Assembly: GCA_938045585.1 (NCBI GenBank)
Contig: CALIAU010000002.1
Coordinates: forward strand, 186,001 to 250,000
DNA: 64,000 nucleotides
From: an uncultured Saprospiraceae bacterium
GTDB lineage: Bacteria > Bacteroidota > Bacteroidia > Chitinophagales > Saprospiraceae
Direction: 5' to 3'
Of this stretch, positions 1 to 64,000 are shown piece after piece. The notes under the pieces are model-generated. The model made no database searches. It was not told the origin of the DNA and was given only the letters and a program-made list of their open reading frames with translations. A program made the translations under genes and the position numbers. Position 1 is the stretch's first letter. Each line of letters begins with the position of its first letter.

Positions 1-2
1 GC

Positions 3-536
3 CCTGACTTTATTCCCGATTGGGGAAAGGGTCCCCTTACAGATCTTAATCCTCCTCTCACTGGGCTTCCTGCCACGTATACATGGAGAGGAGAAAACAG
101 TAGCTTCTTCCCTGGCAGGTTAGATTATATAGTGTATAGTAGTTCTTCTATTTTCCCAGTGAATTCTTTTGTTCTGCATACGGAGTCCTTGGGACAGAAT
201 GCACTTTCTGTAAACAACCTTAGTCAAAACGATACGAGACAAAATTCTGACCATCTTCCGATGGTCAGTGATTGGTCATTTGAAGAACTTATCAGCAGTA
301 CAGACAATCCCACTACAGCTTCAATAAATGTATGGCCAAACCCATTCACAGAATACCTTTACATTGAGTCAGAGGAAGACATCGAACTCATACAGCTATT
401 TGACCTCGCAGGTAAACTAGTATACACAGGTCTTGATAGCACAATAAAGACCTCACAGCTTACGTCCAATACTTATATAATCAAAGTTTTATTTACAAAT
501 GGCAAGACAGCTATACAAAAAATAATACACGAATGA
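3..536 (+). CDS. Endonuclease/exonuclease/phosphatase-family protein with T9SS sorting domain (5' end missing)
   Basis: The reading frame is open from the left edge, so this is the C-terminal part of a longer secreted protein. The first 45 or so residues contain WRGENSSFFPGRLDYIVYS, the typical last beta-strand region of the endonuclease/exonuclease/phosphatase (EEP) fold, where the Asp of GRLDYI belongs to the catalytic end of the family. A linker follows, then a roughly 75-residue type A T9SS sorting domain (SINVWPNPFTEYLYIES, FDLAGKLVYTG, ending KTAIQKIIHE), so the product is probably exported through the outer membrane and anchored or released at the cell surface. The catalytic N-terminal residues lie outside the window. 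The stop overlaps the next start (ATGA). The GTG at 132 is internal and not a real start. The EEP assignment is an inference from a short segment; the sorting domain is clear. Confidence 0.75.
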   Translation, partial: PDFIPDWGKGPLTDLNPPLTGLPATYTWRGENSSFFPGRLDYIVYSSSSIFPVNSFVLHTESLGQNALSVNNLSQNDTRQNSDHLPMVSDWSFEELISSTDNPTTASINVWPNPFTEYLYIESEEDIELIQLFDLAGKLVYTGLDSTIKTSQLTSNTYIIKVLFTNGKTAIQKIIHE

Positions 537-925
537 AATATGTAGTCATTGTTCCTTTTTTGTTTGTAGGATTATTAGCACTGCTTGGTCTAAGACCTAT
601 AAGCCAACCGACCGCGGATAATGTTATTATAGTTACTGGCACACTCGATAGTGTCTATAGTGCTTGCACAAGTTGTTATGACATCTCTTTTCAAATAGCA
701 GGAGAAAACGTAAGTTATTACATCAATAGAGGAGAAGAACTTGGTCTTGACATTAAAGAGCTGGCAAGCAATCTTACAGGTAAAGAGATAGAGTTGCACA
801 TTATAAAACACTGGACGCTCCTTGTTCCAGAATATAACAGTAGGCATATTGCTAAGCTACAGTATGGTGAAGAAGTCTTATACTCTGAGTACAAAGAGGA
901 TGGCTGGTTTGAGGAGAGAAGATAG
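533..925 (+). CDS. Hypothetical membrane-anchored or secreted protein
   Basis: A 130-residue protein with one hydrophobic N-terminal segment (about residues 4-22) that could be an uncleaved signal anchor or signal peptide. The rest looks like a small beta-rich domain: VIIVTGTLDSVYSACTSC is followed by alternating strands, with a CTSC pair at about residues 45-48. It resembles a small OB-like or 'DUF' periplasmic domain, but I do not recognise the family. The start codon overlaps the stop of the preceding secreted nuclease-like gene by four bases (ATGA), which indicates translational coupling and probably one transcript. Confidence 0.6.
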   Translation: MKYVVIVPFLFVGLLALLGLRPISQPTADNVIIVTGTLDSVYSACTSCYDISFQIAGENVSYYINRGEELGLDIKELASNLTGKEIELHIIKHWTLLVPEYNSRHIAKLQYGEEVLYSEYKEDGWFEERR

Positions 926-992
926 AATCGAGAATAGAATTAAGATGCTAGATTAAGCGCATGCAACAATAAATAAAAATCAGTATCTTTTA

Positions 993-1505
993 ATGAAATT
1001 TCAACGAATGATCAGGACATCGCACAAGCTAGGCTCAATAATCCTATTCTTAATTATAGCATCCATTGCAATCTCTTGTAATGAAGATGAACCAAGAACT
1101 GAGCGTGCAGTAGAGATAAACACAGTGGAAGAATTGGATAAAATGATGAGAACATGCCGCGAGAGTGAATTTCTAAGCAGAGAGGAAATCGAAAACAATC
1201 TAATTGGTGATTGGCAATTAATAGGTATACGATCTGGATGGGTAAATGAATTCGAAAAGAAGGACATTCGGCTTAAGATTGATGCTGAGAAAATTGTGTT
1301 GAACGATCGTACTACTGGAGAAATTTTTGAAACAGATTGGGAGCTCAAATTTGTAGAGGTAAATTCTTATCAATACCATTATCTAGAAACAGATGAAGAT
1401 GGGTTTAACAATAGGCTTGGAATGGAAACATTTTGCGAAGAGATGATGTACGGTACTGGTCGTGTAGATGATGCTGACATCTATGTCTATTATAAAGTGG
1501 ATTAA
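993..1505 (+). CDS. Hypothetical lipoprotein
   Basis: A 170-residue protein with a signal peptide ending in a lipobox-like IAISC (Cys about residue 29), so probably a periplasm- or outer-membrane-facing lipoprotein. The mature part contains NLIGDWQLIGIRSGWV and later IYVYYKVD, a layout seen in small lipocalin-like 'DUF' lipoproteins of Bacteroidota (a W-x-L strand, then repeated beta-strands). That comparison is only a resemblance. It stands in the same orientation as its neighbours, with short gaps of 67 bp and 23 bp. Confidence 0.6.
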   Translation: MKFQRMIRTSHKLGSIILFLIIASIAISCNEDEPRTERAVEINTVEELDKMMRTCRESEFLSREEIENNLIGDWQLIGIRSGWVNEFEKKDIRLKIDAEKIVLNDRTTGEIFETDWELKFVEVNSYQYHYLETDEDGFNNRLGMETFCEEMMYGTGRVDDADIYVYYKVD

Positions 1506-1528
1506 TACATCATTCCTTACTTGAATCC

Positions 1529-2767
1529 ATGCGCATTATAAAGATTACAATTTTCATTTTCATCAGCTCAATTAGTTTGGCTGCTCAGGATGCGCCTATG
1601 CTACTTACAAAACCTGAGTCATCAGGTATTTCCAGTGATAGTTTAAAAGCAATGAGCAAGCATTTTCACAGCTTGGTGGATAGCAAACAACTGGCAGGCA
1701 TTCAAACTGCAGTGTTGTCTAAAGGAAAATTGATTCACTTCGACAGCTATGGTTATGCAAATATTGAGGAAAACATACAGTTAGACGATCAGAGTATTTT
1801 CAGAATCTTTTCGATGACAAAACCAATCGTATCTGTTGCTCTGATGCAACTCTATGAGGCTGGTAAGTTTAAATTAGAAGATCCTCTTTATACCTATCTG
1901 CCTGAGTTCAAAGAAATGATGATCTACACTGACTCGATGTTAATTGAGGCTAAAAACCCAATTAGAGTTATAGACATTTTGAGACATACTTCAGGCTTCA
2001 GTTATGGCAGAGGTTCTTCCGAAGAGTTAAATCAAATGTATAGAGAGGCCAATCTAAACGCTTCTGCAACTAACAAAGAATTTATTCAAAAATTAAGCGC
2101 CCTACCTCTACAGTTTGAACCGGGCACAAATTGGCAGTATGGACTGTCTACAAATATCTGCGGCTATTTAATCGAGGTACTTTCTGGCATGTCATTAGAT
2201 GCTTATCTGAAAGAGAATATTTTTATTCCTTTAGAAATGCATGATACCCACTTTCAACTGCCTATAGAAAAAGCAAATAGGTTTACAGTGGGATATAGCT
2301 GGCACGAAGAGAATGGCTTGGTAGTTTATGAAGATCAAAGAGAAAATAGGTATGTAGAAGAAGTTAGCCTATTTAACGGAGGAGGAGGCTTAGTATCTAC
2401 AACAAAGGACTATCTAAAATTTTGTCAAATGCTATTGCAAAAAGGGAAGATGCATGAGCATGAAATTTTAAAAACAGAAACCATAGAATTGATGTTGGAA
2501 GATCATTTGCAAGATCTCAGAGTGTATCAAGAACGCTTTAGACTGCCCTACGGTGAATATGGCTTTGGTTTGGGATTTGCAATACGAGGAACGCAAGCGG
2601 ATGCATTAGAAAAAGTGTATGGCTGGGGAGGTGCAGTAGGCACGTATTTCAAAATAGATCTCGAAAATGAACTCGCCTACGTTCTGATGATACAACTTTC
2701 TCCCTATAGACAGCTGGGTTTACGTCAGTTGATTCAGGACTATGTTGCATCCTCTATTATTCGCTGA
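1529..2767 (+). CDS. Beta-lactamase-family serine hydrolase (class C / esterase EstB-like)
   Basis: A 412-residue secreted enzyme with a signal peptide (cleavage near AAQ, residue 20). It carries the SxxK nucleophile motif FSMTKP (Ser95, Lys98). The second-motif tyrosine appears to be in NWQYGLSTN (Tyr204), and the third motif is W-G-G (about 366-368) in place of the KTG of true beta-lactamases. W-G-G is the arrangement of EstB-like esterases and D-aminopeptidase relatives (COG1680), so hydrolysis of an ester or a D-amino-acid peptide is more likely than antibiotic resistance. Length and motif spacing fit the family. It follows two small envelope genes in the same direction; the substrate is unknown. 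Confidence 0.88.
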   Translation: MRIIKITIFIFISSISLAAQDAPMLLTKPESSGISSDSLKAMSKHFHSLVDSKQLAGIQTAVLSKGKLIHFDSYGYANIEENIQLDDQSIFRIFSMTKPIVSVALMQLYEAGKFKLEDPLYTYLPEFKEMMIYTDSMLIEAKNPIRVIDILRHTSGFSYGRGSSEELNQMYREANLNASATNKEFIQKLSALPLQFEPGTNWQYGLSTNICGYLIEVLSGMSLDAYLKENIFIPLEMHDTHFQLPIEKANRFTVGYSWHEENGLVVYEDQRENRYVEEVSLFNGGGGLVSTTKDYLKFCQMLLQKGKMHEHEILKTETIELMLEDHLQDLRVYQERFRLPYGEYGFGLGFAIRGTQADALEKVYGWGGAVGTYFKIDLENELAYVLMIQLSPYRQLGLRQLIQDYVASSIIR

Positions 2768-2812
2768 TTTAAGGACGCCTCCCAATCCATGTTTTTTAAG
2801 AATTGTTTAGTA

Positions 2813-2948
2813 CCCGCGATAAGGATAGTAAGGGCGCCAAAGGCGGTGGCACAGCTGCTGTGCTACGGAACCCCTGGATAGCCTGACCAGAAATGAAGGA
2901 CCTGTCCTGAATGTGTCCTAAGCTTAGCGAAGGACTCTGGGATCGCCC
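2813..2948 (+). repeat. Dispersed structured element, copy 1 (plus orientation)
   Basis: A non-coding segment between two genes. It is bounded by complementary ends GCGAT (2816-2820) and ATCGC (2942-2946) and contains internal hairpins, e.g. GCACAG-CTG-CTGTGC near 2848-2863 and GTCCT...AAGGAC near 2915-2935. It shares the ordered blocks GCG-AT/GTG-AGGATAGTA-like, then GGATAGCCTGACC-like, then a closing CGCCC with the segment at 31793-31888 on the other strand. I recall similar sequences scattered in Bacteroidota genomes but know no established name or function for them. It is listed as a repeat on the strength of the second copy in this window. Confidence 0.5.
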
Positions 2949-3028
2949 AAATTATCCTCTTTCTAAGGGGTAACAAATAGGAATCGTGTTGATGAATACA
3001 TACGCAATCATTAAAGAAAACTCAACCA

Positions 3029-3562
3029 ATGAAAACATCCAGAATATCTATTCTCTTTCTCATCCTTTTTATTTTTTCTTTTAGCTCCTGTAGTAAAGAG
3101 GAGGATTATCAATACATGTTGCCAGATCAAACTCTAGACATCCAACATAGAGATCTAGCAAATACCTTGCATTCAGATCTGCAGCCTATACTTAACTTAG
3201 ACCCGCGCGGTGAGGAAGGAAATTACTTTCATTTTGAATTTCTTGGGCAAATTCATAATATAGGAGAAGTCGCTTCGAAGGGGAAAATACAATTATTCAT
3301 GCACAAGGATTCTCGATTAGAATTAGATATATCTAGTCTAGATTCTGGAGCTTGGGAGTATGATGCTAGTCACAGAAGTTTTCATATCTGGACCAGCGAT
3401 ATAGAAATTGCTTCCGATGCTTTTCTAGATTTTAATGTCCAAGCTAGCTACGATATGAAATTCAATTCTAGTCTTGCCAATTTCACTTTGACAATTTTAA
3501 CGGGAAGTGGTGGAGAGATAAACGGAATGAATAATACGGCGCATGTCATGTTAGAATTTTGA
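3029..3562 (+). CDS. Hypothetical lipoprotein sharing a domain with the protein at 46647-47543
   Basis: A 177-residue lipoprotein: the signal peptide ends in FSFSSC (Cys about residue 21). The mature domain (about 60-177) has W-x-YDAS..SFHIWTSDIEI, QASYD and LTILTGSGGE..G.NN. The same order (YDAS..SFHIWT, ASYD, TILSGSG.E..NN) appears at the C terminus of the discoidin-like protein at 46647-47543. The shared module reads as a beta-sandwich of the 'conserved repeat/DUF11-like' sort found in Bacteroidota surface proteins, but I cannot name the family. It is probably a surface or periplasmic binding or structural protein. Confidence 0.6.
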   Translation: MKTSRISILFLILFIFSFSSCSKEEDYQYMLPDQTLDIQHRDLANTLHSDLQPILNLDPRGEEGNYFHFEFLGQIHNIGEVASKGKIQLFMHKDSRLELDISSLDSGAWEYDASHRSFHIWTSDIEIASDAFLDFNVQASYDMKFNSSLANFTLTILTGSGGEINGMNNTAHVMLEF

Positions 3563-3575
3563 TACTAAGTCATTG

Positions 3576-4832
3576 CTAAACCGTACTTAGTTCAAAAACT
3601 GAGATCTCAGGCCACATACCTACTCTACCTGGGAAGGCAAGAAATCCGAAGCCAGTATTTACATATAGATACTGGCTATCTTCTTCGTATAATCCCATCC
3701 ATCGCGGATAGGCATACTGTGCTGGACTCCACTTAAAGCCCGGCATCTTTATTCCAAACTGATAGCCATGGGTATGACCGCACATACTTAGATGTACATG
3801 TTTCTTATGCGGTAATATTTGTTCGTCCCAGTGCGTAGGATCATGGGTTAACATTACAGTAAAGGCATCTTCTTCTAAACCAGACATCGCCTTATCAATA
3901 TCCCCATGCTTAGGTGACCAACGGGCCTTTCCCCAATTTTCCACACCAACCAAAGAGATACTTTCCTCTCCTACTGTAATCTTCTCATGTGCATTGTTTA
4001 AGAGCTGAAAGCCCATCTGTGGAAATTTATCAAAAAAGGCTTGCATGTACGCGTCCTTCTCTTCTTCTTTATCAATCTCATAGAGACCGTAGTAATCGTG
4101 ATTTCCTGTGACAGCAAATTTGCCATAGTTTGCTGACAATTTTGCGAGGCTTTCTATCCAGGGATCTAGCTCCTCTTTTCTAGAATTAATCATGTCCCCT
4201 GTGAATACAATGAGGTCTGGCTTCTGTGCATTGACCATTGCGATACCACGTTCAAATTCTTCTTTGTTATCTATACTGCCTGCGTGGATATCAGATATTT
4301 GTACAATCTTGAATCCGTTGAAAGACTTGGGCAAATCTTTGAAAGCTAGTTTTATAGTATTTACTTTGAAATTGTACTTACCCTTTGAGATACCATAGAT
4401 CATCGAAAAGAGAGGAACTGCACCTAAGAAGGCTGCCCCTGCTGTGAGGAATTTTCTTCTACTTGGGAAATACGTAAGTTCTGGTTTTTCTCCTCCCATG
4501 CTACTAATCCAATTATACACACCTATCAGAAATCTTCCTCCATCTTGGAGTGACAAGAATCCGACAAAGAATATCCTACTGACGAGGGAGGTTAAAATTG
4601 CGCCTACATAAAAGTTCAAATGGGCACCTCGAAACATGCTTCCTTCTTGGATTCCCTGGTAAAACTGGTACAAACAGTAATAAACAAAGGCGGAGGAGCA
4701 TAAATATAAAATGGTAAATATTTTATGATATCTAGCATCGGCAATAAGACTGCGCAGACCAAAGTAGGTATACACATCTAAAAACAGGTGAATTCCTATT
4801 ATTACGAATATAAAATTGGACCTTCTTCTCAT
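3576..4832 (-). CDS. Membrane-anchored metallophosphoesterase (YkuE/YaeI-like)
   Basis: A 418-residue calcineurin-like metallophosphoesterase. Three N-terminal transmembrane helices (about 6-26, 36-58, 74-98) precede a second hydrophobic stretch with SRRKFL (about 124-150). The catalytic domain then shows all the blocks: DIHAG (about 181), GDMINS (about 212), GNHDYYG (about 243), LTHDPTHW and CGHTHGYQFG (about 353). The family hydrolyses phosphodiesters or pyrophosphate bonds of lipids such as UDP-diacylglucosamine, with a bimetal centre; the substrate here is open. It is divergent from typA with a 57-bp gap, and its start lies only seven bases after a TAnnTTTG promoter element. Confidence 0.9.
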   Translation of the reverse strand: MRRRSNFIFVIIGIHLFLDVYTYFGLRSLIADARYHKIFTILYLCSSAFVYYCLYQFYQGIQEGSMFRGAHLNFYVGAILTSLVSRIFFVGFLSLQDGGRFLIGVYNWISSMGGEKPELTYFPSRRKFLTAGAAFLGAVPLFSMIYGISKGKYNFKVNTIKLAFKDLPKSFNGFKIVQISDIHAGSIDNKEEFERGIAMVNAQKPDLIVFTGDMINSRKEELDPWIESLAKLSANYGKFAVTGNHDYYGLYEIDKEEEKDAYMQAFFDKFPQMGFQLLNNAHEKITVGEESISLVGVENWGKARWSPKHGDIDKAMSGLEEDAFTVMLTHDPTHWDEQILPHKKHVHLSMCGHTHGYQFGIKMPGFKWSPAQYAYPRWMGLYEEDSQYLYVNTGFGFLAFPGRVGMWPEISVFELSTV

Positions 4833-4839
4833 GAGAGCG

Positions 4840-4847
4840 CAAATATA
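4840..4847 (-). promoter_or_regulatory. Bacteroidota -7 promoter element of the metallophosphoesterase gene
   Basis: On the minus strand the sequence reads TATATTTG, an exact match to the TAnnTTTG -7 consensus of the Bacteroidota primary sigma factor. The ATG at 4832 begins seven bases after its end, so the 5' leader would be very short. No clear -33 TTTG box was found. Confidence 0.55.
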
Positions 4848-4913
4848 GTTTCATTCTTTGGACCTATATGCTATTTATTTTAAACATCTTTGCGGCTCAT
4901 TAAAGAAATCTGG

Positions 4914-6686
4914 ATGAAACCTATTCGAAATATTGCCATTATTGCCCATGTCGACCATGGTAAAACAACTCTTGTAGACAAGATTATTGATGCCTGTAAG
5001 GTCATGGACGAACGCAAGGAGCGTAAAGAATTACACTTGGATAACAATGACTTAGAGCGAGAAAGAGGTATTACGATTACTTCTAAGAATGTTGCAGTAG
5101 AATTCAGTGGTGTAAAGATTAATATCATAGACACTCCTGGTCACGCCGATTTCGGTGGTGAGGTAGAGCGTGTACTTAAGATGGCAGATGGCGTTCTTCT
5201 CCTTGTGGATGCATTTGAGGGCGCTATGCCGCAGACGCGTTTTGTCCTAACAAAGGCTCTCGAATTAGGTCTTAAACCTATACTTGTTGTGAACAAGGTG
5301 GATAAGGAAAACTGTACGCCTGAGGATGTACAGTCAGATGTATTTGACCTGATGTTTAATCTTGGTGGAACAGAGGATCAATTAAATTTCGAAACCCTCT
5401 TTGGATCTTCTAAGTACGGTTGGATGAGTTTCAATCATGAAAAGAGAACGCAGGATATTCTTCCTCTCCTACAGGCTATCGTAGATCAGATTCCAGAGGC
5501 CCCTTATAATGAGGGTACGCCACAGATGCAAATCACTTCACTCGATTATACTGCCTTCCAAGGAAGGATTGCCATCGGTAGAATATACAGAGGTGATCTA
5601 GAAGCTGGTAAGGACTATATGATACTGAAGAAAGATGGTTCTCAGAAAAAAGTAAGAATTAAAGAACTCTATTTATTTGAAGGACTGGGTAAGGTAAAAG
5701 TAGATAAGGCAAGATGTGGTGACATCTGTGCAATTGTAGGCTTAGATGATTTTGACATTGGTGACACGATCGCTGATCTTGAAAATCCAGAAGGCTTGCA
5801 AAGAATAGAAGTGGATGAGCCAACGATGAGTATGTTATTTACAATTAACAACTCACCCTTCTTCGGTCAGGAAGGAAAGTTTGTAACCTCACGACACCTC
5901 AGAGATAGACTCTTTAAAGAGACAGAAAAAAATCTTGCATTAAAAGTAGAAAGTACAGACACGGAGGACAAGTTTAATGTCTACGGACGTGGTATCCTTC
6001 ACCTTTCCGTTCTTATAGAAACAATGCGTAGAGAGGGTTACGAGTTACAGGTAGGAAAGCCTGAGGTTATCATCAAAGAAATTGATGGCAGACAGCACGA
6101 ACCTGTAGAGATGCTCGTTGTAGATGTTCCTGAAGCATATTCCGGAAAGGTAATCGAACTGGTTACGCAAAGAAAAGGGATGATGAAGGTGATGGAGCCT
6201 AAGGGCGACGTACAGCATTTGGAATTTGAAATCCCATCACGCGGACTGGTAGGACTTAGAAATATTATGCTTACTTCCACTGCGGGGGAAGCGGTAATGA
6301 CGCACCGTTTTATGCAATATGAAGCGCACAAGGGAGATATTCCTGGACGTATTAAAGGATCGCTTGTTTCTATGGAGCAGGGTCAGGCCCTAGCCTTTGC
6401 CATTGATAGACTGCAAGACAGAGGAAGATTTTTCATTGAGCCCGGTGATCAGGTATACAAGGGTCAGGTAATCGGTGAAAATGCAAGAGAAAATGATCTA
6501 GCCATAAATGTGATCAAAGGAAAAAAGATGTCGAACATGCGTTCGTCTGGCGCCGATGATGCTGTGAAGATTGCTCCCAAAATTCAGTTCTCTTTAGAGG
6601 AAGCAATGGAGTATATCAGTAAGGATGAGTATCTAGAGGTGACGCCGGAGAGTATGCGGATGCGGAAGATTGTGTATAAGGGGTAG
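4914..6686 (+). CDS. typA: Translational GTPase TypA/BipA
   Basis: A 590-residue GTPase of the EF-G/LepA group that binds the ribosome and assists 50S assembly and stress adaptation. The GTPase motifs are AHVDHGKTT (about 11-19), the switch region RERGITI, DTPGHADFGG (about 75) and NKVDK (about 128). EF-Tu-like domain II, the EF-G-like domain and the TypA-specific C-terminal domain follow in normal order. I chose the ATG at 4914 (MKPIRNIAIIAHVDHG), the family's standard start; an in-frame TTG at 4890 would add eight unconserved residues. A TTTGC resembling a promoter lies at about 4889-4893. A CGGAC repeat array starts two bases after the stop. Confidence 0.97.
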   Translation: MKPIRNIAIIAHVDHGKTTLVDKIIDACKVMDERKERKELHLDNNDLERERGITITSKNVAVEFSGVKINIIDTPGHADFGGEVERVLKMADGVLLLVDAFEGAMPQTRFVLTKALELGLKPILVVNKVDKENCTPEDVQSDVFDLMFNLGGTEDQLNFETLFGSSKYGWMSFNHEKRTQDILPLLQAIVDQIPEAPYNEGTPQMQITSLDYTAFQGRIAIGRIYRGDLEAGKDYMILKKDGSQKKVRIKELYLFEGLGKVKVDKARCGDICAIVGLDDFDIGDTIADLENPEGLQRIEVDEPTMSMLFTINNSPFFGQEGKFVTSRHLRDRLFKETEKNLALKVESTDTEDKFNVYGRGILHLSVLIETMRREGYELQVGKPEVIIKEIDGRQHEPVEMLVVDVPEAYSGKVIELVTQRKGMMKVMEPKGDVQHLEFEIPSRGLVGLRNIMLTSTAGEAVMTHRFMQYEAHKGDIPGRIKGSLVSMEQGQALAFAIDRLQDRGRFFIEPGDQVYKGQVIGENARENDLAINVIKGKKMSNMRSSGADDAVKIAPKIQFSLEEAMEYISKDEYLEVTPESMRMRKIVYKG

Positions 6687-6688
6687 AA

Positions 6689-6787
6689 CGGACGGAGCGG
6701 ACGGAGCGGACGGAGCGGACGGAGCGGACGCAACGGACTCAACGGACGCAGCGGACTCAACGGACTCAACGGATTCAAGTGACGAAA
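6689..6787 (+). repeat. 9-bp CGGACnnAR tandem array A
   Basis: Ten consecutive 9-bp units with consensus CGGACNNAR, the first four identical (CGGACGGAG), then GCAA, TCAA, GCAG, TCAA, TCAA and a degenerate CGGATTCAA, followed by GTGACGAAA. The array begins two bases after the typA stop. Three other arrays of the CGGAC motif occur in the window (7351-7416, 10385-10476, 32055-32099). A long pseudo-open frame across the array is an artefact of the 9-bp period. Confidence 0.85.
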
Positions 6788-6852
6788 GTGATACATGAAA
6801 AATTAACAAAAAGAGTCAAAACTTATTTTATCGTACATAATAATCAAAAAGT

Positions 6853-7215
6853 TTAGATACAGCTTGATAGTTGTTTTTTGAAATTTGAGATTTTTCTCTT
6901 TAAGTTATCTGCGGAGTTTAATAACTCAGTAGCTGATTCCTTTTTCATGAATGTGAGTTGTGATGCAATATAGAGTTGTGTTTCAAGTTCACAGAGTGCG
7001 CCTAAAGAAATATTTAAATAGCGGACAAAGTGTAAATTACTTCCTGATGCACTTCCTTCGGATATGTTCGAAACAATAGAGACACCACCTCTGCGCATTT
7101 GACTAGTTAAACCATATTTTTCTTCTTTTGGCATATGCGTAGTTTCAAAATAAATCTTTAAGCATAGATCATACGCATCCTTCCAAATACTTAGTTTTTT
7201 ATAGTTATGTTCCAT
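6853..7215 (-). CDS. S23 / four-helix-bundle protein
   Basis: A 120-residue member of the S23 (23S-rRNA intervening-sequence protein, bIVSP) four-helix-bundle family. Diagnostic features are an N-terminal KLSIWKDAYDLCLKIY helix, the central YGLTSQMRRGGVSIVSNISEGSASGSN-type block (R-R-x-x-S-x-x-S-N-I-x-E-G), then RYLNISLGALCELETQL. In other lineages the gene sits in 23S rRNA insertions, and relatives accompany diversity-generating retroelements; no rRNA is present here. I prefer the ATG at 7215; an upstream in-frame ATG at 7230 is possible, and the AGGAGG between them is one base from the chosen ATG, too close to be a normal ribosome site. Inverted CGGAC arrays flank it on both sides. Confidence 0.88.
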   Translation of the reverse strand: MEHNYKKLSIWKDAYDLCLKIYFETTHMPKEEKYGLTSQMRRGGVSIVSNISEGSASGSNLHFVRYLNISLGALCELETQLYIASQLTFMKKESATELLNSADNLKRKISNFKKQLSSCI

Positions 7216-7350
7216 ACCTCCTAATGGCATTCACAACCATTGAAGTAAACATAAAACAAAATTATTTTTGAAATATTTTATGGAATCCTAGCGATAAGCT
7301 TATTCTGAGCCATTCTTGGACGCATTTATTTACACCTCATTATACTCTAT

Positions 7351-7416
7351 TCCGCTCCGTCCGCTCTTTCCGTTGTGTCCGTTGCGTCCGCCTTGTCCGC
7401 TGAGTCCGCTGTGTCA
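7351..7416 (-). repeat. 9-bp CGGACnnAR tandem array B (inverted relative to array A)
   Basis: Read on the minus strand, the units are GTGACACAG, CGGACTCAG, CGGACAAGG, CGGACGCAA, CGGACACAA, CGGAAAGAG, CGGACGGAG, CGGA. It begins directly after the stop codon of the DUF2461 gene, as array A begins directly after the typA stop. The two arrays therefore point toward each other across the S23 gene. Confidence 0.8.
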
Positions 7417-8094
7417 CTACCCATACAAAGGCACCCCATTCAAATCATGTGTCAAAATATCTGTCATACAATCAAAGAAAGGACGAAAGGCTTTAAAGTT
7501 TTTACTGACTTCTTTTGCAAGATCCTCACTGCTTACCAATTTCTTTTCGATTATTTTATCAACGATAAAGGACTTATGTCTTAGCAAGTCAATGTTAGGA
7601 TGGTCTTTGCTGAAGCCTTTAGGAGCAGACTTCACTTTCTCGCCTTCTATAATTCCGAAATTGTCTTTAAATTTTTTGCTGGCAAATATCTTTCTTAAAG
7701 GTTTAGCATCTGCTGCAATGTGCGACCGTATGAGTTTAAGGTCTTTCGGTTCTGGACGCCAGAAGCCACCTGCAATAAAACTCTCCTTAGGACTAATTCT
7801 TAAATAGTAACCTCCTCGACGGTAGGCACCTTCGCGGGTAAATGAAAAACGAAGATCTGTATTATATGGCGTCTTATCTTTAGAGAAGCGTACATCGCGA
7901 TGTACTCGGAAGAGTTTTGACTTTTCTATTACATCATGTTTTTGCATGAGTTTTTCTAGCTCTGCTTTGAAGGCTTTTGCATTTGCATAGGCTTCATCGT
8001 AGCGTTTCTTGTTGTCTTTAAACCATTCGCGATTATTATTTTTAGATAAATCGTTTAGAAACTTAATTGTAGATTTTTCAATTTTTACTGCCAT
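7417..8094 (-). CDS. DUF2461 domain-containing protein
   Basis: A 225-residue cytoplasmic protein of the DUF2461 (TIGR02453) family, function unknown. Recognisable blocks are the N-terminal FLNDLSKNNNREWFKDNKKRYDEA, FRVHRDVRFSKDKTPYNTD (about 80-98) and GGYYLRISPKESFIAGGFWRPEP (about 113-135), which together define the family. Length fits. No signal peptide is present. It converges with typA, and the interval between the two stops is occupied by the S23 gene and its two repeat arrays. Confidence 0.92.
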   Translation of the reverse strand: MAVKIEKSTIKFLNDLSKNNNREWFKDNKKRYDEAYANAKAFKAELEKLMQKHDVIEKSKLFRVHRDVRFSKDKTPYNTDLRFSFTREGAYRRGGYYLRISPKESFIAGGFWRPEPKDLKLIRSHIAADAKPLRKIFASKKFKDNFGIIEGEKVKSAPKGFSKDHPNIDLLRHKSFIVDKIIEKKLVSSEDLAKEVSKNFKAFRPFFDCMTDILTHDLNGVPLYG

Positions 8095-8174
8095 TTGGGT
8101 AATTTTTTATAAATGTAGAAAGAAATGGCAATTAGTTAAATATCTTTAGGATAATCCAAGCAAAACAATTCTAC

Positions 8175-8672
8175 ATGAAACGTCCAATTACGCTACTATT
8201 AAGTATTGCCATTTTAAGCTTCTTTAGCTGCAAAACAAATGCAAAACTAAATCCAAAAAATGTGGATGGTAGTATAAGCAATGCGAGTTACGAGGGAATT
8301 GATTTCTATACTCTGACAGAACACCTTGCTCAAAATGAGGCGTGTATAAAAGCCAGTGATCAAGTAAGAGAACAATTAAACAATCTTAGAAAGTTAGAAG
8401 AAATTAATGAGGGGCAAAGAGGGTATATTCAGAAAAAACCTATTGTCCAAAGTTTGCCAGAACGACTGCAATACGAACATTATTCCTTAGAATTTATTCT
8501 TTGTGCTAATCCAAAAGGTGATATTGTTATTGCACAGCTTATGAGTGAGACTATCCAAATACATGATAACGAAGAAGAAGTTTTAATGGAAAGTATGTTT
8601 GAAAATTCATTTACGCCAGACTCAGATGCAGACTGCATGGATTGTAAAAAATACACCTTACATAAAAACTAA
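8175..8672 (+). CDS. Hypothetical lipoprotein
   Basis: A 165-residue protein with a lipoprotein signal (ILSFFSC, Cys about 19). The mature part has a helix-rich N-terminal half (VREQLNNLRKLEEINEGQRG), then a strand pattern EHYSLEFILCANPKGDIVIAQ, and ends with CMDCKKYTL, a CxxC pair near the C terminus. The G-x-I/V-x-x-A strand is loosely like a TonB C-terminal or 'energy transducer' fold, but this is not enough to assign a family. It converges with the long minus-strand gene at 8679-10340, leaving a gap of six bases. Confidence 0.55.
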   Translation: MKRPITLLLSIAILSFFSCKTNAKLNPKNVDGSISNASYEGIDFYTLTEHLAQNEACIKASDQVREQLNNLRKLEEINEGQRGYIQKKPIVQSLPERLQYEHYSLEFILCANPKGDIVIAQLMSETIQIHDNEEEVLMESMFENSFTPDSDADCMDCKKYTLHKN

Positions 8673-8678
8673 GCTAGC

Positions 8679-10340
8679 TTAGCTTAAAATTGAGTTTAAT
8701 ATACTGGTGGTTATCAAATAGGTGGGTTTTACACCATCTACACCCAATCCTCCAGAAGCTAGAGTACTTCCTGAATGTAAAGGGTTATCCGATGCATAAT
8801 ACGCATAGCGAAGAACAACATTTTTCTTAATACTATTTCTTATCTGGGAAGCAGCCTGAATTGCCTTCTGATAATGTGCCCCTTCCATTTCTAAGCCAGA
8901 TGCACCCCAAGAAGAGAGGTGGAAATATCTGAGTATGTCTTTATTTTGTAAGGAGGTTCCTAGAACTGTAATCATAGGACCTTTAAATACGGATAAGCCC
9001 GAATCTTTAAATACGGAATCATCAAATTGATTTTTGAAAGCATAGTTATCTGCACTTCCTTCAAAAACATGTGCATTTGGTATCATGATGTCTCCCTTCT
9101 GCCCTTCTAAAATTCCAGCCTTTCCCATAATACTTATGGAAGCGATATTAATAGGAATCTTGGAACCATTTTCATAGGGCTTTAGCAGTTCGTCCATCGA
9201 CTCAAAAGCTTGTTCTCCAAAGGCATAGTCCATAACGACTATAACATCTTTTGACTTAGGCGATTTCTTTTTACGTATACCGCTTAAGTTAATGAGAGAA
9301 CAATCGAAAATTTGCACATTAATATTTGCTCCACTCTCATCTAGGAGTTCGACCATCCCATGCTTAAGAGCATACTTCCTCACCTTTTCGTTTTCACGCG
9401 TAGATTTCTTTTGCGATAGTTTTTGCGCTATTGTTTCTAAACTTTGTCGTTTTAATCCAAGTGCTGCTTTTGCAAACAAAGAATTGAGCACGCTATGCAT
9501 GTTGGAGCTAATGATGTGTACTGGACGTTTTTCTAATTTATTATCTACTAAATATTTTTTAATTCGACTAGCCCATATTTCACCATGCATATGTTGGCCC
9601 ACTGTATCTTGCAAAAAGGCAGAAAAACTGATTTCGCGATCATTCTGTTCCGTCTCTTCTTCAATACTTCTCTGTCCTAACCAGTATACAATATTAAATA
9701 AGCTATTGACCTTGGATGCCTTTTCAAAATTCTCACAAGCTTCTACTGTTTCACTTAGGGTCCTACCTAGTAAAACACTGAGATAGGTGTAGGCAACTTT
9801 CTTATTGTAGGGTTTGTTTGTTTTTATTTTTTCAATAATGCTGCCTAACATCTTCCATTCTCGACGCATTCTATTCTTGGAATCCAAGGCATGTCTTCGA
9901 ATTTTTTCTGCTTCGATATACATGAAGGTTAGGTGGGTCAGAACATCATAAATATCACTCCGTCCACGTGTCATCTCGATGTACATCTGTTCATCATCTA
10001 TCCGGTAGCAATTACGTCTTCGTTTGCTAGGAACGATAGCTGCAAATCCAGAATCTTCATAGCCTTCTCTTCCTATCATCTTCACATATCTACATTCTTC
10101 TATACCCTGCGGCAGTCTTTGGAAAACATAGAGTAAACCACTTAACTCCACGCGATCTGGATCAACCATACTTCCATAAATTTCGGGTTGTAGGTTTAAC
10201 ATAGCATTGATCATAGCCTCTCCAGAAGCACCTAGTGGCTTATATGAGCCTCTTAAAAACAGGTGACGCATGGAGATGTACAGCCTTTGGATAGAGGCCC
10301 TAGATATGTTCGCGCGCGTGGGTTGATATGTTTTCTTCAT
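8679..10340 (-). CDS. Uncharacterised conserved protein with nucleoside-phosphorylase-like C-terminal half (DUF6909-like?)
   Basis: A 553-residue cytoplasmic protein without signal peptide. The N-terminal 240 residues are helical and basic. The C-terminal half has features reminiscent of the nucleoside phosphorylase / AMP nucleosidase fold: a VIVVMDYAFGEQAFESMDEL strand-turn-helix, SISIMGKAG, ITVLGTSLQNKD, and SGLEMEGAHYQKAI, the last close to the ME(S/G)A substrate-binding motif of that superfamily. I have a weak memory of such proteins as an uncharacterised Bacteroidota family (DUF6909), but I cannot confirm it. Possible roles are N-glycosidic bond cleavage of a nucleotide or a regulatory nucleotide-binding function; both are inference. 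The intergenic region upstream is full of short repeats. Confidence 0.7.
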   Translation of the reverse strand: MKKTYQPTRANISRASIQRLYISMRHLFLRGSYKPLGASGEAMINAMLNLQPEIYGSMVDPDRVELSGLLYVFQRLPQGIEECRYVKMIGREGYEDSGFAAIVPSKRRRNCYRIDDEQMYIEMTRGRSDIYDVLTHLTFMYIEAEKIRRHALDSKNRMRREWKMLGSIIEKIKTNKPYNKKVAYTYLSVLLGRTLSETVEACENFEKASKVNSLFNIVYWLGQRSIEEETEQNDREISFSAFLQDTVGQHMHGEIWASRIKKYLVDNKLEKRPVHIISSNMHSVLNSLFAKAALGLKRQSLETIAQKLSQKKSTRENEKVRKYALKHGMVELLDESGANINVQIFDCSLINLSGIRKKKSPKSKDVIVVMDYAFGEQAFESMDELLKPYENGSKIPINIASISIMGKAGILEGQKGDIMIPNAHVFEGSADNYAFKNQFDDSVFKDSGLSVFKGPMITVLGTSLQNKDILRYFHLSSWGASGLEMEGAHYQKAIQAASQIRNSIKKNVVLRYAYYASDNPLHSGSTLASGGLGVDGVKPTYLITTSILNSILS

Positions 10341-10384
10341 CTTAATCTAATCGTAATACAAAAATTAATCCAAAAGTGGGATGA

Positions 10385-10476
10385 ATGGACTGAGCGTCTT
10401 GCCTGCGTGCGCAGCAGGTAGGACGCAACGGACGAACTGACTAACGGACTAACGGACTAACGGATGAACGGACAAG
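10385..10476 (+). repeat. CGGAC repeat array C (8-bp period) interrupted by a palindrome
   Basis: From 10420 the sequence is a run of 8-bp units (GGACGCAA, CGGACGAA, CTGACTAA, CGGACTAA twice, CGGATGAA, CGGACAAG). A single related unit (GGACTGAG) lies at 10387-10394, separated by a hairpin CCTGC-GTGCGCA-GCAGG at 10402-10418. The core CGGAC is shared with the 9-bp arrays, but the period is one base shorter. Confidence 0.7.
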
Positions 10477-10480
10477 GTTC

Positions 10481-10618
10481 GTGGTTTCTGCCCCTTGGGC
10501 TGGTGTCGTGGATTCCGCACTCTGTGCTGGTTTCATGGCATAGGAATGATTACGTGAAAAATTGAATTGCAAACCTATTCAAACCGTGACACCAGGGCAA
10601 AGCCCGGATACCAGGAAA
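10481..10618. repeat. Three copies of a mini-hairpin repeat (two direct, one inverted)
   Basis: Copies lie at 10481-10511 (+), 10508-10538 (+) and about 10584-10615 (-). Each has a left flank GTGG/CTGG-n-TTC/ATC, a 4-bp stem with a 3-nt loop, and a right flank TGGTnTCnnGG. The stems differ but each still pairs: GCCC-CTT-GGGC, GCAC-TCT-GTGC, GGGC-TTT-GCCC. Copies 1 and 2 share the GTGG at 10508-10511. This is a REP-like dispersed palindrome with compensatory changes. The 10341-10693 interval is otherwise without recognisable genes. Confidence 0.6.
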
Positions 10619-10693
10619 CCGAGATACCTGATCACGTCAGTGATCACAAGACCGTTCTTCAATATTTACTATATTTATTTTACAAGAATACAC

Positions 10694-11446
10694 ATGCGAT
10701 ACTCTACCCTCCTTCTAATCCTATTTATGTTTAGTAACTGCAAAACAGACGATTCCCCTTGGAAGAAAGGAAGAACAGCAGAAGGATTACACTATCGTAG
10801 TTTCTACCCTAGCCAATATCATGAAAAGGGAGTTAAAATTCCTCTCGTTCTTTTCCTCCACGGAGCAGGAGAACGTGGTGATGATAATGAAAGTCAGTTG
10901 GCACATATTGCTCCTATCCTGAGCGCAGCAGAGCAACAAGAAAAACATCCTGCAATTTTAGTATTTCCGCAATGTCCGGAAGAAGGTTATTGGGCGCATG
11001 TAAATAGAGGCGAGGGACAGTGGACAGTAAAAAGCAGTGAGACTCCTACCCCCTCTATGGCAAAAGTTATCCAGCTGTTAGATCGTTTATTGGAAGATCC
11101 GAAGGTCGATAGAACTAGAGTCTATCTTTCTGGTCTGTCGATGGGAGGATTTGGCACCTTCGACTTACTTAGCAGGCGACCTGAGTTGTTTGCAGCTGCA
11201 GTACCCATCTGTGGAGGTGCGGATACTATGAAGGTATCTGCCTACAGCGATATTCCTTTATGGAATTTTCATGGAGCACTGGACCCCGTTGTTCCTGTGG
11301 AACTGTCTCAAGAATTTATGTCTAGTTTTATAGAAGCAGGAGGGAATCCTAGATATACAGAATACCATGATGGAGAACATGATGTCTGGAATAGGGCCTA
11401 TCAAGAAGAGCAACTGATCCCCTGGCTGTTTAAGCAAAGAAAATAA
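10694..11446 (+). CDS. Lipoprotein alpha/beta-hydrolase (phospholipase/feruloyl-esterase-like)
   Basis: A 250-residue alpha/beta-hydrolase. The oxyanion region LFLHGAGERGDD, nucleophile elbow GLSMGGFGT (Ser in SMGG), catalytic Asp in HGALDPVVP and His in GEHDVWNRAY are all visible, in the order of COG4099-type esterases / polyhydroxybutyrate-depolymerase relatives. I chose the ATG at 10694 because it opens directly on a lipoprotein signal (LILFMFSNC, Cys about 16); the longer frame from 10562 only translates the repeat region. It is probably located in the periplasm or outer membrane and hydrolyses esters of a polymer or lipid. Confidence 0.88.
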   Translation: MRYSTLLLILFMFSNCKTDDSPWKKGRTAEGLHYRSFYPSQYHEKGVKIPLVLFLHGAGERGDDNESQLAHIAPILSAAEQQEKHPAILVFPQCPEEGYWAHVNRGEGQWTVKSSETPTPSMAKVIQLLDRLLEDPKVDRTRVYLSGLSMGGFGTFDLLSRRPELFAAAVPICGGADTMKVSAYSDIPLWNFHGALDPVVPVELSQEFMSSFIEAGGNPRYTEYHDGEHDVWNRAYQEEQLIPWLFKQRK

Positions 11447-11471
11447 GCAGAGCAAAATTTCTAATTCCGTT

Positions 11472-11479
11472 TATCTTTG
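11472..11479 (+). promoter_or_regulatory. -7 promoter element of mnmE
   Basis: TATCTTTG matches TAnnTTTG exactly. It ends only four bases before the GTG start codon at 11484, so transcription would begin at or beside the start codon and the mRNA would be leaderless or nearly so. No clear -33 TTTG was found at the expected spacing. Confidence 0.5.
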
Positions 11480-11483
11480 CACT

Positions 11484-12887
11484 GTGAGTCATGTGAATGA
11501 AACAATAGTAGCAATAGCAACAGCACCTGGTCAGGGAGCAATAGGTATTATTCGATTTTCGGGTAGGGACGCCATTGATGTAGTGGACAAATTCTTTTTC
11601 GGGAAAAACCTAACTAAGGTTCCAGCGAATACGGTGCACTATGGGAAAATCAAGAATGAAGATGGCCAGATGTTAGATGAGTGCATGGCAACGGTGTTTC
11701 GCGCTCCAAGGAGTTATACAAAAGAAGATTCCATAGAACTCAGCTGCCACGGCTCACCCTATATCTTATCCGAAATTGTAAAATTATTTGTTCGCAATGG
11801 TGCGCGTATGGCCAAGCCAGGCGAATTCACTATGCGTGCATTTTTAAATGGACAATTAGACCTATCCCAGGCAGAAGCGGTAGCAGATCTTATCGCTGCA
11901 GAAAACGCCTCTACCCACGACCTTGCCTTAAAGCAGTTACGTGGAGGCTTTTCTGATGTCATCAAAGCCCTGCGGCAAGAATTGATTGACTTTTCTGCAT
12001 TGATCGAATTAGAATTAGATTTTGGAGAAGAGGATGTAGAGTTTGCGGATCGCGATAAACTAAAAACCCTAGTTCTTAAAATCCAAAGGGTGATGCAAGA
12101 ACTTATTCAGTCCTTCCAATACGGGAATGTCATTAAGAATGGTGTTTCTACCGTAATTGCAGGTAGGCCAAATGCGGGTAAGTCTACCCTGCTAAATGCC
12201 TTACTGAATGAAGACAGAGCCATTGTTTCGGATATAGCAGGAACGACAAGAGATACTATTGAAGAAAGTCTAAATATTAAGGGAATTCGATTTCGGCTTA
12301 TTGATACTGCAGGAATACGAAGTGCGCAGGATGTCATTGAGAAAATGGGTGTTGAAAAGACGAAAGAAAAAATTAATCAGTCTACCCTGACGGTGTATGT
12401 GTTTGATGTAACAGAATCAAAGCCTCAGGACTTGTGGAATGATATAGATGAATTCCTACAAGTCAATGAGGAGCTTAAGCTTAGAGGTAGAAAACTCTTT
12501 GTTGCGAATAAGATGGATCTAAATCCGTATACGGACTTAGAGGCATATTATAAGGAGGGGTTGATTCATAAAGACAATTTGCTCTCTGCTTCAGCTATTA
12601 ATAAGATGAATGTAGAAGCCTTGAAGGATTTATTATACACAAGTATCATCGACAATCCAGAAATGCTGGACCAAACTATCATAGTGAATAATAGACATTT
12701 TGAAGCTTTACACAATGCTAACAATGCGCTGACTAAGGTATTAGAAGGATTAGATAGTGGATTGAGTCCAGATCTTGTTGCCATGGATATTCGTCAATCC
12801 CTGTATAGTCTAGGCGAAATAACGGGCGAAATAAGTTCGGATGATCTCTTAGACTCTATTTTTTCTCGATTTTGCATTGGGAAGTAA
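11484..12887 (+). CDS. mnmE: tRNA uridine-5-carboxymethylaminomethyl(34) synthesis GTPase MnmE
   Basis: A 467-residue GTPase that, with MnmG, makes the cmnm5 modification at U34 of certain tRNAs. The N-terminal folate-binding domain opens with TIVAIATAPGQGAIGIIRFSG. The G domain holds GRPNAGKST (about 227-235), the switch GTTRDT, DTAGIR (about 273) and NKMD (about 347). The C terminus ends in the invariant FCIGK, which carries the catalytic Cys. Length is normal. The start is GTG at 11484; the first conserved residues follow directly, so no other start is needed. It stands alone between the esterase and a terminator. Confidence 0.97.
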   Translation: MSHVNETIVAIATAPGQGAIGIIRFSGRDAIDVVDKFFFGKNLTKVPANTVHYGKIKNEDGQMLDECMATVFRAPRSYTKEDSIELSCHGSPYILSEIVKLFVRNGARMAKPGEFTMRAFLNGQLDLSQAEAVADLIAAENASTHDLALKQLRGGFSDVIKALRQELIDFSALIELELDFGEEDVEFADRDKLKTLVLKIQRVMQELIQSFQYGNVIKNGVSTVIAGRPNAGKSTLLNALLNEDRAIVSDIAGTTRDTIEESLNIKGIRFRLIDTAGIRSAQDVIEKMGVEKTKEKINQSTLTVYVFDVTESKPQDLWNDIDEFLQVNEELKLRGRKLFVANKMDLNPYTDLEAYYKEGLIHKDNLLSASAINKMNVEALKDLLYTSIIDNPEMLDQTIIVNNRHFEALHNANNALTKVLEGLDSGLSPDLVAMDIRQSLYSLGEITGEISSDDLLDSIFSRFCIGK

Positions 12888-12933
12888 GAGAAGATAATTT
12901 TATTAGAAGGATCTAGGTCAATTAAAGTTATAG

Positions 12934-12970
12934 AAGCTCGTTTTCGGTAGGAAACGAGCTTTTCTTTTTC
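12934..12970 (+). terminator. Rho-independent terminator of mnmE
   Basis: The hairpin AAGCTCGTTT...GAAACGAGCTT (loop TCGGTAG) is followed by TTTCTTTTTC, 46 bases after the mnmE stop. Confidence 0.75.
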
Positions 12971-12984
12971 ATGTATTTACAGAA

Positions 12985-13027
12985 TAATCATCCAAGCATG
13001 CTAACTTTTAGCATGCTTGGATGATTA
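12985..13027. repeat. Perfect 20-bp inverted repeat with 3-nt loop
   Basis: The arm at 12985-13004 is the exact reverse complement of 13008-13027, with the loop CTT between them. The arm includes the self-complementary GCATGC. No T-run follows, so it is not an ordinary terminator. It lies between two terminator-like hairpins in the 360-bp gap between mnmE and the gene at 13248. Confidence 0.7.
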
Positions 13028-13106
13028 ATGGCATACAACTGAATAAAAAGGTGTTATTTATATGCTGTGTTTTGGCCACTATGCAGAGTATTAATTTGTT
13101 TTTACG

Positions 13107-13138
13107 GCTGATTTCTTCTAGTGAAATCAGCTTTTTTT
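13107..13138 (+). terminator. Terminator-like hairpin in the mnmE downstream gap
   Basis: GCTGATTTC and GAAATCAGC pair across a 7-nt loop, followed by seven T. It is too far from mnmE to be that gene's main terminator, so it may end a short unannotated transcript from about 13028-13106, in which I see no open reading frame of note. Confidence 0.6.
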
Positions 13139-13247
13139 AATCCCAACTGCAGGTTTTTTGTGCAAGACAAAATATTAGCTAAAATCTAATCCACATATCT
13201 CACAAATTTCTCATATATCCGTATCATTGTAGCACCAACTTGAACGC

Positions 13248-13772
13248 GTGCGAAAGTCCACTTTTATAAAACATATCAACCAGCTAGAAGCTGAAGATCT
13301 GAGAACGGAGTTAACACAGCTCTACACTAAACTAGATGCAGTCAAGAAATTCTACAAGTTGGAATTAGGCTCAGAAGCTGACCGTACGAAACTCTATGAT
13401 GCTGCCAAGAAAAAAATAGCTTCCAAGTACGCTACTAAAAGTTTCAGAAAACCACGTAGGCCAAGAATTCAAAAAGTCAATACTATTTTACGCGACCTGA
13501 AAAAGGAAGCTATCTTCTCTTATGAAATGATAGACATCTATCTCTTTACTACAGAGACAGCTGTAGATTTTATGGATAGTTATGATTTTTATTCTGACCC
13601 CTTACATAATAATATTCGGAATTCATTTACTCTGGCTGTTCGCCTAATGAAAGAAAACAGAATGATAGATGAATATGACGAACGCTGTAAAACCATTATT
13701 AAAAAAACTAGATTCTTCAGAGACTTACAAGAAGAACTAGATCATGTTTACGAAAACTACATACTAGAATGA
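13248..13772 (+). CDS. DUF6155-like protein
   Basis: A 174-residue helical cytoplasmic protein. The opening (STFIKHINQLEAEDLRTELTQLYTKLDAVKKFYKLEL) and YDAAKKKIASKY resemble the DUF6155 family found in Bacteroidota and Firmicutes, whose function is unknown. I offer this name from memory of the pattern, not from a search. The start is GTG at 13248. Its stop overlaps the next start (ATGA at 13769-13772), so it is translationally coupled to the nucleoid-associated protein gene. Confidence 0.65.
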   Translation: MRKSTFIKHINQLEAEDLRTELTQLYTKLDAVKKFYKLELGSEADRTKLYDAAKKKIASKYATKSFRKPRRPRIQKVNTILRDLKKEAIFSYEMIDIYLFTTETAVDFMDSYDFYSDPLHNNIRNSFTLAVRLMKENRMIDEYDERCKTIIKKTRFFRDLQEELDHVYENYILE

Positions 13773-14803
13773 TAAATACTTTAGAAGCAAGAATTCAGAA
13801 CTTATGTGCACATTATATAGGCCTAGAAGAAGGAGAACAATTAGAATTAAGTGCAGCTTTGAGCAGTTTAGAACATGACAGATTGCACAGTTCCTTATTA
13901 CATTACTTCTTTAAAAATTTCACCTTAGAAGAATTCTATAGTTTTGACATATCAAAAGAGACAAAGACGATACACGATCTCGTCAAAACAATCTTTGAAG
14001 AACCCAGCAGCCTCTTGGAACATTCTAGAGAAATTGCGCAACATCTACACAGAACATCACAGCATCCAAATATCAAATCTGGAGAACTGATAGTGGCCTA
14101 TGTAAATAATGTTCTTATTGAAGATGAGATGTTAGACGCCATTTGTTTATTCAAATCTGAAAAAAAACATGATCTTATACGTCTTATACAAGAAGACAAT
14201 GCCTTTACATTTGAGGCACTGCAAGGGATACTGCTTACTCAGGTCGATAAAGCAAGCATTATTTTTAATACGGAGCAAACAACTGGCTATAAAGTCTGTT
14301 CAGTAGATAAATCAAATACAGAAAAGAAAGCTCAATTCTGGCAGAAAGACTTTTTACAACTCCAGTTCCGAGATGATGATTTCCAAAACACTAAAGCCTA
14401 CATTGGCGCAACAAAACATTTTATAGAAGATAGAATGAAGCCGCTGTACGACACAGATAAAAGTGAAGAAGTGGGTATCTTACAAAGGTCCAAATCTTTC
14501 CTTGAGCAGGAAGATAAATTTGACGCAGCAGAATACACAAAAGAAATATTTAGAGACGAAAAAGTGATAGAAGAGTTCAATGATTACAAACAAGAATATC
14601 AAAACTTGAATAATGTAAATTTGAAAGACTCTTTTTCTGTAAATATGGCAGCAGTGAAAAATCAATCCAAGGTCTTTAAAAGTGTTTTAAAACTCGACAA
14701 AAATTTCCACGTCTACATTCATGGAAATAGAAATATGATTCAGAAAGGTAGAGATGAGGACGGAAGAAAATTCTATAAACTCTATTATGAAGAGGAAAAT
14801 TAG
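13769..14803 (+). CDS. Nucleoid-associated protein, NdpA/YejK family
   Basis: A 344-residue protein of the 37-kDa nucleoid-associated family. Typical blocks are LLHYFFKNFTLEEFYSF near residues 43-60, GELIVAYVNNVLIEDEMLDAICLFKSEKK (about 111-139), and the late KSVLKLDKNFHVYIHGNRNMIQKGRDEDGRKFYKLYYEEE. E. coli YejK associates with DNA and topoisomerase IV; the Bacteroidota relatives often sit in mobile or accessory loci and their role is unclear. It is coupled by ATGA to the gene before it, and the PAP2 gene after it begins inside its last codons. Confidence 0.85.
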   Translation: MINTLEARIQNLCAHYIGLEEGEQLELSAALSSLEHDRLHSSLLHYFFKNFTLEEFYSFDISKETKTIHDLVKTIFEEPSSLLEHSREIAQHLHRTSQHPNIKSGELIVAYVNNVLIEDEMLDAICLFKSEKKHDLIRLIQEDNAFTFEALQGILLTQVDKASIIFNTEQTTGYKVCSVDKSNTEKKAQFWQKDFLQLQFRDDDFQNTKAYIGATKHFIEDRMKPLYDTDKSEEVGILQRSKSFLEQEDKFDAAEYTKEIFRDEKVIEEFNDYKQEYQNLNNVNLKDSFSVNMAAVKNQSKVFKSVLKLDKNFHVYIHGNRNMIQKGRDEDGRKFYKLYYEEEN

Positions 14804-15347
14804 TATCATTTGTCTTTCCCTTTTAAGCATAATGGGAATCCAAGCCCAGTCAGATTCTGCTAGAGAACATATTCAAACTGCTGGAGATGTTTTTCAAATA
14901 GGGCTGCCCATAGCTGCAATGATAACAGCAGCAAGCAAGAAGGATAAAGATGGGCTTAAACAATTATTTTATGGTTTTAGTACCACCTTTGTTCTTACAC
15001 ATGCCTTAAAACAAACCATTAGAAAAAAAAGACCTGATCCGTCTGAAGCATTTAATGCTTTTCCTTCAGGGCACACCTCCGTAGCATTTCATTCTGCCGC
15101 ATTTTTACAAAAAAGATACGGCTACAAATATGGAATTCCAGCTTTTGTTCTGGCAGGGTTTACAGGATATAGTCGGATTGAGGGAATTGGTCGCAAACAT
15201 GATTTTTGGGATGTCTTAGGAGGAGCAGTATTAGGCAGTCTCAGTGCTTATTTCTTTACAAAGCCATATTCCGCTGAAGAAGGTACTTCTTTTAGCTTTT
15301 CAAAAATGAATAACAGCTATACATTAAGCTTGCAATATGCGTTGTAG
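14787..15347 (+). CDS. PAP2-superfamily phosphatase
   Basis: A 186-residue membrane or periplasmic lipid phosphatase. All three PAP2 motifs are present: KQTIRKKRPDP, FPSGHTSVAF, and SRIEGIGRKHDFWDVLGG (SR-x5-H-x3-D). The N terminus from the ATG at 14787 is a clean signal peptide (IICLSLLSIMGIQAQ), which decides the start; a longer frame from 14754 adds residues encoded inside the previous gene. The chosen start still overlaps the NdpA gene by 17 bp. Substrates of the family include undecaprenyl pyrophosphate and phosphatidic acid; which applies here is unknown. Confidence 0.9.
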   Translation: MKRKISIICLSLLSIMGIQAQSDSAREHIQTAGDVFQIGLPIAAMITAASKKDKDGLKQLFYGFSTTFVLTHALKQTIRKKRPDPSEAFNAFPSGHTSVAFHSAAFLQKRYGYKYGIPAFVLAGFTGYSRIEGIGRKHDFWDVLGGAVLGSLSAYFFTKPYSAEEGTSFSFSKMNNSYTLSLQYAL

Positions 15348-15391
15348 TGCGTGTTTGTAGACTTTAAGTAATTTCACACAAAAGATGGAAC

Positions 15392-15958
15392 ATGAAGATT
15401 TCAGAAGAATTAAAACAAAGAAGTGGCAATAGTTGTGAACTCTGCGGTAATAAAGACGCACTTTTTGAATACATTGTACCTCCAAAGTCTGGGGAAAGTA
15501 GCGATGAACAAGTAGTCACATGTTCTACATGTAAATCACAAATTGAAAATCCAGAAAATATAGACACACATCATTGGCGATGTCTCAATGAATCCATGTG
15601 GAGTGAACACGCACCAGTACAAGTAGTAGCCTATAGAATGTTGCAAGCCTTACAGACAGAAGAATGGGCAAATGACCTACTTGGAATGTTATTCTTAGAT
15701 GAGGACACAAAAGAATGGGCAGAACAATCAAATACTGACGTTCAAATTGTACATAAAGACGCAAACGGAAATATTCTAAATGCAGGCGATACGGTTACCC
15801 TTATTCAAGATCTTAATGTGAAAGGCGCAAAATTCACAGCAAAACGAGGAACTGCTGTCCGACGAATCCGCCTAGTACCTAACAACGCAGAACATATAGA
15901 AGGGAAAATCGAAGGTCAACAAATTGTTATACTGACTAAATATGTCAAAAAATCCTAA
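15392..15958 (+). CDS. PhnA/YjdM-like zinc-ribbon protein
   Basis: A 188-residue protein. The N-terminal zinc ribbon uses CELCGNK (about 16-22) and CSTCKS (about 49-54). The C-terminal PhnA domain has the SH3-like VHKDANGNILNAGDTVTLIQDLNVKGAKFTAKRGTAVRRIRLV and ends HIEGKIEGQQIVILTKYVKK, which is diagnostic. Despite the old name 'alkylphosphonate utilisation protein', these proteins are not phosphonoacetate hydrolases and their role is unclear. It is monocistronic in appearance, 44 bp after the PAP2 gene. Confidence 0.92.
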   Translation: MKISEELKQRSGNSCELCGNKDALFEYIVPPKSGESSDEQVVTCSTCKSQIENPENIDTHHWRCLNESMWSEHAPVQVVAYRMLQALQTEEWANDLLGMLFLDEDTKEWAEQSNTDVQIVHKDANGNILNAGDTVTLIQDLNVKGAKFTAKRGTAVRRIRLVPNNAEHIEGKIEGQQIVILTKYVKKS

Positions 15959-16132
15959 GAGCAACACCAAAGATTGTTGCTACCAAACCCTACTCTGCTA
16001 TCTATAAGCACTACTGATTCAAAAAAATCTTACTTTTTTTTGATAATATCCAACATGCTAGGCAACCTCTGCCCTATCATTTGCACTTAATCTGTATTAA
16101 TGCTTCTGATCACAAATTTAAACTTATTCAAT

Positions 16133-17674
16133 ATGAAAAAAATAGTACAACTTTTCCTCTTCCTCTTCTGCATAGGAACAATTTCCGCTCAAAACACAGT
16201 CGTTGATGTTATAGTCAACAGCCCTGATCATGAAACCTTAGAAGCCGCTGTAATAGCTGCTGACCTCGCAGGAACACTGAGCGGCGATGGCCCCTTCACG
16301 GTATTCGCTCCAACGGATGCGGCATTCGATGCACTTCCAGAAGGAACTGTAGATGCTCTATTAGCTGACCCAATAGGGGAACTAACGCAAATCCTGCTAT
16401 ACCATGTTATTGGTGCAGAAGTTTTAAGCTCAGATCTCATGGACGGGCAAATGGCAACTACTATTAATGGTAAAGACGTAACTGTAACAATTGACGCTGG
16501 TAATGTATTTATTAATGATGCGCAGGTTACTGTAGCTGACATCCCTGCTGATAATGGTGTGGTACATGTCATAGATGCGGTACTCATTCCGCCTACAACA
16601 ACAGTGGTAGATATTATAGTCAACAGCCCTGATCACGAAACTTTGGAAGCTGCTGTAATTGCTGCTGACCTTGCTGGAACACTGAGCGGCGATGGCCCCT
16701 TCACGGTATTCGCTCCAACGGATGCGGCATTCGATGCACTACCAGAGGGAACTGTAGATGCTCTATTGGCTGACCCAATGGGGGAACTAACGCAAATCCT
16801 GCTATACCATGTCGTTGGTGCCGAAGTTTTAAGCTCAGATCTCATGGACGGGCAAATGGCAACTACTATTAATGGTAAAGACGTAACTGTGACAATTAAC
16901 GCTGGTAATGTATTTATTAATGACGCGCAAGTTACTGTAGCTGATATCCCTGCTGATAATGGTGTGGTACATGTTATTGATGCGGTTCTTATTCCACCTA
17001 CAACAACAGTGGTAGATGTGATAGTAAATAGTCCTGATCATGAAACTTTAGAAGCTGCTGTAATAGCTGCTGACCTTGCTGGAACTCTTAGTGGCGATGG
17101 CCCCTTCACGGTATTCGCTCCAACGGATGCGGCATTCGATGCACTTCCAGAAGGAACTGTAGATGCTCTATTGGCTGACCCAATGGGGGATCTTACAACT
17201 GTATTACTATATCATGTTCTGGGAACTGAAGTCTTATCATCAGACTTAACAGACGGACAAATGGCAACAACTTTAAATGGTGAAAATATCACTGTATTAA
17301 TCGATGGGGATAATGTATTTATTAATGATGCGCAAGTAACTGTAGCAGACATTCCTACTGATAATGGCGTTGTGCATATTATCGATGCTGTATTAATTCC
17401 AAACCTTTCTTCCGTTGAGGATGTTATAAATACACAGACCAGTATAAATATCGCACCAAATCCAGTTTCTGATGTGATGACTGTAATTTTTAGCGATTTT
17501 GAATTAAGCGAACATACTTTTCTGTTGCATAATGCGCAGGGCAAAATTGTAAAAACATGGAAGAGCAATAGAGCCGAACAAACGATTGATATTTCTGGAA
17601 TGACTTCCGGAACATACTACCTAAGTAGTGTTTCAGAAGACAAACGAGAAATTAAAAAGTTCATTAAGTATTAA
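16133..17674 (+). CDS. Secreted protein of three fasciclin domains with T9SS sorting domain
   Basis: A 513-residue protein: signal peptide (LFLFLFCIGTISAQ), three FAS1 domains of 135 residues each (about 22-156, 157-291, 292-426), then a T9SS type A domain (SINIAPNPVSDVMTV, ending KREIKKFIKY). Each FAS1 repeat has the family signatures DGPFTVFAPTDAAF and the late NGVVHVIDAVLIP. Domains 1 and 2 are nearly identical and domain 3 diverges in its second half. FAS1 proteins mediate adhesion; a cell-surface adhesin is the likely role. I chose the ATG at 16133 because it opens the signal peptide; an upstream in-frame start at 16100 is unnecessary. Confidence 0.93.
   Translation: MKKIVQLFLFLFCIGTISAQNTVVDVIVNSPDHETLEAAVIAADLAGTLSGDGPFTVFAPTDAAFDALPEGTVDALLADPIGELTQILLYHVIGAEVLSSDLMDGQMATTINGKDVTVTIDAGNVFINDAQVTVADIPADNGVVHVIDAVLIPPTTTVVDIIVNSPDHETLEAAVIAADLAGTLSGDGPFTVFAPTDAAFDALPEGTVDALLADPMGELTQILLYHVVGAEVLSSDLMDGQMATTINGKDVTVTINAGNVFINDAQVTVADIPADNGVVHVIDAVLIPPTTTVVDVIVNSPDHETLEAAVIAADLAGTLSGDGPFTVFAPTDAAFDALPEGTVDALLADPMGDLTTVLLYHVLGTEVLSSDLTDGQMATTLNGENITVLIDGDNVFINDAQVTVADIPTDNGVVHIIDAVLIPNLSSVEDVINTQTSINIAPNPVSDVMTVIFSDFELSEHTFLLHNAQGKIVKTWKSNRAEQTIDISGMTSGTYYLSSVSEDKREIKKFIKY
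16199..17404 (+). repeat. Three tandem 405-bp DNA repeats (fasciclin domains)
   Basis: Corresponding bases recur at exactly 405-bp spacing: the GGCGATGGCCCC block sits at about 16283, 16688 and 17093. A stretch of roughly 50 bases around it is identical in all three copies, so synonymous sites are also conserved. This implies recent duplication or ongoing gene conversion. Confidence 0.9.
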
Positions 17675-17691
17675 TGGATATTTGAATATAC

Positions 17692-17728
17692 GTGGATCCG
17701 TTTTAATGAATTCGGATCCACATTTTTT
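17692..17728 (+). terminator. Rho-independent terminator after the fasciclin gene
   Basis: GTGGATCCG and CGGATCCAC form a perfect 9-bp stem with a 12-nt loop, followed by A and six T. It separates the fasciclin gene from the sigma factor. Confidence 0.85.
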
Positions 17729-17778
17729 GACTTTAAAACCTAAATAATGTGACGACAGTTATTGCACTAAATGCTAAT

Positions 17779-18348
17779 ATGGATTCTAATAAAAGTGACA
17801 TAGAGTTGGTGCAGTTCATAATAAATGGCGATAAGTCTAAATTCAAAGAACTGTACAATAGAAATAAAAGGAATGTATTCCTGACCTGTCTCCGTTATGC
17901 GAAGAACAAGTCTGAAGCAGAGGATTTTTTACAGGATGCATTTGTAAATATTTATAACTCCTTACACCAATATAATCCTAAAAAAGGTAAATTAATTTCA
18001 TGGATGGCTAGGGTCACTGTGAATACTTGTTTAATGCACCTTAGGAAAAAATCAATGGAATTTGCGAACACGGACATTACAAATGGACTCGCAACACAAC
18101 AAGCCCAACAGGAGAATTTAGAAAGTATGGAAAACTTATCTATACAAGAGCTGACTAAAATCATCCAAAGTCTACCGGATGGTTATCGCACTGTCTTTAA
18201 CATGCATGTTATGGATGGTTATACGCATAAAGAAATTGCAGAATACTTAGGAATATCAGAAAGTACTTCCAAATCGCAACTCTTTAAAGCTAGAAAACAG
18301 CTTCAAACTATTATTAAAACGACAACAAAAGAAGTGAAGTATGGATAA
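17779..18348 (+). CDS. ECF-type RNA polymerase sigma-70 factor
   Basis: A 189-residue sigma factor with region 2 (LTCLRYAKNKSEAEDFLQDAFVNIYNSLHQY, then the GKLISWMARVTVNTCLMHLRKK block) and region 4 (ELTKIIQSLPDGYRTVFNMHVMDGYTHKEIAEYLGISESTSKSQLFKARKQL). I prefer the ATG at 17779 because the resulting N terminus aligns with that of the paralogue at 32184; a GTG at 17749 would add ten residues. The stop overlaps by eight bases the start of a membrane protein likely to act as its anti-sigma or sensor. It reads as one of the many Bacteroidota ECF factors that respond to envelope cues. Confidence 0.92.
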   Translation: MDSNKSDIELVQFIINGDKSKFKELYNRNKRNVFLTCLRYAKNKSEAEDFLQDAFVNIYNSLHQYNPKKGKLISWMARVTVNTCLMHLRKKSMEFANTDITNGLATQQAQQENLESMENLSIQELTKIIQSLPDGYRTVFNMHVMDGYTHKEIAEYLGISESTSKSQLFKARKQLQTIIKTTTKEVKYG

Positions 18349-19855
18349 ATTTGATGACAAACTGAAACAAAGGTTTCAAAATGCGAAACTTAATGATGAA
18401 GCTTGGCTAGAACCTTCAAACGATGCCTTCGCTCAAATAGAAAAGGCAATTGCCCAGCCAGAAGAAGATAGGTATAAGAAATTCCTTCACCTGATTATAG
18501 CTGGATTAATTATCAGCATGATATTTATGTATCTAATATTAAGCAAAGGGAAGACTGATGGACTTTCTCAAGTGAATCCACCTATAGAACACAAAGAGGT
18601 GTATAATAGTAATTCTATAGGCTTCACTTCTAGTGAGGAAGCCTCGATCTTAAACAAAATTAAACCACATGAAGCGGATGAATCAAACGTAGAGCTTGAG
18701 AACACAGATTATCTTTCTCAAACAGAAGCTAAAAAGCAGAATATAAATTTAGCAGTACAGGCTTATGAAAGCACTACCCTACAACCATTAAAAGATAAGA
18801 AGCATTCTATTACGAATATTACAGGAGTTAGTGCGCAGAGAAACACTTCAACTATGCACAGAAGTTCTAGCTACAGTATATCTACGGAAATTAAAACGCA
18901 TACGACTCTAAATTCAAATAGTAAAAAACAAGCCGCTATTCCACATAATTCAATAAATCAAGCAGAAAGTGCCATTCCACATAATTCAATAGAATCAATT
19001 GCAATATTACCCAAGCTTTCTCTAGCATTAGCAGGAACGCAAACTTTGATGAACATAGGACCAAGACACGCTGCTATACCTATCAATCCAGTGCGAAAAA
19101 ATAATGCCTATTTGGATATTTCTTTTTCCACTATTTTCTGGAAAGATAAATTGAATTCTAATTATCTAGGTGCGCTAAGCCCTGCTGATTTTAGTCAAAA
19201 TGCAGAAAGAGGATATGGACTTAATGTAAGTTATCACAAACACATAACCCGACCAATAGCAATTGGATTTCAAGTCGGGTATTCTGACATAGAAATCAAC
19301 TCAGGCCATAATACAATTCTTAATTATGATGTAGGAGCAGAACTGAATGGAACTCAAAGTTTTAGTGACCTGACATTAGCAACTCCATATGGCTTTGTAC
19401 AATCTGACCTTACTGTTTCAAGAGCTGTTACAAATGCAGACGAGACTCGATCTTTGAACGCTTCCATACATTCAAAGCACAATATTAAAATATTAAAATT
19501 TGCTCCTTCTCTAGATTTACATGTATTTGAAAGAAGCAATTTTAATCTAATAATAAACCTAAACACTGGTCTGAATTACATTCTTACTTTAAAAAATGAA
19601 ATTGATTTCTTAAACACTGGACATGCAGACTATGCATTGCAGAATGGATCAATAATAGAAGAGCAGTCTAATGTGAATACAAGTTTTTGGAGTGCTGGCC
19701 TAGGCATTAGAACGCAATATTCTATAAGCTCGAATGTATCTTTTGGTGCGCGAATTGCATTCTCTGAAGGACTTACACCACTCTTCAAAATGGATGACTT
19801 TAGCGGAAGAGCAAGAGCAACTGAACTTGGCTTAAATACTACGTTTAGATTTTAG
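18341..19855 (+). CDS. Putative anti-sigma / outer-membrane-barrel-like membrane protein
   Basis: A 504-residue protein coupled to the sigma factor gene. The N-terminal 45 residues are charged and predicted cytoplasmic (MDKFDDKLKQRFQNAKLNDEAW). One transmembrane helix follows (about 48-66), then a long low-complexity Ser/Asn/Thr-rich stretch (about 70-250), and a C-terminal beta-rich domain of about 250 residues ending in aromatic TTFRF. That last part has the alternating pattern and glycine/aromatic spacing of 'outer membrane beta-barrel domain' proteins (PorT-like). The layout repeats in the protein at 32734. An anti-sigma role for the N terminus is inferred from position and topology; no classical ZAS motif is seen. 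Confidence 0.65.
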   Translation: MDKFDDKLKQRFQNAKLNDEAWLEPSNDAFAQIEKAIAQPEEDRYKKFLHLIIAGLIISMIFMYLILSKGKTDGLSQVNPPIEHKEVYNSNSIGFTSSEEASILNKIKPHEADESNVELENTDYLSQTEAKKQNINLAVQAYESTTLQPLKDKKHSITNITGVSAQRNTSTMHRSSSYSISTEIKTHTTLNSNSKKQAAIPHNSINQAESAIPHNSIESIAILPKLSLALAGTQTLMNIGPRHAAIPINPVRKNNAYLDISFSTIFWKDKLNSNYLGALSPADFSQNAERGYGLNVSYHKHITRPIAIGFQVGYSDIEINSGHNTILNYDVGAELNGTQSFSDLTLATPYGFVQSDLTVSRAVTNADETRSLNASIHSKHNIKILKFAPSLDLHVFERSNFNLIINLNTGLNYILTLKNEIDFLNTGHADYALQNGSIIEEQSNVNTSFWSAGLGIRTQYSISSNVSFGARIAFSEGLTPLFKMDDFSGRARATELGLNTTFRF

Positions 19856-19987
19856 GGAAATAACAAGAGAATAGCGCAATAAACTCAGCCTAAGTATCTT
19901 AATCTCAAGATGCTACAGCTTTAGTTCTGTTTGAATAAAGTGATCTTGGTACTATGTCCCGAAGAAGTTCTTTTGTAGCTTTAGATC

Positions 19988-22900
19988 ATGAGAATTCATC
20001 CCTCTCTTCTTTTCTTACTACTTTCCCTATATACCTGGTCTTTAAACGCTCAAGACCAAGCGTATCGCACTATTTACCTAACTGGCAACACACAATCTCT
20101 TGATGTCAAAAGCGTATTCTTCAACGATCTATTCAATCGAATAGAAAAAGAAACAAGACCCTCTACTCTACTTCTTTTGGGCGACTTCAGTTCTAAGCGT
20201 TCATTGAAATCATCACTCACAGATAAACTACAGTATCTCAAGAAAGAAAAAGATATTAAAATCTCAATGATTCCTGGGGATAGTGAATGGAATGATCTAC
20301 AATCAAATGGATCTTCCTATGTGAAAAAACTCGAGGCTAATATTGAAGATAAAATCAAAAAAGCAGTCAGCCCAAATAACGGATGTCCAGGGCCACACGA
20401 AATCAAACTAGACAAACAAACTGTCCTAATATCAATAAATACATCTTGGTTTCTAACTAGCCATACGAAACAAGAAGGCTTTAATTCAAAATGCTCCCTA
20501 CTCTTTGAAAGTGAATTCTATGAAGAACTAGATGATATTATAGAAGACAACAAGGGAAAGAATATCATTATCGCAGGGCACCACCCCATTTACTCAAATG
20601 GCTACTATGGAGGCAAAGGGGCCAGATGGATGGAATGGTTACCTGTGCTCGGAAGTATGTTTTACGCGTACAGAAACCATGATGGTTCGCCTGACTATCT
20701 TTCCAATAAAAGGTACCAGCACTTTAGAGTGATGATGGAACGTATTCTAAAAAAACATCAGGGTCTGATTTATCTTTCCGGACATGAACACTCCATTGAA
20801 ATACAAAACATAAACGGAAACTTACACATTAATAGTGGCGCTGCAAGAAATATTCGAAAAGGAGCTAAATCCGAATCTAGCTTATTTACCCAATACAAAA
20901 AAGGCTACACCTGTATCTCTTTATATGATGACGGCCGTGTAAAAGCTAAGGTCTTCAATACCGACAATAAAAGCAAAACAAACAGCTTTGTTGATTATGT
21001 CATGTTACCGCCTTGCACAAAGAATATCGCAGATAATAAGATCCTCAACCACCAATTATCTGATTGCAATCTGGAAATCACCACATCGCAAACAATACCA
21101 ATTGAACAAGTACAAACTGGAAAAGAAAAAGCAATTCCAGGCATTGAATACAAGGCCAATGGTTTTAAAAAGCTGTGGATGGGCGAACACTATCGAGAAG
21201 AATGGACAACCGCAGTGTCTCTACCCTATCTGAATTTAAAAACAGAACATGGCGGATTAAAAGCCATTGGAAAAGGAGGAGGGAAACAAACGAATTCTTT
21301 AAAACTCATAAATAATAGAAAGGAACAATATGCCTTCAGGTCAGTAAATAAAAACACAGGCAGAGATCCCTACGACCCCTTCAGGAATACGCTCGTTACG
21401 AGTTACACCCAAGAACTTATCAGTAACCAACTCCCCTTTGGTGATGTCCTTGTTGCCAAACTTCTTGATAATACGGATATACTACATGTGAACCCGAAAC
21501 CTTTTATAATGCCGAATGATCCGGCGCTGGGCATTTACCAAAAAGATTTCGCAAATGTTGTGGGAACGTTAGAAATGAAACCGAAGGGTAAAAAAGGCAT
21601 CCGACCCGGTTTTGCGAATGCAGACATAGTTATCTCTTCTAACCAAATGTATAATTATTTAATTTCTAATAATTCAAATTATATTGACCGTCTAGCTTTT
21701 GCTAAAACAGTTCTCTTTGATGCTTGGGTAGGTGACTGGGATAAACATGGAGACAATTGGAAATGGGCAGGTTACAAAGAAGGAAAACACTATAAATTTG
21801 TACCTATCCCCAAAGATAGAGATCATGTATTTGCAATCTATGAAGGCATCCTTCCTAGTATCGCAAAACAAGCACTCCCTTTCTATAGTGACTTCACGAA
21901 CACCTTAGATAATGTAGATGCCAACACCTACCAAGGAAGGCATCTCGTCAACTTTGTAGGCTCAAAATTAACTAAAGAAGATTGGACAGAGGCAGCAACA
22001 TATCTAAAGTCACGATTCAATAGAACAAATATTGACAAGGCCTTTGATGTCCTGCCTGCAGAAATGCGAGACATCTCTAAAAAAGAAATTAAATCAGCTT
22101 TGATTGACAGACTTGATCAATTGCAAACCGCAGCTGATGATATTTTTAAAAAATACAATAAGGTAGGCCTAATCGTAGGTAGTAACGAAAAAGAAAAATT
22201 TAGAATCCAAAGAAACCAAGATGCCTCAGTCACAGTACAAGTATTAAAAGCAAAATCTGAAAAATTAATTTTTGAAAAGAACTTTCAAGCCTCAACGACT
22301 AAAGAAATTCAGATTTATGGTCTCGGCAAAGATGATCAATTCACTATCCTTGGAGACTGTGACAAAACAATATCTATACGTATAATCGGTGGTAAAGGGG
22401 AAGACGAAATAAGAGACCTCGCAAAAATTGCGAACAATAGAAAAGTGACAAAAGTATATGACAAATTCTCCAATGACAAGATTGAAGCAGGTGCAAATAC
22501 TAAAATCAAAAAAGAATATCAAGATCCAGATTATAAGATTTTTGACTTTGAATATGATGCCCTCATACCCTTATTTGCTCCCAGCTACACCACAGACTTT
22601 GGTTTCTTCTTCGTAGGGACCTTTGATTATAAGAATCATGGATTTAACAAACCTGACTACCATCATAGTCTTACAGGTGATTTCCGTTGGGTTCCTAACC
22701 TCAAAAACTTTAGACTAAAAGGAAAATACCGCTACAGACAATTTTGGGGCGATAGAAATTTATTAGTCCGTTATAAATTGGCCTTAAATGACATTGGCTT
22801 CGATGATTTTTATGGTATCGGCAACAATACGAGAAGAATTGAATCATTAGACAAGGCAAACTTTTATGATTTCAACAATTCACATTATAGCCTAAGTGTA

Positions 22901-23617
22901 GGGATAAACAAACAACTCTTTAATAAGAGTAATTTCGAATTTGGAATTGGCCTTGAACATTTTAATATGCGACCAGCAAATTCTAATCCATCAATATTTG
23001 ATTTAAATGCACATGAAAATCTATTTGGTATCGGGAAAACAGGAAGTAGCTTTTTTGAAACCCGATTAGAAATAGACTTTTTAGACAATTCCTCATTTCC
23101 AACCGCAGGAGCAAAACTTAATGTGAAACATCGGTTGGCTAAACTTCTAAATGGAGAAAAGCAAACATACGGTTATACAGAAGTCGCTTTGATAGAATAC
23201 TACAGCTTTGAAATTATAAAAGAAGCCACGCTCGCTATCAAAGTAGGCGGTTCGTATAACTATGGAGAAACACCATTTTACCACTTAAGTAATCTAGGGA
23301 ATAATAACAATTTGAGAACGTACGCTAGCAATCTCTTCTTAGGGACCAGCAGTGTGTATAGTAATTTCCAACTCAGACACTCTATCGGAACACTTCAAAA
23401 CAAAATTATTCCTTTCAATTATGGCCTAATTCTATTCTATGATATTGGTCGCGTTTTCAATAATCAAAATTTTAACTTTCAAGATTGGAACTACGGCTAT
23501 GGAACAGGTCTCTATGCCTCCATTCTGGACGGACTCTATAATGTGCACCTAAGCATAGGAGCAAATCAATACGATCAGAGATTTATACGATTAGGGCTAG
23601 GCCTAGGACTAGAATAA
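19988..23617 (+). CDS. Metallophosphoesterase / kinase-like / BamA-type outer-membrane-barrel fusion
   Basis: A 1209-residue secreted protein. After a signal peptide (ends about 22) comes a metallophosphoesterase domain (about 27-340) with LLLGDFSS, IPGDSEW in place of GNHE, AGHHP (about 196-200) and SGHEHS (about 264-269). A middle region (about 385-720) holds FDAWVGDWDKHGDNW (about 576-590) and IPKDRDHVF (about 606-614). The DRH..N-like and D-R-D patterns recall the catalytic and metal residues of HipA/Fam20C/CotH-type kinases. From about 858 to the end is a 16-strand BamA/Omp85-like barrel. Similar long proteins occur in Bacteroidota as 'BamA/TamA family' or 'metallophosphoesterase'. It is probably an outer-membrane protein with periplasmic or surface enzyme domains; the kinase reading is inference. 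Confidence 0.8.
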   Translation: MRIHPSLLFLLLSLYTWSLNAQDQAYRTIYLTGNTQSLDVKSVFFNDLFNRIEKETRPSTLLLLGDFSSKRSLKSSLTDKLQYLKKEKDIKISMIPGDSEWNDLQSNGSSYVKKLEANIEDKIKKAVSPNNGCPGPHEIKLDKQTVLISINTSWFLTSHTKQEGFNSKCSLLFESEFYEELDDIIEDNKGKNIIIAGHHPIYSNGYYGGKGARWMEWLPVLGSMFYAYRNHDGSPDYLSNKRYQHFRVMMERILKKHQGLIYLSGHEHSIEIQNINGNLHINSGAARNIRKGAKSESSLFTQYKKGYTCISLYDDGRVKAKVFNTDNKSKTNSFVDYVMLPPCTKNIADNKILNHQLSDCNLEITTSQTIPIEQVQTGKEKAIPGIEYKANGFKKLWMGEHYREEWTTAVSLPYLNLKTEHGGLKAIGKGGGKQTNSLKLINNRKEQYAFRSVNKNTGRDPYDPFRNTLVTSYTQELISNQLPFGDVLVAKLLDNTDILHVNPKPFIMPNDPALGIYQKDFANVVGTLEMKPKGKKGIRPGFANADIVISSNQMYNYLISNNSNYIDRLAFAKTVLFDAWVGDWDKHGDNWKWAGYKEGKHYKFVPIPKDRDHVFAIYEGILPSIAKQALPFYSDFTNTLDNVDANTYQGRHLVNFVGSKLTKEDWTEAATYLKSRFNRTNIDKAFDVLPAEMRDISKKEIKSALIDRLDQLQTAADDIFKKYNKVGLIVGSNEKEKFRIQRNQDASVTVQVLKAKSEKLIFEKNFQASTTKEIQIYGLGKDDQFTILGDCDKTISIRIIGGKGEDEIRDLAKIANNRKVTKVYDKFSNDKIEAGANTKIKKEYQDPDYKIFDFEYDALIPLFAPSYTTDFGFFFVGTFDYKNHGFNKPDYHHSLTGDFRWVPNLKNFRLKGKYRYRQFWGDRNLLVRYKLALNDIGFDDFYGIGNNTRRIESLDKANFYDFNNSHYSLSVGINKQLFNKSNFEFGIGLEHFNMRPANSNPSIFDLNAHENLFGIGKTGSSFFETRLEIDFLDNSSFPTAGAKLNVKHRLAKLLNGEKQTYGYTEVALIEYYSFEIIKEATLAIKVGGSYNYGETPFYHLSNLGNNNNLRTYASNLFLGTSSVYSNFQLRHSIGTLQNKIIPFNYGLILFYDIGRVFNNQNFNFQDWNYGYGTGLYASILDGLYNVHLSIGANQYDQRFIRLGLGLGLE

Positions 23618-23620
23618 AAA

Positions 23621-23668
23621 AAAGCAGCCTTTCTGTGTGGTTAGGACAGAGCGGCTGCTTTGACTTCT
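23621..23668 (+). terminator. Rho-independent terminator of the phosphoesterase-barrel gene
   Basis: AAAGCAGCC (23621-23629) pairs with GGCTGCTTT (23653-23661), and a T-rich run follows. It begins three bases after the stop codon. Confidence 0.75.
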
Positions 23669-23768
23669 TTTTTCTTAATTCACCAAGACCAAAGAAGCAC
23701 GACAAGCAAAATCAGCGGTTGATCTCAGTACTCAAGATTTAAAATTATCCAGATTTCTAATCTCTTGT

Positions 23769-23861
23769 CTATAAGATCACTTCAAAAGTTTCATTCTCAT
23801 CTGCTTTCAGCAGGAAATCCAACATTTGAGTGTTAATATCGTGTGTGTACTTAATAGACAA
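23769..23861 (-). other. Possible short ORF or gene remnant in the 23.6-24.0 kb gap
   Basis: Within the 364-bp gap 23618-23981 the minus strand carries a 30-codon frame from a TTG at 23861 (ATG only at 23825). Its translation, with YTHDINTQMLDFLLKAD and a short acidic end, looks protein-like rather than random. It may be a very small gene or the tail of a decayed one. Nothing else was recognised in the gap apart from the terminator at its left end. Confidence 0.2.
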
Positions 23862-23981
23862 TACAAATCAGCTACTACCCCCGCGAATTCGCTGTTTTAG
23901 TGATGAAGGGATGTTTATTGAGTACTAAATTTCTTTTTTCTTCATCCAAGAAAGTCATACTTTTACATATAATTTTTCTTA

Positions 23982-24593
23982 ATGAATAAACTACCTAAAA
24001 CCTATATAGAAAAGCTTGTTTCTAATGCAGATACTATTTCTCCAGAAAGAAAGGAAGAACTAATAGGTCTAAAAGAACTTATACTAGAACAAATCAAGAA
24101 CAAGGACAAGGCTCAGATAAATTTTATTTGCACACACAACTCAAGAAGAAGCCAATTAAGTGAACTATGGCTAAGAGCTGCCTGTGCCTTCTATAATATC
24201 AAAAATGTATTCTCATTCTCCGGAGGAACTGAAGGCACCGCATTTAACCATCGCATGGTACAGGCCATTCAGACAAAAGGCTTCCCCTTAGAAAAACTGA
24301 GTGTAAATGCTAACCCAATCTATAACCTAAATATAACCAGCAGAAATCCACTCATGTTTTCAAAGGTTTATAACGATGAAAACAACCCAAGCAAAGACTT
24401 CATTGCTGTAATGGTGTGTGACCATGCAGAACAAAACTGTCCTATTGTATATGGGGCAGACAGCAGATATTCTTTGAAATATGTCGACCCCAAATTTGCT
24501 GATGATACAGACGAAGAGAAGCCTGTCTACTTAGCAAAGGTAGACGAAATAGGAACCGAAATCTTATTTTTAGCTGCTCAATTAGGCTCTTAA
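23982..24593 (+). CDS. Low-molecular-weight phosphatase / arsenate-reductase-like protein
   Basis: A 203-residue cytoplasmic protein. The P-loop INFICTHNSRRSQLSE (about 46-61) is a CX5RS phosphatase loop as in LMW tyrosine phosphatases and thioredoxin-coupled ArsC. VMVCDHAEQNCP (about 144-155) provides the two further cysteines expected for ArsC-type redox relay. An N-terminal helical extension of about 45 residues precedes the fold, longer than in classical ArsC (about 130 residues). Arsenate reduction or protein tyrosine phosphatase activity are both possible; no ars operon neighbours are present, so the choice is open. Confidence 0.85.
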   Translation: MNKLPKTYIEKLVSNADTISPERKEELIGLKELILEQIKNKDKAQINFICTHNSRRSQLSELWLRAACAFYNIKNVFSFSGGTEGTAFNHRMVQAIQTKGFPLEKLSVNANPIYNLNITSRNPLMFSKVYNDENNPSKDFIAVMVCDHAEQNCPIVYGADSRYSLKYVDPKFADDTDEEKPVYLAKVDEIGTEILFLAAQLGS

Positions 24594-24677
24594 AACCCAT
24601 AAATTACATATTATCAAATTTTAACATATAATAGCATTTAAGTGATTAACTTAGTGCTGAATTAACACGCGACACAA

Positions 24678-26225
24678 TTGCAAAGGTCTAAACTACAAAA
24701 CGGGATCCTCCTGATCTTACTTGCTATTATTGCTCTTTCCTGCAAACAAAATACCTCCACCCTTGACATGGAGTTAAGTATTGATGACTTAAACCTAAAA
24801 ATCAATACCCTAGAACAGGATTTAAATGAATTGAAAGCCAAACGAAAGGCCGTAATGAAGGCGCAAGGCATTGAATACATAGAGGAAGAGGAAATTCTAT
24901 CTAGCACAGCAAGCGACTCTACTGTCATAATCAAAGGTATTGCCAAAACTAGGCTCAAGAGTAAAATCAGAATCACACTAGATAGACCCTATAGAAGTGA
25001 TTTTGCGAGCTCCTTGCATATCGGCAAGGATGGTAAATTTGAAAAAGAACTTCCCATTAAAGAACCAGCAATCTACAACCTGAAATTTGGAGAGCTGAAA
25101 ACACAAATATATTTAGAACCTGGTAAAATGCTGGGATTGCTTATTGATACTGTAGCACAACAGGACTTGAGCTTTATAGGGGACTTAAGCTTAGAAAACA
25201 ATCACATGTTTTCTACCGCAGCCTTTGACAAAAAGTTGGAATGTCCAGAGCTTAAAAATGCAGATGAAATTAATCAGTGTCTAAACACGATTCTTAATTC
25301 AGCGCAGTCCTTTGTCGAACAAAATTCTTCAGAAGACTTCTCAGCATCCTATGCACAACTTATTCAAAATAATTACCTATTCAGCTCCCTACTGCAATTT
25401 GTTAGAAAAATAGATACACAGGATATTGAAACAGATATAGAGCAGCATATTGATCTATCAAAAATAAAAATCCAAAAACCTGGTACCTCTAATGTATCTC
25501 TCTTCAGCTTATACGCGTATCGTAAATTTATATTTGAGTTCTTCGAATTGACATGCAAATCCATTACAAAAGATTCCACACAAAGGGAATACGATAGATA
25601 TGCAAATAAATACGATAAAATAGAAGCTCTGTTCCAAGATGCATTAGACCAAGACTTCATAAAAACGGATGTTGTCTTTGAATCTATTAGTAAAATAAAA
25701 AATGCTGAATTGAATCCTCTCGTCTTAACTCTAAGAGATGAAGTCCAAAACAAACATTATCTAAACACGATTAATGATCACTACAAGAAAAATATTCTAG
25801 CAAATGTAGGCACACTTGCACCTCCCATTGCGGGTCCTAGCTACGCAGGCGATCGTATAGAGTTAAAAGATTACGAAGGGAAGTATGTATATATTTTTGT
25901 GTGGGCAACCTGGTGTGGACCGTGTAAAATGGAGATACCCTTCTATCAAAAATTAATCGATGACTATTCTGGAAAAAATGTAGAATTCTTAGGCATCTCT
26001 GTTGACAAAGATGAATCCAAGTGGCTAGAAAGTTTCCTATTCCAAAAATATCCAGGAACCCAAATGCTAGTAAAAGGAGATTGGAACTCTCCAATGATAA
26101 AAGACTTTAACCTTAAATCAGTTCCTCAGTTTATTTTACTAAACCCAAAAGGCGAAATCGTAACACTTAACGCACCCAGACCTTCTAAGGGTGCTGAGTC
26201 TTTTCTGAACGCCTTTGGAGCTTAA
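24678..26225 (+). CDS. TlpA/ResA-like thioredoxin lipoprotein
   Basis: A 515-residue protein. It has a lipoprotein signal (LLAIIALSC, Cys about 22), a coiled-coil stretch (about 30-60), a DUF4369-like N-terminal beta domain (VIIKGIAKTRLKSKIRITLDR..), a helical middle, and a C-terminal thioredoxin domain with WATWCGPCKMEIPF (CxxC about 412-415) and VPQFILLNPKGEI (cis-Pro). It probably reduces disulfides of exported proteins or cytochromes at the envelope. The only start that gives the full signal peptide is TTG at 24678; no ATG lies near. It converges with the CDGSH gene, leaving a gap of five bases. Confidence 0.9.
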   Translation: MQRSKLQNGILLILLAIIALSCKQNTSTLDMELSIDDLNLKINTLEQDLNELKAKRKAVMKAQGIEYIEEEEILSSTASDSTVIIKGIAKTRLKSKIRITLDRPYRSDFASSLHIGKDGKFEKELPIKEPAIYNLKFGELKTQIYLEPGKMLGLLIDTVAQQDLSFIGDLSLENNHMFSTAAFDKKLECPELKNADEINQCLNTILNSAQSFVEQNSSEDFSASYAQLIQNNYLFSSLLQFVRKIDTQDIETDIEQHIDLSKIKIQKPGTSNVSLFSLYAYRKFIFEFFELTCKSITKDSTQREYDRYANKYDKIEALFQDALDQDFIKTDVVFESISKIKNAELNPLVLTLRDEVQNKHYLNTINDHYKKNILANVGTLAPPIAGPSYAGDRIELKDYEGKYVYIFVWATWCGPCKMEIPFYQKLIDDYSGKNVEFLGISVDKDESKWLESFLFQKYPGTQMLVKGDWNSPMIKDFNLKSVPQFILLNPKGEIVTLNAPRPSKGAESFLNAFGA

Positions 26226-26230
26226 TCCTT

Positions 26231-26482
26231 TTATTCCGCAGACTCAATATTCTTGTGCGCGCCATCACAAAAGCCAGGGTTAGCCGTTTGCTTACACGTA
26301 CAAAGACTTACTGTCTTAGTAGCTTCAGCAATCATCATCTTAGGTGCAAAACCAGTCCCTTTATGTGATCCATCACAAAGCGGTTGATTAGAAGATAAAC
26401 CACATGTACACCAAGCATACTTCTGCCCTTCTTTAACTTCCATTCGTATTGGACTTGTTCCTGCTATTTTTGCTTTTTCCAT
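26231..26482 (-). CDS. CDGSH iron-sulfur protein with two cluster motifs
   Basis: An 83-residue protein carrying two CDGSH-type [2Fe-2S] sites: C25-x-C27-x8-C36-DGSH40 and C61-x-C63-x8-C72-DGAH76. The three-Cys/one-His arrangement is intact in both. Bacterial tandem CDGSH proteins are soluble electron-transfer or redox-sensing proteins; no partner is obvious here. No signal peptide is present. It is followed on the same strand upstream by the aldose-epimerase-like gene, 51 bp away, so the two may be co-transcribed. Confidence 0.95.
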   Translation of the reverse strand: MEKAKIAGTSPIRMEVKEGQKYAWCTCGLSSNQPLCDGSHKGTGFAPKMMIAEATKTVSLCTCKQTANPGFCDGAHKNIESAE

Positions 26483-26533
26483 TTCTATTATTTCTTAATT
26501 ATAATCAATATTTATTCCAAGATTCTCTATTTA

Positions 26534-27484
26534 CTACTTCTTTCTTTGCCCTACAGCTATTGAAAATGAAGTCTTATAAGATTCACCTACCCCTAAATGT
26601 ACTATTCCTATTCCATTATTAAAAGCATCTGGAATACAACTCACAGGTTCTAGAGCTATACTTTGTCGATCAGAAGGTATAAAAACTTGTAAATAAGGCA
26701 ATTGCTCTTTATCCTGCCTAAGTGTAAAATCTAAATCAAGATGCGGTACATAGATATTACAAGCACCCTCTTCCAGTAAAACAAAGCACGTGTCAATTTC
26801 ACTATCATTTATTTTCCGAGGTAGATAAAAGGGATTTTCTTGAACATACTCGCCTGTCGGAATCAAATCTTCGTTTACCTGAACAAATGCTTTCGCAGGT
26901 ATCTCCATCAACAAATCATCAACGCTCGCTCCAAAACTAAAATAGGGATGCATCCCAAAGCCTACTGGAATCTCCACTGTATCCCTATTACTTATTTCAA
27001 TCTCTATTTCAAGCATACTCGCCTGTAAGCTATATCTAATGCGTAATTCCGAACTAAAAGGATATGATGCATCAGTAGAAGTATGATTGTACAGAATACT
27101 CAGCGTCCCCCTATCTAAATCCACCTCTTCACAAACAAACTCTTTGTTCAAAATACCATGAAGATTATTTTCCCGATCTGGCTCATTCACTGAAAAGGCA
27201 TAGGTATTGCCTGCATACTCATATTTAGCCCCCGCTAAACGGTTCGCAAATGGGAAAAACACAAATCCGCTATGCATCTCCTTAGCTCTTTCCAACTCAC
27301 TACGATTATCTATACTTTGAATGAGTGAAATCTGCCCATCAGCATAGCTTAAACGCAGTCCACTGAGCATCCCATCAAGTCCTGGTATACAACTGAAAGC
27401 ACTATTAGTAGGAGTATGAATTAGACTAATCTCTTCAAAACCACCAATTTCTCTCCTTTTAAGTAAAAAATTAGCCATATTCAT
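26534..27484 (-). CDS. Aldose 1-epimerase-family protein
   Basis: A 316-residue galactose-mutarotase-like protein. Family blocks are FFPFANRLAGAKYEYAGNTY (with R for sugar binding), NNLHGILN (His of the NxxHG motif, about 110), PVGFGMHPYFSF (second His, about 170) and ALEPVSCIPDAFN (Glu near the end). It interconverts alpha and beta anomers of aldoses or binds a related sugar. I chose the ATG at 27484; in-frame ATG at 27478 and TTG at 27499 are alternatives. It is divergent from rpsU, with 88 bp between the starts. Confidence 0.9.
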   Translation of the reverse strand: MNMANFLLKRREIGGFEEISLIHTPTNSAFSCIPGLDGMLSGLRLSYADGQISLIQSIDNRSELERAKEMHSGFVFFPFANRLAGAKYEYAGNTYAFSVNEPDRENNLHGILNKEFVCEEVDLDRGTLSILYNHTSTDASYPFSSELRIRYSLQASMLEIEIEISNRDTVEIPVGFGMHPYFSFGASVDDLLMEIPAKAFVQVNEDLIPTGEYVQENPFYLPRKINDSEIDTCFVLLEEGACNIYVPHLDLDFTLRQDKEQLPYLQVFIPSDRQSIALEPVSCIPDAFNNGIGIVHLGVGESYKTSFSIAVGQRKK

Positions 27485-27572
27485 CAATTTAGTGCTCAAA
27501 ATAATTGGTTTTCACTTGATAGAATCAAAAAAAAGCTATTTCTTTGCGCTCTAATTTTTAAGAAGATACTAT

Positions 27573-27761
27573 ATGTTAATAATAAACATCAAAGAAGGAG
27601 AATCAATAGACAGAGCGCTAAAGAGATATAAAAGAAAATTTAAATCTACTAGACTCTTGAAAGAAATCAGAAGACGTAAGAACTTCGTAAAACCTTCTGT
27701 TGAAAGAAGAAATACAATCTTGAATGCAGAGTACAGAAAGAAAATGTACGGAGACGTATAA
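27573..27761 (+). CDS. rpsU: 30S ribosomal protein bS21
   Basis: A 62-residue basic protein matching bS21: IINIKEGESIDRALKRYKRKFKSTRLLKEIRRR and FVKPSVERR. It participates in translation initiation near the anti-Shine-Dalgarno end of 16S rRNA, of interest in Bacteroidota where that sequence is often sequestered. The gene is monocistronic: a TTTGC-type promoter-like sequence (about 27541-27546) lies upstream and a strong terminator downstream. Confidence 0.97.
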   Translation: MLIINIKEGESIDRALKRYKRKFKSTRLLKEIRRRKNFVKPSVERRNTILNAEYRKKMYGDV

Positions 27762-27781
27762 ACAATATAAATACTAATTTT

Positions 27782-27811
27782 AAAAGCTATCTTTTTGATA
27801 GCTTTTTTTTT
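27782..27811 (+). terminator. Rho-independent terminator of rpsU
   Basis: AAAAGCTATC pairs with GATAGCTTTT across a loop of five T, continuing into a nine-T run; it starts 21 bases after the rpsU stop. Confidence 0.9.
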
Positions 27812-27884
27812 GCCTATCCCTTAACTTTGAAATTAGGCAATACATAGATTTTAGAAACACATAGTAATACAAGAATAGTACGCA

Positions 27885-28772
27885 TTGAGAGCATTAGTCA
27901 TAAGTGGTGGTGGTAGTAAAGGTGCCTTTGCGGGTGGCTTTGCTGAATACCTCATACGCGTTCAAAAAAACAACTATGACATAATGGTAGGAACTTCTAC
28001 CGGATCACTTCTTATTCCCTTACTTGCTATAGACGAAATTGATAAAATAAAAGAAATCTACACCTCCGTAGGCAACAAAGACATTTACAACATTAATCCA
28101 TTTAAGTTTAAGAAAGATAAAAACGGTGACATAGTCTCTTCTATAAATCATAAAAACACGGCAAGGATGTTTTTAAAGAAGAAGAAAACTTTTGGAGAAC
28201 ACAAAAACCTTCTTAAAACAATTCGCAGAACCTATAGCCCGGATGATCATAGAAAAGCACAGCAAACAGGTAAAAGCATAGTGGTCACCGTTTCTAACAT
28301 TTCTACTCGCTCCATCGAATATAAATACGCTACAGATTACGATTACGAAGATTATATCGAGTGGATGTGGGCTTCCACAAGTTTTGTCCCCTTCATGAGC
28401 CTAGTAGAGAAAAATGGATTTGAATATGCAGATGGCGGTTTTGGAAACTACATCCCCATAGAAGAAGCAGTAAACCTAGGAGCTACAGAAGTAGACGTAA
28501 TTGTGCTCACACCACGTCATCAATTAATTCAAAACTCCAAGACTAATAATGCCTTTGAAGTACTTTTGCAATCTATGCAGTTTATGCTAAGGCAACTTGG
28601 GAAACACGATATTCTAATCGGCCATTTGGAAAGTATATATAACAAAGACGTAAAAGTAAATTTTCACTTTACGCCACGTAACCTAACGAAATTTTCTTTC
28701 TATTTCAGTCCAGAACAGATGTCCCAATGGTGGAAGGAAGGCTACGAACACGCAGCAAAAAAACTAGGCTAA
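27885..28772 (+). CDS. Patatin-like phospholipase
   Basis: A 295-residue patatin. The oxyanion-hole loop is SGGGSKGAF (about 7-15), the nucleophile elbow GTSTGS (Ser38) and the catalytic Asp lies in ADGGFGNY (Asp183). The protein starts directly with MRALVISGGGSKG from a TTG codon at 27885; no ATG is available upstream and the motif begins at residue 7, so TTG is the start. There is no signal peptide, suggesting a cytoplasmic lipid acyl hydrolase. It is followed convergently by a small membrane ORF and parC. Confidence 0.92.
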   Translation: MRALVISGGGSKGAFAGGFAEYLIRVQKNNYDIMVGTSTGSLLIPLLAIDEIDKIKEIYTSVGNKDIYNINPFKFKKDKNGDIVSSINHKNTARMFLKKKKTFGEHKNLLKTIRRTYSPDDHRKAQQTGKSIVVTVSNISTRSIEYKYATDYDYEDYIEWMWASTSFVPFMSLVEKNGFEYADGGFGNYIPIEEAVNLGATEVDVIVLTPRHQLIQNSKTNNAFEVLLQSMQFMLRQLGKHDILIGHLESIYNKDVKVNFHFTPRNLTKFSFYFSPEQMSQWWKEGYEHAAKKLG

Positions 28773-28876
28773 AGATCTCCCTCTTCATTCAATTGGTAAG
28801 CAACCACAAGTAAGGCAACTACTATCATAGGAAGGGCAAATCCCAAAAGCGATACGCTCATATCAAAAAGTAACAT
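28769..28876 (-). CDS. Possible 35-residue single-pass membrane protein
   Basis: The minus strand encodes a 35-residue frame starting at ATG 28876. A transmembrane-like stretch (SVSLLGFALPMIVVALLVVAY) is flanked by an acidic C terminus (QLNEEGDL). It sits in the only gap between the patatin gene and parC, overlaps the patatin stop by three to four bases, and has ordinary codon use. It resembles KdpF/CydX-like small membrane subunits in size only. No partner is identifiable. It could be chance. Confidence 0.4.
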   Translation of the reverse strand: MLLFDMSVSLLGFALPMIVVALLVVAYQLNEEGDL

Positions 28877-28941
28877 AACTATCTATTTTGTATAAAAATA
28901 CATCAATATTGGATGCTTCCTAATTAAGACGCAAAAATTGT

Positions 28942-31686
28942 CTAAAAGTCAAATTCTATCGTATCTCCTGCCGAAAGACCATTCTTTCCCTTTGATTTGC
29001 CAGGCTTTTTCGCCTTGGCCTTACTTTTCGCTGGGGCTTTCTTTGCCGGTGCCTTTTTCGCCGGAGCTTTCTTTGCAGGCGCTTTCTTTGCCGGTGCCTT
29101 CTTTGCTGACGTTTTGCTAGCCTTCGGCTGCTCTTGTTCTTCTACAACAACACCATCTTCTTCTTCCTCTGACACTTCCTCCATCTCTTCTACCTTTAAG
29201 ACCTTGAACTCCCCTACCTTATTACCCAATGCCTTCCAGCCTTTCACATCGACAAAATCAGCTATAAATAGATCCACCTCCTTTTTTACCTTGTCTTTCT
29301 TAAAGCTGTACTGCACAATAGGATCTTCTTCTAAACTCGCGAAATAGAGTTTGGAAGCCTTATGTTCTGATATAAACAAAAACTCCTGATCAGCAGTCGT
29401 TGTTTCTATCATAAAACGCTTCACCATCGTCCAAGACTTCTCGCCTTCATAATACAAAGCACTTAATACCGTATCCTCTTCTAACTTCCCTAAGTCAAGC
29501 AGATTCATATAGTCATACTTCTTTTCTAACTCCAATTCACTTACGACATACGTACCATTTTTATACACTGCAATTAACTGCTCCCCCGTATCAAATTCAC
29601 CCAAATACTTCCCACGCTCTTCCGTATTTAATCTACCAGTTACCTTATCTATCCACACCTTCATAGACCCCAGAGAGGACATCCCTTTTTCTAAAAGGAC
29701 CACTTTCCGAATAGGATATTTCGTCAAGAAATTACCCTGAGACGCACGCCCCTTGATGGCAATTTCTCCAAAATCAAATTCAAACACCTTCTTCTTAGCC
29801 CGACTTGCAGGCGTAAGTTGCACAGATACAAAATCAGTTTCACCATTTGGATTGGCAGTAAAGTGATGCACCTTGGATCCCTTATTCCCTTTGGTCAGAT
29901 CGTATTCCTTATTCCGTGTAACTCCCTTTACATTAAATCGCTTCACTAAAGACTTACCTGTCTTCCCATCCACATAAACCATATTATAAGTTGTACGTTC
30001 GTCTCCCTTCTTCCACACCGCAACATGGACTATATTCTTACCTATAAAGACCTTATCTCCTAGCTTCACAACCTTAAACTTGCCACTCTTCGTAAAGGCA
30101 ATGATATCATCCAGATCTGAACATTCTGTGACAAACTCATCCTTCTTGAGACTCGTTCCTATAAAGCCCTCCTTTCTATCCACATACAGCTTGGCATTAT
30201 TCGCAACAACACGCTGTGCCTTAATCGTTTCAAACTCTGCAATCTCTGTCCTTCGCTCGCGCCCCTTGCCATACTTTTTCAACAATTCTTCAAAGTATTT
30301 AATCGCGTAGGCAGTTAAGTTTTTGATATTGGATTTCACCTCCTTTAGTTCGGCTTCATGCTTCTTGATACGCTCCTCATGGGTAAAGGTATTGTACTTA
30401 GAAATCCGCTTAATCTTAATCTCTGTAAGACGTACTAAATCCTCCTCCGTAATTTCCCTGGACAACTTAATCTTACCCTTCACTGCTTTTTGACCAGGCA
30501 CGGTAAGATACTTTTTCAAGCCCTTATCTATCGCCTTAAGCACCTCTTCCCAAGATTCACATTCCTCTATATCTCTATAAATCCGTTTTTCTATAAATAT
30601 CTTTTCTAGAGAAAACTGATGTAACTTTTCTAATAACTCTTCCCGCCGTATCTCTAACTCCCGCAACAAGAGCGCCTTCGTATTCTCGGTAGAAATTTTT
30701 AATAGCTCTTGCACATTTAAAAAGTGCGGCTTATTATCTATGATCACACAGGCATTCGGAGCAATACTAATCTCACAATTTGTAAACGCATATAAGGCAT
30801 CCATAGAAACCTGAGGCGACACCCCTGCCGGCAACTCCAGTAAAATTTCCACATCCTTCGCCGTATTGTCGATCACCTTCTTGATCTTGATATTTCCCTT
30901 TTCATTTGCCTTGAGAACACTATCTATAAGACTCGTGGTCGTAACACCATAGGGCAATTCAGTTATGGCCAAGGTCTTCTTATCACGCAACTCTATTTTA
31001 GCTCTGCATTTAATCCTTCCACCACGCTTCCCCTGATTATAATCAGACACATCTATAATACCACCATTCTGAAAGTCAGGATACAACTTGACACGCTTAT
31101 CCTGCAGCACCTTTATACTCGCCTTTATTAATTCAATAAAATTATGCGGTAAGATTTTTGTCGAAAGCCCCACAGCAATTCCATCTACTCCCTGAGCAAG
31201 CACCATAGGAAATTTCACAGGCAGATCTATAGGCTCCTTCTTCCTCCCATCATACGATAATTGCCACTCCGTCGTTTGCGGATTAAATACCACATCCAAG
31301 GCAAACTTAGTCAAACGCGCCTCTATATATCGTGCAGCCGCAGCAGAATCACCCGTACGCGTATCCCCCCAGTTCCCCTGACAATCTATCAACAAATCCT
31401 TTTGCCCCAGATTCACTAAAGCAGCCCCTATCGCAGCATCCCCATGCGGATGATATTGCATCGTTTGACCTATAATATTTGCCACCTTATGGAACCGTCC
31501 ATCATCCATCTCCTTCATAGAATGCAGAATCCGCCTTTGCACAGGCTTAAACCCATCCTCAATCGAAGGAACCGCCCTCTCCAGAATAACATACGAAGCA
31601 TAATCCAAGAAATAATCCTTGTACATGCCCTCTAAAGAACTATCCGTTACCTTTTCACCTTTAGCCATTTTTTCTTCTTTCTTCAT
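28942..31686 (-). CDS. parC: DNA topoisomerase IV subunit A, with Lys/Ala/Pro-rich tail
   Basis: A 914-residue type IIA topoisomerase subunit that cleaves and rejoins DNA. Landmarks are FKPVQRRILHSM (about 46-57), QTMQYHPHGD (about 74-83), and AAAARYIEARLTK with catalytic Tyr120. The breakage-reunion domain, coiled-coil and C-terminal beta-pinwheel follow (IKGRASQGNFLTKYPIRKV). The last 50 residues are a low-complexity tail of repeated AKKAP units ending in a basic GKSKGKNG region and FDF, histone-H1-like and probably DNA-binding. The sequence type is that of the Bacteroidota ParC rather than GyrA. The partner parE is not in the window. An in-frame ATG at 31668 could be the start instead. Confidence 0.92.
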   Translation of the reverse strand: MKKEEKMAKGEKVTDSSLEGMYKDYFLDYASYVILERAVPSIEDGFKPVQRRILHSMKEMDDGRFHKVANIIGQTMQYHPHGDAAIGAALVNLGQKDLLIDCQGNWGDTRTGDSAAAARYIEARLTKFALDVVFNPQTTEWQLSYDGRKKEPIDLPVKFPMVLAQGVDGIAVGLSTKILPHNFIELIKASIKVLQDKRVKLYPDFQNGGIIDVSDYNQGKRGGRIKCRAKIELRDKKTLAITELPYGVTTTSLIDSVLKANEKGNIKIKKVIDNTAKDVEILLELPAGVSPQVSMDALYAFTNCEISIAPNACVIIDNKPHFLNVQELLKISTENTKALLLRELEIRREELLEKLHQFSLEKIFIEKRIYRDIEECESWEEVLKAIDKGLKKYLTVPGQKAVKGKIKLSREITEEDLVRLTEIKIKRISKYNTFTHEERIKKHEAELKEVKSNIKNLTAYAIKYFEELLKKYGKGRERRTEIAEFETIKAQRVVANNAKLYVDRKEGFIGTSLKKDEFVTECSDLDDIIAFTKSGKFKVVKLGDKVFIGKNIVHVAVWKKGDERTTYNMVYVDGKTGKSLVKRFNVKGVTRNKEYDLTKGNKGSKVHHFTANPNGETDFVSVQLTPASRAKKKVFEFDFGEIAIKGRASQGNFLTKYPIRKVVLLEKGMSSLGSMKVWIDKVTGRLNTEERGKYLGEFDTGEQLIAVYKNGTYVVSELELEKKYDYMNLLDLGKLEEDTVLSALYYEGEKSWTMVKRFMIETTTADQEFLFISEHKASKLYFASLEEDPIVQYSFKKDKVKKEVDLFIADFVDVKGWKALGNKVGEFKVLKVEEMEEVSEEEEDGVVVEEQEQPKASKTSAKKAPAKKAPAKKAPAKKAPAKKAPAKSKAKAKKPGKSKGKNGLSAGDTIEFDF

Positions 31687-31792
31687 ACAATTTCATATTG
31701 GAGAAATACCTTATGTATTACTCACTGAAATACACGCGAAAATACATAAATCGATTGAGTATATAAACCCTTTTTTAGAATTATAGAAAATA

Positions 31793-31888
31793 GGGCGTGC
31801 CCCACCAGCCAGCATTCGCAGGCTAGTAGGTCGTGTCGTCCGCAGCCAGGTCCTTCGGACGCCTACGGCCTGCTACCACCACTCACGC
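31793..31888 (-). repeat. Dispersed structured element, copy 2 (minus orientation)
   Basis: Plus-strand ends GGGCGTG and CTCACGC are complementary (GCGTG/CACGC). Inside are AGCC...GGCT (about 31807-31824) and GTCC-TTC-GGAC (about 31850-31860) hairpins. It is far more GC-rich than its surroundings. Read on the minus strand, its blocks (GCGTGAGTGGTGGTAGCAGG, then GACACGACC, then GGGGCACGCCC) follow the same order as copy 1 at 2813-2948. It lies upstream of parC. Confidence 0.5.
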
Positions 31889-31931
31889 AGCATCCCCACA
31901 AGCAATCTAATATCCCACTTTACCAGCTGTA

Positions 31932-32038
31932 GAATACCCCTAACCACAGAACATTTTACCACTAAAAACCCCTAATTCACCGCCAAATCCTCCTAAAACC
32001 CACCTAAACCCCTACTAAACCCACTCTCTCCTCCTTCT
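31932..32038 (-). other. Strand-asymmetric G-rich tract with telomere-like runs
   Basis: About 105 plus-strand bases contain only two or three G. On the minus strand this is a G-rich tract with runs of three or four G at 32020-32022, 32009-32012, 31999-32001, 31969-31972 and 31937-31940. The first three runs are separated by 7-nt TTTAG-containing loops. It could fold as a G-quadruplex on the parC coding strand side. I see no open reading frame in it. Confidence 0.4.
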
Positions 32039-32054
32039 TGGTACGCTCTGCCCA

Positions 32055-32099
32055 CAAAGTCCGCTCCGTCCGTTGAGTCCGCTCCGTCCGCTAAGTCCC
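32055..32099 (-). repeat. 9-bp CGGACnnAR tandem array D
   Basis: The minus strand reads GGGACTTAG, CGGACGGAG, CGGACTCAA, CGGACGGAG, CGGACTTTG: the same unit as arrays A and B, five copies. It lies in the 497-bp gap between parC and the sigma factor at 32184, which also holds the structured element and the G-rich tract. Confidence 0.75.
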
Positions 32100-32144
32100 T
32101 TAACTTTACATTAAGAAGCAGCAAAAAAAAGCTTAAAACCGTTA

Positions 32145-32152
32145 TAAGTTTG
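32145..32152 (+). promoter_or_regulatory. -7 promoter element of the second sigma factor gene
   Basis: TAAGTTTG matches TAnnTTTG; the start codon lies 31 bases after its end. No convincing -33 element was seen. Confidence 0.45.
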
Positions 32153-32183
32153 AATGTTCTAATAAATCCTGATAAATTTAAGC

Positions 32184-32741
32184 ATGGATTTCGTATATAA
32201 TTTTGACGAAAGGGACTTTATAGAAGCATGTGTCCGTAATGAACGGTGGGCGCAGCAAAAAATCTATGAAGATCACTATGCTGTGATGTACCCTGTCTGC
32301 ATGCGTTATGCGAATGACAAAGAGGAAGCACTCGACATCCTCCACGAAGGTTTTATCAAGGTTTTTAGAAACATTTCAAAGTACAAAAGTGGTACTTCTT
32401 TAAAAGCATGGATACGCCGAATAATGGTAAATACTGCCATTGATCTCTACAGAAAAAAAGCCAGAAAAAGAACGGAATCATTAGACACCGCGTATAGCGT
32501 GAGTTCTCTAGATCCAGATGTAATTTCTGAAATGGCTGCTGCAGAAATCATGAACGCCTTACAGGAATTATCTCCTGCTTATCGCACAGTATTTAATCTA
32601 TACATTATTGAGGGCTATTCACACAAAGAAGTAGCAGACATTTTGAAAATTACAGAAAGTACCTCTAGGTCTAATCTTGTCAAAGCAAGAAAGAAACTTA
32701 AAGAGATACTCGCGATTAGAAGGATAAGCAGAAATGACTAA
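32184..32741 (+). CDS. ECF-type RNA polymerase sigma-70 factor (second copy of the module)
   Basis: A 185-residue sigma factor: region 2 (PVCMRYANDKEEALDILHEGFIKVFRNISKYK, LKAWIRRIMVNTAIDLYRKK) and region 4 (LSPAYRTVFNLYIIEGYSHKEVADILKITESTSRSNLVKARKKLKEIL). It is paralogous to the sigma factor at 17779 in both regions. The stop overlaps by eight bases the start of a membrane protein, exactly as in the first module. It is probably released or held by that partner. Confidence 0.93.
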   Translation: MDFVYNFDERDFIEACVRNERWAQQKIYEDHYAVMYPVCMRYANDKEEALDILHEGFIKVFRNISKYKSGTSLKAWIRRIMVNTAIDLYRKKARKRTESLDTAYSVSSLDPDVISEMAAAEIMNALQELSPAYRTVFNLYIIEGYSHKEVADILKITESTSRSNLVKARKKLKEILAIRRISRND

Positions 32742-34152
32742 GGACCGATTTGACGATATCATTAAAGATAAAATGGAATCCATGAAAATGGAATCCAACG
32801 GTAATGCCTGGGAGGATTTTAGCAAACGATTGGATTCTGAATTAGGACCGGAATATGAAAAAACAATCGATAGACAGCTTGACGCTGAAGTGCATCAAAA
32901 AATGAATAACCTGAAGGCTTCATTTAAATCCTCCCACTGGCTTTTACTGAAAGATAAGTTGGAAACACAGGCACTTTACTTGAAGAATCTATATTCTTCT
33001 AAAGCATTTGAGCTCGTTATCTTCCTACTCCTATTTATAACATTCGCACAACAATTACCTCTACCAGTTCAGTTCGAATTGGATAATAAAATATATGCTC
33101 TAGATCATTCTATTAACAAAATAGAATTGACCACTCTCAAGCCTATCGATAAAATTAAGCATCCATACCAGACACAGAGTATTGCTGGTTCACATTTTAG
33201 TATAGCCTTACAGACGCAGGAAGAAACAAAGCAGAAGGCAACTCAGCCTATGGTAGAGCAGAGCATAGTTGATAATTCTACCTACATCGCAAATAATACT
33301 GCAAGCACGACGAATTCTACTCTAGCATTGGATAAGCTAGAAACGGATCTAATAGAACAAATAGCTCCAATTAATCCACTTGCTTCCCTAGATATAGAAC
33401 TAGACAGAGCTAACACAGATATTGCACCGCAAGCTGTGCACCTAGGCGATGCGATACATACAATAAAAAAAGGAAAAGCAGAGAAATGGCTTAGCATGCA
33501 CGCATCCGTAGACAATAATATTATCCGCACACCTCGGGATCCTGTCGTTGACATAGATCCCTATAACAATTTTGCAGCTGGTTTTAGCGGTGGCGTTAAC
33601 TTTGACCTAAAAGCAGACGGTGTAGAATTAGGTACTGGATTATCCTATTCTAGCGTACGCTATAGTCCACAAGAAGTAATTAATATTACAGGTGGCATCT
33701 CAAATGGTATTGTAGAGACTAGCCTTAAGGATATTGCATTTACCTATATCACAGTTCCCCTAAATCTTAAATTCCACTTTTTAGAAATTGGTTCTTGGTC
33801 TAGCTTTGCTCAGTTTGGAATAAACCTGAACTCAGTACTTACTGCCTCCTACCAAAATACAGAGGTGACATCTAGGACTGCTCCTGTACCAGTCAGGCCT
33901 CTTAATCCTAATGCATTTCGAAATCCGCCACCAGTTATAACAAGCCCTCCAGGACTCTTAGAAGGTGGATCCTTTTCAGACAATATATTCCTACATGCTA
34001 GTGTAGGACTAGGTATCCAGAAAAATTTTAGTGATAAAATGGGACTCTATGCCTCATTAAACTATAGTAATCACTTCTTGAATAGCCTAGGTCCCAATGA
34101 CGATTATCTAGATAAAGCATCGCTCACATTAGGTGCTCGATATAGACTCTAA
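32734..34152 (+). CDS. Putative anti-sigma / outer-membrane-barrel-like membrane protein (second copy)
   Basis: A 472-residue protein built like the product of 18341: a charged cytoplasmic N terminus (RFDDIIKDKMES..NAWEDFSKRLDSEL), here longer and with an apparent internal repeat (W-x-x-F/L-x-x-x-L at about 26 and 69), one transmembrane helix (about 90-108), a linker, and a C-terminal beta-rich domain (about 245-472) with SAGFSGGVNF-, TGLSYSSVRY- and SLTLGARYRL-type strands. The barrel-like part resembles PorT-family outer-membrane domains. The anti-sigma role is inferred from the translational coupling to the sigma factor. Confidence 0.65.
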   Translation: MTKDRFDDIIKDKMESMKMESNGNAWEDFSKRLDSELGPEYEKTIDRQLDAEVHQKMNNLKASFKSSHWLLLKDKLETQALYLKNLYSSKAFELVIFLLLFITFAQQLPLPVQFELDNKIYALDHSINKIELTTLKPIDKIKHPYQTQSIAGSHFSIALQTQEETKQKATQPMVEQSIVDNSTYIANNTASTTNSTLALDKLETDLIEQIAPINPLASLDIELDRANTDIAPQAVHLGDAIHTIKKGKAEKWLSMHASVDNNIIRTPRDPVVDIDPYNNFAAGFSGGVNFDLKADGVELGTGLSYSSVRYSPQEVINITGGISNGIVETSLKDIAFTYITVPLNLKFHFLEIGSWSSFAQFGINLNSVLTASYQNTEVTSRTAPVPVRPLNPNAFRNPPPVITSPPGLLEGGSFSDNIFLHASVGLGIQKNFSDKMGLYASLNYSNHFLNSLGPNDDYLDKASLTLGARYRL

Positions 34153-34295
34153 TTCCCTTATATCTTCCAGCCAAATGCACTGTATCTATTGGCCAAATGT
34201 ATCGTGCAAGAGACAATAAGTCTGTTTTCATTAAAAACTCCTTATTTTTCTAGTTACCGTACAATAATTCTTTGAATGCTTGGGTTACAATATCA

Positions 34296-35057
34296 ATGAG
34301 TATAAATCCAGCAATTAATAAAATTAAATTTTCTACAATCTGCTCGGCAGCGGTCCTAACATTATTTTTGTTTTCCGCCTTTACTCCTGCCAAAAATAAT
34401 CTCACTCCTAAACAAATCCCTGTCTTAAATATCAACTTTTATATGATGGGAAGAGATAACTTAGACATGGATGTCCCACTAAAGATTGGAGAAAATGTAG
34501 AATACCTTAACCAAGAATTTGAAGGAGAAATACTCTTTGAATTAAATGAAATATTCATGGATTCCCAGGGGGCCTATCTGCCTGATTTGTATCAAAATTT
34601 TAGAAGAGGTGCACATGCAGAAATAAACAGAATTGTAAAACCTTTAGAAAAGAAAGGGGGAGTCAATGTATATCTTTTTGATACTTACTGTGAAGAAAAT
34701 TCCTCAACAGCACTCATGGGATTCACCCCAAGACTAAAAATGCGTGAAGAAACTTATGCTGTCAATAGTCCAAATTTTGACCGGATTTACATGGCCTATC
34801 AAGGACTAGAAGATAGATCTACCCTCGTGCACGAAATGGGACATTTCTTAGGACTAAAGCATCCTTGGGAGTTAGGCCCAGGTGATAAATATCAAATGGG
34901 ATTAAGAAACGCTGCCGAAATAAATACAAACCATATGGCCTATGGAGCTAATGTGTCAAGCTTTACTAAACAGCAGTTGGAAAAAATGAAAATGCATGCG
35001 CTCAAGTATCGCACCTACCTCATGAGCAAAATAATTTCAAACTACAACAGGGCCTAG
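34296..35057 (+). CDS. Secreted zinc metalloprotease, metzincin-like (M43-type?)
   Basis: A 253-residue protein with an N-terminal hydrophobic segment (about 14-30, signal peptide) and a zinc-binding HEMGHFLGLKHPW (about 179-191), the HExxHxxGxxH motif of metzincins. A Met in NHMAYG about 34 residues later could be the Met-turn. The WELG/GDKYQMG segment after the motif resembles pappalysin-like (M43) proteins, but it is shorter. I chose the ATG at 34296; the in-frame TTG at 34272 adds residues before the signal peptide. It follows the sigma/barrel module in the same direction after 143 bp. Confidence 0.75.
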   Translation: MSINPAINKIKFSTICSAAVLTLFLFSAFTPAKNNLTPKQIPVLNINFYMMGRDNLDMDVPLKIGENVEYLNQEFEGEILFELNEIFMDSQGAYLPDLYQNFRRGAHAEINRIVKPLEKKGGVNVYLFDTYCEENSSTALMGFTPRLKMREETYAVNSPNFDRIYMAYQGLEDRSTLVHEMGHFLGLKHPWELGPGDKYQMGLRNAAEINTNHMAYGANVSSFTKQQLEKMKMHALKYRTYLMSKIISNYNRA

Positions 35058-35120
35058 TTCTACATTTGTAAGTACACGCTTGCAAACAAATCAAATCCTG
35101 AATTTCCATATCTTCGCAGC

Positions 35121-36920
35121 ATGTACATGGAAGCAATAACTGCATACAAGCAGCAAATAGCCAAATTCAGCAAACTCCTCATAGAACAAAAACGCACCCA
35201 CCAAATGTGGAGCATGATTCGCCTGTTTGGCTTTCTCGCTCTAGTTGCTCTCATAATACTCGCTTTCAACAAACACCTAGCCCTAGGTATTTTGGCAATT
35301 TATCTAGCTGCCTTCCTCTTTTACAAAATATTGAAGCAACATGAGCAGGTTACACGCGCAAAAGAGAAAAGTGAGAAGATCTTAAAAATAAATGAACACG
35401 AAATCTCCTTTCTAGAATCCCTGAAACCATTTAGGAATACAGGAGAACGCTACCGAGACAACGCCCATCCCTATGCATCTGATTTTGATCTATTCGGCGC
35501 ACATTCATTGTTTCAATATATCGAACGTACATGTACACGCTATGGCAAGGATATGTTGGCACATAGACTCAAGCAAGCACTTGCCAAAGAAGAAATCCTT
35601 GCAAACCAATCTGCCATCTCTGAACTCATCCCTAAACTAAACTGGAGACAGGGCTTCATGGCATATGACCTCAAACAAAAAGATGATGACCTAGATAGAA
35701 CTGCTCTGACAAATTGGAAAGAATATAATACCGTCCTTGTCCACAAAAACTACTTTGCTATTATTAGAATCATCTTACCAATAATTGCTCTTATAGCCTT
35801 CGTAGGACTCTGTTTTTATGTCCCATGGTATATTGCCTTACTCGCCTTTCTTCCTTCTATTCTAATACAAAGAAGATATGCAGAACATATAGACACCTTC
35901 CATACATTTTCAGAGCACAGCTTAAAATATATTTCGGCTTATAAAAACCTCATTGAGGAAATAGAAAATGAAGTCTTCCATGATCCAAGACTAAAAGATT
36001 TACAAGCAACCTTTCTTAAGGGGAAACGCACTTCCAAAAAACTAAAACAGCTAGAATGGTACCTCAGCCAAATAGATATAAAAAACAATTTCTTTGGCGC
36101 CATCTTTAATATCATAACACTCTACGACATACAGTTTACCCTTGCACTAGAAAAATGGAAGGAAGAAAACAAACAGGACTTAGACGCATGGACAAACGCA
36201 CTCGCAGAATTCGAACTTTTACAATCTCTAGCAAATCTCGCTTTTAATAATAAGGACTGGACCTTCCCTGAAATACAAGGAAATTCGATTGCCTGTACAC
36301 AGATAGGACATCCGCTTATTGCCGCGAACAAACGTGTATCAAACACGATTACATTACCTGTGGAACAACACATCAAACTTATAACAGGTTCCAACATGGC
36401 CGGTAAGAGCACCTTCCAGAGAACAATTGGTATGAATATGATACTCTCTTATTGTGGCTCTAAGGTATGCGCAAAACAACTATCCCTACCCATCTTACAA
36501 GTGCTCAGCAGCATGCGTACGCAGGACGACCTATCAAAGGATGCTTCTGGATTCTATGCCGAACTTCTTAGATTAAAAATGGTACTAGAAAAAGTACAAT
36601 CAAATGGACAGAACTACTTCTTTATTGATGAAATACTTAAGGGAACAAATACCGACGATAGACACAAAGGATCAAAGGCTCTCATTAAACAACTCCTTCG
36701 ATCAAAGGGTGCCGGACTCATTTCAACTCACGATCTCGAACTAGCAAAATTAGAAGACGAACTGAATGGACAACTAGAAAACATATCGTTCGAAGTAGAT
36801 GTTATCGATGATAAACTCGCCTTCGATTATACTGTAAAAAAAGGTGTAAGCAAAAGTTTTAATGCAAGCAAACTCATGGAAAGTATAGGAATACAAATTG
36901 AAGAAAATGACCCTTCCTAA
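35121..36920 (+). CDS. Membrane-anchored MutS-family ATPase
   Basis: A 599-residue protein with the MutS ATPase domain: Walker A TGSNMAGKST (about 422-431), a Q-loop region, LSSMRTQDDLSKDASGFYAEL, and Walker B YFFIDEILKGTNTDDR (about 498-513), then ISTHDLELA. Two transmembrane helices lie near the N terminus (about 30-70) and two more at about 210-255, between a core helical (lever) region. No mismatch-recognition domain is present. This matches the Bacteroidota 'MutS-like' proteins of the short, membrane-bound subgroup, whose role is not mismatch repair as in MutS1. A function at a membrane-DNA interface is inference. ATG at 35127 is an alternative start. Confidence 0.87.
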   Translation: MYMEAITAYKQQIAKFSKLLIEQKRTHQMWSMIRLFGFLALVALIILAFNKHLALGILAIYLAAFLFYKILKQHEQVTRAKEKSEKILKINEHEISFLESLKPFRNTGERYRDNAHPYASDFDLFGAHSLFQYIERTCTRYGKDMLAHRLKQALAKEEILANQSAISELIPKLNWRQGFMAYDLKQKDDDLDRTALTNWKEYNTVLVHKNYFAIIRIILPIIALIAFVGLCFYVPWYIALLAFLPSILIQRRYAEHIDTFHTFSEHSLKYISAYKNLIEEIENEVFHDPRLKDLQATFLKGKRTSKKLKQLEWYLSQIDIKNNFFGAIFNIITLYDIQFTLALEKWKEENKQDLDAWTNALAEFELLQSLANLAFNNKDWTFPEIQGNSIACTQIGHPLIAANKRVSNTITLPVEQHIKLITGSNMAGKSTFQRTIGMNMILSYCGSKVCAKQLSLPILQVLSSMRTQDDLSKDASGFYAELLRLKMVLEKVQSNGQNYFFIDEILKGTNTDDRHKGSKALIKQLLRSKGAGLISTHDLELAKLEDELNGQLENISFEVDVIDDKLAFDYTVKKGVSKSFNASKLMESIGIQIEENDPS

Positions 36921-36943
36921 AACATCAAAAGATCATCGCTTAG

Positions 36944-37396
36944 CTACAGATTTGCCTTCTTAATCCTGTCTAAGTCACGTTTATTATCTCTATCCTTAAT
37001 TGTGTCTCTTTTGTCGTAGGCTTTCTTACCCTGTGCCAAAGCAATTTCTACTTTTATATGGCCTCGCTCAGACATGTACATACGATATGGGACAATTGCA
37101 AATCCTTTTTCTTTGGTCTTCTTTAACAACTTGCGCAATTCAGGTTTACGTAAAAGCAACTTCCGGTCCTGTCTAGTCTCATGGTTATTAATATTACCCA
37201 GTTCATACTCACCAATAAATAGACTTTTGATAAAAAGTTCATTCCCCTTAAACAAACAATAGGCATCAGAAAGGTTGGCATTACCTAACTTGATGGACTT
37301 CACCTCCGTTCCTCGTAAAACTATCCCAGCTTCAAAGGATTGCAAAAAATGATATTCATACTTTGCACGCTTCTTTACAATTTCTATTTTCTTCAT
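36944..37396 (-). CDS. smpB: SsrA-binding protein SmpB
   Basis: A 150-residue OB-fold protein that delivers tmRNA to stalled ribosomes. Features: the N-terminal block KKRAKYEYHFLQSFEAGIVLRGTEVKSIKLGNANLSDAY, the central INNHETRQDRKLLLRKPEL, and the C-terminal ALAQGKKAYDKRDTIKDRDNKRDLDRIKK tail that reaches the decoding centre. It is convergent with the MutS-like gene (23-bp gap). A TATATTTG promoter element lies ten bases before its start. The ssrA gene was not seen in the window. Confidence 0.97.
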   Translation of the reverse strand: MKKIEIVKKRAKYEYHFLQSFEAGIVLRGTEVKSIKLGNANLSDAYCLFKGNELFIKSLFIGEYELGNINNHETRQDRKLLLRKPELRKLLKKTKEKGFAIVPYRMYMSERGHIKVEIALAQGKKAYDKRDTIKDRDNKRDLDRIKKANL

Positions 37397-37406
37397 ATCC
37401 GCTGTG

Positions 37407-37414
37407 CAAATATA
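37407..37414 (-). promoter_or_regulatory. -7 promoter element of smpB
   Basis: The minus strand reads TATATTTG, an exact TAnnTTTG match; the ATG at 37396 follows ten bases later, so the leader is very short. Confidence 0.55.
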
Positions 37415-37546
37415 GCTAGTCCATCTCCTAAAGCAAGAGCTACGTTAAAATTTGTTAAATACGAAATATTTCGTAAATAAATTTCCATCTTACGTTTGAT
37501 TAAACCATTCACTATATTTATAGTCTAACTTGATATATACCTTACA

Positions 37547-38305
37547 ATGAAAATTATATTTAGCTCCCTACTCTGTCTTTTTCTATTTAATACTGCCATT
37601 GGACAAATGTTGGAAGGCACCATAGTTTATGAAGAAAAGATAAATATTCATAAAAACCTGCCTCCTGAAGCTGAAGCAATGAAGGCAAATATTCCTGAAT
37701 TCAGAACCTCCAATCATTTTCTGTACTTTAATAAAGAGGAAAGCTTCTATACGCCCAAGAAAGAGGAAAATAAAGAACGAGAATTTAGAGCAGGTTCCGG
37801 AAGAAGAGGTGGCCCTAGAGTAAGAGGTGGTAGAAACCGAAGTAAAATCTATACTAATCTAGCGGATAAGACAACTAAATCTTCTCAAGATCTATTTGGG
37901 AAGCAGTTTTTAGTTTCTGGAGAAGCAGACGCACATAAATGGAAAATAAGTGGTGAACAAAAGCAAGTAGGTTCCTACCTCTGTCAAAAAGCAACACTCC
38001 AAGATTCTACAATGAATATGGAAGTTTGGTTTACACCTATGATTCCAGTATCTGCAGGACCCGGAAGATATGGTGGATTACCTGGTTTGATTTTGCACAT
38101 TGACATTGACGAAGGCTCAAGACAAATTACTGCCCAGGATATTGTTCTGGAAAGTTTAGAAGAAGGCTTGATCATAGAACCTACGGAAGGTGAAAAAATA
38201 TCCAAAGAAGAATATCAAAAATTGCGTGAAGAAAAAATGAAAGAAATGCAAGCTGAGTTTGGTGGAAGAGGAAATAGATTCAGATTCAATAGAAGAAGAA
38301 ATTAA
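37547..38305 (+). CDS. GLPGLI-family protein
   Basis: A 252-residue secreted protein of the Bacteroidota GLPGLI family (TIGR01200). The signal peptide (SSLLCLFLFNTAIGQ) is followed by the usual start LEGTIVYEEKI, EVWFTPMIPVSAGPGRYGGLPGLIL containing the name-giving GLPGLI, and a Gln/Arg/Gly-rich C terminus (RGGPRVRGGRNR about 88-102, GGRGNRFRFNRRRN at the end). The function is unknown; in this phylum the gene usually precedes a TonB-receptor-like gene, as it does here with a 24-bp gap. Confidence 0.95.
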   Translation: MKIIFSSLLCLFLFNTAIGQMLEGTIVYEEKINIHKNLPPEAEAMKANIPEFRTSNHFLYFNKEESFYTPKKEENKEREFRAGSGRRGGPRVRGGRNRSKIYTNLADKTTKSSQDLFGKQFLVSGEADAHKWKISGEQKQVGSYLCQKATLQDSTMNMEVWFTPMIPVSAGPGRYGGLPGLILHIDIDEGSRQITAQDIVLESLEEGLIIEPTEGEKISKEEYQKLREEKMKEMQAEFGGRGNRFRFNRRRN

Positions 38306-38329
38306 ACCGCTTACTTCCCAACTTTAATC

Positions 38330-41101
38330 ATGAAAATATACCTACTTTCTCTTTTCCTATTTTGCTCCCAACTACTATTAGGGCAAGACTATAATATTAT
38401 TGGTTCCATCCTTGATGCAAACAGCAATGAAACCTTACCGAATGCTACGGTTGTCCTGCTTAATGCCACCGACTCTGTATATGTAAATTTTGCTCTAACC
38501 GATAATACAGGTAATTTTAAAATCGGATCAATTGCAAAAGGATCCTATATCTTACAAATCACCTATCTAGGATATAACCAGCATACACAAAACCTAGACC
38601 TCGCTGAAGATAAGGACTTAGCAAATATCTTACTCACACCCACTCTAAACCAACTGGAAGATGTAGTCATAGAAGGAGAACGTGTTCCCGTTACTGTCAA
38701 AAAAGATACGTTGGTTTATAACGCAGATGCCTTTAAAACACAGCCCAATGATGTCGTAGAAGATCTTCTTCGTAAGATGCCAGGCATTGAGGTAGAAAGC
38801 GATGGTACGATTATAGCCCAGGGTGAAGAAGTAGAACAGGTACTGGTAGATGGAAAGGAATTTTTCGGTACCGACCCAAAAATTGCTACACGGAATCTAC
38901 CTGCAAAGGCTATAGACAAAGTAGAAGTCTTTGACAAAAAATCGGATATGGCGGAGTTCTCTGGAATTGATGATGGTGAACGTCAGAAGACTATGAATCT
39001 TGAATTAAAAGAGGACCATAAGAAAGGATACTTTGGAACAGTAGAAGGAGGCTATGGCACGGAAGAGAGATATAAAGGAAAATTCTCATTGAATAGATTT
39101 AGCCCAAAACTACAAATGAGTTCCATTGCCAATGCTAACAATATAAATGAGCAAGGCTTCTCCGTCCAAGAATATATGAATTTCATGAGTACTCTAGGTA
39201 CGGGAACAAATAGGACAAGACTCGGACAGGGAGGAGTGCCAATTAATCGTGGCTTGAGTGATGGTTTTGTAAACACAGCTGCAGGTGGTCTTAACATGAA
39301 CTACGAATTTGCTAAAAACACAGATCTGAATCTTAGCTATTTTGCCAACTCTATTAAGAACACGATTGACCAAAGCTCTGATAGAGAAACCTTCCTTAGA
39401 GGCTCGGAGGTGTTTTTTTCGCAGGATTCTTCAAATCAAGTCTCCTCTAATTTAAACCATAAACTAACTCTAAAATTTGAACACGAAATAGACACGACAC
39501 AGGATATCCGACTTACAAGTACTCTTGGATTTAATTCTGCAGATCTCGGATCATTCAATAATAGTCTGGTAAGCACAGCACGTGACATTAGGGAAAATAC
39601 AGGCGAACGAGATTATGACTCGGAAGGGACTAACCATAATATAGCAGGAACATTTTTATATCGCAAGAAATTTGGTTCAGTCAAAAAAAGAATCTTTTCA
39701 CTCAATACTTCGATAAATAATGCGCAGAATGACTTTATTGGAAATCTGCTTTCAGAAAACATATTCTTACCAGATGATCCTATTAACAGAACACTAGAAA
39801 ATATATTGCAGAGTCAATCACAAATTGATTCTGACAATTCGTATCAGATAAGGACTTCTTTTGTAGAACCACTTGGAGGAAACAAGTATTTAGAATTTAA
39901 TTATAGAGTACAGGATTATAACTCTGAATTAGATCGAGACATCTTTGATATTATTGATGACAGAGAATTCCCTAACTCGGAGCTGAGTAGTAGTTATACC
40001 AGGGACTTTATTTATCACAGAATGGGGCTTGGATATCATTTAAATACAGATAAGTCATCATTGACCCTAGAAGCAAACTATCAGAACTCTCAATTGAATG
40101 GTGACATACAAGGAATAGAACCAAATATCCGTTTCGTCCAGAATAGTTTCCTTCCACGCATAACATATAACTATGAATTTCAAAGTGGACATCGCATCAA
40201 TGTGAGATACAATACAAATGTATCAGAACCTTCATTAGATCAACTTCAACCACTCAGTGACAATAGCGATCCTCTAAACATCTATGAAGGGAACCCTAAT
40301 TTGATTTCAGAATACAGACACACCATTCGTTCAAATTATATTAAATGGGATCAATTTAGTTTCAGAAGCCTATTTGGGTTCTTCACAGCAACTTACACAA
40401 AAAATAAAATTACGAATGAAACAATAATCGACGAGCAATTTAGACAGATCACACGTCCAGTCAATATTGATAATGATCTAACAACTCGTGCAAGTGTTTC
40501 CTATTCTAGCCCTATTAGAGCAATAGGTGCCAAAGTGCGTTTAAATCTCTCTAACAGATATCAAAATAGTACTGTATTCATTAACACAGTCCAAAACACA
40601 GTCAATCGAATTACAAATGGTGTAGGAATCACTCTTGAAAATAGATCAAAAGAGAAAATTGATTTTACAATTGGAACTAGATGGAATTTTACAACGAATA
40701 GATATTCAGAAAGCGATTCTAGAGATCAGAACTATGCAGACCAAAATTATTTCTCTGACCTAATTCTCAGCCCGAGTCAGCTTTGGAATTTTGAAACCAA
40801 CTTAGATTTTAATATCTATTCTGGGCAAGATTTTGCGGAACGCCAATTCGTACCTATCTGGAAAGCGAGTACTTCTTTCTACGTATTCAATGACCAAAGA
40901 GGGGAAGTAAAATTATCTGTATTTGACATCTTAAATCAGAATCAAGGTATCAATAGATCAAGTAGTTTAAACTATATCGAAGAGGAACGCACCGTTTCTT
41001 TAGGAAGATTTTACATGCTCAGCTTCATTTACAGCATTAAAGGCTTAGGCCAAGGCAATGCCAGGCAAGGTGGTAGACGTATGATGATAACCCGTGGCTA
41101 A
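38330..41101 (+). CDS. TonB-dependent-receptor-like outer-membrane protein with carboxypeptidase-regulatory-like N-terminal domain
   Basis: A 923-residue protein: signal peptide (LLSLFLFCSQLLLGQ), a carboxypeptidase-D-like regulatory domain (about 20-105: YNIIGSILDANSNETLPNATVVLL), a plug-like domain (about 115-215: NDVVEDLLRKMPGIEVESDGTI, QVLVDGKEFFGTDP), then a beta-barrel to the end. It has the layout of an outer-membrane receptor of the 'outer membrane beta-barrel' (OMP_b-brl_3) type that accompanies GLPGLI. The C terminus is Arg/Gly-rich rather than aromatic. The imported substrate, if any, is unknown. Confidence 0.92.
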   Translation: MKIYLLSLFLFCSQLLLGQDYNIIGSILDANSNETLPNATVVLLNATDSVYVNFALTDNTGNFKIGSIAKGSYILQITYLGYNQHTQNLDLAEDKDLANILLTPTLNQLEDVVIEGERVPVTVKKDTLVYNADAFKTQPNDVVEDLLRKMPGIEVESDGTIIAQGEEVEQVLVDGKEFFGTDPKIATRNLPAKAIDKVEVFDKKSDMAEFSGIDDGERQKTMNLELKEDHKKGYFGTVEGGYGTEERYKGKFSLNRFSPKLQMSSIANANNINEQGFSVQEYMNFMSTLGTGTNRTRLGQGGVPINRGLSDGFVNTAAGGLNMNYEFAKNTDLNLSYFANSIKNTIDQSSDRETFLRGSEVFFSQDSSNQVSSNLNHKLTLKFEHEIDTTQDIRLTSTLGFNSADLGSFNNSLVSTARDIRENTGERDYDSEGTNHNIAGTFLYRKKFGSVKKRIFSLNTSINNAQNDFIGNLLSENIFLPDDPINRTLENILQSQSQIDSDNSYQIRTSFVEPLGGNKYLEFNYRVQDYNSELDRDIFDIIDDREFPNSELSSSYTRDFIYHRMGLGYHLNTDKSSLTLEANYQNSQLNGDIQGIEPNIRFVQNSFLPRITYNYEFQSGHRINVRYNTNVSEPSLDQLQPLSDNSDPLNIYEGNPNLISEYRHTIRSNYIKWDQFSFRSLFGFFTATYTKNKITNETIIDEQFRQITRPVNIDNDLTTRASVSYSSPIRAIGAKVRLNLSNRYQNSTVFINTVQNTVNRITNGVGITLENRSKEKIDFTIGTRWNFTTNRYSESDSRDQNYADQNYFSDLILSPSQLWNFETNLDFNIYSGQDFAERQFVPIWKASTSFYVFNDQRGEVKLSVFDILNQNQGINRSSSLNYIEEERTVSLGRFYMLSFIYSIKGLGQGNARQGGRRMMITRG

Positions 41102-41127
41102 AGAAAAAAACGCAAGATCGTAAGAAA

Positions 41128-43332
41128 TTAAGGCTGTACTACTTTCTTCTCTTTTTTATTATAAAGATTATCTCGTAAGAAATTTGTCATCTTTTGATAT
41201 AAATGCAAACGGGTAACACCACCATAAATTCCATGGTTGCGGTTTGGATAAAAGTACGTATCAAATTGTTTATTTGCTGCTATAAGTGCATTCGCCATTT
41301 CAGCTGTATTTTGAAAATGCACATTATCATCTCCCATCCCATGTACTAATAAATAATCACCTTCTAACTGGTCCGCATAATTAACAGGACTATTATCTTC
41401 GTAGCCTGACTCATTCTCGGCGTGTGTACGCATATATCTCTCTGTATAAATGGTATCATACCATTTCCAACTTGTTACGGGTGCAACCGCAATTGCAGCG
41501 TCAAATATATCATTCCCTTTCAGTAAGCAAAGTGTAGACATATATCCACCATAACTCCATCCAAATATTCCAATACGATCCTTATCAATATACGTTTGTG
41601 AAGCTAAATACTTAGCTGCTTCTATTTGGTCTATAGTCTCATAATGTCCTAAGTTTTGATAGGTCATTTTTTTAAACTCCTCTCCTCTTCCTCCTGTACC
41701 TCTATTGTCAACGCAGGCTACAACAAAGCCTTCTTGCAAGAGCATTTGGAACCACCAATAATTCTGACCCTTCCAAGAATCAGTTACTTGCTGACTGCCA
41801 GGACCACCGTACAAATACATAAAAAGAGGATATTCTTTATTTGGATCAAAGTCTTTTGGCTTCATCAAGTAGCCGTTCAAATCCACATTCTCAGAAGTCT
41901 TAAACTCAAAAAACTCTGCCTTAGGTAATTCCATATCAGCCATCCTATTTTTGAGTTCTTGGTTTGTTTCTATTTCTCTTACCTTCTTGCCCCCATTCTC
42001 ATACACAACATAACTAGGTGGCTCATTGATATTACTATAATTGAGAACGTAATAATCAAAATTGCTACTAAACTGTGCGCTATTAAACCCATCTTTATCC
42101 TGCAAAACTGTAATCCCTGTGCCATCTAAATTAGCCGAGCAAATTTTTCTTTCCATAGGGCTATCACCCACTAGCTGATAAAATATTTTTTTTCTCTTTT
42201 TGTCAACACCATAGAGGTTCATAATTTCTTTATCACCAGTATCAATTTGCGCAACCTTCTCCCCTTTCATGCTATACACATAGACCTGCTTATATCCGCT
42301 AGTTTCATCTGTCCAAACAAAATGATTCCCATCATCAAGAAATTCTAAATCGTCTGTTATATCTATATAGTATTTATTTTTTTCTTCCAAAAGCAATTCA
42401 GTACTGCCACTCGCAGCGTCAGCTAGGAATAATTCAAGATGGTTTTGGTGTCTATTCATTTTGAACACACAAAGTTTATTGGGATCCTTAGTCCACTTTA
42501 CACGTGGAATATACATATCATCCATATTGCCCATATCCACATCCTGTGCTCTTTTGTTTAGTACATTATATATATGCACTGAGACCTTTGCATTCGCCTC
42601 ACCTACCTTAGGGTATTTAAAAGTCACGTACTCAGGATAAACTCCATTCTTGTAATTCGTCATCGTGAACTCCTTCACCTCTGTTTCATCAAATCTCAGA
42701 TAAGCTAATTTCTTACTATCAGGGGACCAATAAAATGCCTTCGCAAATGCAAACTCTTCTTCATATACCCAATCTGTTGCACCATTTATTATAGCGTTAA
42801 AGGCTCCATCCATTGTCACTTGCTTTGTCATCCCATTCGCTAGATTAAGATAGTACAGGTTATTTTCAAATACATAAGCCAACAAAGAACCATCAGGAGA
42901 AAGTGTTGCATACATTACCTTGTCTCCAGATCTAACAGCTTTTATTTTCATGGACTTTCTGTCATATGCATAGTAATATGCCTTTGAAGATCTTCTATAA
43001 ATGGATTCTACTTCTGAAGCTAGTATGAGCTGAGTTTCGTCTCCATTAAATTTATAACTACTTATTTTTCCATCAAAGCCGCTCATGTCTTTTAAGGTAG
43101 CTCCATCTAAAATATCTTCTACATAGTTTCCTGTTGTTAGATCATATTTCTTAATGACATTATCTTCCAGCCGCGTATAATGCTTACCGTCATTCATAAA
43201 CCTAAAACCAGGAACGGATTTTGAAAGATATTCGTAATCTTTCCAAATGCCTTCTAAGGTAATTGACTCTTGTGCATGCATTGTTCCTATTGCTAAGAGG
43301 AAGCAAATAGTTTTAAGTATGATTGACTTCAT
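41128..43332 (-). CDS. Dipeptidyl peptidase IV-type serine protease (S9B)
   Basis: A 734-residue secreted exopeptidase: signal peptide (ICFLLAIGTMHAQ), an eight-bladed propeller (DPPIV_N, with the DWVYEEEF substrate-binding Glu motif, about 187-194) and an alpha/beta-hydrolase domain with the catalytic triad in GWSYGGY (Ser593), GDDNVHF (Asp about 668-669) and NRNHGIYGG (His700). It removes X-Pro or X-Ala dipeptides from peptides, typical of Bacteroidota protein degradation. It follows a TetR gene on the same strand with a 13-bp gap, so it is probably under that regulator's control. Confidence 0.95.
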   Translation of the reverse strand: MKSIILKTICFLLAIGTMHAQESITLEGIWKDYEYLSKSVPGFRFMNDGKHYTRLEDNVIKKYDLTTGNYVEDILDGATLKDMSGFDGKISSYKFNGDETQLILASEVESIYRRSSKAYYYAYDRKSMKIKAVRSGDKVMYATLSPDGSLLAYVFENNLYYLNLANGMTKQVTMDGAFNAIINGATDWVYEEEFAFAKAFYWSPDSKKLAYLRFDETEVKEFTMTNYKNGVYPEYVTFKYPKVGEANAKVSVHIYNVLNKRAQDVDMGNMDDMYIPRVKWTKDPNKLCVFKMNRHQNHLELFLADAASGSTELLLEEKNKYYIDITDDLEFLDDGNHFVWTDETSGYKQVYVYSMKGEKVAQIDTGDKEIMNLYGVDKKRKKIFYQLVGDSPMERKICSANLDGTGITVLQDKDGFNSAQFSSNFDYYVLNYSNINEPPSYVVYENGGKKVREIETNQELKNRMADMELPKAEFFEFKTSENVDLNGYLMKPKDFDPNKEYPLFMYLYGGPGSQQVTDSWKGQNYWWFQMLLQEGFVVACVDNRGTGGRGEEFKKMTYQNLGHYETIDQIEAAKYLASQTYIDKDRIGIFGWSYGGYMSTLCLLKGNDIFDAAIAVAPVTSWKWYDTIYTERYMRTHAENESGYEDNSPVNYADQLEGDYLLVHGMGDDNVHFQNTAEMANALIAANKQFDTYFYPNRNHGIYGGVTRLHLYQKMTNFLRDNLYNKKEKKVVQP

Positions 43333-43345
43333 AATTGTAATAATA

Positions 43346-44023
43346 TTAAGACAACTTGATAACTCCTGTCAGAGCACTTCTTGTTAGTTGTAAATTAAGT
43401 GATTTAATTTTTTCAAGATTGACATTAAATATAGGTGATTTATTCTCACCAGAAGCTGAAATGAGCTTGGCATATCCTACACCCAAGGACCAACCATGTA
43501 AGGTGTGGACCATAATATCAATATCAGCTTGAATACTTCCATCCGCTACACCACGTTCTAATTCTTTAGCAGCTAACTTAAACGGTAGGTTGTGAATATT
43601 TCTAATTTTTTGAAAATAGATTGACTCCTTCAAAGCGACTGGCATTTTAGTCTCATCTGCCCCATTTGATGAAGAACGGATTAGAGCAAAGTATTCAAGC
43701 AAAGCTTCTGAATACAATTCATTCTCCTCACAAAATTCCATAAAACAGCTTACTAAGGCATTACTCGACTCTATTCCAGGCTCAAACTTGTGCTTGTCAA
43801 TAGTTTCGTAATATTTATCTATCAAACTTTGAACAGCATTATACGTTACTGCCATGTATAAATTTTCTTTACTCTGAAAATACGAGTAAAGTGTAACCTT
43901 TGTGATGCCTGCCGCCGCTGCTATATCTTCCATCTTAGCATTCTTAAAACCCAACTTAGAAAAGACTTCTTCCGCAGCATTCACAAGTTTCGCCTCTTTA
44001 AGAATTTTTTTTGCAGTATTCAT
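43346..44023 (-). CDS. TetR/AcrR-family transcriptional regulator
   Basis: A 225-residue regulator. The DNA-binding helix-turn-helix is at about 12-60 (EAKLVNAAEEVFSKLGFKNAKMEDIAAAAGITKVTLYSYFQSKENLY). A helical ligand-binding and dimerisation domain follows. It lies first in an apparent operon with the DPP IV gene (13-bp gap). It is divergent from the small protease at 44288. Its ligand cannot be told from sequence. Confidence 0.92.
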   Translation of the reverse strand: MNTAKKILKEAKLVNAAEEVFSKLGFKNAKMEDIAAAAGITKVTLYSYFQSKENLYMAVTYNAVQSLIDKYYETIDKHKFEPGIESSNALVSCFMEFCEENELYSEALLEYFALIRSSSNGADETKMPVALKESIYFQKIRNIHNLPFKLAAKELERGVADGSIQADIDIMVHTLHGWSLGVGYAKLISASGENKSPIFNVNLEKIKSLNLQLTRSALTGVIKLS

Positions 44024-44189
44024 ATCTAATTTAGTCTGTGTGTAAGTCCAACAGCCAAAATACAGAATATCTTACAATTTCTATGAAAGCTTCTCTTTGC
44101 AGTATGTTATATTCTTTGCTATGAGCACTTTTATGCCCCCTATTAATAGCCATAAGCTAGAATTATTGGAAAATCTGTATAAAATATCA

Positions 44190-44223
44190 AACGTATAAAA
44201 TAAACAACTCCCTTCCATACGTT
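44190..44223. promoter_or_regulatory. Possible operator inverted repeat in the TetR divergent region
   Basis: AACGTAT (44190-44196) and ATACGTT (44217-44223) are inverted copies separated by 20 bases, between the TetR gene and the gene at 44288. TetR operators are palindromic, but the wide spacing makes this a weak candidate. Confidence 0.25.
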
Positions 44224-44287
44224 ATTAAACAAATCATTGGCTATACGATAGAACTCATACAATTAGTTCACTTTTAAACTCTTCACT

Positions 44288-44776
44288 ATGCGTATACCCA
44301 TCTGTTTATTAAGCCTATCTCTATTTCTTATTTCTTGCCACCCCGATAACGATCTAAATACTAGCTTAGAAGAACTTGTAACTATAGATATAGCCTTACA
44401 AAGTTATTTCTCAGAATTTGAAACCCAAGGCAGGGCCCGAGGTCTTGCACTAGACCTGAGTGATTATGAACTTACTGGCGACATAGCAGAAATCCATGAA
44501 GATAATGTTGCTGGTGTTTGCTACTATAGTTCTAACCAACCTAATCAGATTACAATTGATAGAAGCTTTTGGGATCGTGCAAGCGACGACCTTCGAGAGA
44601 TGGTTGTATTCCATGAATTAGGCCACTGTGTACTAGGCAGAGGGCACCGAGAGGATAGTAATAATAATGGCTACTGCTTAAGTATTATGCGTAGTGGCAC
44701 AGGCACTTGTGCAACGCTGTATAATGAGGCGAATCGTAGGTATTATCTTGATGAATTATTCTTGCATGAAGACTAG
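44288..44776 (+). CDS. Small lipoprotein zinc metalloprotease (metzincin-like)
   Basis: A 162-residue lipoprotein: the signal ends LFLISC (Cys17). The mature part contains FHELGHCVLGRGH (about 108-120), an exact HExxHxxGxxH zinc site, followed by SIMRSGTGTC (Met about 139) resembling a Met-turn. The whole catalytic region is unusually compact, with almost nothing after it. It converges with the DUF1800 gene, overlapping by four bases. Confidence 0.75.
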   Translation: MRIPICLLSLSLFLISCHPDNDLNTSLEELVTIDIALQSYFSEFETQGRARGLALDLSDYELTGDIAEIHEDNVAGVCYYSSNQPNQITIDRSFWDRASDDLREMVVFHELGHCVLGRGHREDSNNNGYCLSIMRSGTGTCATLYNEANRRYYLDELFLHED

Positions 44777-46557
44777 TGCCTGATATTGTAATCAGCAGAA
44801 ATAAGCAAAAGGGATAGAGCCATATTAACCCGATCGTACATAATATCATTATATTCTAACCCTTCCATGGCAGTTCTGATGTAACCTCTCGTTTCATCAG
44901 TCAATTGTCCATGTGTGAAAAGAATATCCAATTCATTCATCAAGCGTTCTGGTTCTTCAGCTAAAGTCATCAAATGGCTCCTATCCAGTTTAATGGGTGG
45001 ATCTTCGATTTGTGTTTCCCAGCTATACATAAAGTTGTTATACAGAGTCCAGTCTGCAACTTTGTTTATATAAGATGTAGCAATCTGCGTATTATGAATT
45101 TTAAATTCTGGTCCAAATATTTCGTTATCTGACAATAGGCCAATGGGAGAATAATTTGGCTCATAGAAATTAAAGACACTTGGGGCATACATAGGGAATT
45201 GCCATGTTGCAAAGAAATAGCTCTCTCCTTCATTCCAATAACGTTCTAAAGGACTGTCGAGATCTACCGCTTTTGCTAACTGTGTAAACTTAGTTACAGG
45301 GACACGCAACTTAGGAGCAAATTCATCCTGCATTGGTGCACATAAGCGCGCTTCTTCGTCTAATAGGATTGCACTGATAACTGCTTGCATATCTCCTCTA
45401 ATACCTGAGCCATTATCATTAAAAGCAGCAGATACTCTACCCACATATTCCTTAGTTGGGTTTGATTTCACTAAACGCTGTATCAATCGTTCGGCAAGAA
45501 AGGGACCTACGTTATCATGGTTAAAAAGAAATTCGATCGTTTCTTCTACGTCTTGCATTCCATCTTGATTTGCAGGAATTGTATGTGTACCCAATAATAC
45601 TTTCTCTGAAGTTTCATGGAAATCTTGGTACATCAGCATAGGTATATCTTTGGCAGTCGCATAAAAACCTAAACCAAAATGAGGCTCAGTTATCCAATCT
45701 ACCCAAGACTCTAAACCACCAGCTCCCAATCCAGTAAATACCTTTGCTAGTTCCTTTACATCTTGATTGTTATACGTGGGAATATCATTCCCGTTAATAT
45801 CTTTTTTCCTTGTTCCATCTTGATTGAGCTCGTAGAGGCCTATGGAAAATAGTTGCATGACCTCTCTCGCATAATTTTCATCAGGATGAATATTTTCATC
45901 TACATTTTCTTTTGGATTATCCAGGTGGCTAAGATAATTACCCATCATAGGATGCAGGGTAGCTTCTAACAAGATATCTTCGTAGTTCCCAAAGGCATTA
46001 TTCATAAATATATCATAGTAGCTTGCTAAACCTCTTCCAAATCCACCTGCGGAGAACTTAGAAATAACTACAATTTCGCTTAATGCCATCGCTACTTTTT
46101 GGCGTAACTGATCTTCCTCGGTCATCAAATTTTGCCACCAAGCATAATTAAAGTGTATGCTTGCAGGACCCCATACTTCTTCTTCCGGAATTCCAATTGC
46201 CGTATATTCAGCTACCATTTCTGCAAAAATTTCATCTAATTGATTATAGATTGAACTAACAGGTAGATTATACTGATCTGTTAGCCAAGTTTCAAAATCT
46301 AATGTTTCTGCTAGAATTTCTATATCAGCTTTTGAAGCACCAAATCCTGCCTGCGAAAGAAAGCGAGAAGCTTCAAATAATTTGGCATCCATTCCTTTGC
46401 CGTTCATCGTATTTTCAGCAAGCGCAATTCCTTCTTGGCTGCTACTTGTTACAGTTACCCCGATATCATTGCCAGCTCCAAAGTAAGATTGCCCCTGTAA
46501 ATGAATACTAAATAAAATAACAAGGAGACTTGTTATACCATGTTTTGTTGAAATCAT
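44773..46557 (-). CDS. DUF1800 protein (copy a)
   Basis: A 594-residue secreted protein of the DUF1800 family (function unknown). I start it at ATG 46557, which opens a signal peptide (LLVILFSIHLQG); a frame from 46632 adds nothing plausible. A short leader block with VTVTSSSQEGIALAENTMNGKGMDAKLFEASRFLSQAGFGAS precedes the domain. The family hallmark HPDENYAREVMQLFSIGLYELNQDGTRKK and YNNQDVKELAKVFTGLG is present near the middle, with HETSEKVLLG later. The C terminus is SADYNIRH. It lies at the 3' end of the secreted cluster, 14 bp beyond its conserved neighbours. Confidence 0.92.
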   Translation of the reverse strand: MISTKHGITSLLVILFSIHLQGQSYFGAGNDIGVTVTSSSQEGIALAENTMNGKGMDAKLFEASRFLSQAGFGASKADIEILAETLDFETWLTDQYNLPVSSIYNQLDEIFAEMVAEYTAIGIPEEEVWGPASIHFNYAWWQNLMTEEDQLRQKVAMALSEIVVISKFSAGGFGRGLASYYDIFMNNAFGNYEDILLEATLHPMMGNYLSHLDNPKENVDENIHPDENYAREVMQLFSIGLYELNQDGTRKKDINGNDIPTYNNQDVKELAKVFTGLGAGGLESWVDWITEPHFGLGFYATAKDIPMLMYQDFHETSEKVLLGTHTIPANQDGMQDVEETIEFLFNHDNVGPFLAERLIQRLVKSNPTKEYVGRVSAAFNDNGSGIRGDMQAVISAILLDEEARLCAPMQDEFAPKLRVPVTKFTQLAKAVDLDSPLERYWNEGESYFFATWQFPMYAPSVFNFYEPNYSPIGLLSDNEIFGPEFKIHNTQIATSYINKVADWTLYNNFMYSWETQIEDPPIKLDRSHLMTLAEEPERLMNELDILFTHGQLTDETRGYIRTAMEGLEYNDIMYDRVNMALSLLLISADYNIRH

Positions 46558-46646
46558 AAGATCTACGTTTAATACTAGAGAATAACATTCTAGTCTATCG
46601 AAATTACTCAATAGAAACACTGATAGAAGCAACCAAAAGAAGTCAA

Positions 46647-47543
46647 TTAATTCTCAGAGAAAAAGCTGAGGGTTTCAACATCTATATTATTACTAAGATC
46701 GGATTCATTACCACTTCCAGACAAAATAGTTACTGTCGTAGAGGCTATTCCTGAAGATCCTTCAGGATCATACGATGCTATAAATCCAAACGTTTTACTA
46801 GACTGACTTTGTATAGGGAGGGTCGCCGTCCATATATGAAAACTTACATTCGAAGCATCATAGGTCCAAAAATCATTATTTACAGAAAAAGGACCTATAC
46901 TAGAACCATTTGGGTCCCAATTAAAAGTCATCCTATCATCTTTAGGAATTATGACTGTAATATCTCCTGATGTGGGACCATTTTCAAGTTCTTGAATTTT
47001 AACTGTCCAAAACAAATCGGTAACTCCAGAAATTATTGTAGGTAATAAAGTCAAAGAAGGCGTAATATCCGTTAGTAATTCAGAAGGCTCTAACTCTATT
47101 TTCACCTCACTGAGTCCAAAACAAGTACCTCCATGATTTTCTAAGGCAGTAATTAAAACATATTGGCCAACACGGCCACCTAAAGAACCTACCATTTCAC
47201 CTTGATAAAAACTACTTCCATCAGATTCTAGAACATTAAATATTCCAGCTTCTTGCCATGTTACACCATCTAGTGAAACATCAACAACAATTTCTGAAAC
47301 TCCATTATTATGATCATACACATGGTTATAATTCCATACAGTCAAATTGAAAAACTCATACACATCATCAAGCTCATACATAACCCAATGAGAGGTACCT
47401 CTATCTGGGTTAGGATTAGGACTAGTTGAACAGGATAGCCAGCTAGCGTCTTCATTTGCGTTGTGTCTATTTGGAAAACATTGTGCAGTTGCCATGCTAA
47501 CACTTATAGCACAAAACAAAACTGCAATTAACATATTTCTCAT
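46647..47543 (-). CDS. Secreted discoidin-like protein with beta-sandwich C-terminal domain
   Basis: A 298-residue protein: signal peptide (LFCAISVSMATAQ), then an N-terminal domain (about 21-152) with CFPNRHNANEDASWLSC, SHWVMYELDDV, VDVSLDGVTWQ, and CFGLSEVKIEL; the pattern resembles an F5/8-type-C (discoidin) module. The C-terminal third (about 180-298) matches the lipoprotein at 3029. No T9SS sorting domain is visible. It lies between the DUF1501 gene and DUF1800 copy a, and a close relative of its first domain is encoded at 52718. Confidence 0.7.
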   Translation of the reverse strand: MRNMLIAVLFCAISVSMATAQCFPNRHNANEDASWLSCSTSPNPNPDRGTSHWVMYELDDVYEFFNLTVWNYNHVYDHNNGVSEIVVDVSLDGVTWQEAGIFNVLESDGSSFYQGEMVGSLGGRVGQYVLITALENHGGTCFGLSEVKIELEPSELLTDITPSLTLLPTIISGVTDLFWTVKIQELENGPTSGDITVIIPKDDRMTFNWDPNGSSIGPFSVNNDFWTYDASNVSFHIWTATLPIQSQSSKTFGFIASYDPEGSSGIASTTVTILSGSGNESDLSNNIDVETLSFFSEN

Positions 47544-47567
47544 AATGGTGTTTTTTGAATTAAAAGA

Positions 47568-48965
47568 TTAAGCTGGTAAAAATCCAATTGGGTTATCACT
47601 AGAATTTACGTCATAGAAGTTCCCTATGTTAGGGAATATGGTGGACAATTCGCTTGGTGTGACACCAAACCATTTTGAAAGTTCAGCAAAATATTCATCA
47701 CAGGATATTTCAGGTATAAGAACCCCTCCTCCTACATCAATATTAGATCCTAATTCTAGGTTAGGATAATTTCCATAGATGTTTCCACCCTGGATTTCTC
47801 CCCCCATTAAAAACACATTCGCTCCCCAAGCATGATCCGTACCATTGCCATTTGAACTAAGTGTACGAGAAAACTCTGATAAAGAAAATGTAGTCACACA
47901 ATTATACATATCCAACTCTTCCAAAGCATTTTTAAATTCTAGGAGACCAGTATTCATCCAGTCAAACTGTTCTGCTTGAGAATTCAATAATTCATCATGG
48001 TGATCCCAAGATCCAAAATCCACGAAGAAAATTTGTCTAGTCATTCCCAAATCATCTCTAGCCGCAATCGTCTTCGCAACAAGTTCGAATCGCATACTTA
48101 GTTCGTTATCCGAAAATTCAGTATTAAGTGTAACATTTTCAACTGCTTCTTGATATTGAATATTAGCATCTCTGGAGACCTTTACGATATCCATATATGT
48201 TTTCTTAAATAGATCTTGGTAGTTAGCCTCTATCATATCATCAATCGCTTGTGTACGCAATTGACTAAACAACCAAGGATCACCGTAGCCATTAATTAAA
48301 ATTGCTCCACTGTAGGGGTTCACTGTAAACTCAGATGTGCTATTACCCGTTTGAAAAACATTGTTACCAGCTAATGAAATATTCAATGATATATCCTGAT
48401 TGGAATTTTGAGATTGCAGTAAGTCTGCAATCTTTCCTCCCCAACCCACAGCGGTACGGTCATGCGGAACAGATGTCTGCCATTGCTGGGACTGATCAGC
48501 ATGCGAATACAATCCAAGCGGAAGTGCCGCTGAACCATCATAATAACTTGCTTGATCAACAGGCTCAATCAGTGTACCTATATTAGTCACAAAGGCTACA
48601 TCTCCTGAGTCATACAAATCTCTTACGTTTGTCAAAGCAGGGTGTAACCCATAATTAGAGCCACTTAGTGCTAGAATATCCGCTTGTGGAATAGCTTGAT
48701 TCGATCTTGATTCTGCGTAAATATTATATTCATTATTATCCTGCTTAGGCATAAGCATATTAAACGAATCATTTCCACCTCCCATATAAATGCAGACGAG
48801 TGCCTTGTAATCATCGCCACCAAAAACTGCAGAATTGGAAATGGAAGCTGCATTCATTGTTTTTAAATTAAACAGAGTACTGAATAAGGTTGTTGTTCCT
48901 ATCGCAGCACAACTTGTTTGCTTTATAAATTTTCTTCTTCCTAAATTATTATTCATGTCTTTCAT
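47568..48965 (-). CDS. DUF1501 protein with twin-arginine signal
   Basis: A 465-residue exported protein. The N terminus LGRRKFIKQTSCAAIG carries an RRxFIK twin-arginine motif, so it is probably exported folded. Family blocks: VCIYMGGGNDSFNMLMP (about 57-73), FVTNIGTL, GWGGKIADLL, FFVDFGSWDHHDEL, and FSLSEFSRTLSSNGNGTDHAWGANVFLMGGEIQGG. DUF1501 is a member of the alkaline-phosphatase-like superfamily and the DHH/SWDHH and TDH residues are likely metal ligands. The substrate is unknown. It is placed directly between DUF1800 copy b and the discoidin-like gene. Confidence 0.93.
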   Translation of the reverse strand: MKDMNNNLGRRKFIKQTSCAAIGTTTLFSTLFNLKTMNAASISNSAVFGGDDYKALVCIYMGGGNDSFNMLMPKQDNNEYNIYAESRSNQAIPQADILALSGSNYGLHPALTNVRDLYDSGDVAFVTNIGTLIEPVDQASYYDGSAALPLGLYSHADQSQQWQTSVPHDRTAVGWGGKIADLLQSQNSNQDISLNISLAGNNVFQTGNSTSEFTVNPYSGAILINGYGDPWLFSQLRTQAIDDMIEANYQDLFKKTYMDIVKVSRDANIQYQEAVENVTLNTEFSDNELSMRFELVAKTIAARDDLGMTRQIFFVDFGSWDHHDELLNSQAEQFDWMNTGLLEFKNALEELDMYNCVTTFSLSEFSRTLSSNGNGTDHAWGANVFLMGGEIQGGNIYGNYPNLELGSNIDVGGGVLIPEISCDEYFAELSKWFGVTPSELSTIFPNIGNFYDVNSSDNPIGFLPA

Positions 48966-48988
48966 AACTTTCTTGTTTAAGTGGTGTC

Positions 48989-50773
48989 TTATCGCATTAT
49001 GTTATAGTCTGGGGAAATAAAGAGTAAATACAAGGCCATGCGAGCCCTGTCATATTGATAATCACCCCATACGAGTGGAGTTACTGCATCTCTTATTATA
49101 GTTCTTGTTTCATCCGTCATCTGACCATGCGTATACCGTATATCTAAGGCATTTATCATTTTCTCTGGTTCGTCCGCAAGGTCTTCTAAATCTGTTGTAA
49201 TCAAAGTTACTGGAAGGTCTCCATAATCCCCTTCCCAACTATACATCAAACCATTCCATATTACCCATCCATTTACAGCATTAATATAACCTGTTGCAGT
49301 CTGGGTGTTATGTAATTTAAACTCAGGTGCAGCATATCCATTTCCAGCCAAAAGACCGACAGGGAAATGATCAGGAAGATAGAAATTAAATACAGAAGGT
49401 GACCACAAGGCTCCTTGTTTTGCACTGTTATTATAGTTATAACCATTCGCCCAATATCTTCCAAAAGGACTATCCGTTTCTGAGGTTCTTGCTATATGTG
49501 TATAACGCAATACTGGTTCTCTCAATCTAGGAGAAAAATCATCTTGCATAGGTGCGCATTCTCTCGCTTCTTCATCTAGCAGTATGGCTTTAATAATAGA
49601 TTTCATATCTCCCCGTACCCCTGAGCCATTATTATTGAATACAGTTGCCACACGTTCTACGTAGCCTGGTGTTGGATTAGACTTAACCAATCTTTGTATA
49701 AGTCTATACGCTACAAAGGGGCCCGTATTATCATGATTGAACAAGTAATTAACAGCCTGCTCTACATCAAGCATACCAGGCTGACCAGCAGGGAGAGTTA
49801 CATCTTTTAAAAGTACTTTTTCTTTAGTTTCATGAAAGTCATCATACATGACCATTGGATCTGTTTTGCTTGCTCCCCAAAAGCCTAAACCGAAGTATGG
49901 CTCATCTACCCAGGTAACATAATCCTCTATGCCACCTGCACCTAAGCCCGTAAAGACATTCGCCATTTCCACAATATCGTCTTGGTCATAGGTAGGAATA
50001 TCGTTCCCATCGCTATCTTTTTTTCTGGTTCCATCCATATTGAGTTCATACAATCCAATCGTGAATAACTGCATAATTTCACGTGCATAATTTTGATCTG
50101 GATGTATATTTTCTTCAATATTTTCTTTCGGATTGTCAAGGTGACTTAAATAATACCCCATCGTTACAGATAGAGTAACATCCAATAATAAATCCTCATA
50201 ATTCCCAAAGGCATGGGTCATTAATAAATCATAGTAGCTCGTACTTGACTCTGCGTGATCACGTATATCTGATTCGTTAGATACAACGAGAAGTTGACTT
50301 AGGGCAAAGGCGATGCGTTGCCTCAATTGATCATCTCCTGTCATAACATTCTGCCACCAAGTATAATTAAAATGTACTGCATAGGGTCCAAAGATATCAG
50401 AGATGTCTTCACCCGCATCTTCTCTCATTTGTAGTATTTCTGCCCAAATATTTTGCATTTCATTGTAATACTCAGTCTGTGGCTTTGTAAACTCGTTATC
50501 TATCCAGCCTTCAAAATCTAGATCAGTTGCTAGTGCTTCTATTTCTGCTTGTTTAACCCCAAAGGTGGCCTGCGATAGAAAACGCGAAGCTTCAAAAAGG
50601 TCTGCCTGCATTCCAGCACCATCAATAGTACTTTGAGCTGTTCCCAAGCCTGAATTATCACTACTTGTTACTGTAATGCCATCTGAATGACCAGCACCAA
50701 TGTAATCTGTATATGTTTGGGCATGCACGGAACCGATTGCGAATCCAAATAAAATCAACAATAGCTTTTTCAT
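48989..50773 (-). CDS. DUF1800 protein (copy b)
   Basis: A 594-residue secreted protein starting at ATG 50773 (signal peptide LLLILFGFAIGSVHAQ). The leader block (GAGHSDGITVTSSDNSGLGTAQSTIDG) and domain are like those of copies a and c, with HPDQNYAREIMQLFTIGLYELNMDGTRKK and YDQDDIVEMANVFTGLG. It ends SPDYNIMR. It is the first gene of a probable operon with the DUF1501 gene (23-bp gap), the discoidin-like gene and copy a. A terminator precedes it. Confidence 0.94.
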   Translation of the reverse strand: MKKLLLILFGFAIGSVHAQTYTDYIGAGHSDGITVTSSDNSGLGTAQSTIDGAGMQADLFEASRFLSQATFGVKQAEIEALATDLDFEGWIDNEFTKPQTEYYNEMQNIWAEILQMREDAGEDISDIFGPYAVHFNYTWWQNVMTGDDQLRQRIAFALSQLLVVSNESDIRDHAESSTSYYDLLMTHAFGNYEDLLLDVTLSVTMGYYLSHLDNPKENIEENIHPDQNYAREIMQLFTIGLYELNMDGTRKKDSDGNDIPTYDQDDIVEMANVFTGLGAGGIEDYVTWVDEPYFGLGFWGASKTDPMVMYDDFHETKEKVLLKDVTLPAGQPGMLDVEQAVNYLFNHDNTGPFVAYRLIQRLVKSNPTPGYVERVATVFNNNGSGVRGDMKSIIKAILLDEEARECAPMQDDFSPRLREPVLRYTHIARTSETDSPFGRYWANGYNYNNSAKQGALWSPSVFNFYLPDHFPVGLLAGNGYAAPEFKLHNTQTATGYINAVNGWVIWNGLMYSWEGDYGDLPVTLITTDLEDLADEPEKMINALDIRYTHGQMTDETRTIIRDAVTPLVWGDYQYDRARMALYLLFISPDYNIMR

Positions 50774-50856
50774 ATAAAGAATTTTAATCACTAAAAATCA
50801 AGTCTGAGCTGTGAAACTTACACAATTTAATTTTTTAAATCTAAATTTTTATCGGT

Positions 50857-50906
50857 AAAAACCCTGAAAGAAATGATTTAACATTTGGTCATTTCTAAGG
50901 GTTTTT
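50857..50906 (-). terminator. Terminator after DUF1800 copy c
   Basis: The hairpin AAAAACCCT...AGAAATGA pairs with TCATTTCT...AGGGTTTTT; on the minus strand it abuts the stop codon of copy c and ends in TTTTT. It should separate the two halves of the DUF1800 cluster. Confidence 0.75.
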
Positions 50907-52712
50907 CTAGCGCATAAGGTTATAATCTGGTGAAATAAACAAAAGATAAAGAGCAAATCTAGCCATATACCACTCATAATTGTCTCCACCGTAGGTAGGA
51001 GGCAATCCTTCTATAGCTGTTCTAATTATAGTCCTCGTCTCGTCTGTTAATTGACCATGCGTATAACGTATATCTAATTCATTTATCAGCTTTTCTGGCT
51101 CGTCTGCAAATCCATGTAATTCATCTGTTAAAATTGGAACATCTACATCCCCATAATTATCTTCCCAACTGTACAAATAATTATCCCATAAGGTCCAGTT
51201 ATTAACCTGATTAATCATCCCTGTTGCAGTAGAGGTATTATGTAGAAAGAACTCAGGTGCATAGTAACCATTATCCGAAAGCAGTCCAACAGGATGATAC
51301 TCTGGTAAATAAAAGTTAAATACCGTCGGGGAATACAAAGGAATTTGTTTAGAACTATTGAAAAAGTTAAAGCTACTATTCCAATATCTACCCATAGGGC
51401 TATCTAAGGCTAAGGGCCTTGAGATATGTACATACTTTGTAAAAGGCTCACGCATTCTTGGTGCAAAATCTAACTGCATTGGAGCACATTCTCTTGCTTC
51501 ATCATCTAATAGAATAGCTTTTATAATTGCTTGCATATCTCCTCGAACACCACTTCCATTATCTATGAAAGCAGCAGCAACTCTTGATATATAGCCTGGC
51601 GTTGGATTAGATTTCACAAGTCTTTGTATCAGCAATCTGCTAAAGAAAGGAGGCATGTTATCATGATTAAACAAATAACTGACTGTTTGTTCAATATCTG
51701 TCATGCCAGCTTGATTAGCTGGTATTGTTAGATCACCTCCAAAGATTATTTTTTCTTTCGTTTCGTGGAAATCTTCATACATGACCATAGGAACAGTTTT
51801 GTCCGCACCATACATGCCTAAGCCAAAATAAGGCACGTCTATCCATGTAACGAAATCCATTATGCCACCAGGACCTAAGCCTGTAAAGACATTCGCCATC
51901 TCTACTATATCATCATTATTATAGGTAGGAATAAATTCCCCATCCCCATCAATTTTTCTTGAACCATCCTGATTTAATTCATACAAACCTATAGAGAATA
52001 ACTGCATGATCTCACGTGCATAGTTTTGATCTGGATGTATATTTTCCTCTATGTCTTCTTTCGGATTATTTAAATGACTTAAATAATATCCCATAGGAAC
52101 ACTTAGAGTAACATCCATCAGTAAATCCTCTACATTCCCAAAGGCATTGCCCATGAGTAAGTCATAGTAAGACCCTACTGCCAACGCAAAGGCTCTCAAA
52201 TCCGATTCATTGGATATGACATAAATCTGAGAAAGGGCATAGGCAATTTTTTGCCTTAAATAATCCTCATTATCCTGTAATGCCTGCCACCAACTGTAAT
52301 TCCAAATCACATGATTAGGTCCATGGATAGATACATCATCAGGGTCATAGCCGTTTGCTAATCGATGAAAAAGAACGGTATCCCAAACTTCTTGTGTCGT
52401 CTCTTCATAGCTCGTCTCAGGCAACAAAAATTGCGCATCCAACCAGCCTTCAAAATCAAGCGTCTCTGATAGCTCTTCAATTTCAACTCTAGTACCTCCA
52501 AAACTGGCCTGGAATAGAAAACGGGATGCTTCAAATAAATCCGCATCTAATCCAACTCCATCAACGGTACTTTGTGCACTTCCGATGCCACTATTACTAC
52601 TAGATGTTACTATCATGCCATCCGCATGCCCAGCACCTAAATAGTCAGAATAATTTTGCCCGCTCATATTTAGAGCACAAAAACTTAAAATGAAACAAAG
52701 GGTATATTTCAT
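50907..52712 (-). CDS. DUF1800 protein (copy c)
   Basis: A 601-residue secreted protein (signal peptide ILSFCALNMSGQ). The leader block GAGHADGMIVTSSSNSGIGSAQSTVDG and domain hallmark HPDQNYAREIMQLFSIGLYELNQDGSRK match the other copies, and it ends SPDYNLMR. It is closer to copy b than to copy a. It is coupled to the discoidin-like/T9SS gene at 52718 by a five-base gap, so the two form a second transcription unit of the cluster. Confidence 0.94.
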   Translation of the reverse strand: MKYTLCFILSFCALNMSGQNYSDYLGAGHADGMIVTSSSNSGIGSAQSTVDGVGLDADLFEASRFLFQASFGGTRVEIEELSETLDFEGWLDAQFLLPETSYEETTQEVWDTVLFHRLANGYDPDDVSIHGPNHVIWNYSWWQALQDNEDYLRQKIAYALSQIYVISNESDLRAFALAVGSYYDLLMGNAFGNVEDLLMDVTLSVPMGYYLSHLNNPKEDIEENIHPDQNYAREIMQLFSIGLYELNQDGSRKIDGDGEFIPTYNNDDIVEMANVFTGLGPGGIMDFVTWIDVPYFGLGMYGADKTVPMVMYEDFHETKEKIIFGGDLTIPANQAGMTDIEQTVSYLFNHDNMPPFFSRLLIQRLVKSNPTPGYISRVAAAFIDNGSGVRGDMQAIIKAILLDDEARECAPMQLDFAPRMREPFTKYVHISRPLALDSPMGRYWNSSFNFFNSSKQIPLYSPTVFNFYLPEYHPVGLLSDNGYYAPEFFLHNTSTATGMINQVNNWTLWDNYLYSWEDNYGDVDVPILTDELHGFADEPEKLINELDIRYTHGQLTDETRTIIRTAIEGLPPTYGGDNYEWYMARFALYLLFISPDYNLMR

Positions 52713-52717
52713 AGTTA

Positions 52718-53467
52718 TTATCTTGTTATAATTAATTCAGAGGTAGACATTTTATCGCCAGATTGAATCGCAATTATATACACGCCAGCTGTCAAGGAGG
52801 CTAGATTTAATATTTTGGAACTTGTACCAGCTGGTATAAAAGTCTGTTCTATATACACTTGTTGACCTAAACTATTAGATATAGTCAATTTACCATCAAT
52901 ACTAGAAGCAGTCTCAAACTTTAAAGCAACAATATCACTCGCCGGGTTTGGTGAGGGTACTAACGAAAAATTCGAAATTTGGGTATCCTCAATATTTGAA
53001 ACTAAATTACCTACCTCAATTTTTATTTCCGCCATCCCAAAACAATCGCCTCCAAAATTTGATACCGCTGTAAACAAAATAAATTGAGCACTTAGTCCAC
53101 TTAAATCTGGACCCTCATCTCCTTGATAGAATGAAGAGGCCGATATTTCTTCTAGAGTATGGCTACCATACGTTTGCCAAGTAAGCCCATCATTAGAATA
53201 ATCAACTATTAATTCTTGAATACCATTCGACTCTTCACCAGGTGTATTATAATTCCAGATTGTAGATCTACCTAATTCTTGAATACTCCCAATATCATAC
53301 ATTATCCAATGAGAAACTCCTCGCTCAGGATAGGGGCTCAATGAAGGTGTGCAGGAAAGCCAAGCCTCATCTGTACTTGTATTATGACGATCCGGAAAAC
53401 ACTGAGAATATAAACCCAGAGCTGAGAAAATAAAGCAAAAAATATAGATATAACGCGTGTAACTCAT
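52718..53467 (-). CDS. Secreted discoidin-like protein with T9SS sorting domain
   Basis: A 249-residue protein: signal peptide (YIFCFIFSALGLYSQ), a discoidin-like domain (about 22-155; CFPDRHNTSTDEAWLSC, SHWIMYDIGSI, VDYSNDGLTWQ, CFGMAEIKIEV) and a T9SS type A domain (about 170-249; LVPSPNPASDIVALKF, SNSLGQQVYIE, GVYIIAIQSGDK). The first domain is paralogous to that at 46647, including the three cysteines. It is the first gene of a transcription unit with DUF1800 copy c. Confidence 0.75.
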   Translation of the reverse strand: MSYTRYIYIFCFIFSALGLYSQCFPDRHNTSTDEAWLSCTPSLSPYPERGVSHWIMYDIGSIQELGRSTIWNYNTPGEESNGIQELIVDYSNDGLTWQTYGSHTLEEISASSFYQGDEGPDLSGLSAQFILFTAVSNFGGDCFGMAEIKIEVGNLVSNIEDTQISNFSLVPSPNPASDIVALKFETASSIDGKLTISNSLGQQVYIEQTFIPAGTSSKILNLASLTAGVYIIAIQSGDKMSTSELIITR

Positions 53468-53605
53468 AATGATTAGCTTTATGATTGATTGAAAAGATAC
53501 ATCATCTAAGAGTGATATAATGCAGAAAAGCAGGCTTTTTTAGCCTATTGATGTCAAATTCAGGGGAAACCCTATATTAGAACAAATAATAAGACACAGA
53601 TTATA

Positions 53606-54130
53606 ATGAATGAGCGATATCCAATAGGAAAGTTTGAGATGCTGAAAGAAGTCAATAATCAACAAATTGCGAGTTGGATAGATGAGATTCAGCGATTCCC
53701 TCAATTACTTAGAAAGGCCTGCCAGAATTTTAACGAGGACCAATTAGATACGCCCTATAGAGATGGTGGTTGGACAGCTAGACAAGTAGTGCACCATGTA
53801 GCAGACTCTCACATGAATAGTTACCTACGTTTTAAATGGAGTTTAACAGAAGATGAACCTACAATCAAAGCATATGATGAAAAGTTATGGGCAGAAGAAA
53901 AAGAAGCTAAGTACGCTGATATAGATTTGTCCTTAAATTTGATCGAATCTCTACATGCTAGACTTACAACTGTTTTAACAAACATGAACGAGGAAGATTT
54001 TAAAAGAGGCTTCTTTCATCCTGAATCAAATAAAAGATGGCAATTAGATAAAACCTTAGCAGTATACGCATGGCATGGTAAACATCATTTAGGCCATATC
54101 AATATCGCTTATAAAAAGGCAAACGCCTAA
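53606..54130 (+). CDS. YfiT/DinB-family bacillithiol-transferase-like protein
   Basis: A 174-residue four-helix metal-binding protein of the DinB superfamily, YfiT group. It opens with RYPIGKFE and has WTARQVVHHVADSHMNSYLRFKW (His about 63-64) and YAWHGKHHLGHI (two to three His near 156-164), together giving the three-His metal site. In Bacillus, YfiT/BstA is linked to bacillithiol transfer. Whether this organism makes bacillithiol is not visible here. It is monocistronic in appearance. Confidence 0.93.
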   Translation: MNERYPIGKFEMLKEVNNQQIASWIDEIQRFPQLLRKACQNFNEDQLDTPYRDGGWTARQVVHHVADSHMNSYLRFKWSLTEDEPTIKAYDEKLWAEEKEAKYADIDLSLNLIESLHARLTTVLTNMNEEDFKRGFFHPESNKRWQLDKTLAVYAWHGKHHLGHINIAYKKANA

Positions 54131-55056
54131 CGCATTCTCAAGACTTCCATAATCTCAAGATTTTCGTGGATGTACTTTTTCTCAAAACCTAACTTATAAC
54201 TATAGCGCAGACCTGCAATGATATACCAATCGTTATCATCAGGATCTCGCGAATCAGAAATTCCGTCAATGTAGTCTGTAAATGGATATCTATATGCTGC
54301 TTCTAAGCTAATAGCGTGTCTTGGACTAAAATCATACCTTAGGCCACCTCCTATCGGGACTGTAAAGTGCGTATTATTAAAAACCCCAGGTAGTGTTTCT
54401 GGATCTACTATATCACCTTCACTGATTAATCCATCTGTCTCAGGAGAGAAGAATGAAAAACCAAGACCTGTTAAAAGATATGGTGTAAATCTTTTCGGAT
54501 ACATTTCATCAATAACTTCAAAATCGTCATTATAAATTGTAACGTTTCCTTCTGGATCTTTTACGCGCAAATTCCCTTCTTCATCTTTATCTGCAAAGAA
54601 ATTTCCAAGACGATCTAACTTAACTCCAGACTTAGTATACACAGTTGCGAGAGGATCTATTGCATCCCACTTATACTTGTTCCCTTCAATATCATATACA
54701 TACATCACTTCCCTTCCGTTCAAGAGCCATTCAAACTGCACAGCTAATTCTGTTACTGGACTTGAAAAACTCAAGACACGTTTCCATTGTGCTCTATCTT
54801 CAAAGTTCCGATCATCACCACTAATTTTTCCATAATTAAAATTCAAACTGGCATAGATGTTTTTGGTTACATATTTCTTGTATTGCAAGCCAAAGGAAAA
54901 GTGGGATTCAGCAGGTAAGAAAATATCCCTTTTATTGACATCTCCTTCATAACTAGAAAAACCTAAGAGGGCAGAAAATTCATGTGTTTGAGATATTCCA
55001 GCGGAGGAATATGCTAAGAATACCAATAATAAATATATCTTGAAAATCTGTTTCAT
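54127..55056 (-). CDS. Outer-membrane beta-barrel protein (DUF6089-like)
   Basis: A 309-residue outer-membrane protein with a signal peptide (IYLLLVFLAYSSAGISQ) from ATG 55056 and family signatures EFSALLGFSSYEGDVNKRD, FGLQYKKYVTKNIYASLNFNYGKISGDDRNFEDRAQWKRVLSFSSPV, then a charged middle insertion and a barrel ending ISDSRDPDDNDWYIIAGLRYSYKL. This is the DUF6089 pattern of Bacteroidota. It converges with the YfiT gene (overlap 4 bp). Confidence 0.8.
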   Translation of the reverse strand: MKQIFKIYLLLVFLAYSSAGISQTHEFSALLGFSSYEGDVNKRDIFLPAESHFSFGLQYKKYVTKNIYASLNFNYGKISGDDRNFEDRAQWKRVLSFSSPVTELAVQFEWLLNGREVMYVYDIEGNKYKWDAIDPLATVYTKSGVKLDRLGNFFADKDEEGNLRVKDPEGNVTIYNDDFEVIDEMYPKRFTPYLLTGLGFSFFSPETDGLISEGDIVDPETLPGVFNNTHFTVPIGGGLRYDFSPRHAISLEAAYRYPFTDYIDGISDSRDPDDNDWYIIAGLRYSYKLGFEKKYIHENLEIMEVLRMR

Positions 55057-55173
55057 TAGTCTCAAATTATACCTAAATATACAGTTATTCCTATTGATAT
55101 AATTCCCAATATTTGTTAAAGTAAGGATGACTACATTTTACTGTTAACAATCAAATAACCCAAATATCAAGAT

Positions 55174-55875
55174 CTGCGCACAATAGACATCATACTGCCC
55201 GCTTTTAATGCCCTAGCTAAATGGGAAGAGACTGTTTTGGAAAAATATTCATCCTTAGAACAAGCGCTTGACTCTTACCAGATTCATCTTATAATTGTAG
55301 ATGATGGATCTCGCGTAAACATGAAAAAGGGAGCCCAAGTATTACAGAAAAACGTAGAACATTTTACTCTCTTGACCCATCCAGAAAATAAGGGAAAGGG
55401 TGCAGCATTGCGCACAGGAATAGCAACAGCACAATCCGATGTAATTTTATTTACTGACATCGATTTCCCATACACCCAAGCTTCTGTATTAAATATAATT
55501 AAAGCCTTGGATAATCCAAAGACTACCATTGCCATTGGTAAAAGAAATGCTACGTATTATGATAATATCCCTAAAAAGAGAGCTTGGATTTCACGTTTAT
55601 TAAAGAGTACAATTCGTTCGGTACTACGTCTGCCTGCCTATGATACACAATGCGGTTTAAAAGCTTTTAAACAGGAGGCCAAAGAAACATTTCTCGCTAC
55701 CCGAACAAATAGATATCTTGTAGATTTAGAATTTCTGCGTCTGGCTGATAGAAACAAAGAAATGTCTGTTACTCCCGTTCTGGTAGACTTACGAGAGGGT
55801 ATAATTCTATCTGAAGTGAGTGCAAAGCTGCTCTTAAATGAATTTTGGTCCTTTATAAAAATCTTATTCAGATAA
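55174..55875 (+). CDS. Family-2 glycosyltransferase (dolichyl-phosphate-mannose-synthase-like), CTG start
   Basis: A 233-residue GT-A enzyme that probably transfers a sugar from an NDP-sugar to polyprenyl phosphate. It has the N-terminal IDIILPAFNALAKWEET strand, IIVDDGSRV, NKGKGAALRTGIA, TDIDFPY (the DxD motif) and CGLKAFKQEA. The IDIILPAFN strand can only be included if translation begins at CTG 55174 (the frame is open back to a TAA at 55156 and has no ATG, GTG or TTG between the stop and residue 22). The first later candidate, TTG at 55237, would delete that strand. The gene converges with the carboxymuconolactone-decarboxylase-like gene (12-bp overlap). Confidence 0.8.
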   Translation: MRTIDIILPAFNALAKWEETVLEKYSSLEQALDSYQIHLIIVDDGSRVNMKKGAQVLQKNVEHFTLLTHPENKGKGAALRTGIATAQSDVILFTDIDFPYTQASVLNIIKALDNPKTTIAIGKRNATYYDNIPKKRAWISRLLKSTIRSVLRLPAYDTQCGLKAFKQEAKETFLATRTNRYLVDLEFLRLADRNKEMSVTPVLVDLREGIILSEVSAKLLLNEFWSFIKILFR

Positions 55876-56211
55876 AGATTCTAACTCTTCCCAATACTCT
55901 ACAGCTCTTCTAGTATGCGGTATACATATAGAACCTCCCACAAGATTTGCAATAGAAAATACTTCATATACTTCTTCCTTTGTAACGCCTATCTCGTGAC
56001 TCGTTCCTAAATGATATTTGATACAATCATCACAACGCAATACCATAGAGGCTATTAGACCTAGAAGTTCTTTTGTTTTTACATCAAGCGCGCCCTCTTG
56101 GTAAGCCTGATTATCTAGACTAAAAAAACGCTTGAGCACTTTATTATCCTGCGCAAGAATGCGTTCATTCATTTTTTCTCTATAACTATTAAATTCTTTT
56201 ACCTGTGACAT
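55864..56211 (-). CDS. Carboxymuconolactone decarboxylase / AhpD-like protein
   Basis: A 115-residue protein with an AhpD-type CxxC site: ASMVLRCDDCIKYHLGTSHEIGVTKEEVYEVFSIANLVGG. These proteins are peroxidase-associated reductants or decarboxylases; the CxxC and following H favour a redox role. It is 3 bp beyond the UPF0104 gene on the same strand, so it is probably in one operon with that gene. Confidence 0.92.
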   Translation of the reverse strand: MSQVKEFNSYREKMNERILAQDNKVLKRFFSLDNQAYQEGALDVKTKELLGLIASMVLRCDDCIKYHLGTSHEIGVTKEEVYEVFSIANLVGGSICIPHTRRAVEYWEELESLSE

Positions 56212-56214
56212 AAT

Positions 56215-57078
56215 TTATGTTTGTTTTTGAATAGGAATAAAAAAGAAAACTGCTCCTAATAAGGAATTAAAAGCAATTACTAAATAAAAGAGAAGACTTA
56301 GAGTCAATGACACTTCATTATCTAATTGCAAATAATCTGCACCGTAGACAAAGGCTAATTCTCTTGCGCCTAAAAATGGTAATATATATGCAAAAGAAGA
56401 CACTAAAAATATAAATATATATTCCGTTATCATATCATCTAATCCAATTGCCTTTGTCAAAAAGAAAATTGTTACTACCTGCAGAATTTGTACTAATATA
56501 GATAAGAAGCTTGTCAGTTTAAATGCAGGTTTATACGACTTAAAAAATAGAAAGTGGACTAGAAAAGATCCTAAGAGGACGACTGGAATTAGTACCCAAG
56601 TAAACACACTCCAAGTAAAACCATTATCATATAAATTAAAGTATACAAGTGTAAGGATAATGAGTGCAACTAAACCACTTCCTCTATCTAACAAAGCACT
56701 CCAGATAAGTGACTTGTAGTTTGCATTATAATGTTTGCGCATCCACATGACCTTATACGCTTCTCCTCCGACCAATGGGATAAAAAGATTATAAAACATG
56801 GAATTGAAATATAGTTTAGTGTTGCTTGCTTCGTCCAAATTAATCTTTTGTGATCTATAGTAAGCATTTAGCCTGGATGCTGAAATGACTTTCGATATAA
56901 AAAAAGAGAATACAGCTAACATAGCATACCCATAATTCATTTGCTTAAAATGAACTACTACCTCTTTAAAATCAACCTTTTTTGTTATGAGATAAATGGC
57001 CAGTACGGACAGGACTAGCTTTAAGATGTTCATGGCAATCTTTTTCCCTTTCCCCTCCTTATTTATTTCTTTTTCCAT
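56215..57078 (-). CDS. UPF0104/LPG-synthase-type flippase-like membrane protein
   Basis: A 287-residue protein with about eight transmembrane helices. The N-terminal KKIAMNILKLVLSVLAIYLITKKVDFKEV and SRLNAYYRSQKINLDEASNTKLYFNSMFYNLFIPLVGGEAYKVMWMRKHYN are hallmarks of the lysylphosphatidylglycerol-synthase membrane domain (UPF0104/AglD-like). It probably moves or handles lipid-linked material. It lies 3 bp before the AhpD-like gene and is near the polyprenyl-sugar glycosyltransferase, consistent with a cell-envelope lipid-glycan role. Confidence 0.85.
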   Translation of the reverse strand: MEKEINKEGKGKKIAMNILKLVLSVLAIYLITKKVDFKEVVVHFKQMNYGYAMLAVFSFFISKVISASRLNAYYRSQKINLDEASNTKLYFNSMFYNLFIPLVGGEAYKVMWMRKHYNANYKSLIWSALLDRGSGLVALIILTLVYFNLYDNGFTWSVFTWVLIPVVLLGSFLVHFLFFKSYKPAFKLTSFLSILVQILQVVTIFFLTKAIGLDDMITEYIFIFLVSSFAYILPFLGARELAFVYGADYLQLDNEVSLTLSLLFYLVIAFNSLLGAVFFFIPIQKQT

Positions 57079-57147
57079 GCAAGCCTATAATCCCTAAGTG
57101 ACTAGATTAAAGATATCTTTTCTTATAATTGAACTGGATTTCAAAGT

Positions 57148-58581
57148 ATGAAAATATTTGGCAAAGATAGACTCTCATTTGATATTGACAAGGGCTTAAT
57201 ACTCTTAGGTCATATAGGCTTTCTAATATACTTACTATTCACCTTTATTTTCTACAAAGAACGACTGATAAATAGTGATGCTGCCTATTACACCTTTCAC
57301 ATGGTCAACTTTGAAGAAGTCTTTGTTAAGCACAATAGATATATAAGCTATTTTACCCAAACTATTCCTTTATTCTTGATAGACATGGGTGCTTCCTTGA
57401 AAACTGTCCTACGCTCTTATTCAGTTATATTCGGCATCTGGTTTTATCTACTTTATCTACTTAATGTCTATGTATTTAAAACTGCAAAAGGAGGCTTGCT
57501 TCTACTTCTTGCACTCGTTTTGACTATGCGGTACAAATTCTATGCTGGACATACGGAAATTACGTTTGCAATAGCTGTTGCTACTACCTTATATAATTGG
57601 ATTGCCTTAGACAAAGAAAAAATTAATTGGTATAACTATGGCATATCCACTTTTCTGGTGCTTCTTTTTTCAGCCTGGTTATATATTATACATCCTGTAA
57701 TAATAGTGCCTCTTTTCGCGATGCTGATATATAATGTTTTAGACCAGAATAGATGGAAAGATTTTGGTAATTGGACACACATTGGGATTATTCTCTTTAG
57801 CTTTTTTTTACGTTTCAAATTTGTAATGGATGACGGATATGAGAGTAATAAAGTAAATTTCCTACAAGATTTACCAAAGGTGTTCTCGAACCGAAGCGAT
57901 TATTTAGTGTTTGACATTATTGAAAAATATGCCTTTAGCTATATTAATATTGCAGTCCTAGCTTTTATAATTTCACTCATTTTCCTGTTGTTAAGGAAGC
58001 AGTTAATTCAGGTCGGATATTTACTTATGAGTTCTTTAGGACTCTTAGTATTGGTAATTCTCTCTCACGCCTACCTGCGTGCTAATATTTATATCATGAT
58101 AGATGGATACATAGGTATGTTTGGGATGATCTGGGGCCTAGCCATTTTGAAGGCCTTAGACATAGACTATCAAGTTAGATATAAACTACTTGCTCTAGCT
58201 TTCGTTTTAACTATTTGCTTCGCACAGATTTATACCAAGCATAGTTTTTATAAACAAAGACATATCTACCAAAAGGAGCTAATGAAGAAGCAACTGGCCT
58301 TAGGACATGCAAAAACCTTGGTTAAGCTCGACAGGTTTGATTGGGAAAAGCTTTGGTATCCTTATGAATTTCCTCATGAAACAATTATGATCTCAGCCTT
58401 GGATGAATCTATGAATCATGCCAGCATCTTTGTAGATTATGATGGAAAAAATGTGGATGAATATCTTAAAAACGATTACACCATGCTTGCCTTTTATGGT
58501 AATGTAGGTTTGAACCCTAAGTTCTTTGCACTTCCTAAACAGAAGTATATCCGTGTGGATAAGGTACCTTGGAAAGATTAG
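57148..58581 (+). CDS. Multi-pass membrane protein, GT-C-like
   Basis: A 477-residue protein with about ten to twelve transmembrane helices and an extracytoplasmic C-terminal region (about 370-477). LINSDAAYYTFHMVNFEEVFVKHNRYISYFTQTIPLF in the first loop resembles the acidic loop of GT-C glycosyltransferases, but it lacks an exact DxD/EDD signature that I can defend. I call it a GT-C-like membrane protein of unknown substrate. It is monocistronic, divergent from UPF0104 and convergent with GT39. Confidence 0.6.
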   Translation: MKIFGKDRLSFDIDKGLILLGHIGFLIYLLFTFIFYKERLINSDAAYYTFHMVNFEEVFVKHNRYISYFTQTIPLFLIDMGASLKTVLRSYSVIFGIWFYLLYLLNVYVFKTAKGGLLLLLALVLTMRYKFYAGHTEITFAIAVATTLYNWIALDKEKINWYNYGISTFLVLLFSAWLYIIHPVIIVPLFAMLIYNVLDQNRWKDFGNWTHIGIILFSFFLRFKFVMDDGYESNKVNFLQDLPKVFSNRSDYLVFDIIEKYAFSYINIAVLAFIISLIFLLLRKQLIQVGYLLMSSLGLLVLVILSHAYLRANIYIMIDGYIGMFGMIWGLAILKALDIDYQVRYKLLALAFVLTICFAQIYTKHSFYKQRHIYQKELMKKQLALGHAKTLVKLDRFDWEKLWYPYEFPHETIMISALDESMNHASIFVDYDGKNVDEYLKNDYTMLAFYGNVGLNPKFFALPKQKYIRVDKVPWKD

Positions 58582-58585
58582 CTAT

Positions 58586-60049
58586 TTATTTTTCTTCTCC
58601 AATTCTGAGAAATTTACAATACTTGTAAGCATCCAATTCTGTAATCTTATATCTACGCTTAATTGGATTGAGTGCATTGTTTAGGCAGACCATAACGAGT
58701 TCTCCCTTCTCTCTATCTCCCCCACGCTTAACAGCAATATCATAGCCTTCTTTCTTATACTTCCGCGCATAGAAGACTGCCACTGAACCAAAATTATTAT
58801 CGATAATTGAGAATTCTTTAATTTCTGGATGCGAGTATGCAAGCTGTTTAATAAAGTGTCCGTATTGTTCGTCCTTTACATCTGAGTCAGGCAGGTAGGC
58901 TACCTTTTTCATGATGAAATATGTACCATATCCGATTGCCATACCTAGCAAGCTTATTAGCAATAGTTTCAGTACTTTACTATGATTAAAATGGCGAACA
59001 AGCATCCTGTAAAAATTAACTAAGCCCATAGACATCAAGTACGCATTAATCATATACAGAGGGGCATAATACCAAGCAGTTTTTGTACTTGACATAGATA
59101 CAATTATGAAGTATGAAAGAAAAGATAACAAGAGGCAAACAGCAAAATTCTTATTCTTCTTTGAATTATTTTTATTTAAAAATATGAAGGGTATAGTCCA
59201 GATAAAAATGAACCAGGGTGCATGATGGTGCGAGAAATATAATTCAAAATAAAAAAAGAAACCTCCTGAGTGTCCTTCTATTGTATTATTATACCTGCCA
59301 AACAATTCATAGTCCCACATTCTATAAAAAAAACCTGGATACGCATTTTCTAGATATACTACTGTAGCTACATAAGATGCAACTAAGGCAAATATGGCAA
59401 CATAGGTAGAACTTCGTTTAAGTAACTTAAAAAACACTCCTCTATATGCGGCATATAAAAAAAGTCCTGGAATTAAAATCAGACTTAATAAATTCTTAGT
59501 CAGTAAAGCTGCTATACTAAAGAAAGTAAATAGTGCAAGATCTTTCAACTTATCTTGTTCAACGTAGAGATAAAAAAATAATATAGATAGCAGACTATAG
59601 GCTGCAAAAGGTATATCTTGATCTCCAAACCGCGCCATATGATCGCGCATAAAGCCAATACTTGTTAATAGAATAATTGACATTAAAACACCATACAGAG
59701 GTTCTTCGAATTCCCTTCTAGAAAAATGAATAACATATAGAAAACTCAAAACTAGGATAATTCCCAAAGGAATTCGTAGAGACTTCTCTCCTACTCCAAA
59801 CACTTTAAACGAAGCGGCTTGTATGAAGGTCGTAAAAGGTAGTTTTGTGTTCCTATGATTAGGTAAGACTTTATCTAACTTATTAAAATTAGGCATATAG
59901 GCATTGTTGTCTGCCATGTAGATTGCTCTTCCTGCAAATAAGGATTCATCCCATATTTTAATAGGCTGCTTACCTATGTGATTAAACAGAGTTAAATAAA
60001 CAAATAGACCGTATAAAACGAAGAGTAAGTATTTAAACTCCTTCCTCAT
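58586..60049 (-). CDS. GT39/ArnT-type membrane glycosyltransferase
   Basis: A 487-residue membrane protein with about ten to twelve helices. The first periplasmic loop holds IKIWDESLFAGRAIYMADNN, with the acidic WDE of the GT39/PMT/ArnT group. KLPFTTFIQAASFKVFGVGEKSLRIP also follows the family pattern. It probably transfers a sugar from a polyprenyl phosphate donor to a lipid or protein. The start overlaps the stop of the small membrane protein gene (ATGA, 60046-60049). Confidence 0.87.
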   Translation of the reverse strand: MRKEFKYLLFVLYGLFVYLTLFNHIGKQPIKIWDESLFAGRAIYMADNNAYMPNFNKLDKVLPNHRNTKLPFTTFIQAASFKVFGVGEKSLRIPLGIILVLSFLYVIHFSRREFEEPLYGVLMSIILLTSIGFMRDHMARFGDQDIPFAAYSLLSILFFYLYVEQDKLKDLALFTFFSIAALLTKNLLSLILIPGLFLYAAYRGVFFKLLKRSSTYVAIFALVASYVATVVYLENAYPGFFYRMWDYELFGRYNNTIEGHSGGFFFYFELYFSHHHAPWFIFIWTIPFIFLNKNNSKKNKNFAVCLLLSFLSYFIIVSMSSTKTAWYYAPLYMINAYLMSMGLVNFYRMLVRHFNHSKVLKLLLISLLGMAIGYGTYFIMKKVAYLPDSDVKDEQYGHFIKQLAYSHPEIKEFSIIDNNFGSVAVFYARKYKKEGYDIAVKRGGDREKGELVMVCLNNALNPIKRRYKITELDAYKYCKFLRIGEEK

Positions 60050-60507
60050 ACTGTTCCCCTATTTTTTTGTCGCCATATGGAGACCATCATACGTATTGGG
60101 AGTAAGACTGCAGAAATTACTGCTGCAGTCCAGAAAAAAATCATTTGTGTTTTCATATATGAGCCCAAAGATTTTTGCTTTTCGACTGGGAAATTCTCTA
60201 ATAAAGCATATAAACCATCCTCATCTACATAGGCTTGAAAATCATAGATGTTATCCACTAGATACATCGTAATAGGAATCGCAAGAAAAATAAGAGCAAC
60301 CTTAGGATACGTTGTATCTGCAATCCAATGAAATTTAAGTAAAAATATATATCGGATAAAAGTAACTGCAGCTATTATAAAGACTATGTTCTCAGTATAA
60401 AACGGATAATTCTTCCCTAAACTATTATACAAAGGAAGAAGAACTAAAACACAGAGTAAGCCTGTAAATAGTATCCATACCAATTCCATAAATAACTTTG
60501 ACCTCAT
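60046..60507 (-). CDS. Hypothetical membrane protein
   Basis: A 153-residue protein with about four transmembrane helices (9-25, 40-58, 72-90, 120-140), no recognised domain. It is translationally coupled to the GT39 gene downstream (ATGA overlap) and is led by a TAACTTTG promoter element. A role as an accessory protein to the glycosyltransferase is inferred from this coupling. Confidence 0.65.
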   Translation of the reverse strand: MRSKLFMELVWILFTGLLCVLVLLPLYNSLGKNYPFYTENIVFIIAAVTFIRYIFLLKFHWIADTTYPKVALIFLAIPITMYLVDNIYDFQAYVDEDGLYALLENFPVEKQKSLGSYMKTQMIFFWTAAVISAVLLPIRMMVSIWRQKNRGTV

Positions 60508-60511
60508 AGCC

Positions 60512-60519
60512 CAAAGTTA
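60512..60519 (-). promoter_or_regulatory. -7 promoter element of the membrane-protein/GT39 operon
   Basis: The minus strand reads TAACTTTG, matching TAnnTTTG, four bases upstream of the ATG at 60507; the leader would be almost absent. Confidence 0.5.
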
Positions 60520-60632
60520 ACAAATGGGAGATTAGCTGTATGTGGATTTGATAAAGAATGGCTTATAAATCTTTAGCTGAATTGTAAACAATGCTTAATT
60601 TGCAATACAATGCAAACTTTTATCTTATTTAA

Positions 60633-61400
60633 TTGATAAATCAAAAACACACAACTCTCCGCCTTAGGCTTGCCAATCAACTTTGTCAAAACCTATTACA
60701 TATGTTTCCCAAGCGTATACAATCTTTTATTGTTTATGGCTCTGTGGCTTTAAAGAAAGCACAAAAGGAAAGTGATATAGATATTCAAATTATATCTGAT
60801 AATCCGAACTTACTTCAACAGCAGAAAACGGAACAGTTAATTTTTGAAGCGCAACAGAAAAGTGGTATTAAGATGATGGTGAATGCGAAAACACCCTCTT
60901 TTATTATTGAAGAATTAGTTCAGGGAGATAGTTTTCATGTTTTGATGGTATTAAATGGAGTTTGTCTTTTAAACAGTGCTTTATTTTCTTCATTAAAAAC
61001 CTTAGTACAATCTTCACCTCTACCAAGCAGAGATGTTATCGAAAACAAATTAAGAAGGGAGGTTCAAGAATGGTCAAACGATCTTTTTAATCAACGATTA
61101 AGCCAATTTAATAGTGACTGCAGTTTAAGCACATTTCAGTTTCTTGCCTATAAAAGAGTGACTGAAAACATATATGACACTTGGATAGAGCAAGAAAATT
61201 CTATTCAACGTGCGTCTAAACATCTTCCTGCAATTCAGGAACATCTACCAGAGTATAGTGCCTGTCTGGATAAATTCCTTCGCTACAACAAAAATGTTAG
61301 CAGCTTAGGTATTGATTTAGATCTAGAACATGATTTTAATATAGTTGAACTCCTTCAAACAATGCGCTATATTCTAAAGCAAACTAAAGAACTAAGTTGA
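60633..61400 (+). CDS. Nucleotidyltransferase-fold protein 1 of 4
   Basis: A 255-residue protein. The Pol-beta-type motif SFIVYGSVALKKAQKESDIDIQI (about 31-53) has the GS and the DxD. The next strand, IKMMVNAKT, carries Asn where a third carboxylate is expected. The conserved LNGVCLLNSALFSSLK (about 107-122) and a helical C-terminal domain ending VELLQTMRYILK follow. The N terminus from TTG 60633 aligns with the other three copies, so TTG is the likely start. It is the first gene of the four-copy array and overlaps the next gene by four bases. Confidence 0.8.
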   Translation: MINQKHTTLRLRLANQLCQNLLHMFPKRIQSFIVYGSVALKKAQKESDIDIQIISDNPNLLQQQKTEQLIFEAQQKSGIKMMVNAKTPSFIIEELVQGDSFHVLMVLNGVCLLNSALFSSLKTLVQSSPLPSRDVIENKLRREVQEWSNDLFNQRLSQFNSDCSLSTFQFLAYKRVTENIYDTWIEQENSIQRASKHLPAIQEHLPEYSACLDKFLRYNKNVSSLGIDLDLEHDFNIVELLQTMRYILKQTKELS

Positions 61401-62149
61401 GTACTTTTCACTCAAAACATAGAACAAAAATTGCTGAACAGATTCTTTTAGCGATAAAGAAATTTGATACTACAAATATCCAATGTTTTATTGTATATGG
61501 TTCCACTGCTAGAGGCACAGCAACGGAGCACAGTGATTTAGATATCCAAATTTTAGTCCATGTTACCACCCCTAAGCTTGTCAATTATTTATCAAAACTC
61601 AAAGCCACATTTGAGCAGAAGTACGATTTAGAGATTGCACTAAACCTAAAAACCGTTTCTCAATACATAGAAAATCTAATGCGCAATGAGCCACTCTATT
61701 ATTTTATACTAGTTGATGGAATCTGCCTTTTAAATAGTACTGTTTTTATTGGACTTAAACATTTTTTAAAAGCGAATCCAAAACCTATCTTAAAAAAACT
61801 AGAGAAGGTGCATGCTAAAGGGATTGGAATTAGATCTGCAGCTATCCTTACAACCCACACGCCTAAAATTATTGAAGAATTTCAATCCATACTTTTAGAC
61901 TATACTTCATTAGACTTCATAAGGAATAACTCTGTCAAAAACTACATTGACCTATTAGCTAATACAAAAGGCAGAGACATTGCACACAAACCAATTCCTT
62001 TAAAGGAAATGGAAAAATGTATTACTCAAATTAAACACTTTGCAAATAGTTCTTTTACACTTGACCTCAAAAATGAATTTAATCTAATCGATATGTTGAA
62101 AATGCTAAACATTATTCTTCAAGAATCAAATCCTAATGTACATGAATAA
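61397..62149 (+). CDS. Nucleotidyltransferase-fold protein 2 of 4
   Basis: A 250-residue paralogue. The motif is CFIVYGSTARGTATEHSDLDIQI (about 28-50), closest of the four to the canonical GS-x-A-x-G form. The third-carboxylate position reads IALNLKTV. The block VDGICLLNSTVFIGLK follows, then a helical C-terminal domain. The start is TTG 61397 overlapping the previous stop (TTGA). The C-terminal middle (about 150-200) is the most divergent of the four. Confidence 0.8.
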   Translation: MSTFHSKHRTKIAEQILLAIKKFDTTNIQCFIVYGSTARGTATEHSDLDIQILVHVTTPKLVNYLSKLKATFEQKYDLEIALNLKTVSQYIENLMRNEPLYYFILVDGICLLNSTVFIGLKHFLKANPKPILKKLEKVHAKGIGIRSAAILTTHTPKIIEEFQSILLDYTSLDFIRNNSVKNYIDLLANTKGRDIAHKPIPLKEMEKCITQIKHFANSSFTLDLKNEFNLIDMLKMLNIILQESNPNVHE

Positions 62150-62915
62150 CGAAAGCAAAAGAAGAGTAATAATTGCACAGGAACTTGCAGATTATTTAAA
62201 AAGTAAACAGCATAGTCCTGCCCAATCATTCATTGTGTATGGATCAAGTATATTGGGGACTGCACAAGCAAACAGTGACATTGATATTATCTTACTTGTT
62301 GATTATAATGATAGACAATTGATGTCTGAGTTAAAAAAGAAAACCTTAGAAATTCAGAAAATACATGCAGTCTTAATTACTATAAATGTAAAACTTGTAT
62401 CTGATTTCTTGAAAGAAATTACAGAAGGCAATCACTATTTTCTACATATCGCCCTTAAAGGAAAATGTCTTCTTGACAGTAAGATCTTCGAAGGCTTTAA
62501 ATCTATAGTGGCCACAAACTCCTTGCCTTCTCAGAAGGATTTAATTAGCAAAAACGCAAAAGACACAAGCAGCCGCGTTCAGGACTTATTTTTAGGCTCA
62601 TTAGTTAAACTGTGTACGGGAATTCGAATTACTATTTTAAAATATATTGACTTAAAATTACTTCAGACTATGAACTTAGAAAGCTGGGAAGAATATCAAA
62701 CTCAGATCCAAAGAGACGTCTACGAACCTTCCATACGAAAATTTCTACCACAGTATGCTGATAATATAATGGCCTTCTTTGCTTTAAGTGATCAAGTAAA
62801 ACCCTTAGGATTTGACCTAGCTGTACTTGATAAATTGCCCTCCTGCAATTTCGTAGAGCTGCTTAGATGTATAGAATTTATAACTAAGGATAGTCAAACT
62901 ACACTTCAAGATTAA
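62142..62915 (+). CDS. Nucleotidyltransferase-fold protein 3 of 4
   Basis: A 257-residue paralogue from ATG 62142; an ATG two codons earlier (62136) is possible, but MNNESKRRVIIAQ aligns with MEENTKKLVVAQ of copy 4. The motif is SFIVYGSSILGTAQANSDIDIIL; the third position reads ITINVKLV. LKGKCLLDSKIFEGFK and a helical C terminus follow. It overlaps copy 2 by eight bases. Confidence 0.8.
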   Translation: MNNESKRRVIIAQELADYLKSKQHSPAQSFIVYGSSILGTAQANSDIDIILLVDYNDRQLMSELKKKTLEIQKIHAVLITINVKLVSDFLKEITEGNHYFLHIALKGKCLLDSKIFEGFKSIVATNSLPSQKDLISKNAKDTSSRVQDLFLGSLVKLCTGIRITILKYIDLKLLQTMNLESWEEYQTQIQRDVYEPSIRKFLPQYADNIMAFFALSDQVKPLGFDLAVLDKLPSCNFVELLRCIEFITKDSQTTLQD

Positions 62916-62920
62916 AAGCA

Positions 62921-63670
62921 ATGGAGGAAAACACTAAAAAATTGGTTGTCGCGCAACAATTACTGACTAAGCTAGATGCTTTAAAAAGTACAAACATTAA
63001 GTCTCTTATACTTTATGGCAGTGTAGCGCTTAAAACTGCAAAAAAGCAGAGTGACATAGATCTAATGTTGCTCTTGGACTATACAGATATGAATTTACTT
63101 AAAAAGGTGAAATCAATTTGCGAAGAAACGCAAGAAACATCTCAGGAACAAATTGCGCTTAGTTTCAATACCGTTTCAAATTTTTTAAACCACATGATGC
63201 AGGGTCATCAAATGTACTTGAACATGTGCTTGCATGGCACATGCCTGATGAATAGTCTAGTATTTGACGGCATTAAAAACATTATTACAAATAGCAAAAT
63301 ACCTCCACAAGAGGAAATTGTATCGCATAGTAAAGCATTCATTCAAAATCAAACGAATGTATTTTTAGGTAGAACCATGACAGACTTTATTGCAAGTATA
63401 GATGCCATTGTGCGCAGATATTTACATTTTAAAGAATTTGGGCAAAGCAAAATAGATAATTGGAAAGCATATGAAGCATTGTTAAACCATAATGACTTTA
63501 GTAATTTAATTCATCTTCATTTATCCCAGTTCGAGCCTGTCTTAAGCAAATTCTATTCGATAAAGCATGCTTTCAGTCCCGTTCAACCTCCCAATTTTGA
63601 AGTTCTTGAAACAATTGATTTAGCACAGCTTCTGAACTGTATCCGCTTCATACAAAATAATTCAAACTAG
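62921..63670 (+). CDS. Nucleotidyltransferase-fold protein 4 of 4
   Basis: A 249-residue paralogue with SLILYGSVALKTAKKQSDIDLML, third-position strand IALSFNTV, LHGTCLMNSLVFDGIK, and a helical C terminus ending AQLLNCIRFIQ. The gap to copy 3 is five bases. Its stop overlaps the stop of the convergent 2H-phosphoesterase gene. Confidence 0.8.
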   Translation: MEENTKKLVVAQQLLTKLDALKSTNIKSLILYGSVALKTAKKQSDIDLMLLLDYTDMNLLKKVKSICEETQETSQEQIALSFNTVSNFLNHMMQGHQMYLNMCLHGTCLMNSLVFDGIKNIITNSKIPPQEEIVSHSKAFIQNQTNVFLGRTMTDFIASIDAIVRRYLHFKEFGQSKIDNWKAYEALLNHNDFSNLIHLHLSQFEPVLSKFYSIKHAFSPVQPPNFEVLETIDLAQLLNCIRFIQNNSN

Positions 63671-64000
63671 CTTTTTGGAGTTGAGGGAATTACTTGCCAA
63701 GTCCTTCCATTGTGACAAAGCAATTCTATATTCTGGAATGTAAATGTTCGTCTATAGTCTTTCTGTTTGAAATGCTCAAGAGCTGGTTTTAATAAAGATG
63801 GTTCTAAATCTTTAAATGCTACTGTCATGTGTGGGTGGAATGGGTGATTCATTTTCATTTCTTGGTCAAAAAGTTTTTCTATTAAATCCTTCGATAATCG
63901 ATGACATTCTATTAGTCTATCGGAATGGCTTAAAGCAACAAATAAGACGTTTGGTTCAAAGGAATCAAATCCTTGCAATTCAATATCGAAGTTTTCAATT
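63667..64000 (-). CDS. 2'-5' RNA ligase-family (2H phosphoesterase) protein, 5' end outside window
   Basis: The reading frame is open to the right edge; the visible 111 residues end the protein. HPHMTVAFKDL is an HxTx motif, here the second of the pair; the first should lie beyond 64000. The preceding FDIELQGFDSFEPNVLFVAL and the following RRTFTFQNIELLCHNGRTW fit the LigT/2H fold. These enzymes act on 2'-5' linkages or cyclic phosphates of RNA or nucleotides. The gene converges with the four-copy nucleotidyltransferase array. The apparent start at 63978 is internal. Confidence 0.85.
   Translation of the reverse strand, partial: IENFDIELQGFDSFEPNVLFVALSHSDRLIECHRLSKDLIEKLFDQEMKMNHPFHPHMTVAFKDLEPSLLKPALEHFKQKDYRRTFTFQNIELLCHNGRTWQVIPSTPKS

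Follow-up and report, generated by a model that had tools for sequence, protein, structure and literature searches.

The window analyzed here, a 64,000-nucleotide stretch of a contig from an uncultured Saprospiraceae bacterium, carries four tandem plus-strand paralogues (positions 60633-63670), whose products of 249-257 residues each join a nucleotidyltransferase (NTase) fold to a C-terminal helical domain; the best reading of the array is that a protein combining an NTase and a helical domain expanded fourfold within one genus. All copies keep the ATP-binding motif but have lost the third catalytic acid, which points to partner proteins that bind nucleotides and not to ordinary enzymes. The features of the array are as follows.

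60633..61400, plus strand: copy 1, 255 residues, TTG start
60738..60782, plus strand: GSx10DxD nucleotide/metal-binding motif of copy 1 (alignment, invariant in 8/8 proteins)
60876..60878, plus strand: third-carboxylate position of copy 1, Met (HMM and joint alignment); the Asn named in the preliminary description lies two codons downstream
61008..61397, plus strand: C-terminal domain of copy 1, predicted helical, profile searches without a convincing relative
61397..62149, plus strand: copy 2, 250 residues, TTG start, 4 bases shared with copy 1
61499..61543, plus strand: GSx10DxD motif of copy 2 (alignment)
61637..61639, plus strand: third-carboxylate position of copy 2, Ala (HMM and joint alignment)
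61769-62146, plus strand: C-terminal domain of copy 2
62142..62915, plus strand: copy 3, 257 residues from ATG; an alternative upstream ATG at 62136 gives 259 residues
62241..62285, plus strand: GSx10DxD motif of copy 3 (alignment)
62379..62381, plus strand: third-carboxylate position of copy 3, Thr (HMM and joint alignment)
62511-62912, plus strand: C-terminal domain of copy 3
62921..63670, plus strand: copy 4, 249 residues, ATG start
63017..63061, plus strand: GSx10DxD motif of copy 4 (alignment)
63155..63157, plus strand: third-carboxylate position of copy 4, Ala (HMM and joint alignment)
63287-63667, plus strand: C-terminal domain of copy 4

The ORF coordinates agree with the initial account of consecutive genes that overlap or abut: copies 1 and 2 overlap by 4 bases and copies 2 and 3 by 8 or 14 bases, and a 5-base gap separates copies 3 and 4. 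Copies 2-4 are 24-28% identical to copy 1. Full-length profile matches were obtained in 2 of 398 Saprospiraceae genomes and in no other genome of the samples searched. The homologues are thus not mostly single-copy, since the sole full-length relatives found also stand as a tandem of four: in a sister species of the genus (locus L030), each of the four genes has one counterpart and their order is unchanged, with the orthologues of copies 1, 2 and 4 at 5992-6759 (161/255 residues identical), 6756-7508 (143/250) and 8282-9031 (162/249), respectively, and that of copy 3 within 7489-8274 (175/257). In a midpoint-rooted tree, the eight proteins fell on one side of a branch with support of 97/90, and every orthologue pair was supported at 99/97 or better. 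The dN values of the orthologue pairs (0.22-0.34) point to purifying selection; dS was 1.99 for copy 1 and 1.41 for copy 2, and was not computable (-1) for copies 3 and 4, where it was taken as saturated. The full -33/-7 pattern of Bacteroidota promoters was absent upstream of the array in both species, and a -7-like half-pattern lies inside the upstream gene in both (60493 and L030:5847).

Outside the genus, the phage and plasmid collections gave no match at E 0.01 with copy 3 as the query, and the viral contigs yielded one locus with free-standing domains. A viral Foldseek search with the copy 3 model returned two matches at E ≤0.001, both to named NTase-domain proteins. No such array appeared among the titles and abstract openings that the literature searches listed.

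The assignment of the N-terminal domain is based on PF01909 (NTP_transf_2), matched by all four copies at 28.7-32.3 bits against a cut-off of 21, and on PF18765 (Polbeta), matched by all four at 28.1-35.5 bits against a cut-off of 26.9. Because both cut-offs were passed by every copy, and because, at E 0.01, PF01909 hit the genome exactly four times, always in the array (for the PF01909 family only), the resemblance is not due to chance. The first pattern search of the genome gave 19 + 25 matches, against 26 + 39 in the reversed control, and was therefore not informative. The GS...SDxD motif described as common to the four copies was recovered in the alignment, in which the GSx10DxD columns are invariant in all eight proteins (four from the window and four from the sister species). 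A second reported motif, G-x-C-L-(L/M)-(N/D)-S..F..K, is also present in every copy, but its spacing needs correction, as it begins 59 residues past the second Asp in copy 1 and not about 55. D48 and D50 are the sole acidic positions common to all eight proteins, the next five best positions being acidic in six of the eight, so that no third carboxylate common to the family was found elsewhere. No curated NCBIfam family claims the array proteins, which in this respect do not belong to an already characterized family. The PADLOC Cyclase profile (CD-NTase) gave a match to copy 2 only (16.7 bits, E 0.0009).

The column of the third carboxylate was set by an HMM built from 37 acidic MNT-type sequences only, and the joint alignment concurs. 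Since this column holds Met/Ala/Thr/Ala in copies 1-4 and Val/Ala/Thr/Ala in the sister species, the third carboxylate is missing from all eight proteins. The Asn/Ser residues proposed earlier as its substitutes were rejected, as they lie two residues past the catalytic Asp in both the HMM and the joint alignment, although the statement that no acid occurs there stands. This misplacement serves as a caution that catalytic loss should not be inferred from neighboring residues. None of three MAFFT modes placed Glu76 of kanamycin nucleotidyltransferase (KNTase) on the column (two gave Ile and one Asp); the column therefore rests on MNT-type sequences, its sole tie to KNTase being the AadA/LinB/KNTase equivalence (PMC4631478). 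The same column is non-acidic or gapped in 47 of the 84 MNT-type ORFs compared in the joint alignment, and some of those with a non-acidic column adjoin HEPN-like genes, as judged by eye. Loss of the third acid is thus frequent in MNT-like domains and is a weaker sign of anything special than had been supposed.

The C-terminal region is predicted to be helical in the AF2 models of copies 1 and 3 (pLDDT 83.1 and 83.6, respectively; pTM 0.50-0.54). An LL..hR/NhI ending had been described; the Ile close to the C-terminal end is indeed invariant in all copies, but the pattern is loose, with Glu in copy 3. The motif R-x4-6-H is absent from all eight C-terminal domains, whereas R-x3-H occurs in five of them, and none of the four copies gave a Pfam HEPN match at E 1. 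With the helical domain fused and R-x4-6-H lacking there, the array is not an MNT-HEPN pair, as originally argued. Copy 2 has a single R-x5-H within its GS loop, a motif that its orthologue lacks. KNTase-C, HEPN (seven HEPN-like neighbors) and the archaeal helical domain were each tried as the identity of the C-terminal domain, and hhalign found no relation to any of them. A PDB profile search with the C-terminal profile produced two matches, both weak (the better at E 0.067), and the whole-chain structural matches, in which this domain was searched as part of the chain, were all ANT(4') entries with rmsd 16.0-18.1. Overall, the preliminary description holds for the array, its motifs, the fused helical C-terminus and the neighboring 2H gene, and fails for Asn/Ser as the third-acid position; its view of an expanded, non-canonical NTase-fold family, with four paralogues and the third acid absent in 8/8 proteins, is retained.

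The array is bordered by a gene for a 153-aa protein without a Pfam match at E 0.01 and, as reported, by a 2H phosphoesterase gene (PF13563, 81.1 bits), which lies on the opposite strand and overlaps the last 4 bases of copy 4; no HEPN gene directly adjoins it. The flanks are collinear, with the array in the same place in both species. Six further genomes have the 2H gene together with a homologue of the 487-aa flanking gene; in all six the two lie on different contigs, so an empty site is not definable.

As the best explanation of the array, we tentatively suggest, with somewhat less than even confidence, that the four expanded copies are pseudo- or near-pseudo-NTases that bind NTP, are translated together and associate with one another, their helical domains binding partners or substrates. 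One ancestral two-domain protein, consisting of an MNT/kanamycin-nucleotidyltransferase-type NTase and a helical domain, would have given rise to four tandem copies within the genus. All four keep GSx10DxD, which in known relatives accommodates NTP and Mg, but lack the third carboxylate, by which the two-metal site of those relatives is made complete. By analogy with the KNTase dimer and its interfacial active sites, the co-translated copies may assemble with one another; the fast-diverging helical domains would each recognize partners or substrates of their own, and NTP occupancy would act as the switch. We infer NTP binding, no transfer activity, hetero-assembly and a regulatory role. A more specific form, in which the four proteins would make up one hetero-oligomeric NTP-sensing pseudo-NTase complex, with interfacial sites that bind NTP but do not transfer it and with an orphan helical domain in every subunit to read out a partner of its own, has an analogue in NF45-NF90-type pseudo-NTase scaffolds and is rather unlikely. 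Both KNTase and LinB form homodimers whose active sites lie at the subunit interface (PMC4631478), and where a HEPN domain is fused to an MNT, it typically lacks the RNase residues and has been read as a domesticated regulatory module (PMC3710099).

It is also possible, although doubtful, that the proteins are active atypical NTases that combine the DxD motif with a base supplied by the helical domain of the same protein or by another subunit, the four copies acting on different substrates. The synthetase domain of RelA/SpoT is an active enzyme. One of its three acids is missing (PMC11646218), and this precedent, together with the common non-acidic column in MNT-type ORFs, means that loss of the acid is no proof of inactivity; moreover, in KNTase the proposed base is contributed by the other subunit (PMC4631478), so a base supplied in trans is possible for the array proteins. 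The invariance of GS and DxD agrees with such activity, as does the mean paralogue identity of 54% in the GS-DxD stretch versus 18% in the C-terminus, which is expected for one chemistry and several substrates; the lack of any further acidic position common to all eight proteins speaks against it.

It is unlikely that the array is a toxin-antitoxin or anti-phage module, domesticated or variant, that descends from a fused MNT-HEPN pair. In PADLOC the array scores best against PDC-S09 and PDC-M05A, two models of candidate defence systems; the nearest free-standing domain of the phylum sample (L084) adjoins a PF05168 HEPN gene, and among NCBIfam models all four copies match the MntA model NF047752 best; its scores of 21.5, 33.7, 25.7 and 26.3 bits, however, are far under the cut-off of 60, the HEPN motif is lacking from the C-terminal domains, hhalign found no relation of these to seven HEPN-like neighbors (chosen by eye, one Pfam-checked), and the conserved location between collinear flanks does not favor such a module. 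Similarly, the two-domain layout, similar length and closest solved N-domain would fit ANT-like enzymes modifying antibiotics or metabolites, expanded for several small molecules; this proposal is very unlikely, given the missing third acid, a C-terminus for which hhalign found no relation to ANT(4') and the scores for NF033061 (ANT(4')-I, cut-off 350): copy 1 scored 17.2, copy 2 18.3 and copy 4 14.3 bits, and copy 3 was not listed. The idea that the NTases and the 2H phosphoesterase make and break the same nucleotide linkage is highly improbable: their adjacency is retained in both species, but it is not independent in a collinear neighborhood, the 2H gene is on the opposite strand, and of 60 genomes, 18 have a 2H homologue (own and sister counted), the array being absent from 16 of them. 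This distribution speaks against the functional link suggested earlier and marks the 2H phosphoesterase gene as an ordinary one in the family.

It is common for NTase-fold domains to lack part of the acid triad. The array offers a clean and compact natural setting in which to ask what such domains do: every copy has lost the same catalytic position, the four genes correspond one-to-one between two species, and no further NTP_transf_2 member was found in the genome. Such proteins might serve as NTP switches, make up for one another where subunits meet, or catalyze with fewer acids.

Among known systems, ANT(4')-Ia (1kny, 6p01, 6un8, 6nmk, 6p06) has a similar N-domain fold, with Z 11.2-13.0 across entries: the N-domain of copy 1 matched at Z 13.0 (rmsd 2.9, 116 residues) and that of copy 3 at Z 11.5 (rmsd 3.5, 117 residues), with AadA, AAD(9), MNT and others following at Z 10-11, so that ANT(4') is the first of many NTase folds. 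It is also alike in length and in its fused helical C-terminus, but hhalign found no C-terminal sequence relation, and the array lacks the third-strand acid and has four tandem copies. MntA of the HEPN/MNT type VII toxin-antitoxin system has an NTase domain with the same GSx10DxD motif; it is free-standing, and its D39, D41 and D71 bind metals (PMC7641770), whereas the array proteins are fused, are 249-257 aa long, and have neither a third acid nor an adjoining HEPN gene. HalB of the Hailong anti-phage system has the NTase fold in common with the array (Z 8.8-9.6), with NF051895 (cut-off 190) scoring 15.7, 13.5, 20.9 and 19.0 bits for copies 1-4. The fused NTase-helical family of DPANN archaea (L031, L032, L034, L036, L040, L046) is homologous over residues 7-136 (hhalign 98%), with tblastn segments reaching residue 206-207 at 20-24% identity; it likewise has a fused C-terminal domain, for which profile comparison with that of the array found no relation, carries His at the third-acid column in all three (of six) rows aligned, and forms a separate group in the tree.

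The proposal that four consecutive paralogous genes at 60633-63670 encode proteins of nucleotidyltransferase (NTase) fold with a helical C-terminus was borne out in the main; the array consists of four open reading frames:

60633-61400, + strand: copy 1, translated open reading frame
61397-62149, + strand: copy 2, translated open reading frame
62136/62142-62915 (two possible starts), + strand: copy 3, translated open reading frame
62921-63670, + strand: copy 4, translated open reading frame

All four copies scored above the curated thresholds for both NTP_transf_2 and Polbeta, and the identity to copy 1 was 24, 28 and 25% for copies 2, 3 and 4, respectively (24–28% overall). PF01909 gave exactly four matches (E 0.01) in the genome of the window, which is 97.96% complete, and all of them were the array genes. 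Upstream, on the opposite strand, are located a 153-aa gene without a Pfam match and a 487-aa gene that by eye resembles a membrane glycosyltransferase; downstream are a convergent 2H phosphoesterase gene (PF13563) and a 360-aa gene whose C-terminal tail looks sorting-like by eye, and the contig ends with 5S and 23S rRNA. This break lies within an rRNA operon (L009:8541-9208; the minus strand carries 5S and the 3' portion of 23S), approximately 3 kb downstream of the array. The products of 50907-53467 and L009:6303-7385 have C-terminal tails that we take to be like the type IX secretion sorting domains of Bacteroidota.

A second species of the genus (genome G001, locus L030), hereafter the sister, carries these four genes too, in unchanged order and between collinear flanks. 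Orthologues shared 161/255, 143/250, 175/257 and 162/249 residues for copies 1–4, against 66–90% identity for five flanking genes and 91/174 residues for the 2H gene. The dN of the array genes was 0.22–0.34; dS was 1.99 for copy 1 and 1.41 for copy 2, and no dS could be computed for copy 3, copy 4 or the five flanking genes. In a midpoint-rooted tree of 37 NTase domains, with several long branches outside the array proteins, a single branch (97/90) separated the eight array proteins of both species from the rest, and these formed four orthologue pairs, each supported at 99/97 or better. The simplest reading of these sequences is that a single ancestor probably underwent three duplications before the two species split, with all four copies kept by selection.

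The adjoining 2H phosphoesterase had been suggested as a functional partner of the NTases. Homologues of the 2H gene occurred in 18 of 60 genomes, including the two array-bearing ones, and 16 of these 18 had no array; the two are adjacent in both species because the neighbourhood is generally collinear. A functional tie of the 2H gene to the array has no support. The end of copy 4 overlaps that of the convergent 2H gene by 4 bases (63667-63670); in the sister the two genes are 11 bases apart.

Full-length relatives were found only in the window's genome and the sister, fourfold in each. Within the family, the eight-sequence profile had some match in 56 of 398 genomes (E 0.001), at full length in these two; the remainder covered part of the NTase domain only, except for a match in genome G214 (positions 138–225) that contained nine internal stops and was taken as chance. 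The phylum sample had matches in 38 of its 395 genomes (E 0.0001), at full length in the window's own genome only; in genome G438, the match ran to position 184 across seven stops, past a 109-residue ORF. The window's own genome was the single match both in the class sample (1/247, E 1e-8) and, for the C-terminal profile, in the order sample (1/396). The samples overlap, and the last three lack the sister, which would otherwise have matched; rare relatives may be missed, because the candidates of each genome were scored in part. A genome-collection scan for both peptide patterns within the NTase domain returned 18 loci, namely the sister's (64% identity), six archaeal loci with tblastn segments to residue 206–207 (20–24% identity), L044 with a segment to residue 137, and others with shorter ones.

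Copy 1 (14-row alignment, pLDDT 83.1, pTM 0.54) and copy 3 (8 rows, pLDDT 83.6, pTM 0.50) were modelled with AlphaFold2, and in both models an NTase domain is followed by long helices. In VIA-align, entries of the kanamycin nucleotidyltransferase (KNTase) ANT(4')-Ia ranked first for both copy 1 (Z 13.0, rmsd 2.9, 116 residues) and copy 3 (Z 11.5, rmsd 3.5, 117 residues); other NTases came next at Z 10–11, so the match reflects the fold rather than membership. Copy 3 aligned with 6p06 over 195 residues (Z 11.7) at an rmsd of 17.6, the predicted domain arrangement being different. When the C-terminal profile was compared by hhalign with the C-terminus of ANT(4'), with seven HEPN-like proteins encoded beside MNT genes and with the archaeal family, no link appeared; nor was there a convincing relative among PDB sequences (best E 0.067). 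Mean paralogue identity was 18% in the helical domains versus 54% around GS-DxD.

The DxD motif with its preceding GS was indeed common to all copies, GSx10DxD being invariant in all eight proteins. In canonical MntA, two Mg ions are held by D39, D41 and D71 (PMC7641770); the catalytic base of AadA and LinB is described as the third acid, equivalent to Glu76 of KNTase (PMC4631478). The preliminary description had an Asn/Ser replacing this carboxylate: the loss was confirmed, and the replacement was misplaced. An alignment was built from 84 ORFs of the collected loci that carry a G[ST]..D-x-D pattern, loci without such an ORF being left out; this set, biased to relatives of the query, holds at least four genes twice, one probably spurious ORF and three archaeal rows. 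Column 82 (copy 1 numbering) contained D in 29, S in 29, E in 8 and other residues in 16 rows, with 2 gaps, and column 84, that of the Asn/Ser, was mostly hydrophobic. An HMM of the 37 acidic rows only, not fully independent because the joint alignment picked them, placed the catalytic Asp on M/A/T/A in the window and V/A/T/A in the sister. Since both agree, all eight proteins have lost the third acid, and the Asn/Ser stands two residues beyond its position. Only D48 and D50 are acidic in all eight; positions 56, 72, 186, 230 and 239 (copy 1 numbering) are acidic in six.

Ser replaced the third acid in 29 of the 84 query-biased MNT-type ORFs (L087, L090, L091, L078 and others), some adjoining HEPN-like genes by eye (e.g., L087); in this set, MNT domains whose acid triad is incomplete would make up a sizeable class. 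Two alignments of PDB chain 9xbd_E disagree: one pairs Ser with the catalytic Asp of L084, and the other sets Val at column 82. L084 is the best phylum match among free-standing domains, with a PF05168 HEPN gene directly after it.

We favour the reading that the array products are NTP-binding pseudo- or near-pseudo-NTases assembling with one another. It draws on their single clade, their co-orientation with overlapping or near-abutting frames, the NTP/metal motif kept while the third acid was lost, the diverging helical domains and the finding of no other NTP_transf_2 gene in the genome. The copies would bind NTP, would have no transfer activity, and may form hetero-assemblies in which partners are read. 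Not far behind is the main rival, in which the enzymes are active but manage with fewer acids or receive a base in trans: the proposed base of KNTase is Glu145 from the second subunit (PMC4631478), the RelA/SpoT synthetase domain misses one of three acids (PMC11646218), and non-acidic residues at the third-acid column are common in MNT-type ORFs.

The NTase superfamily is already known, and uncharacterised groups without some catalytic residues were catalogued by Kuchta et al. 2009 (cited in PMC11646218). The genus-restricted fourfold array, its orphan C-terminal domain and the uniform loss of the third acid appear to be new; nothing on such an array was found among the titles and abstract openings listed by the literature searches. 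A conserved DPANN archaeal family of approximately 272–299 aa, in which the NTase domain is joined to an additional one (loci L031:5953-6789, L032:5893-6714, L034:2693-3589, L036:5923-6753, L040:5929-6747 and L046:865-1680), has L-H-(I/V)-N at the expected third-acid place, and Pfam recognises the NTase domain alone in the five members scanned. Its layout is that of the array proteins, although the profile comparison aligns residues 7–136 only. HEPN domains fused to MNTs typically miss their RNase residues and are read, in the survey PMC3710099, as domesticated regulatory enzymes; the array proteins resemble these fusions in layout.
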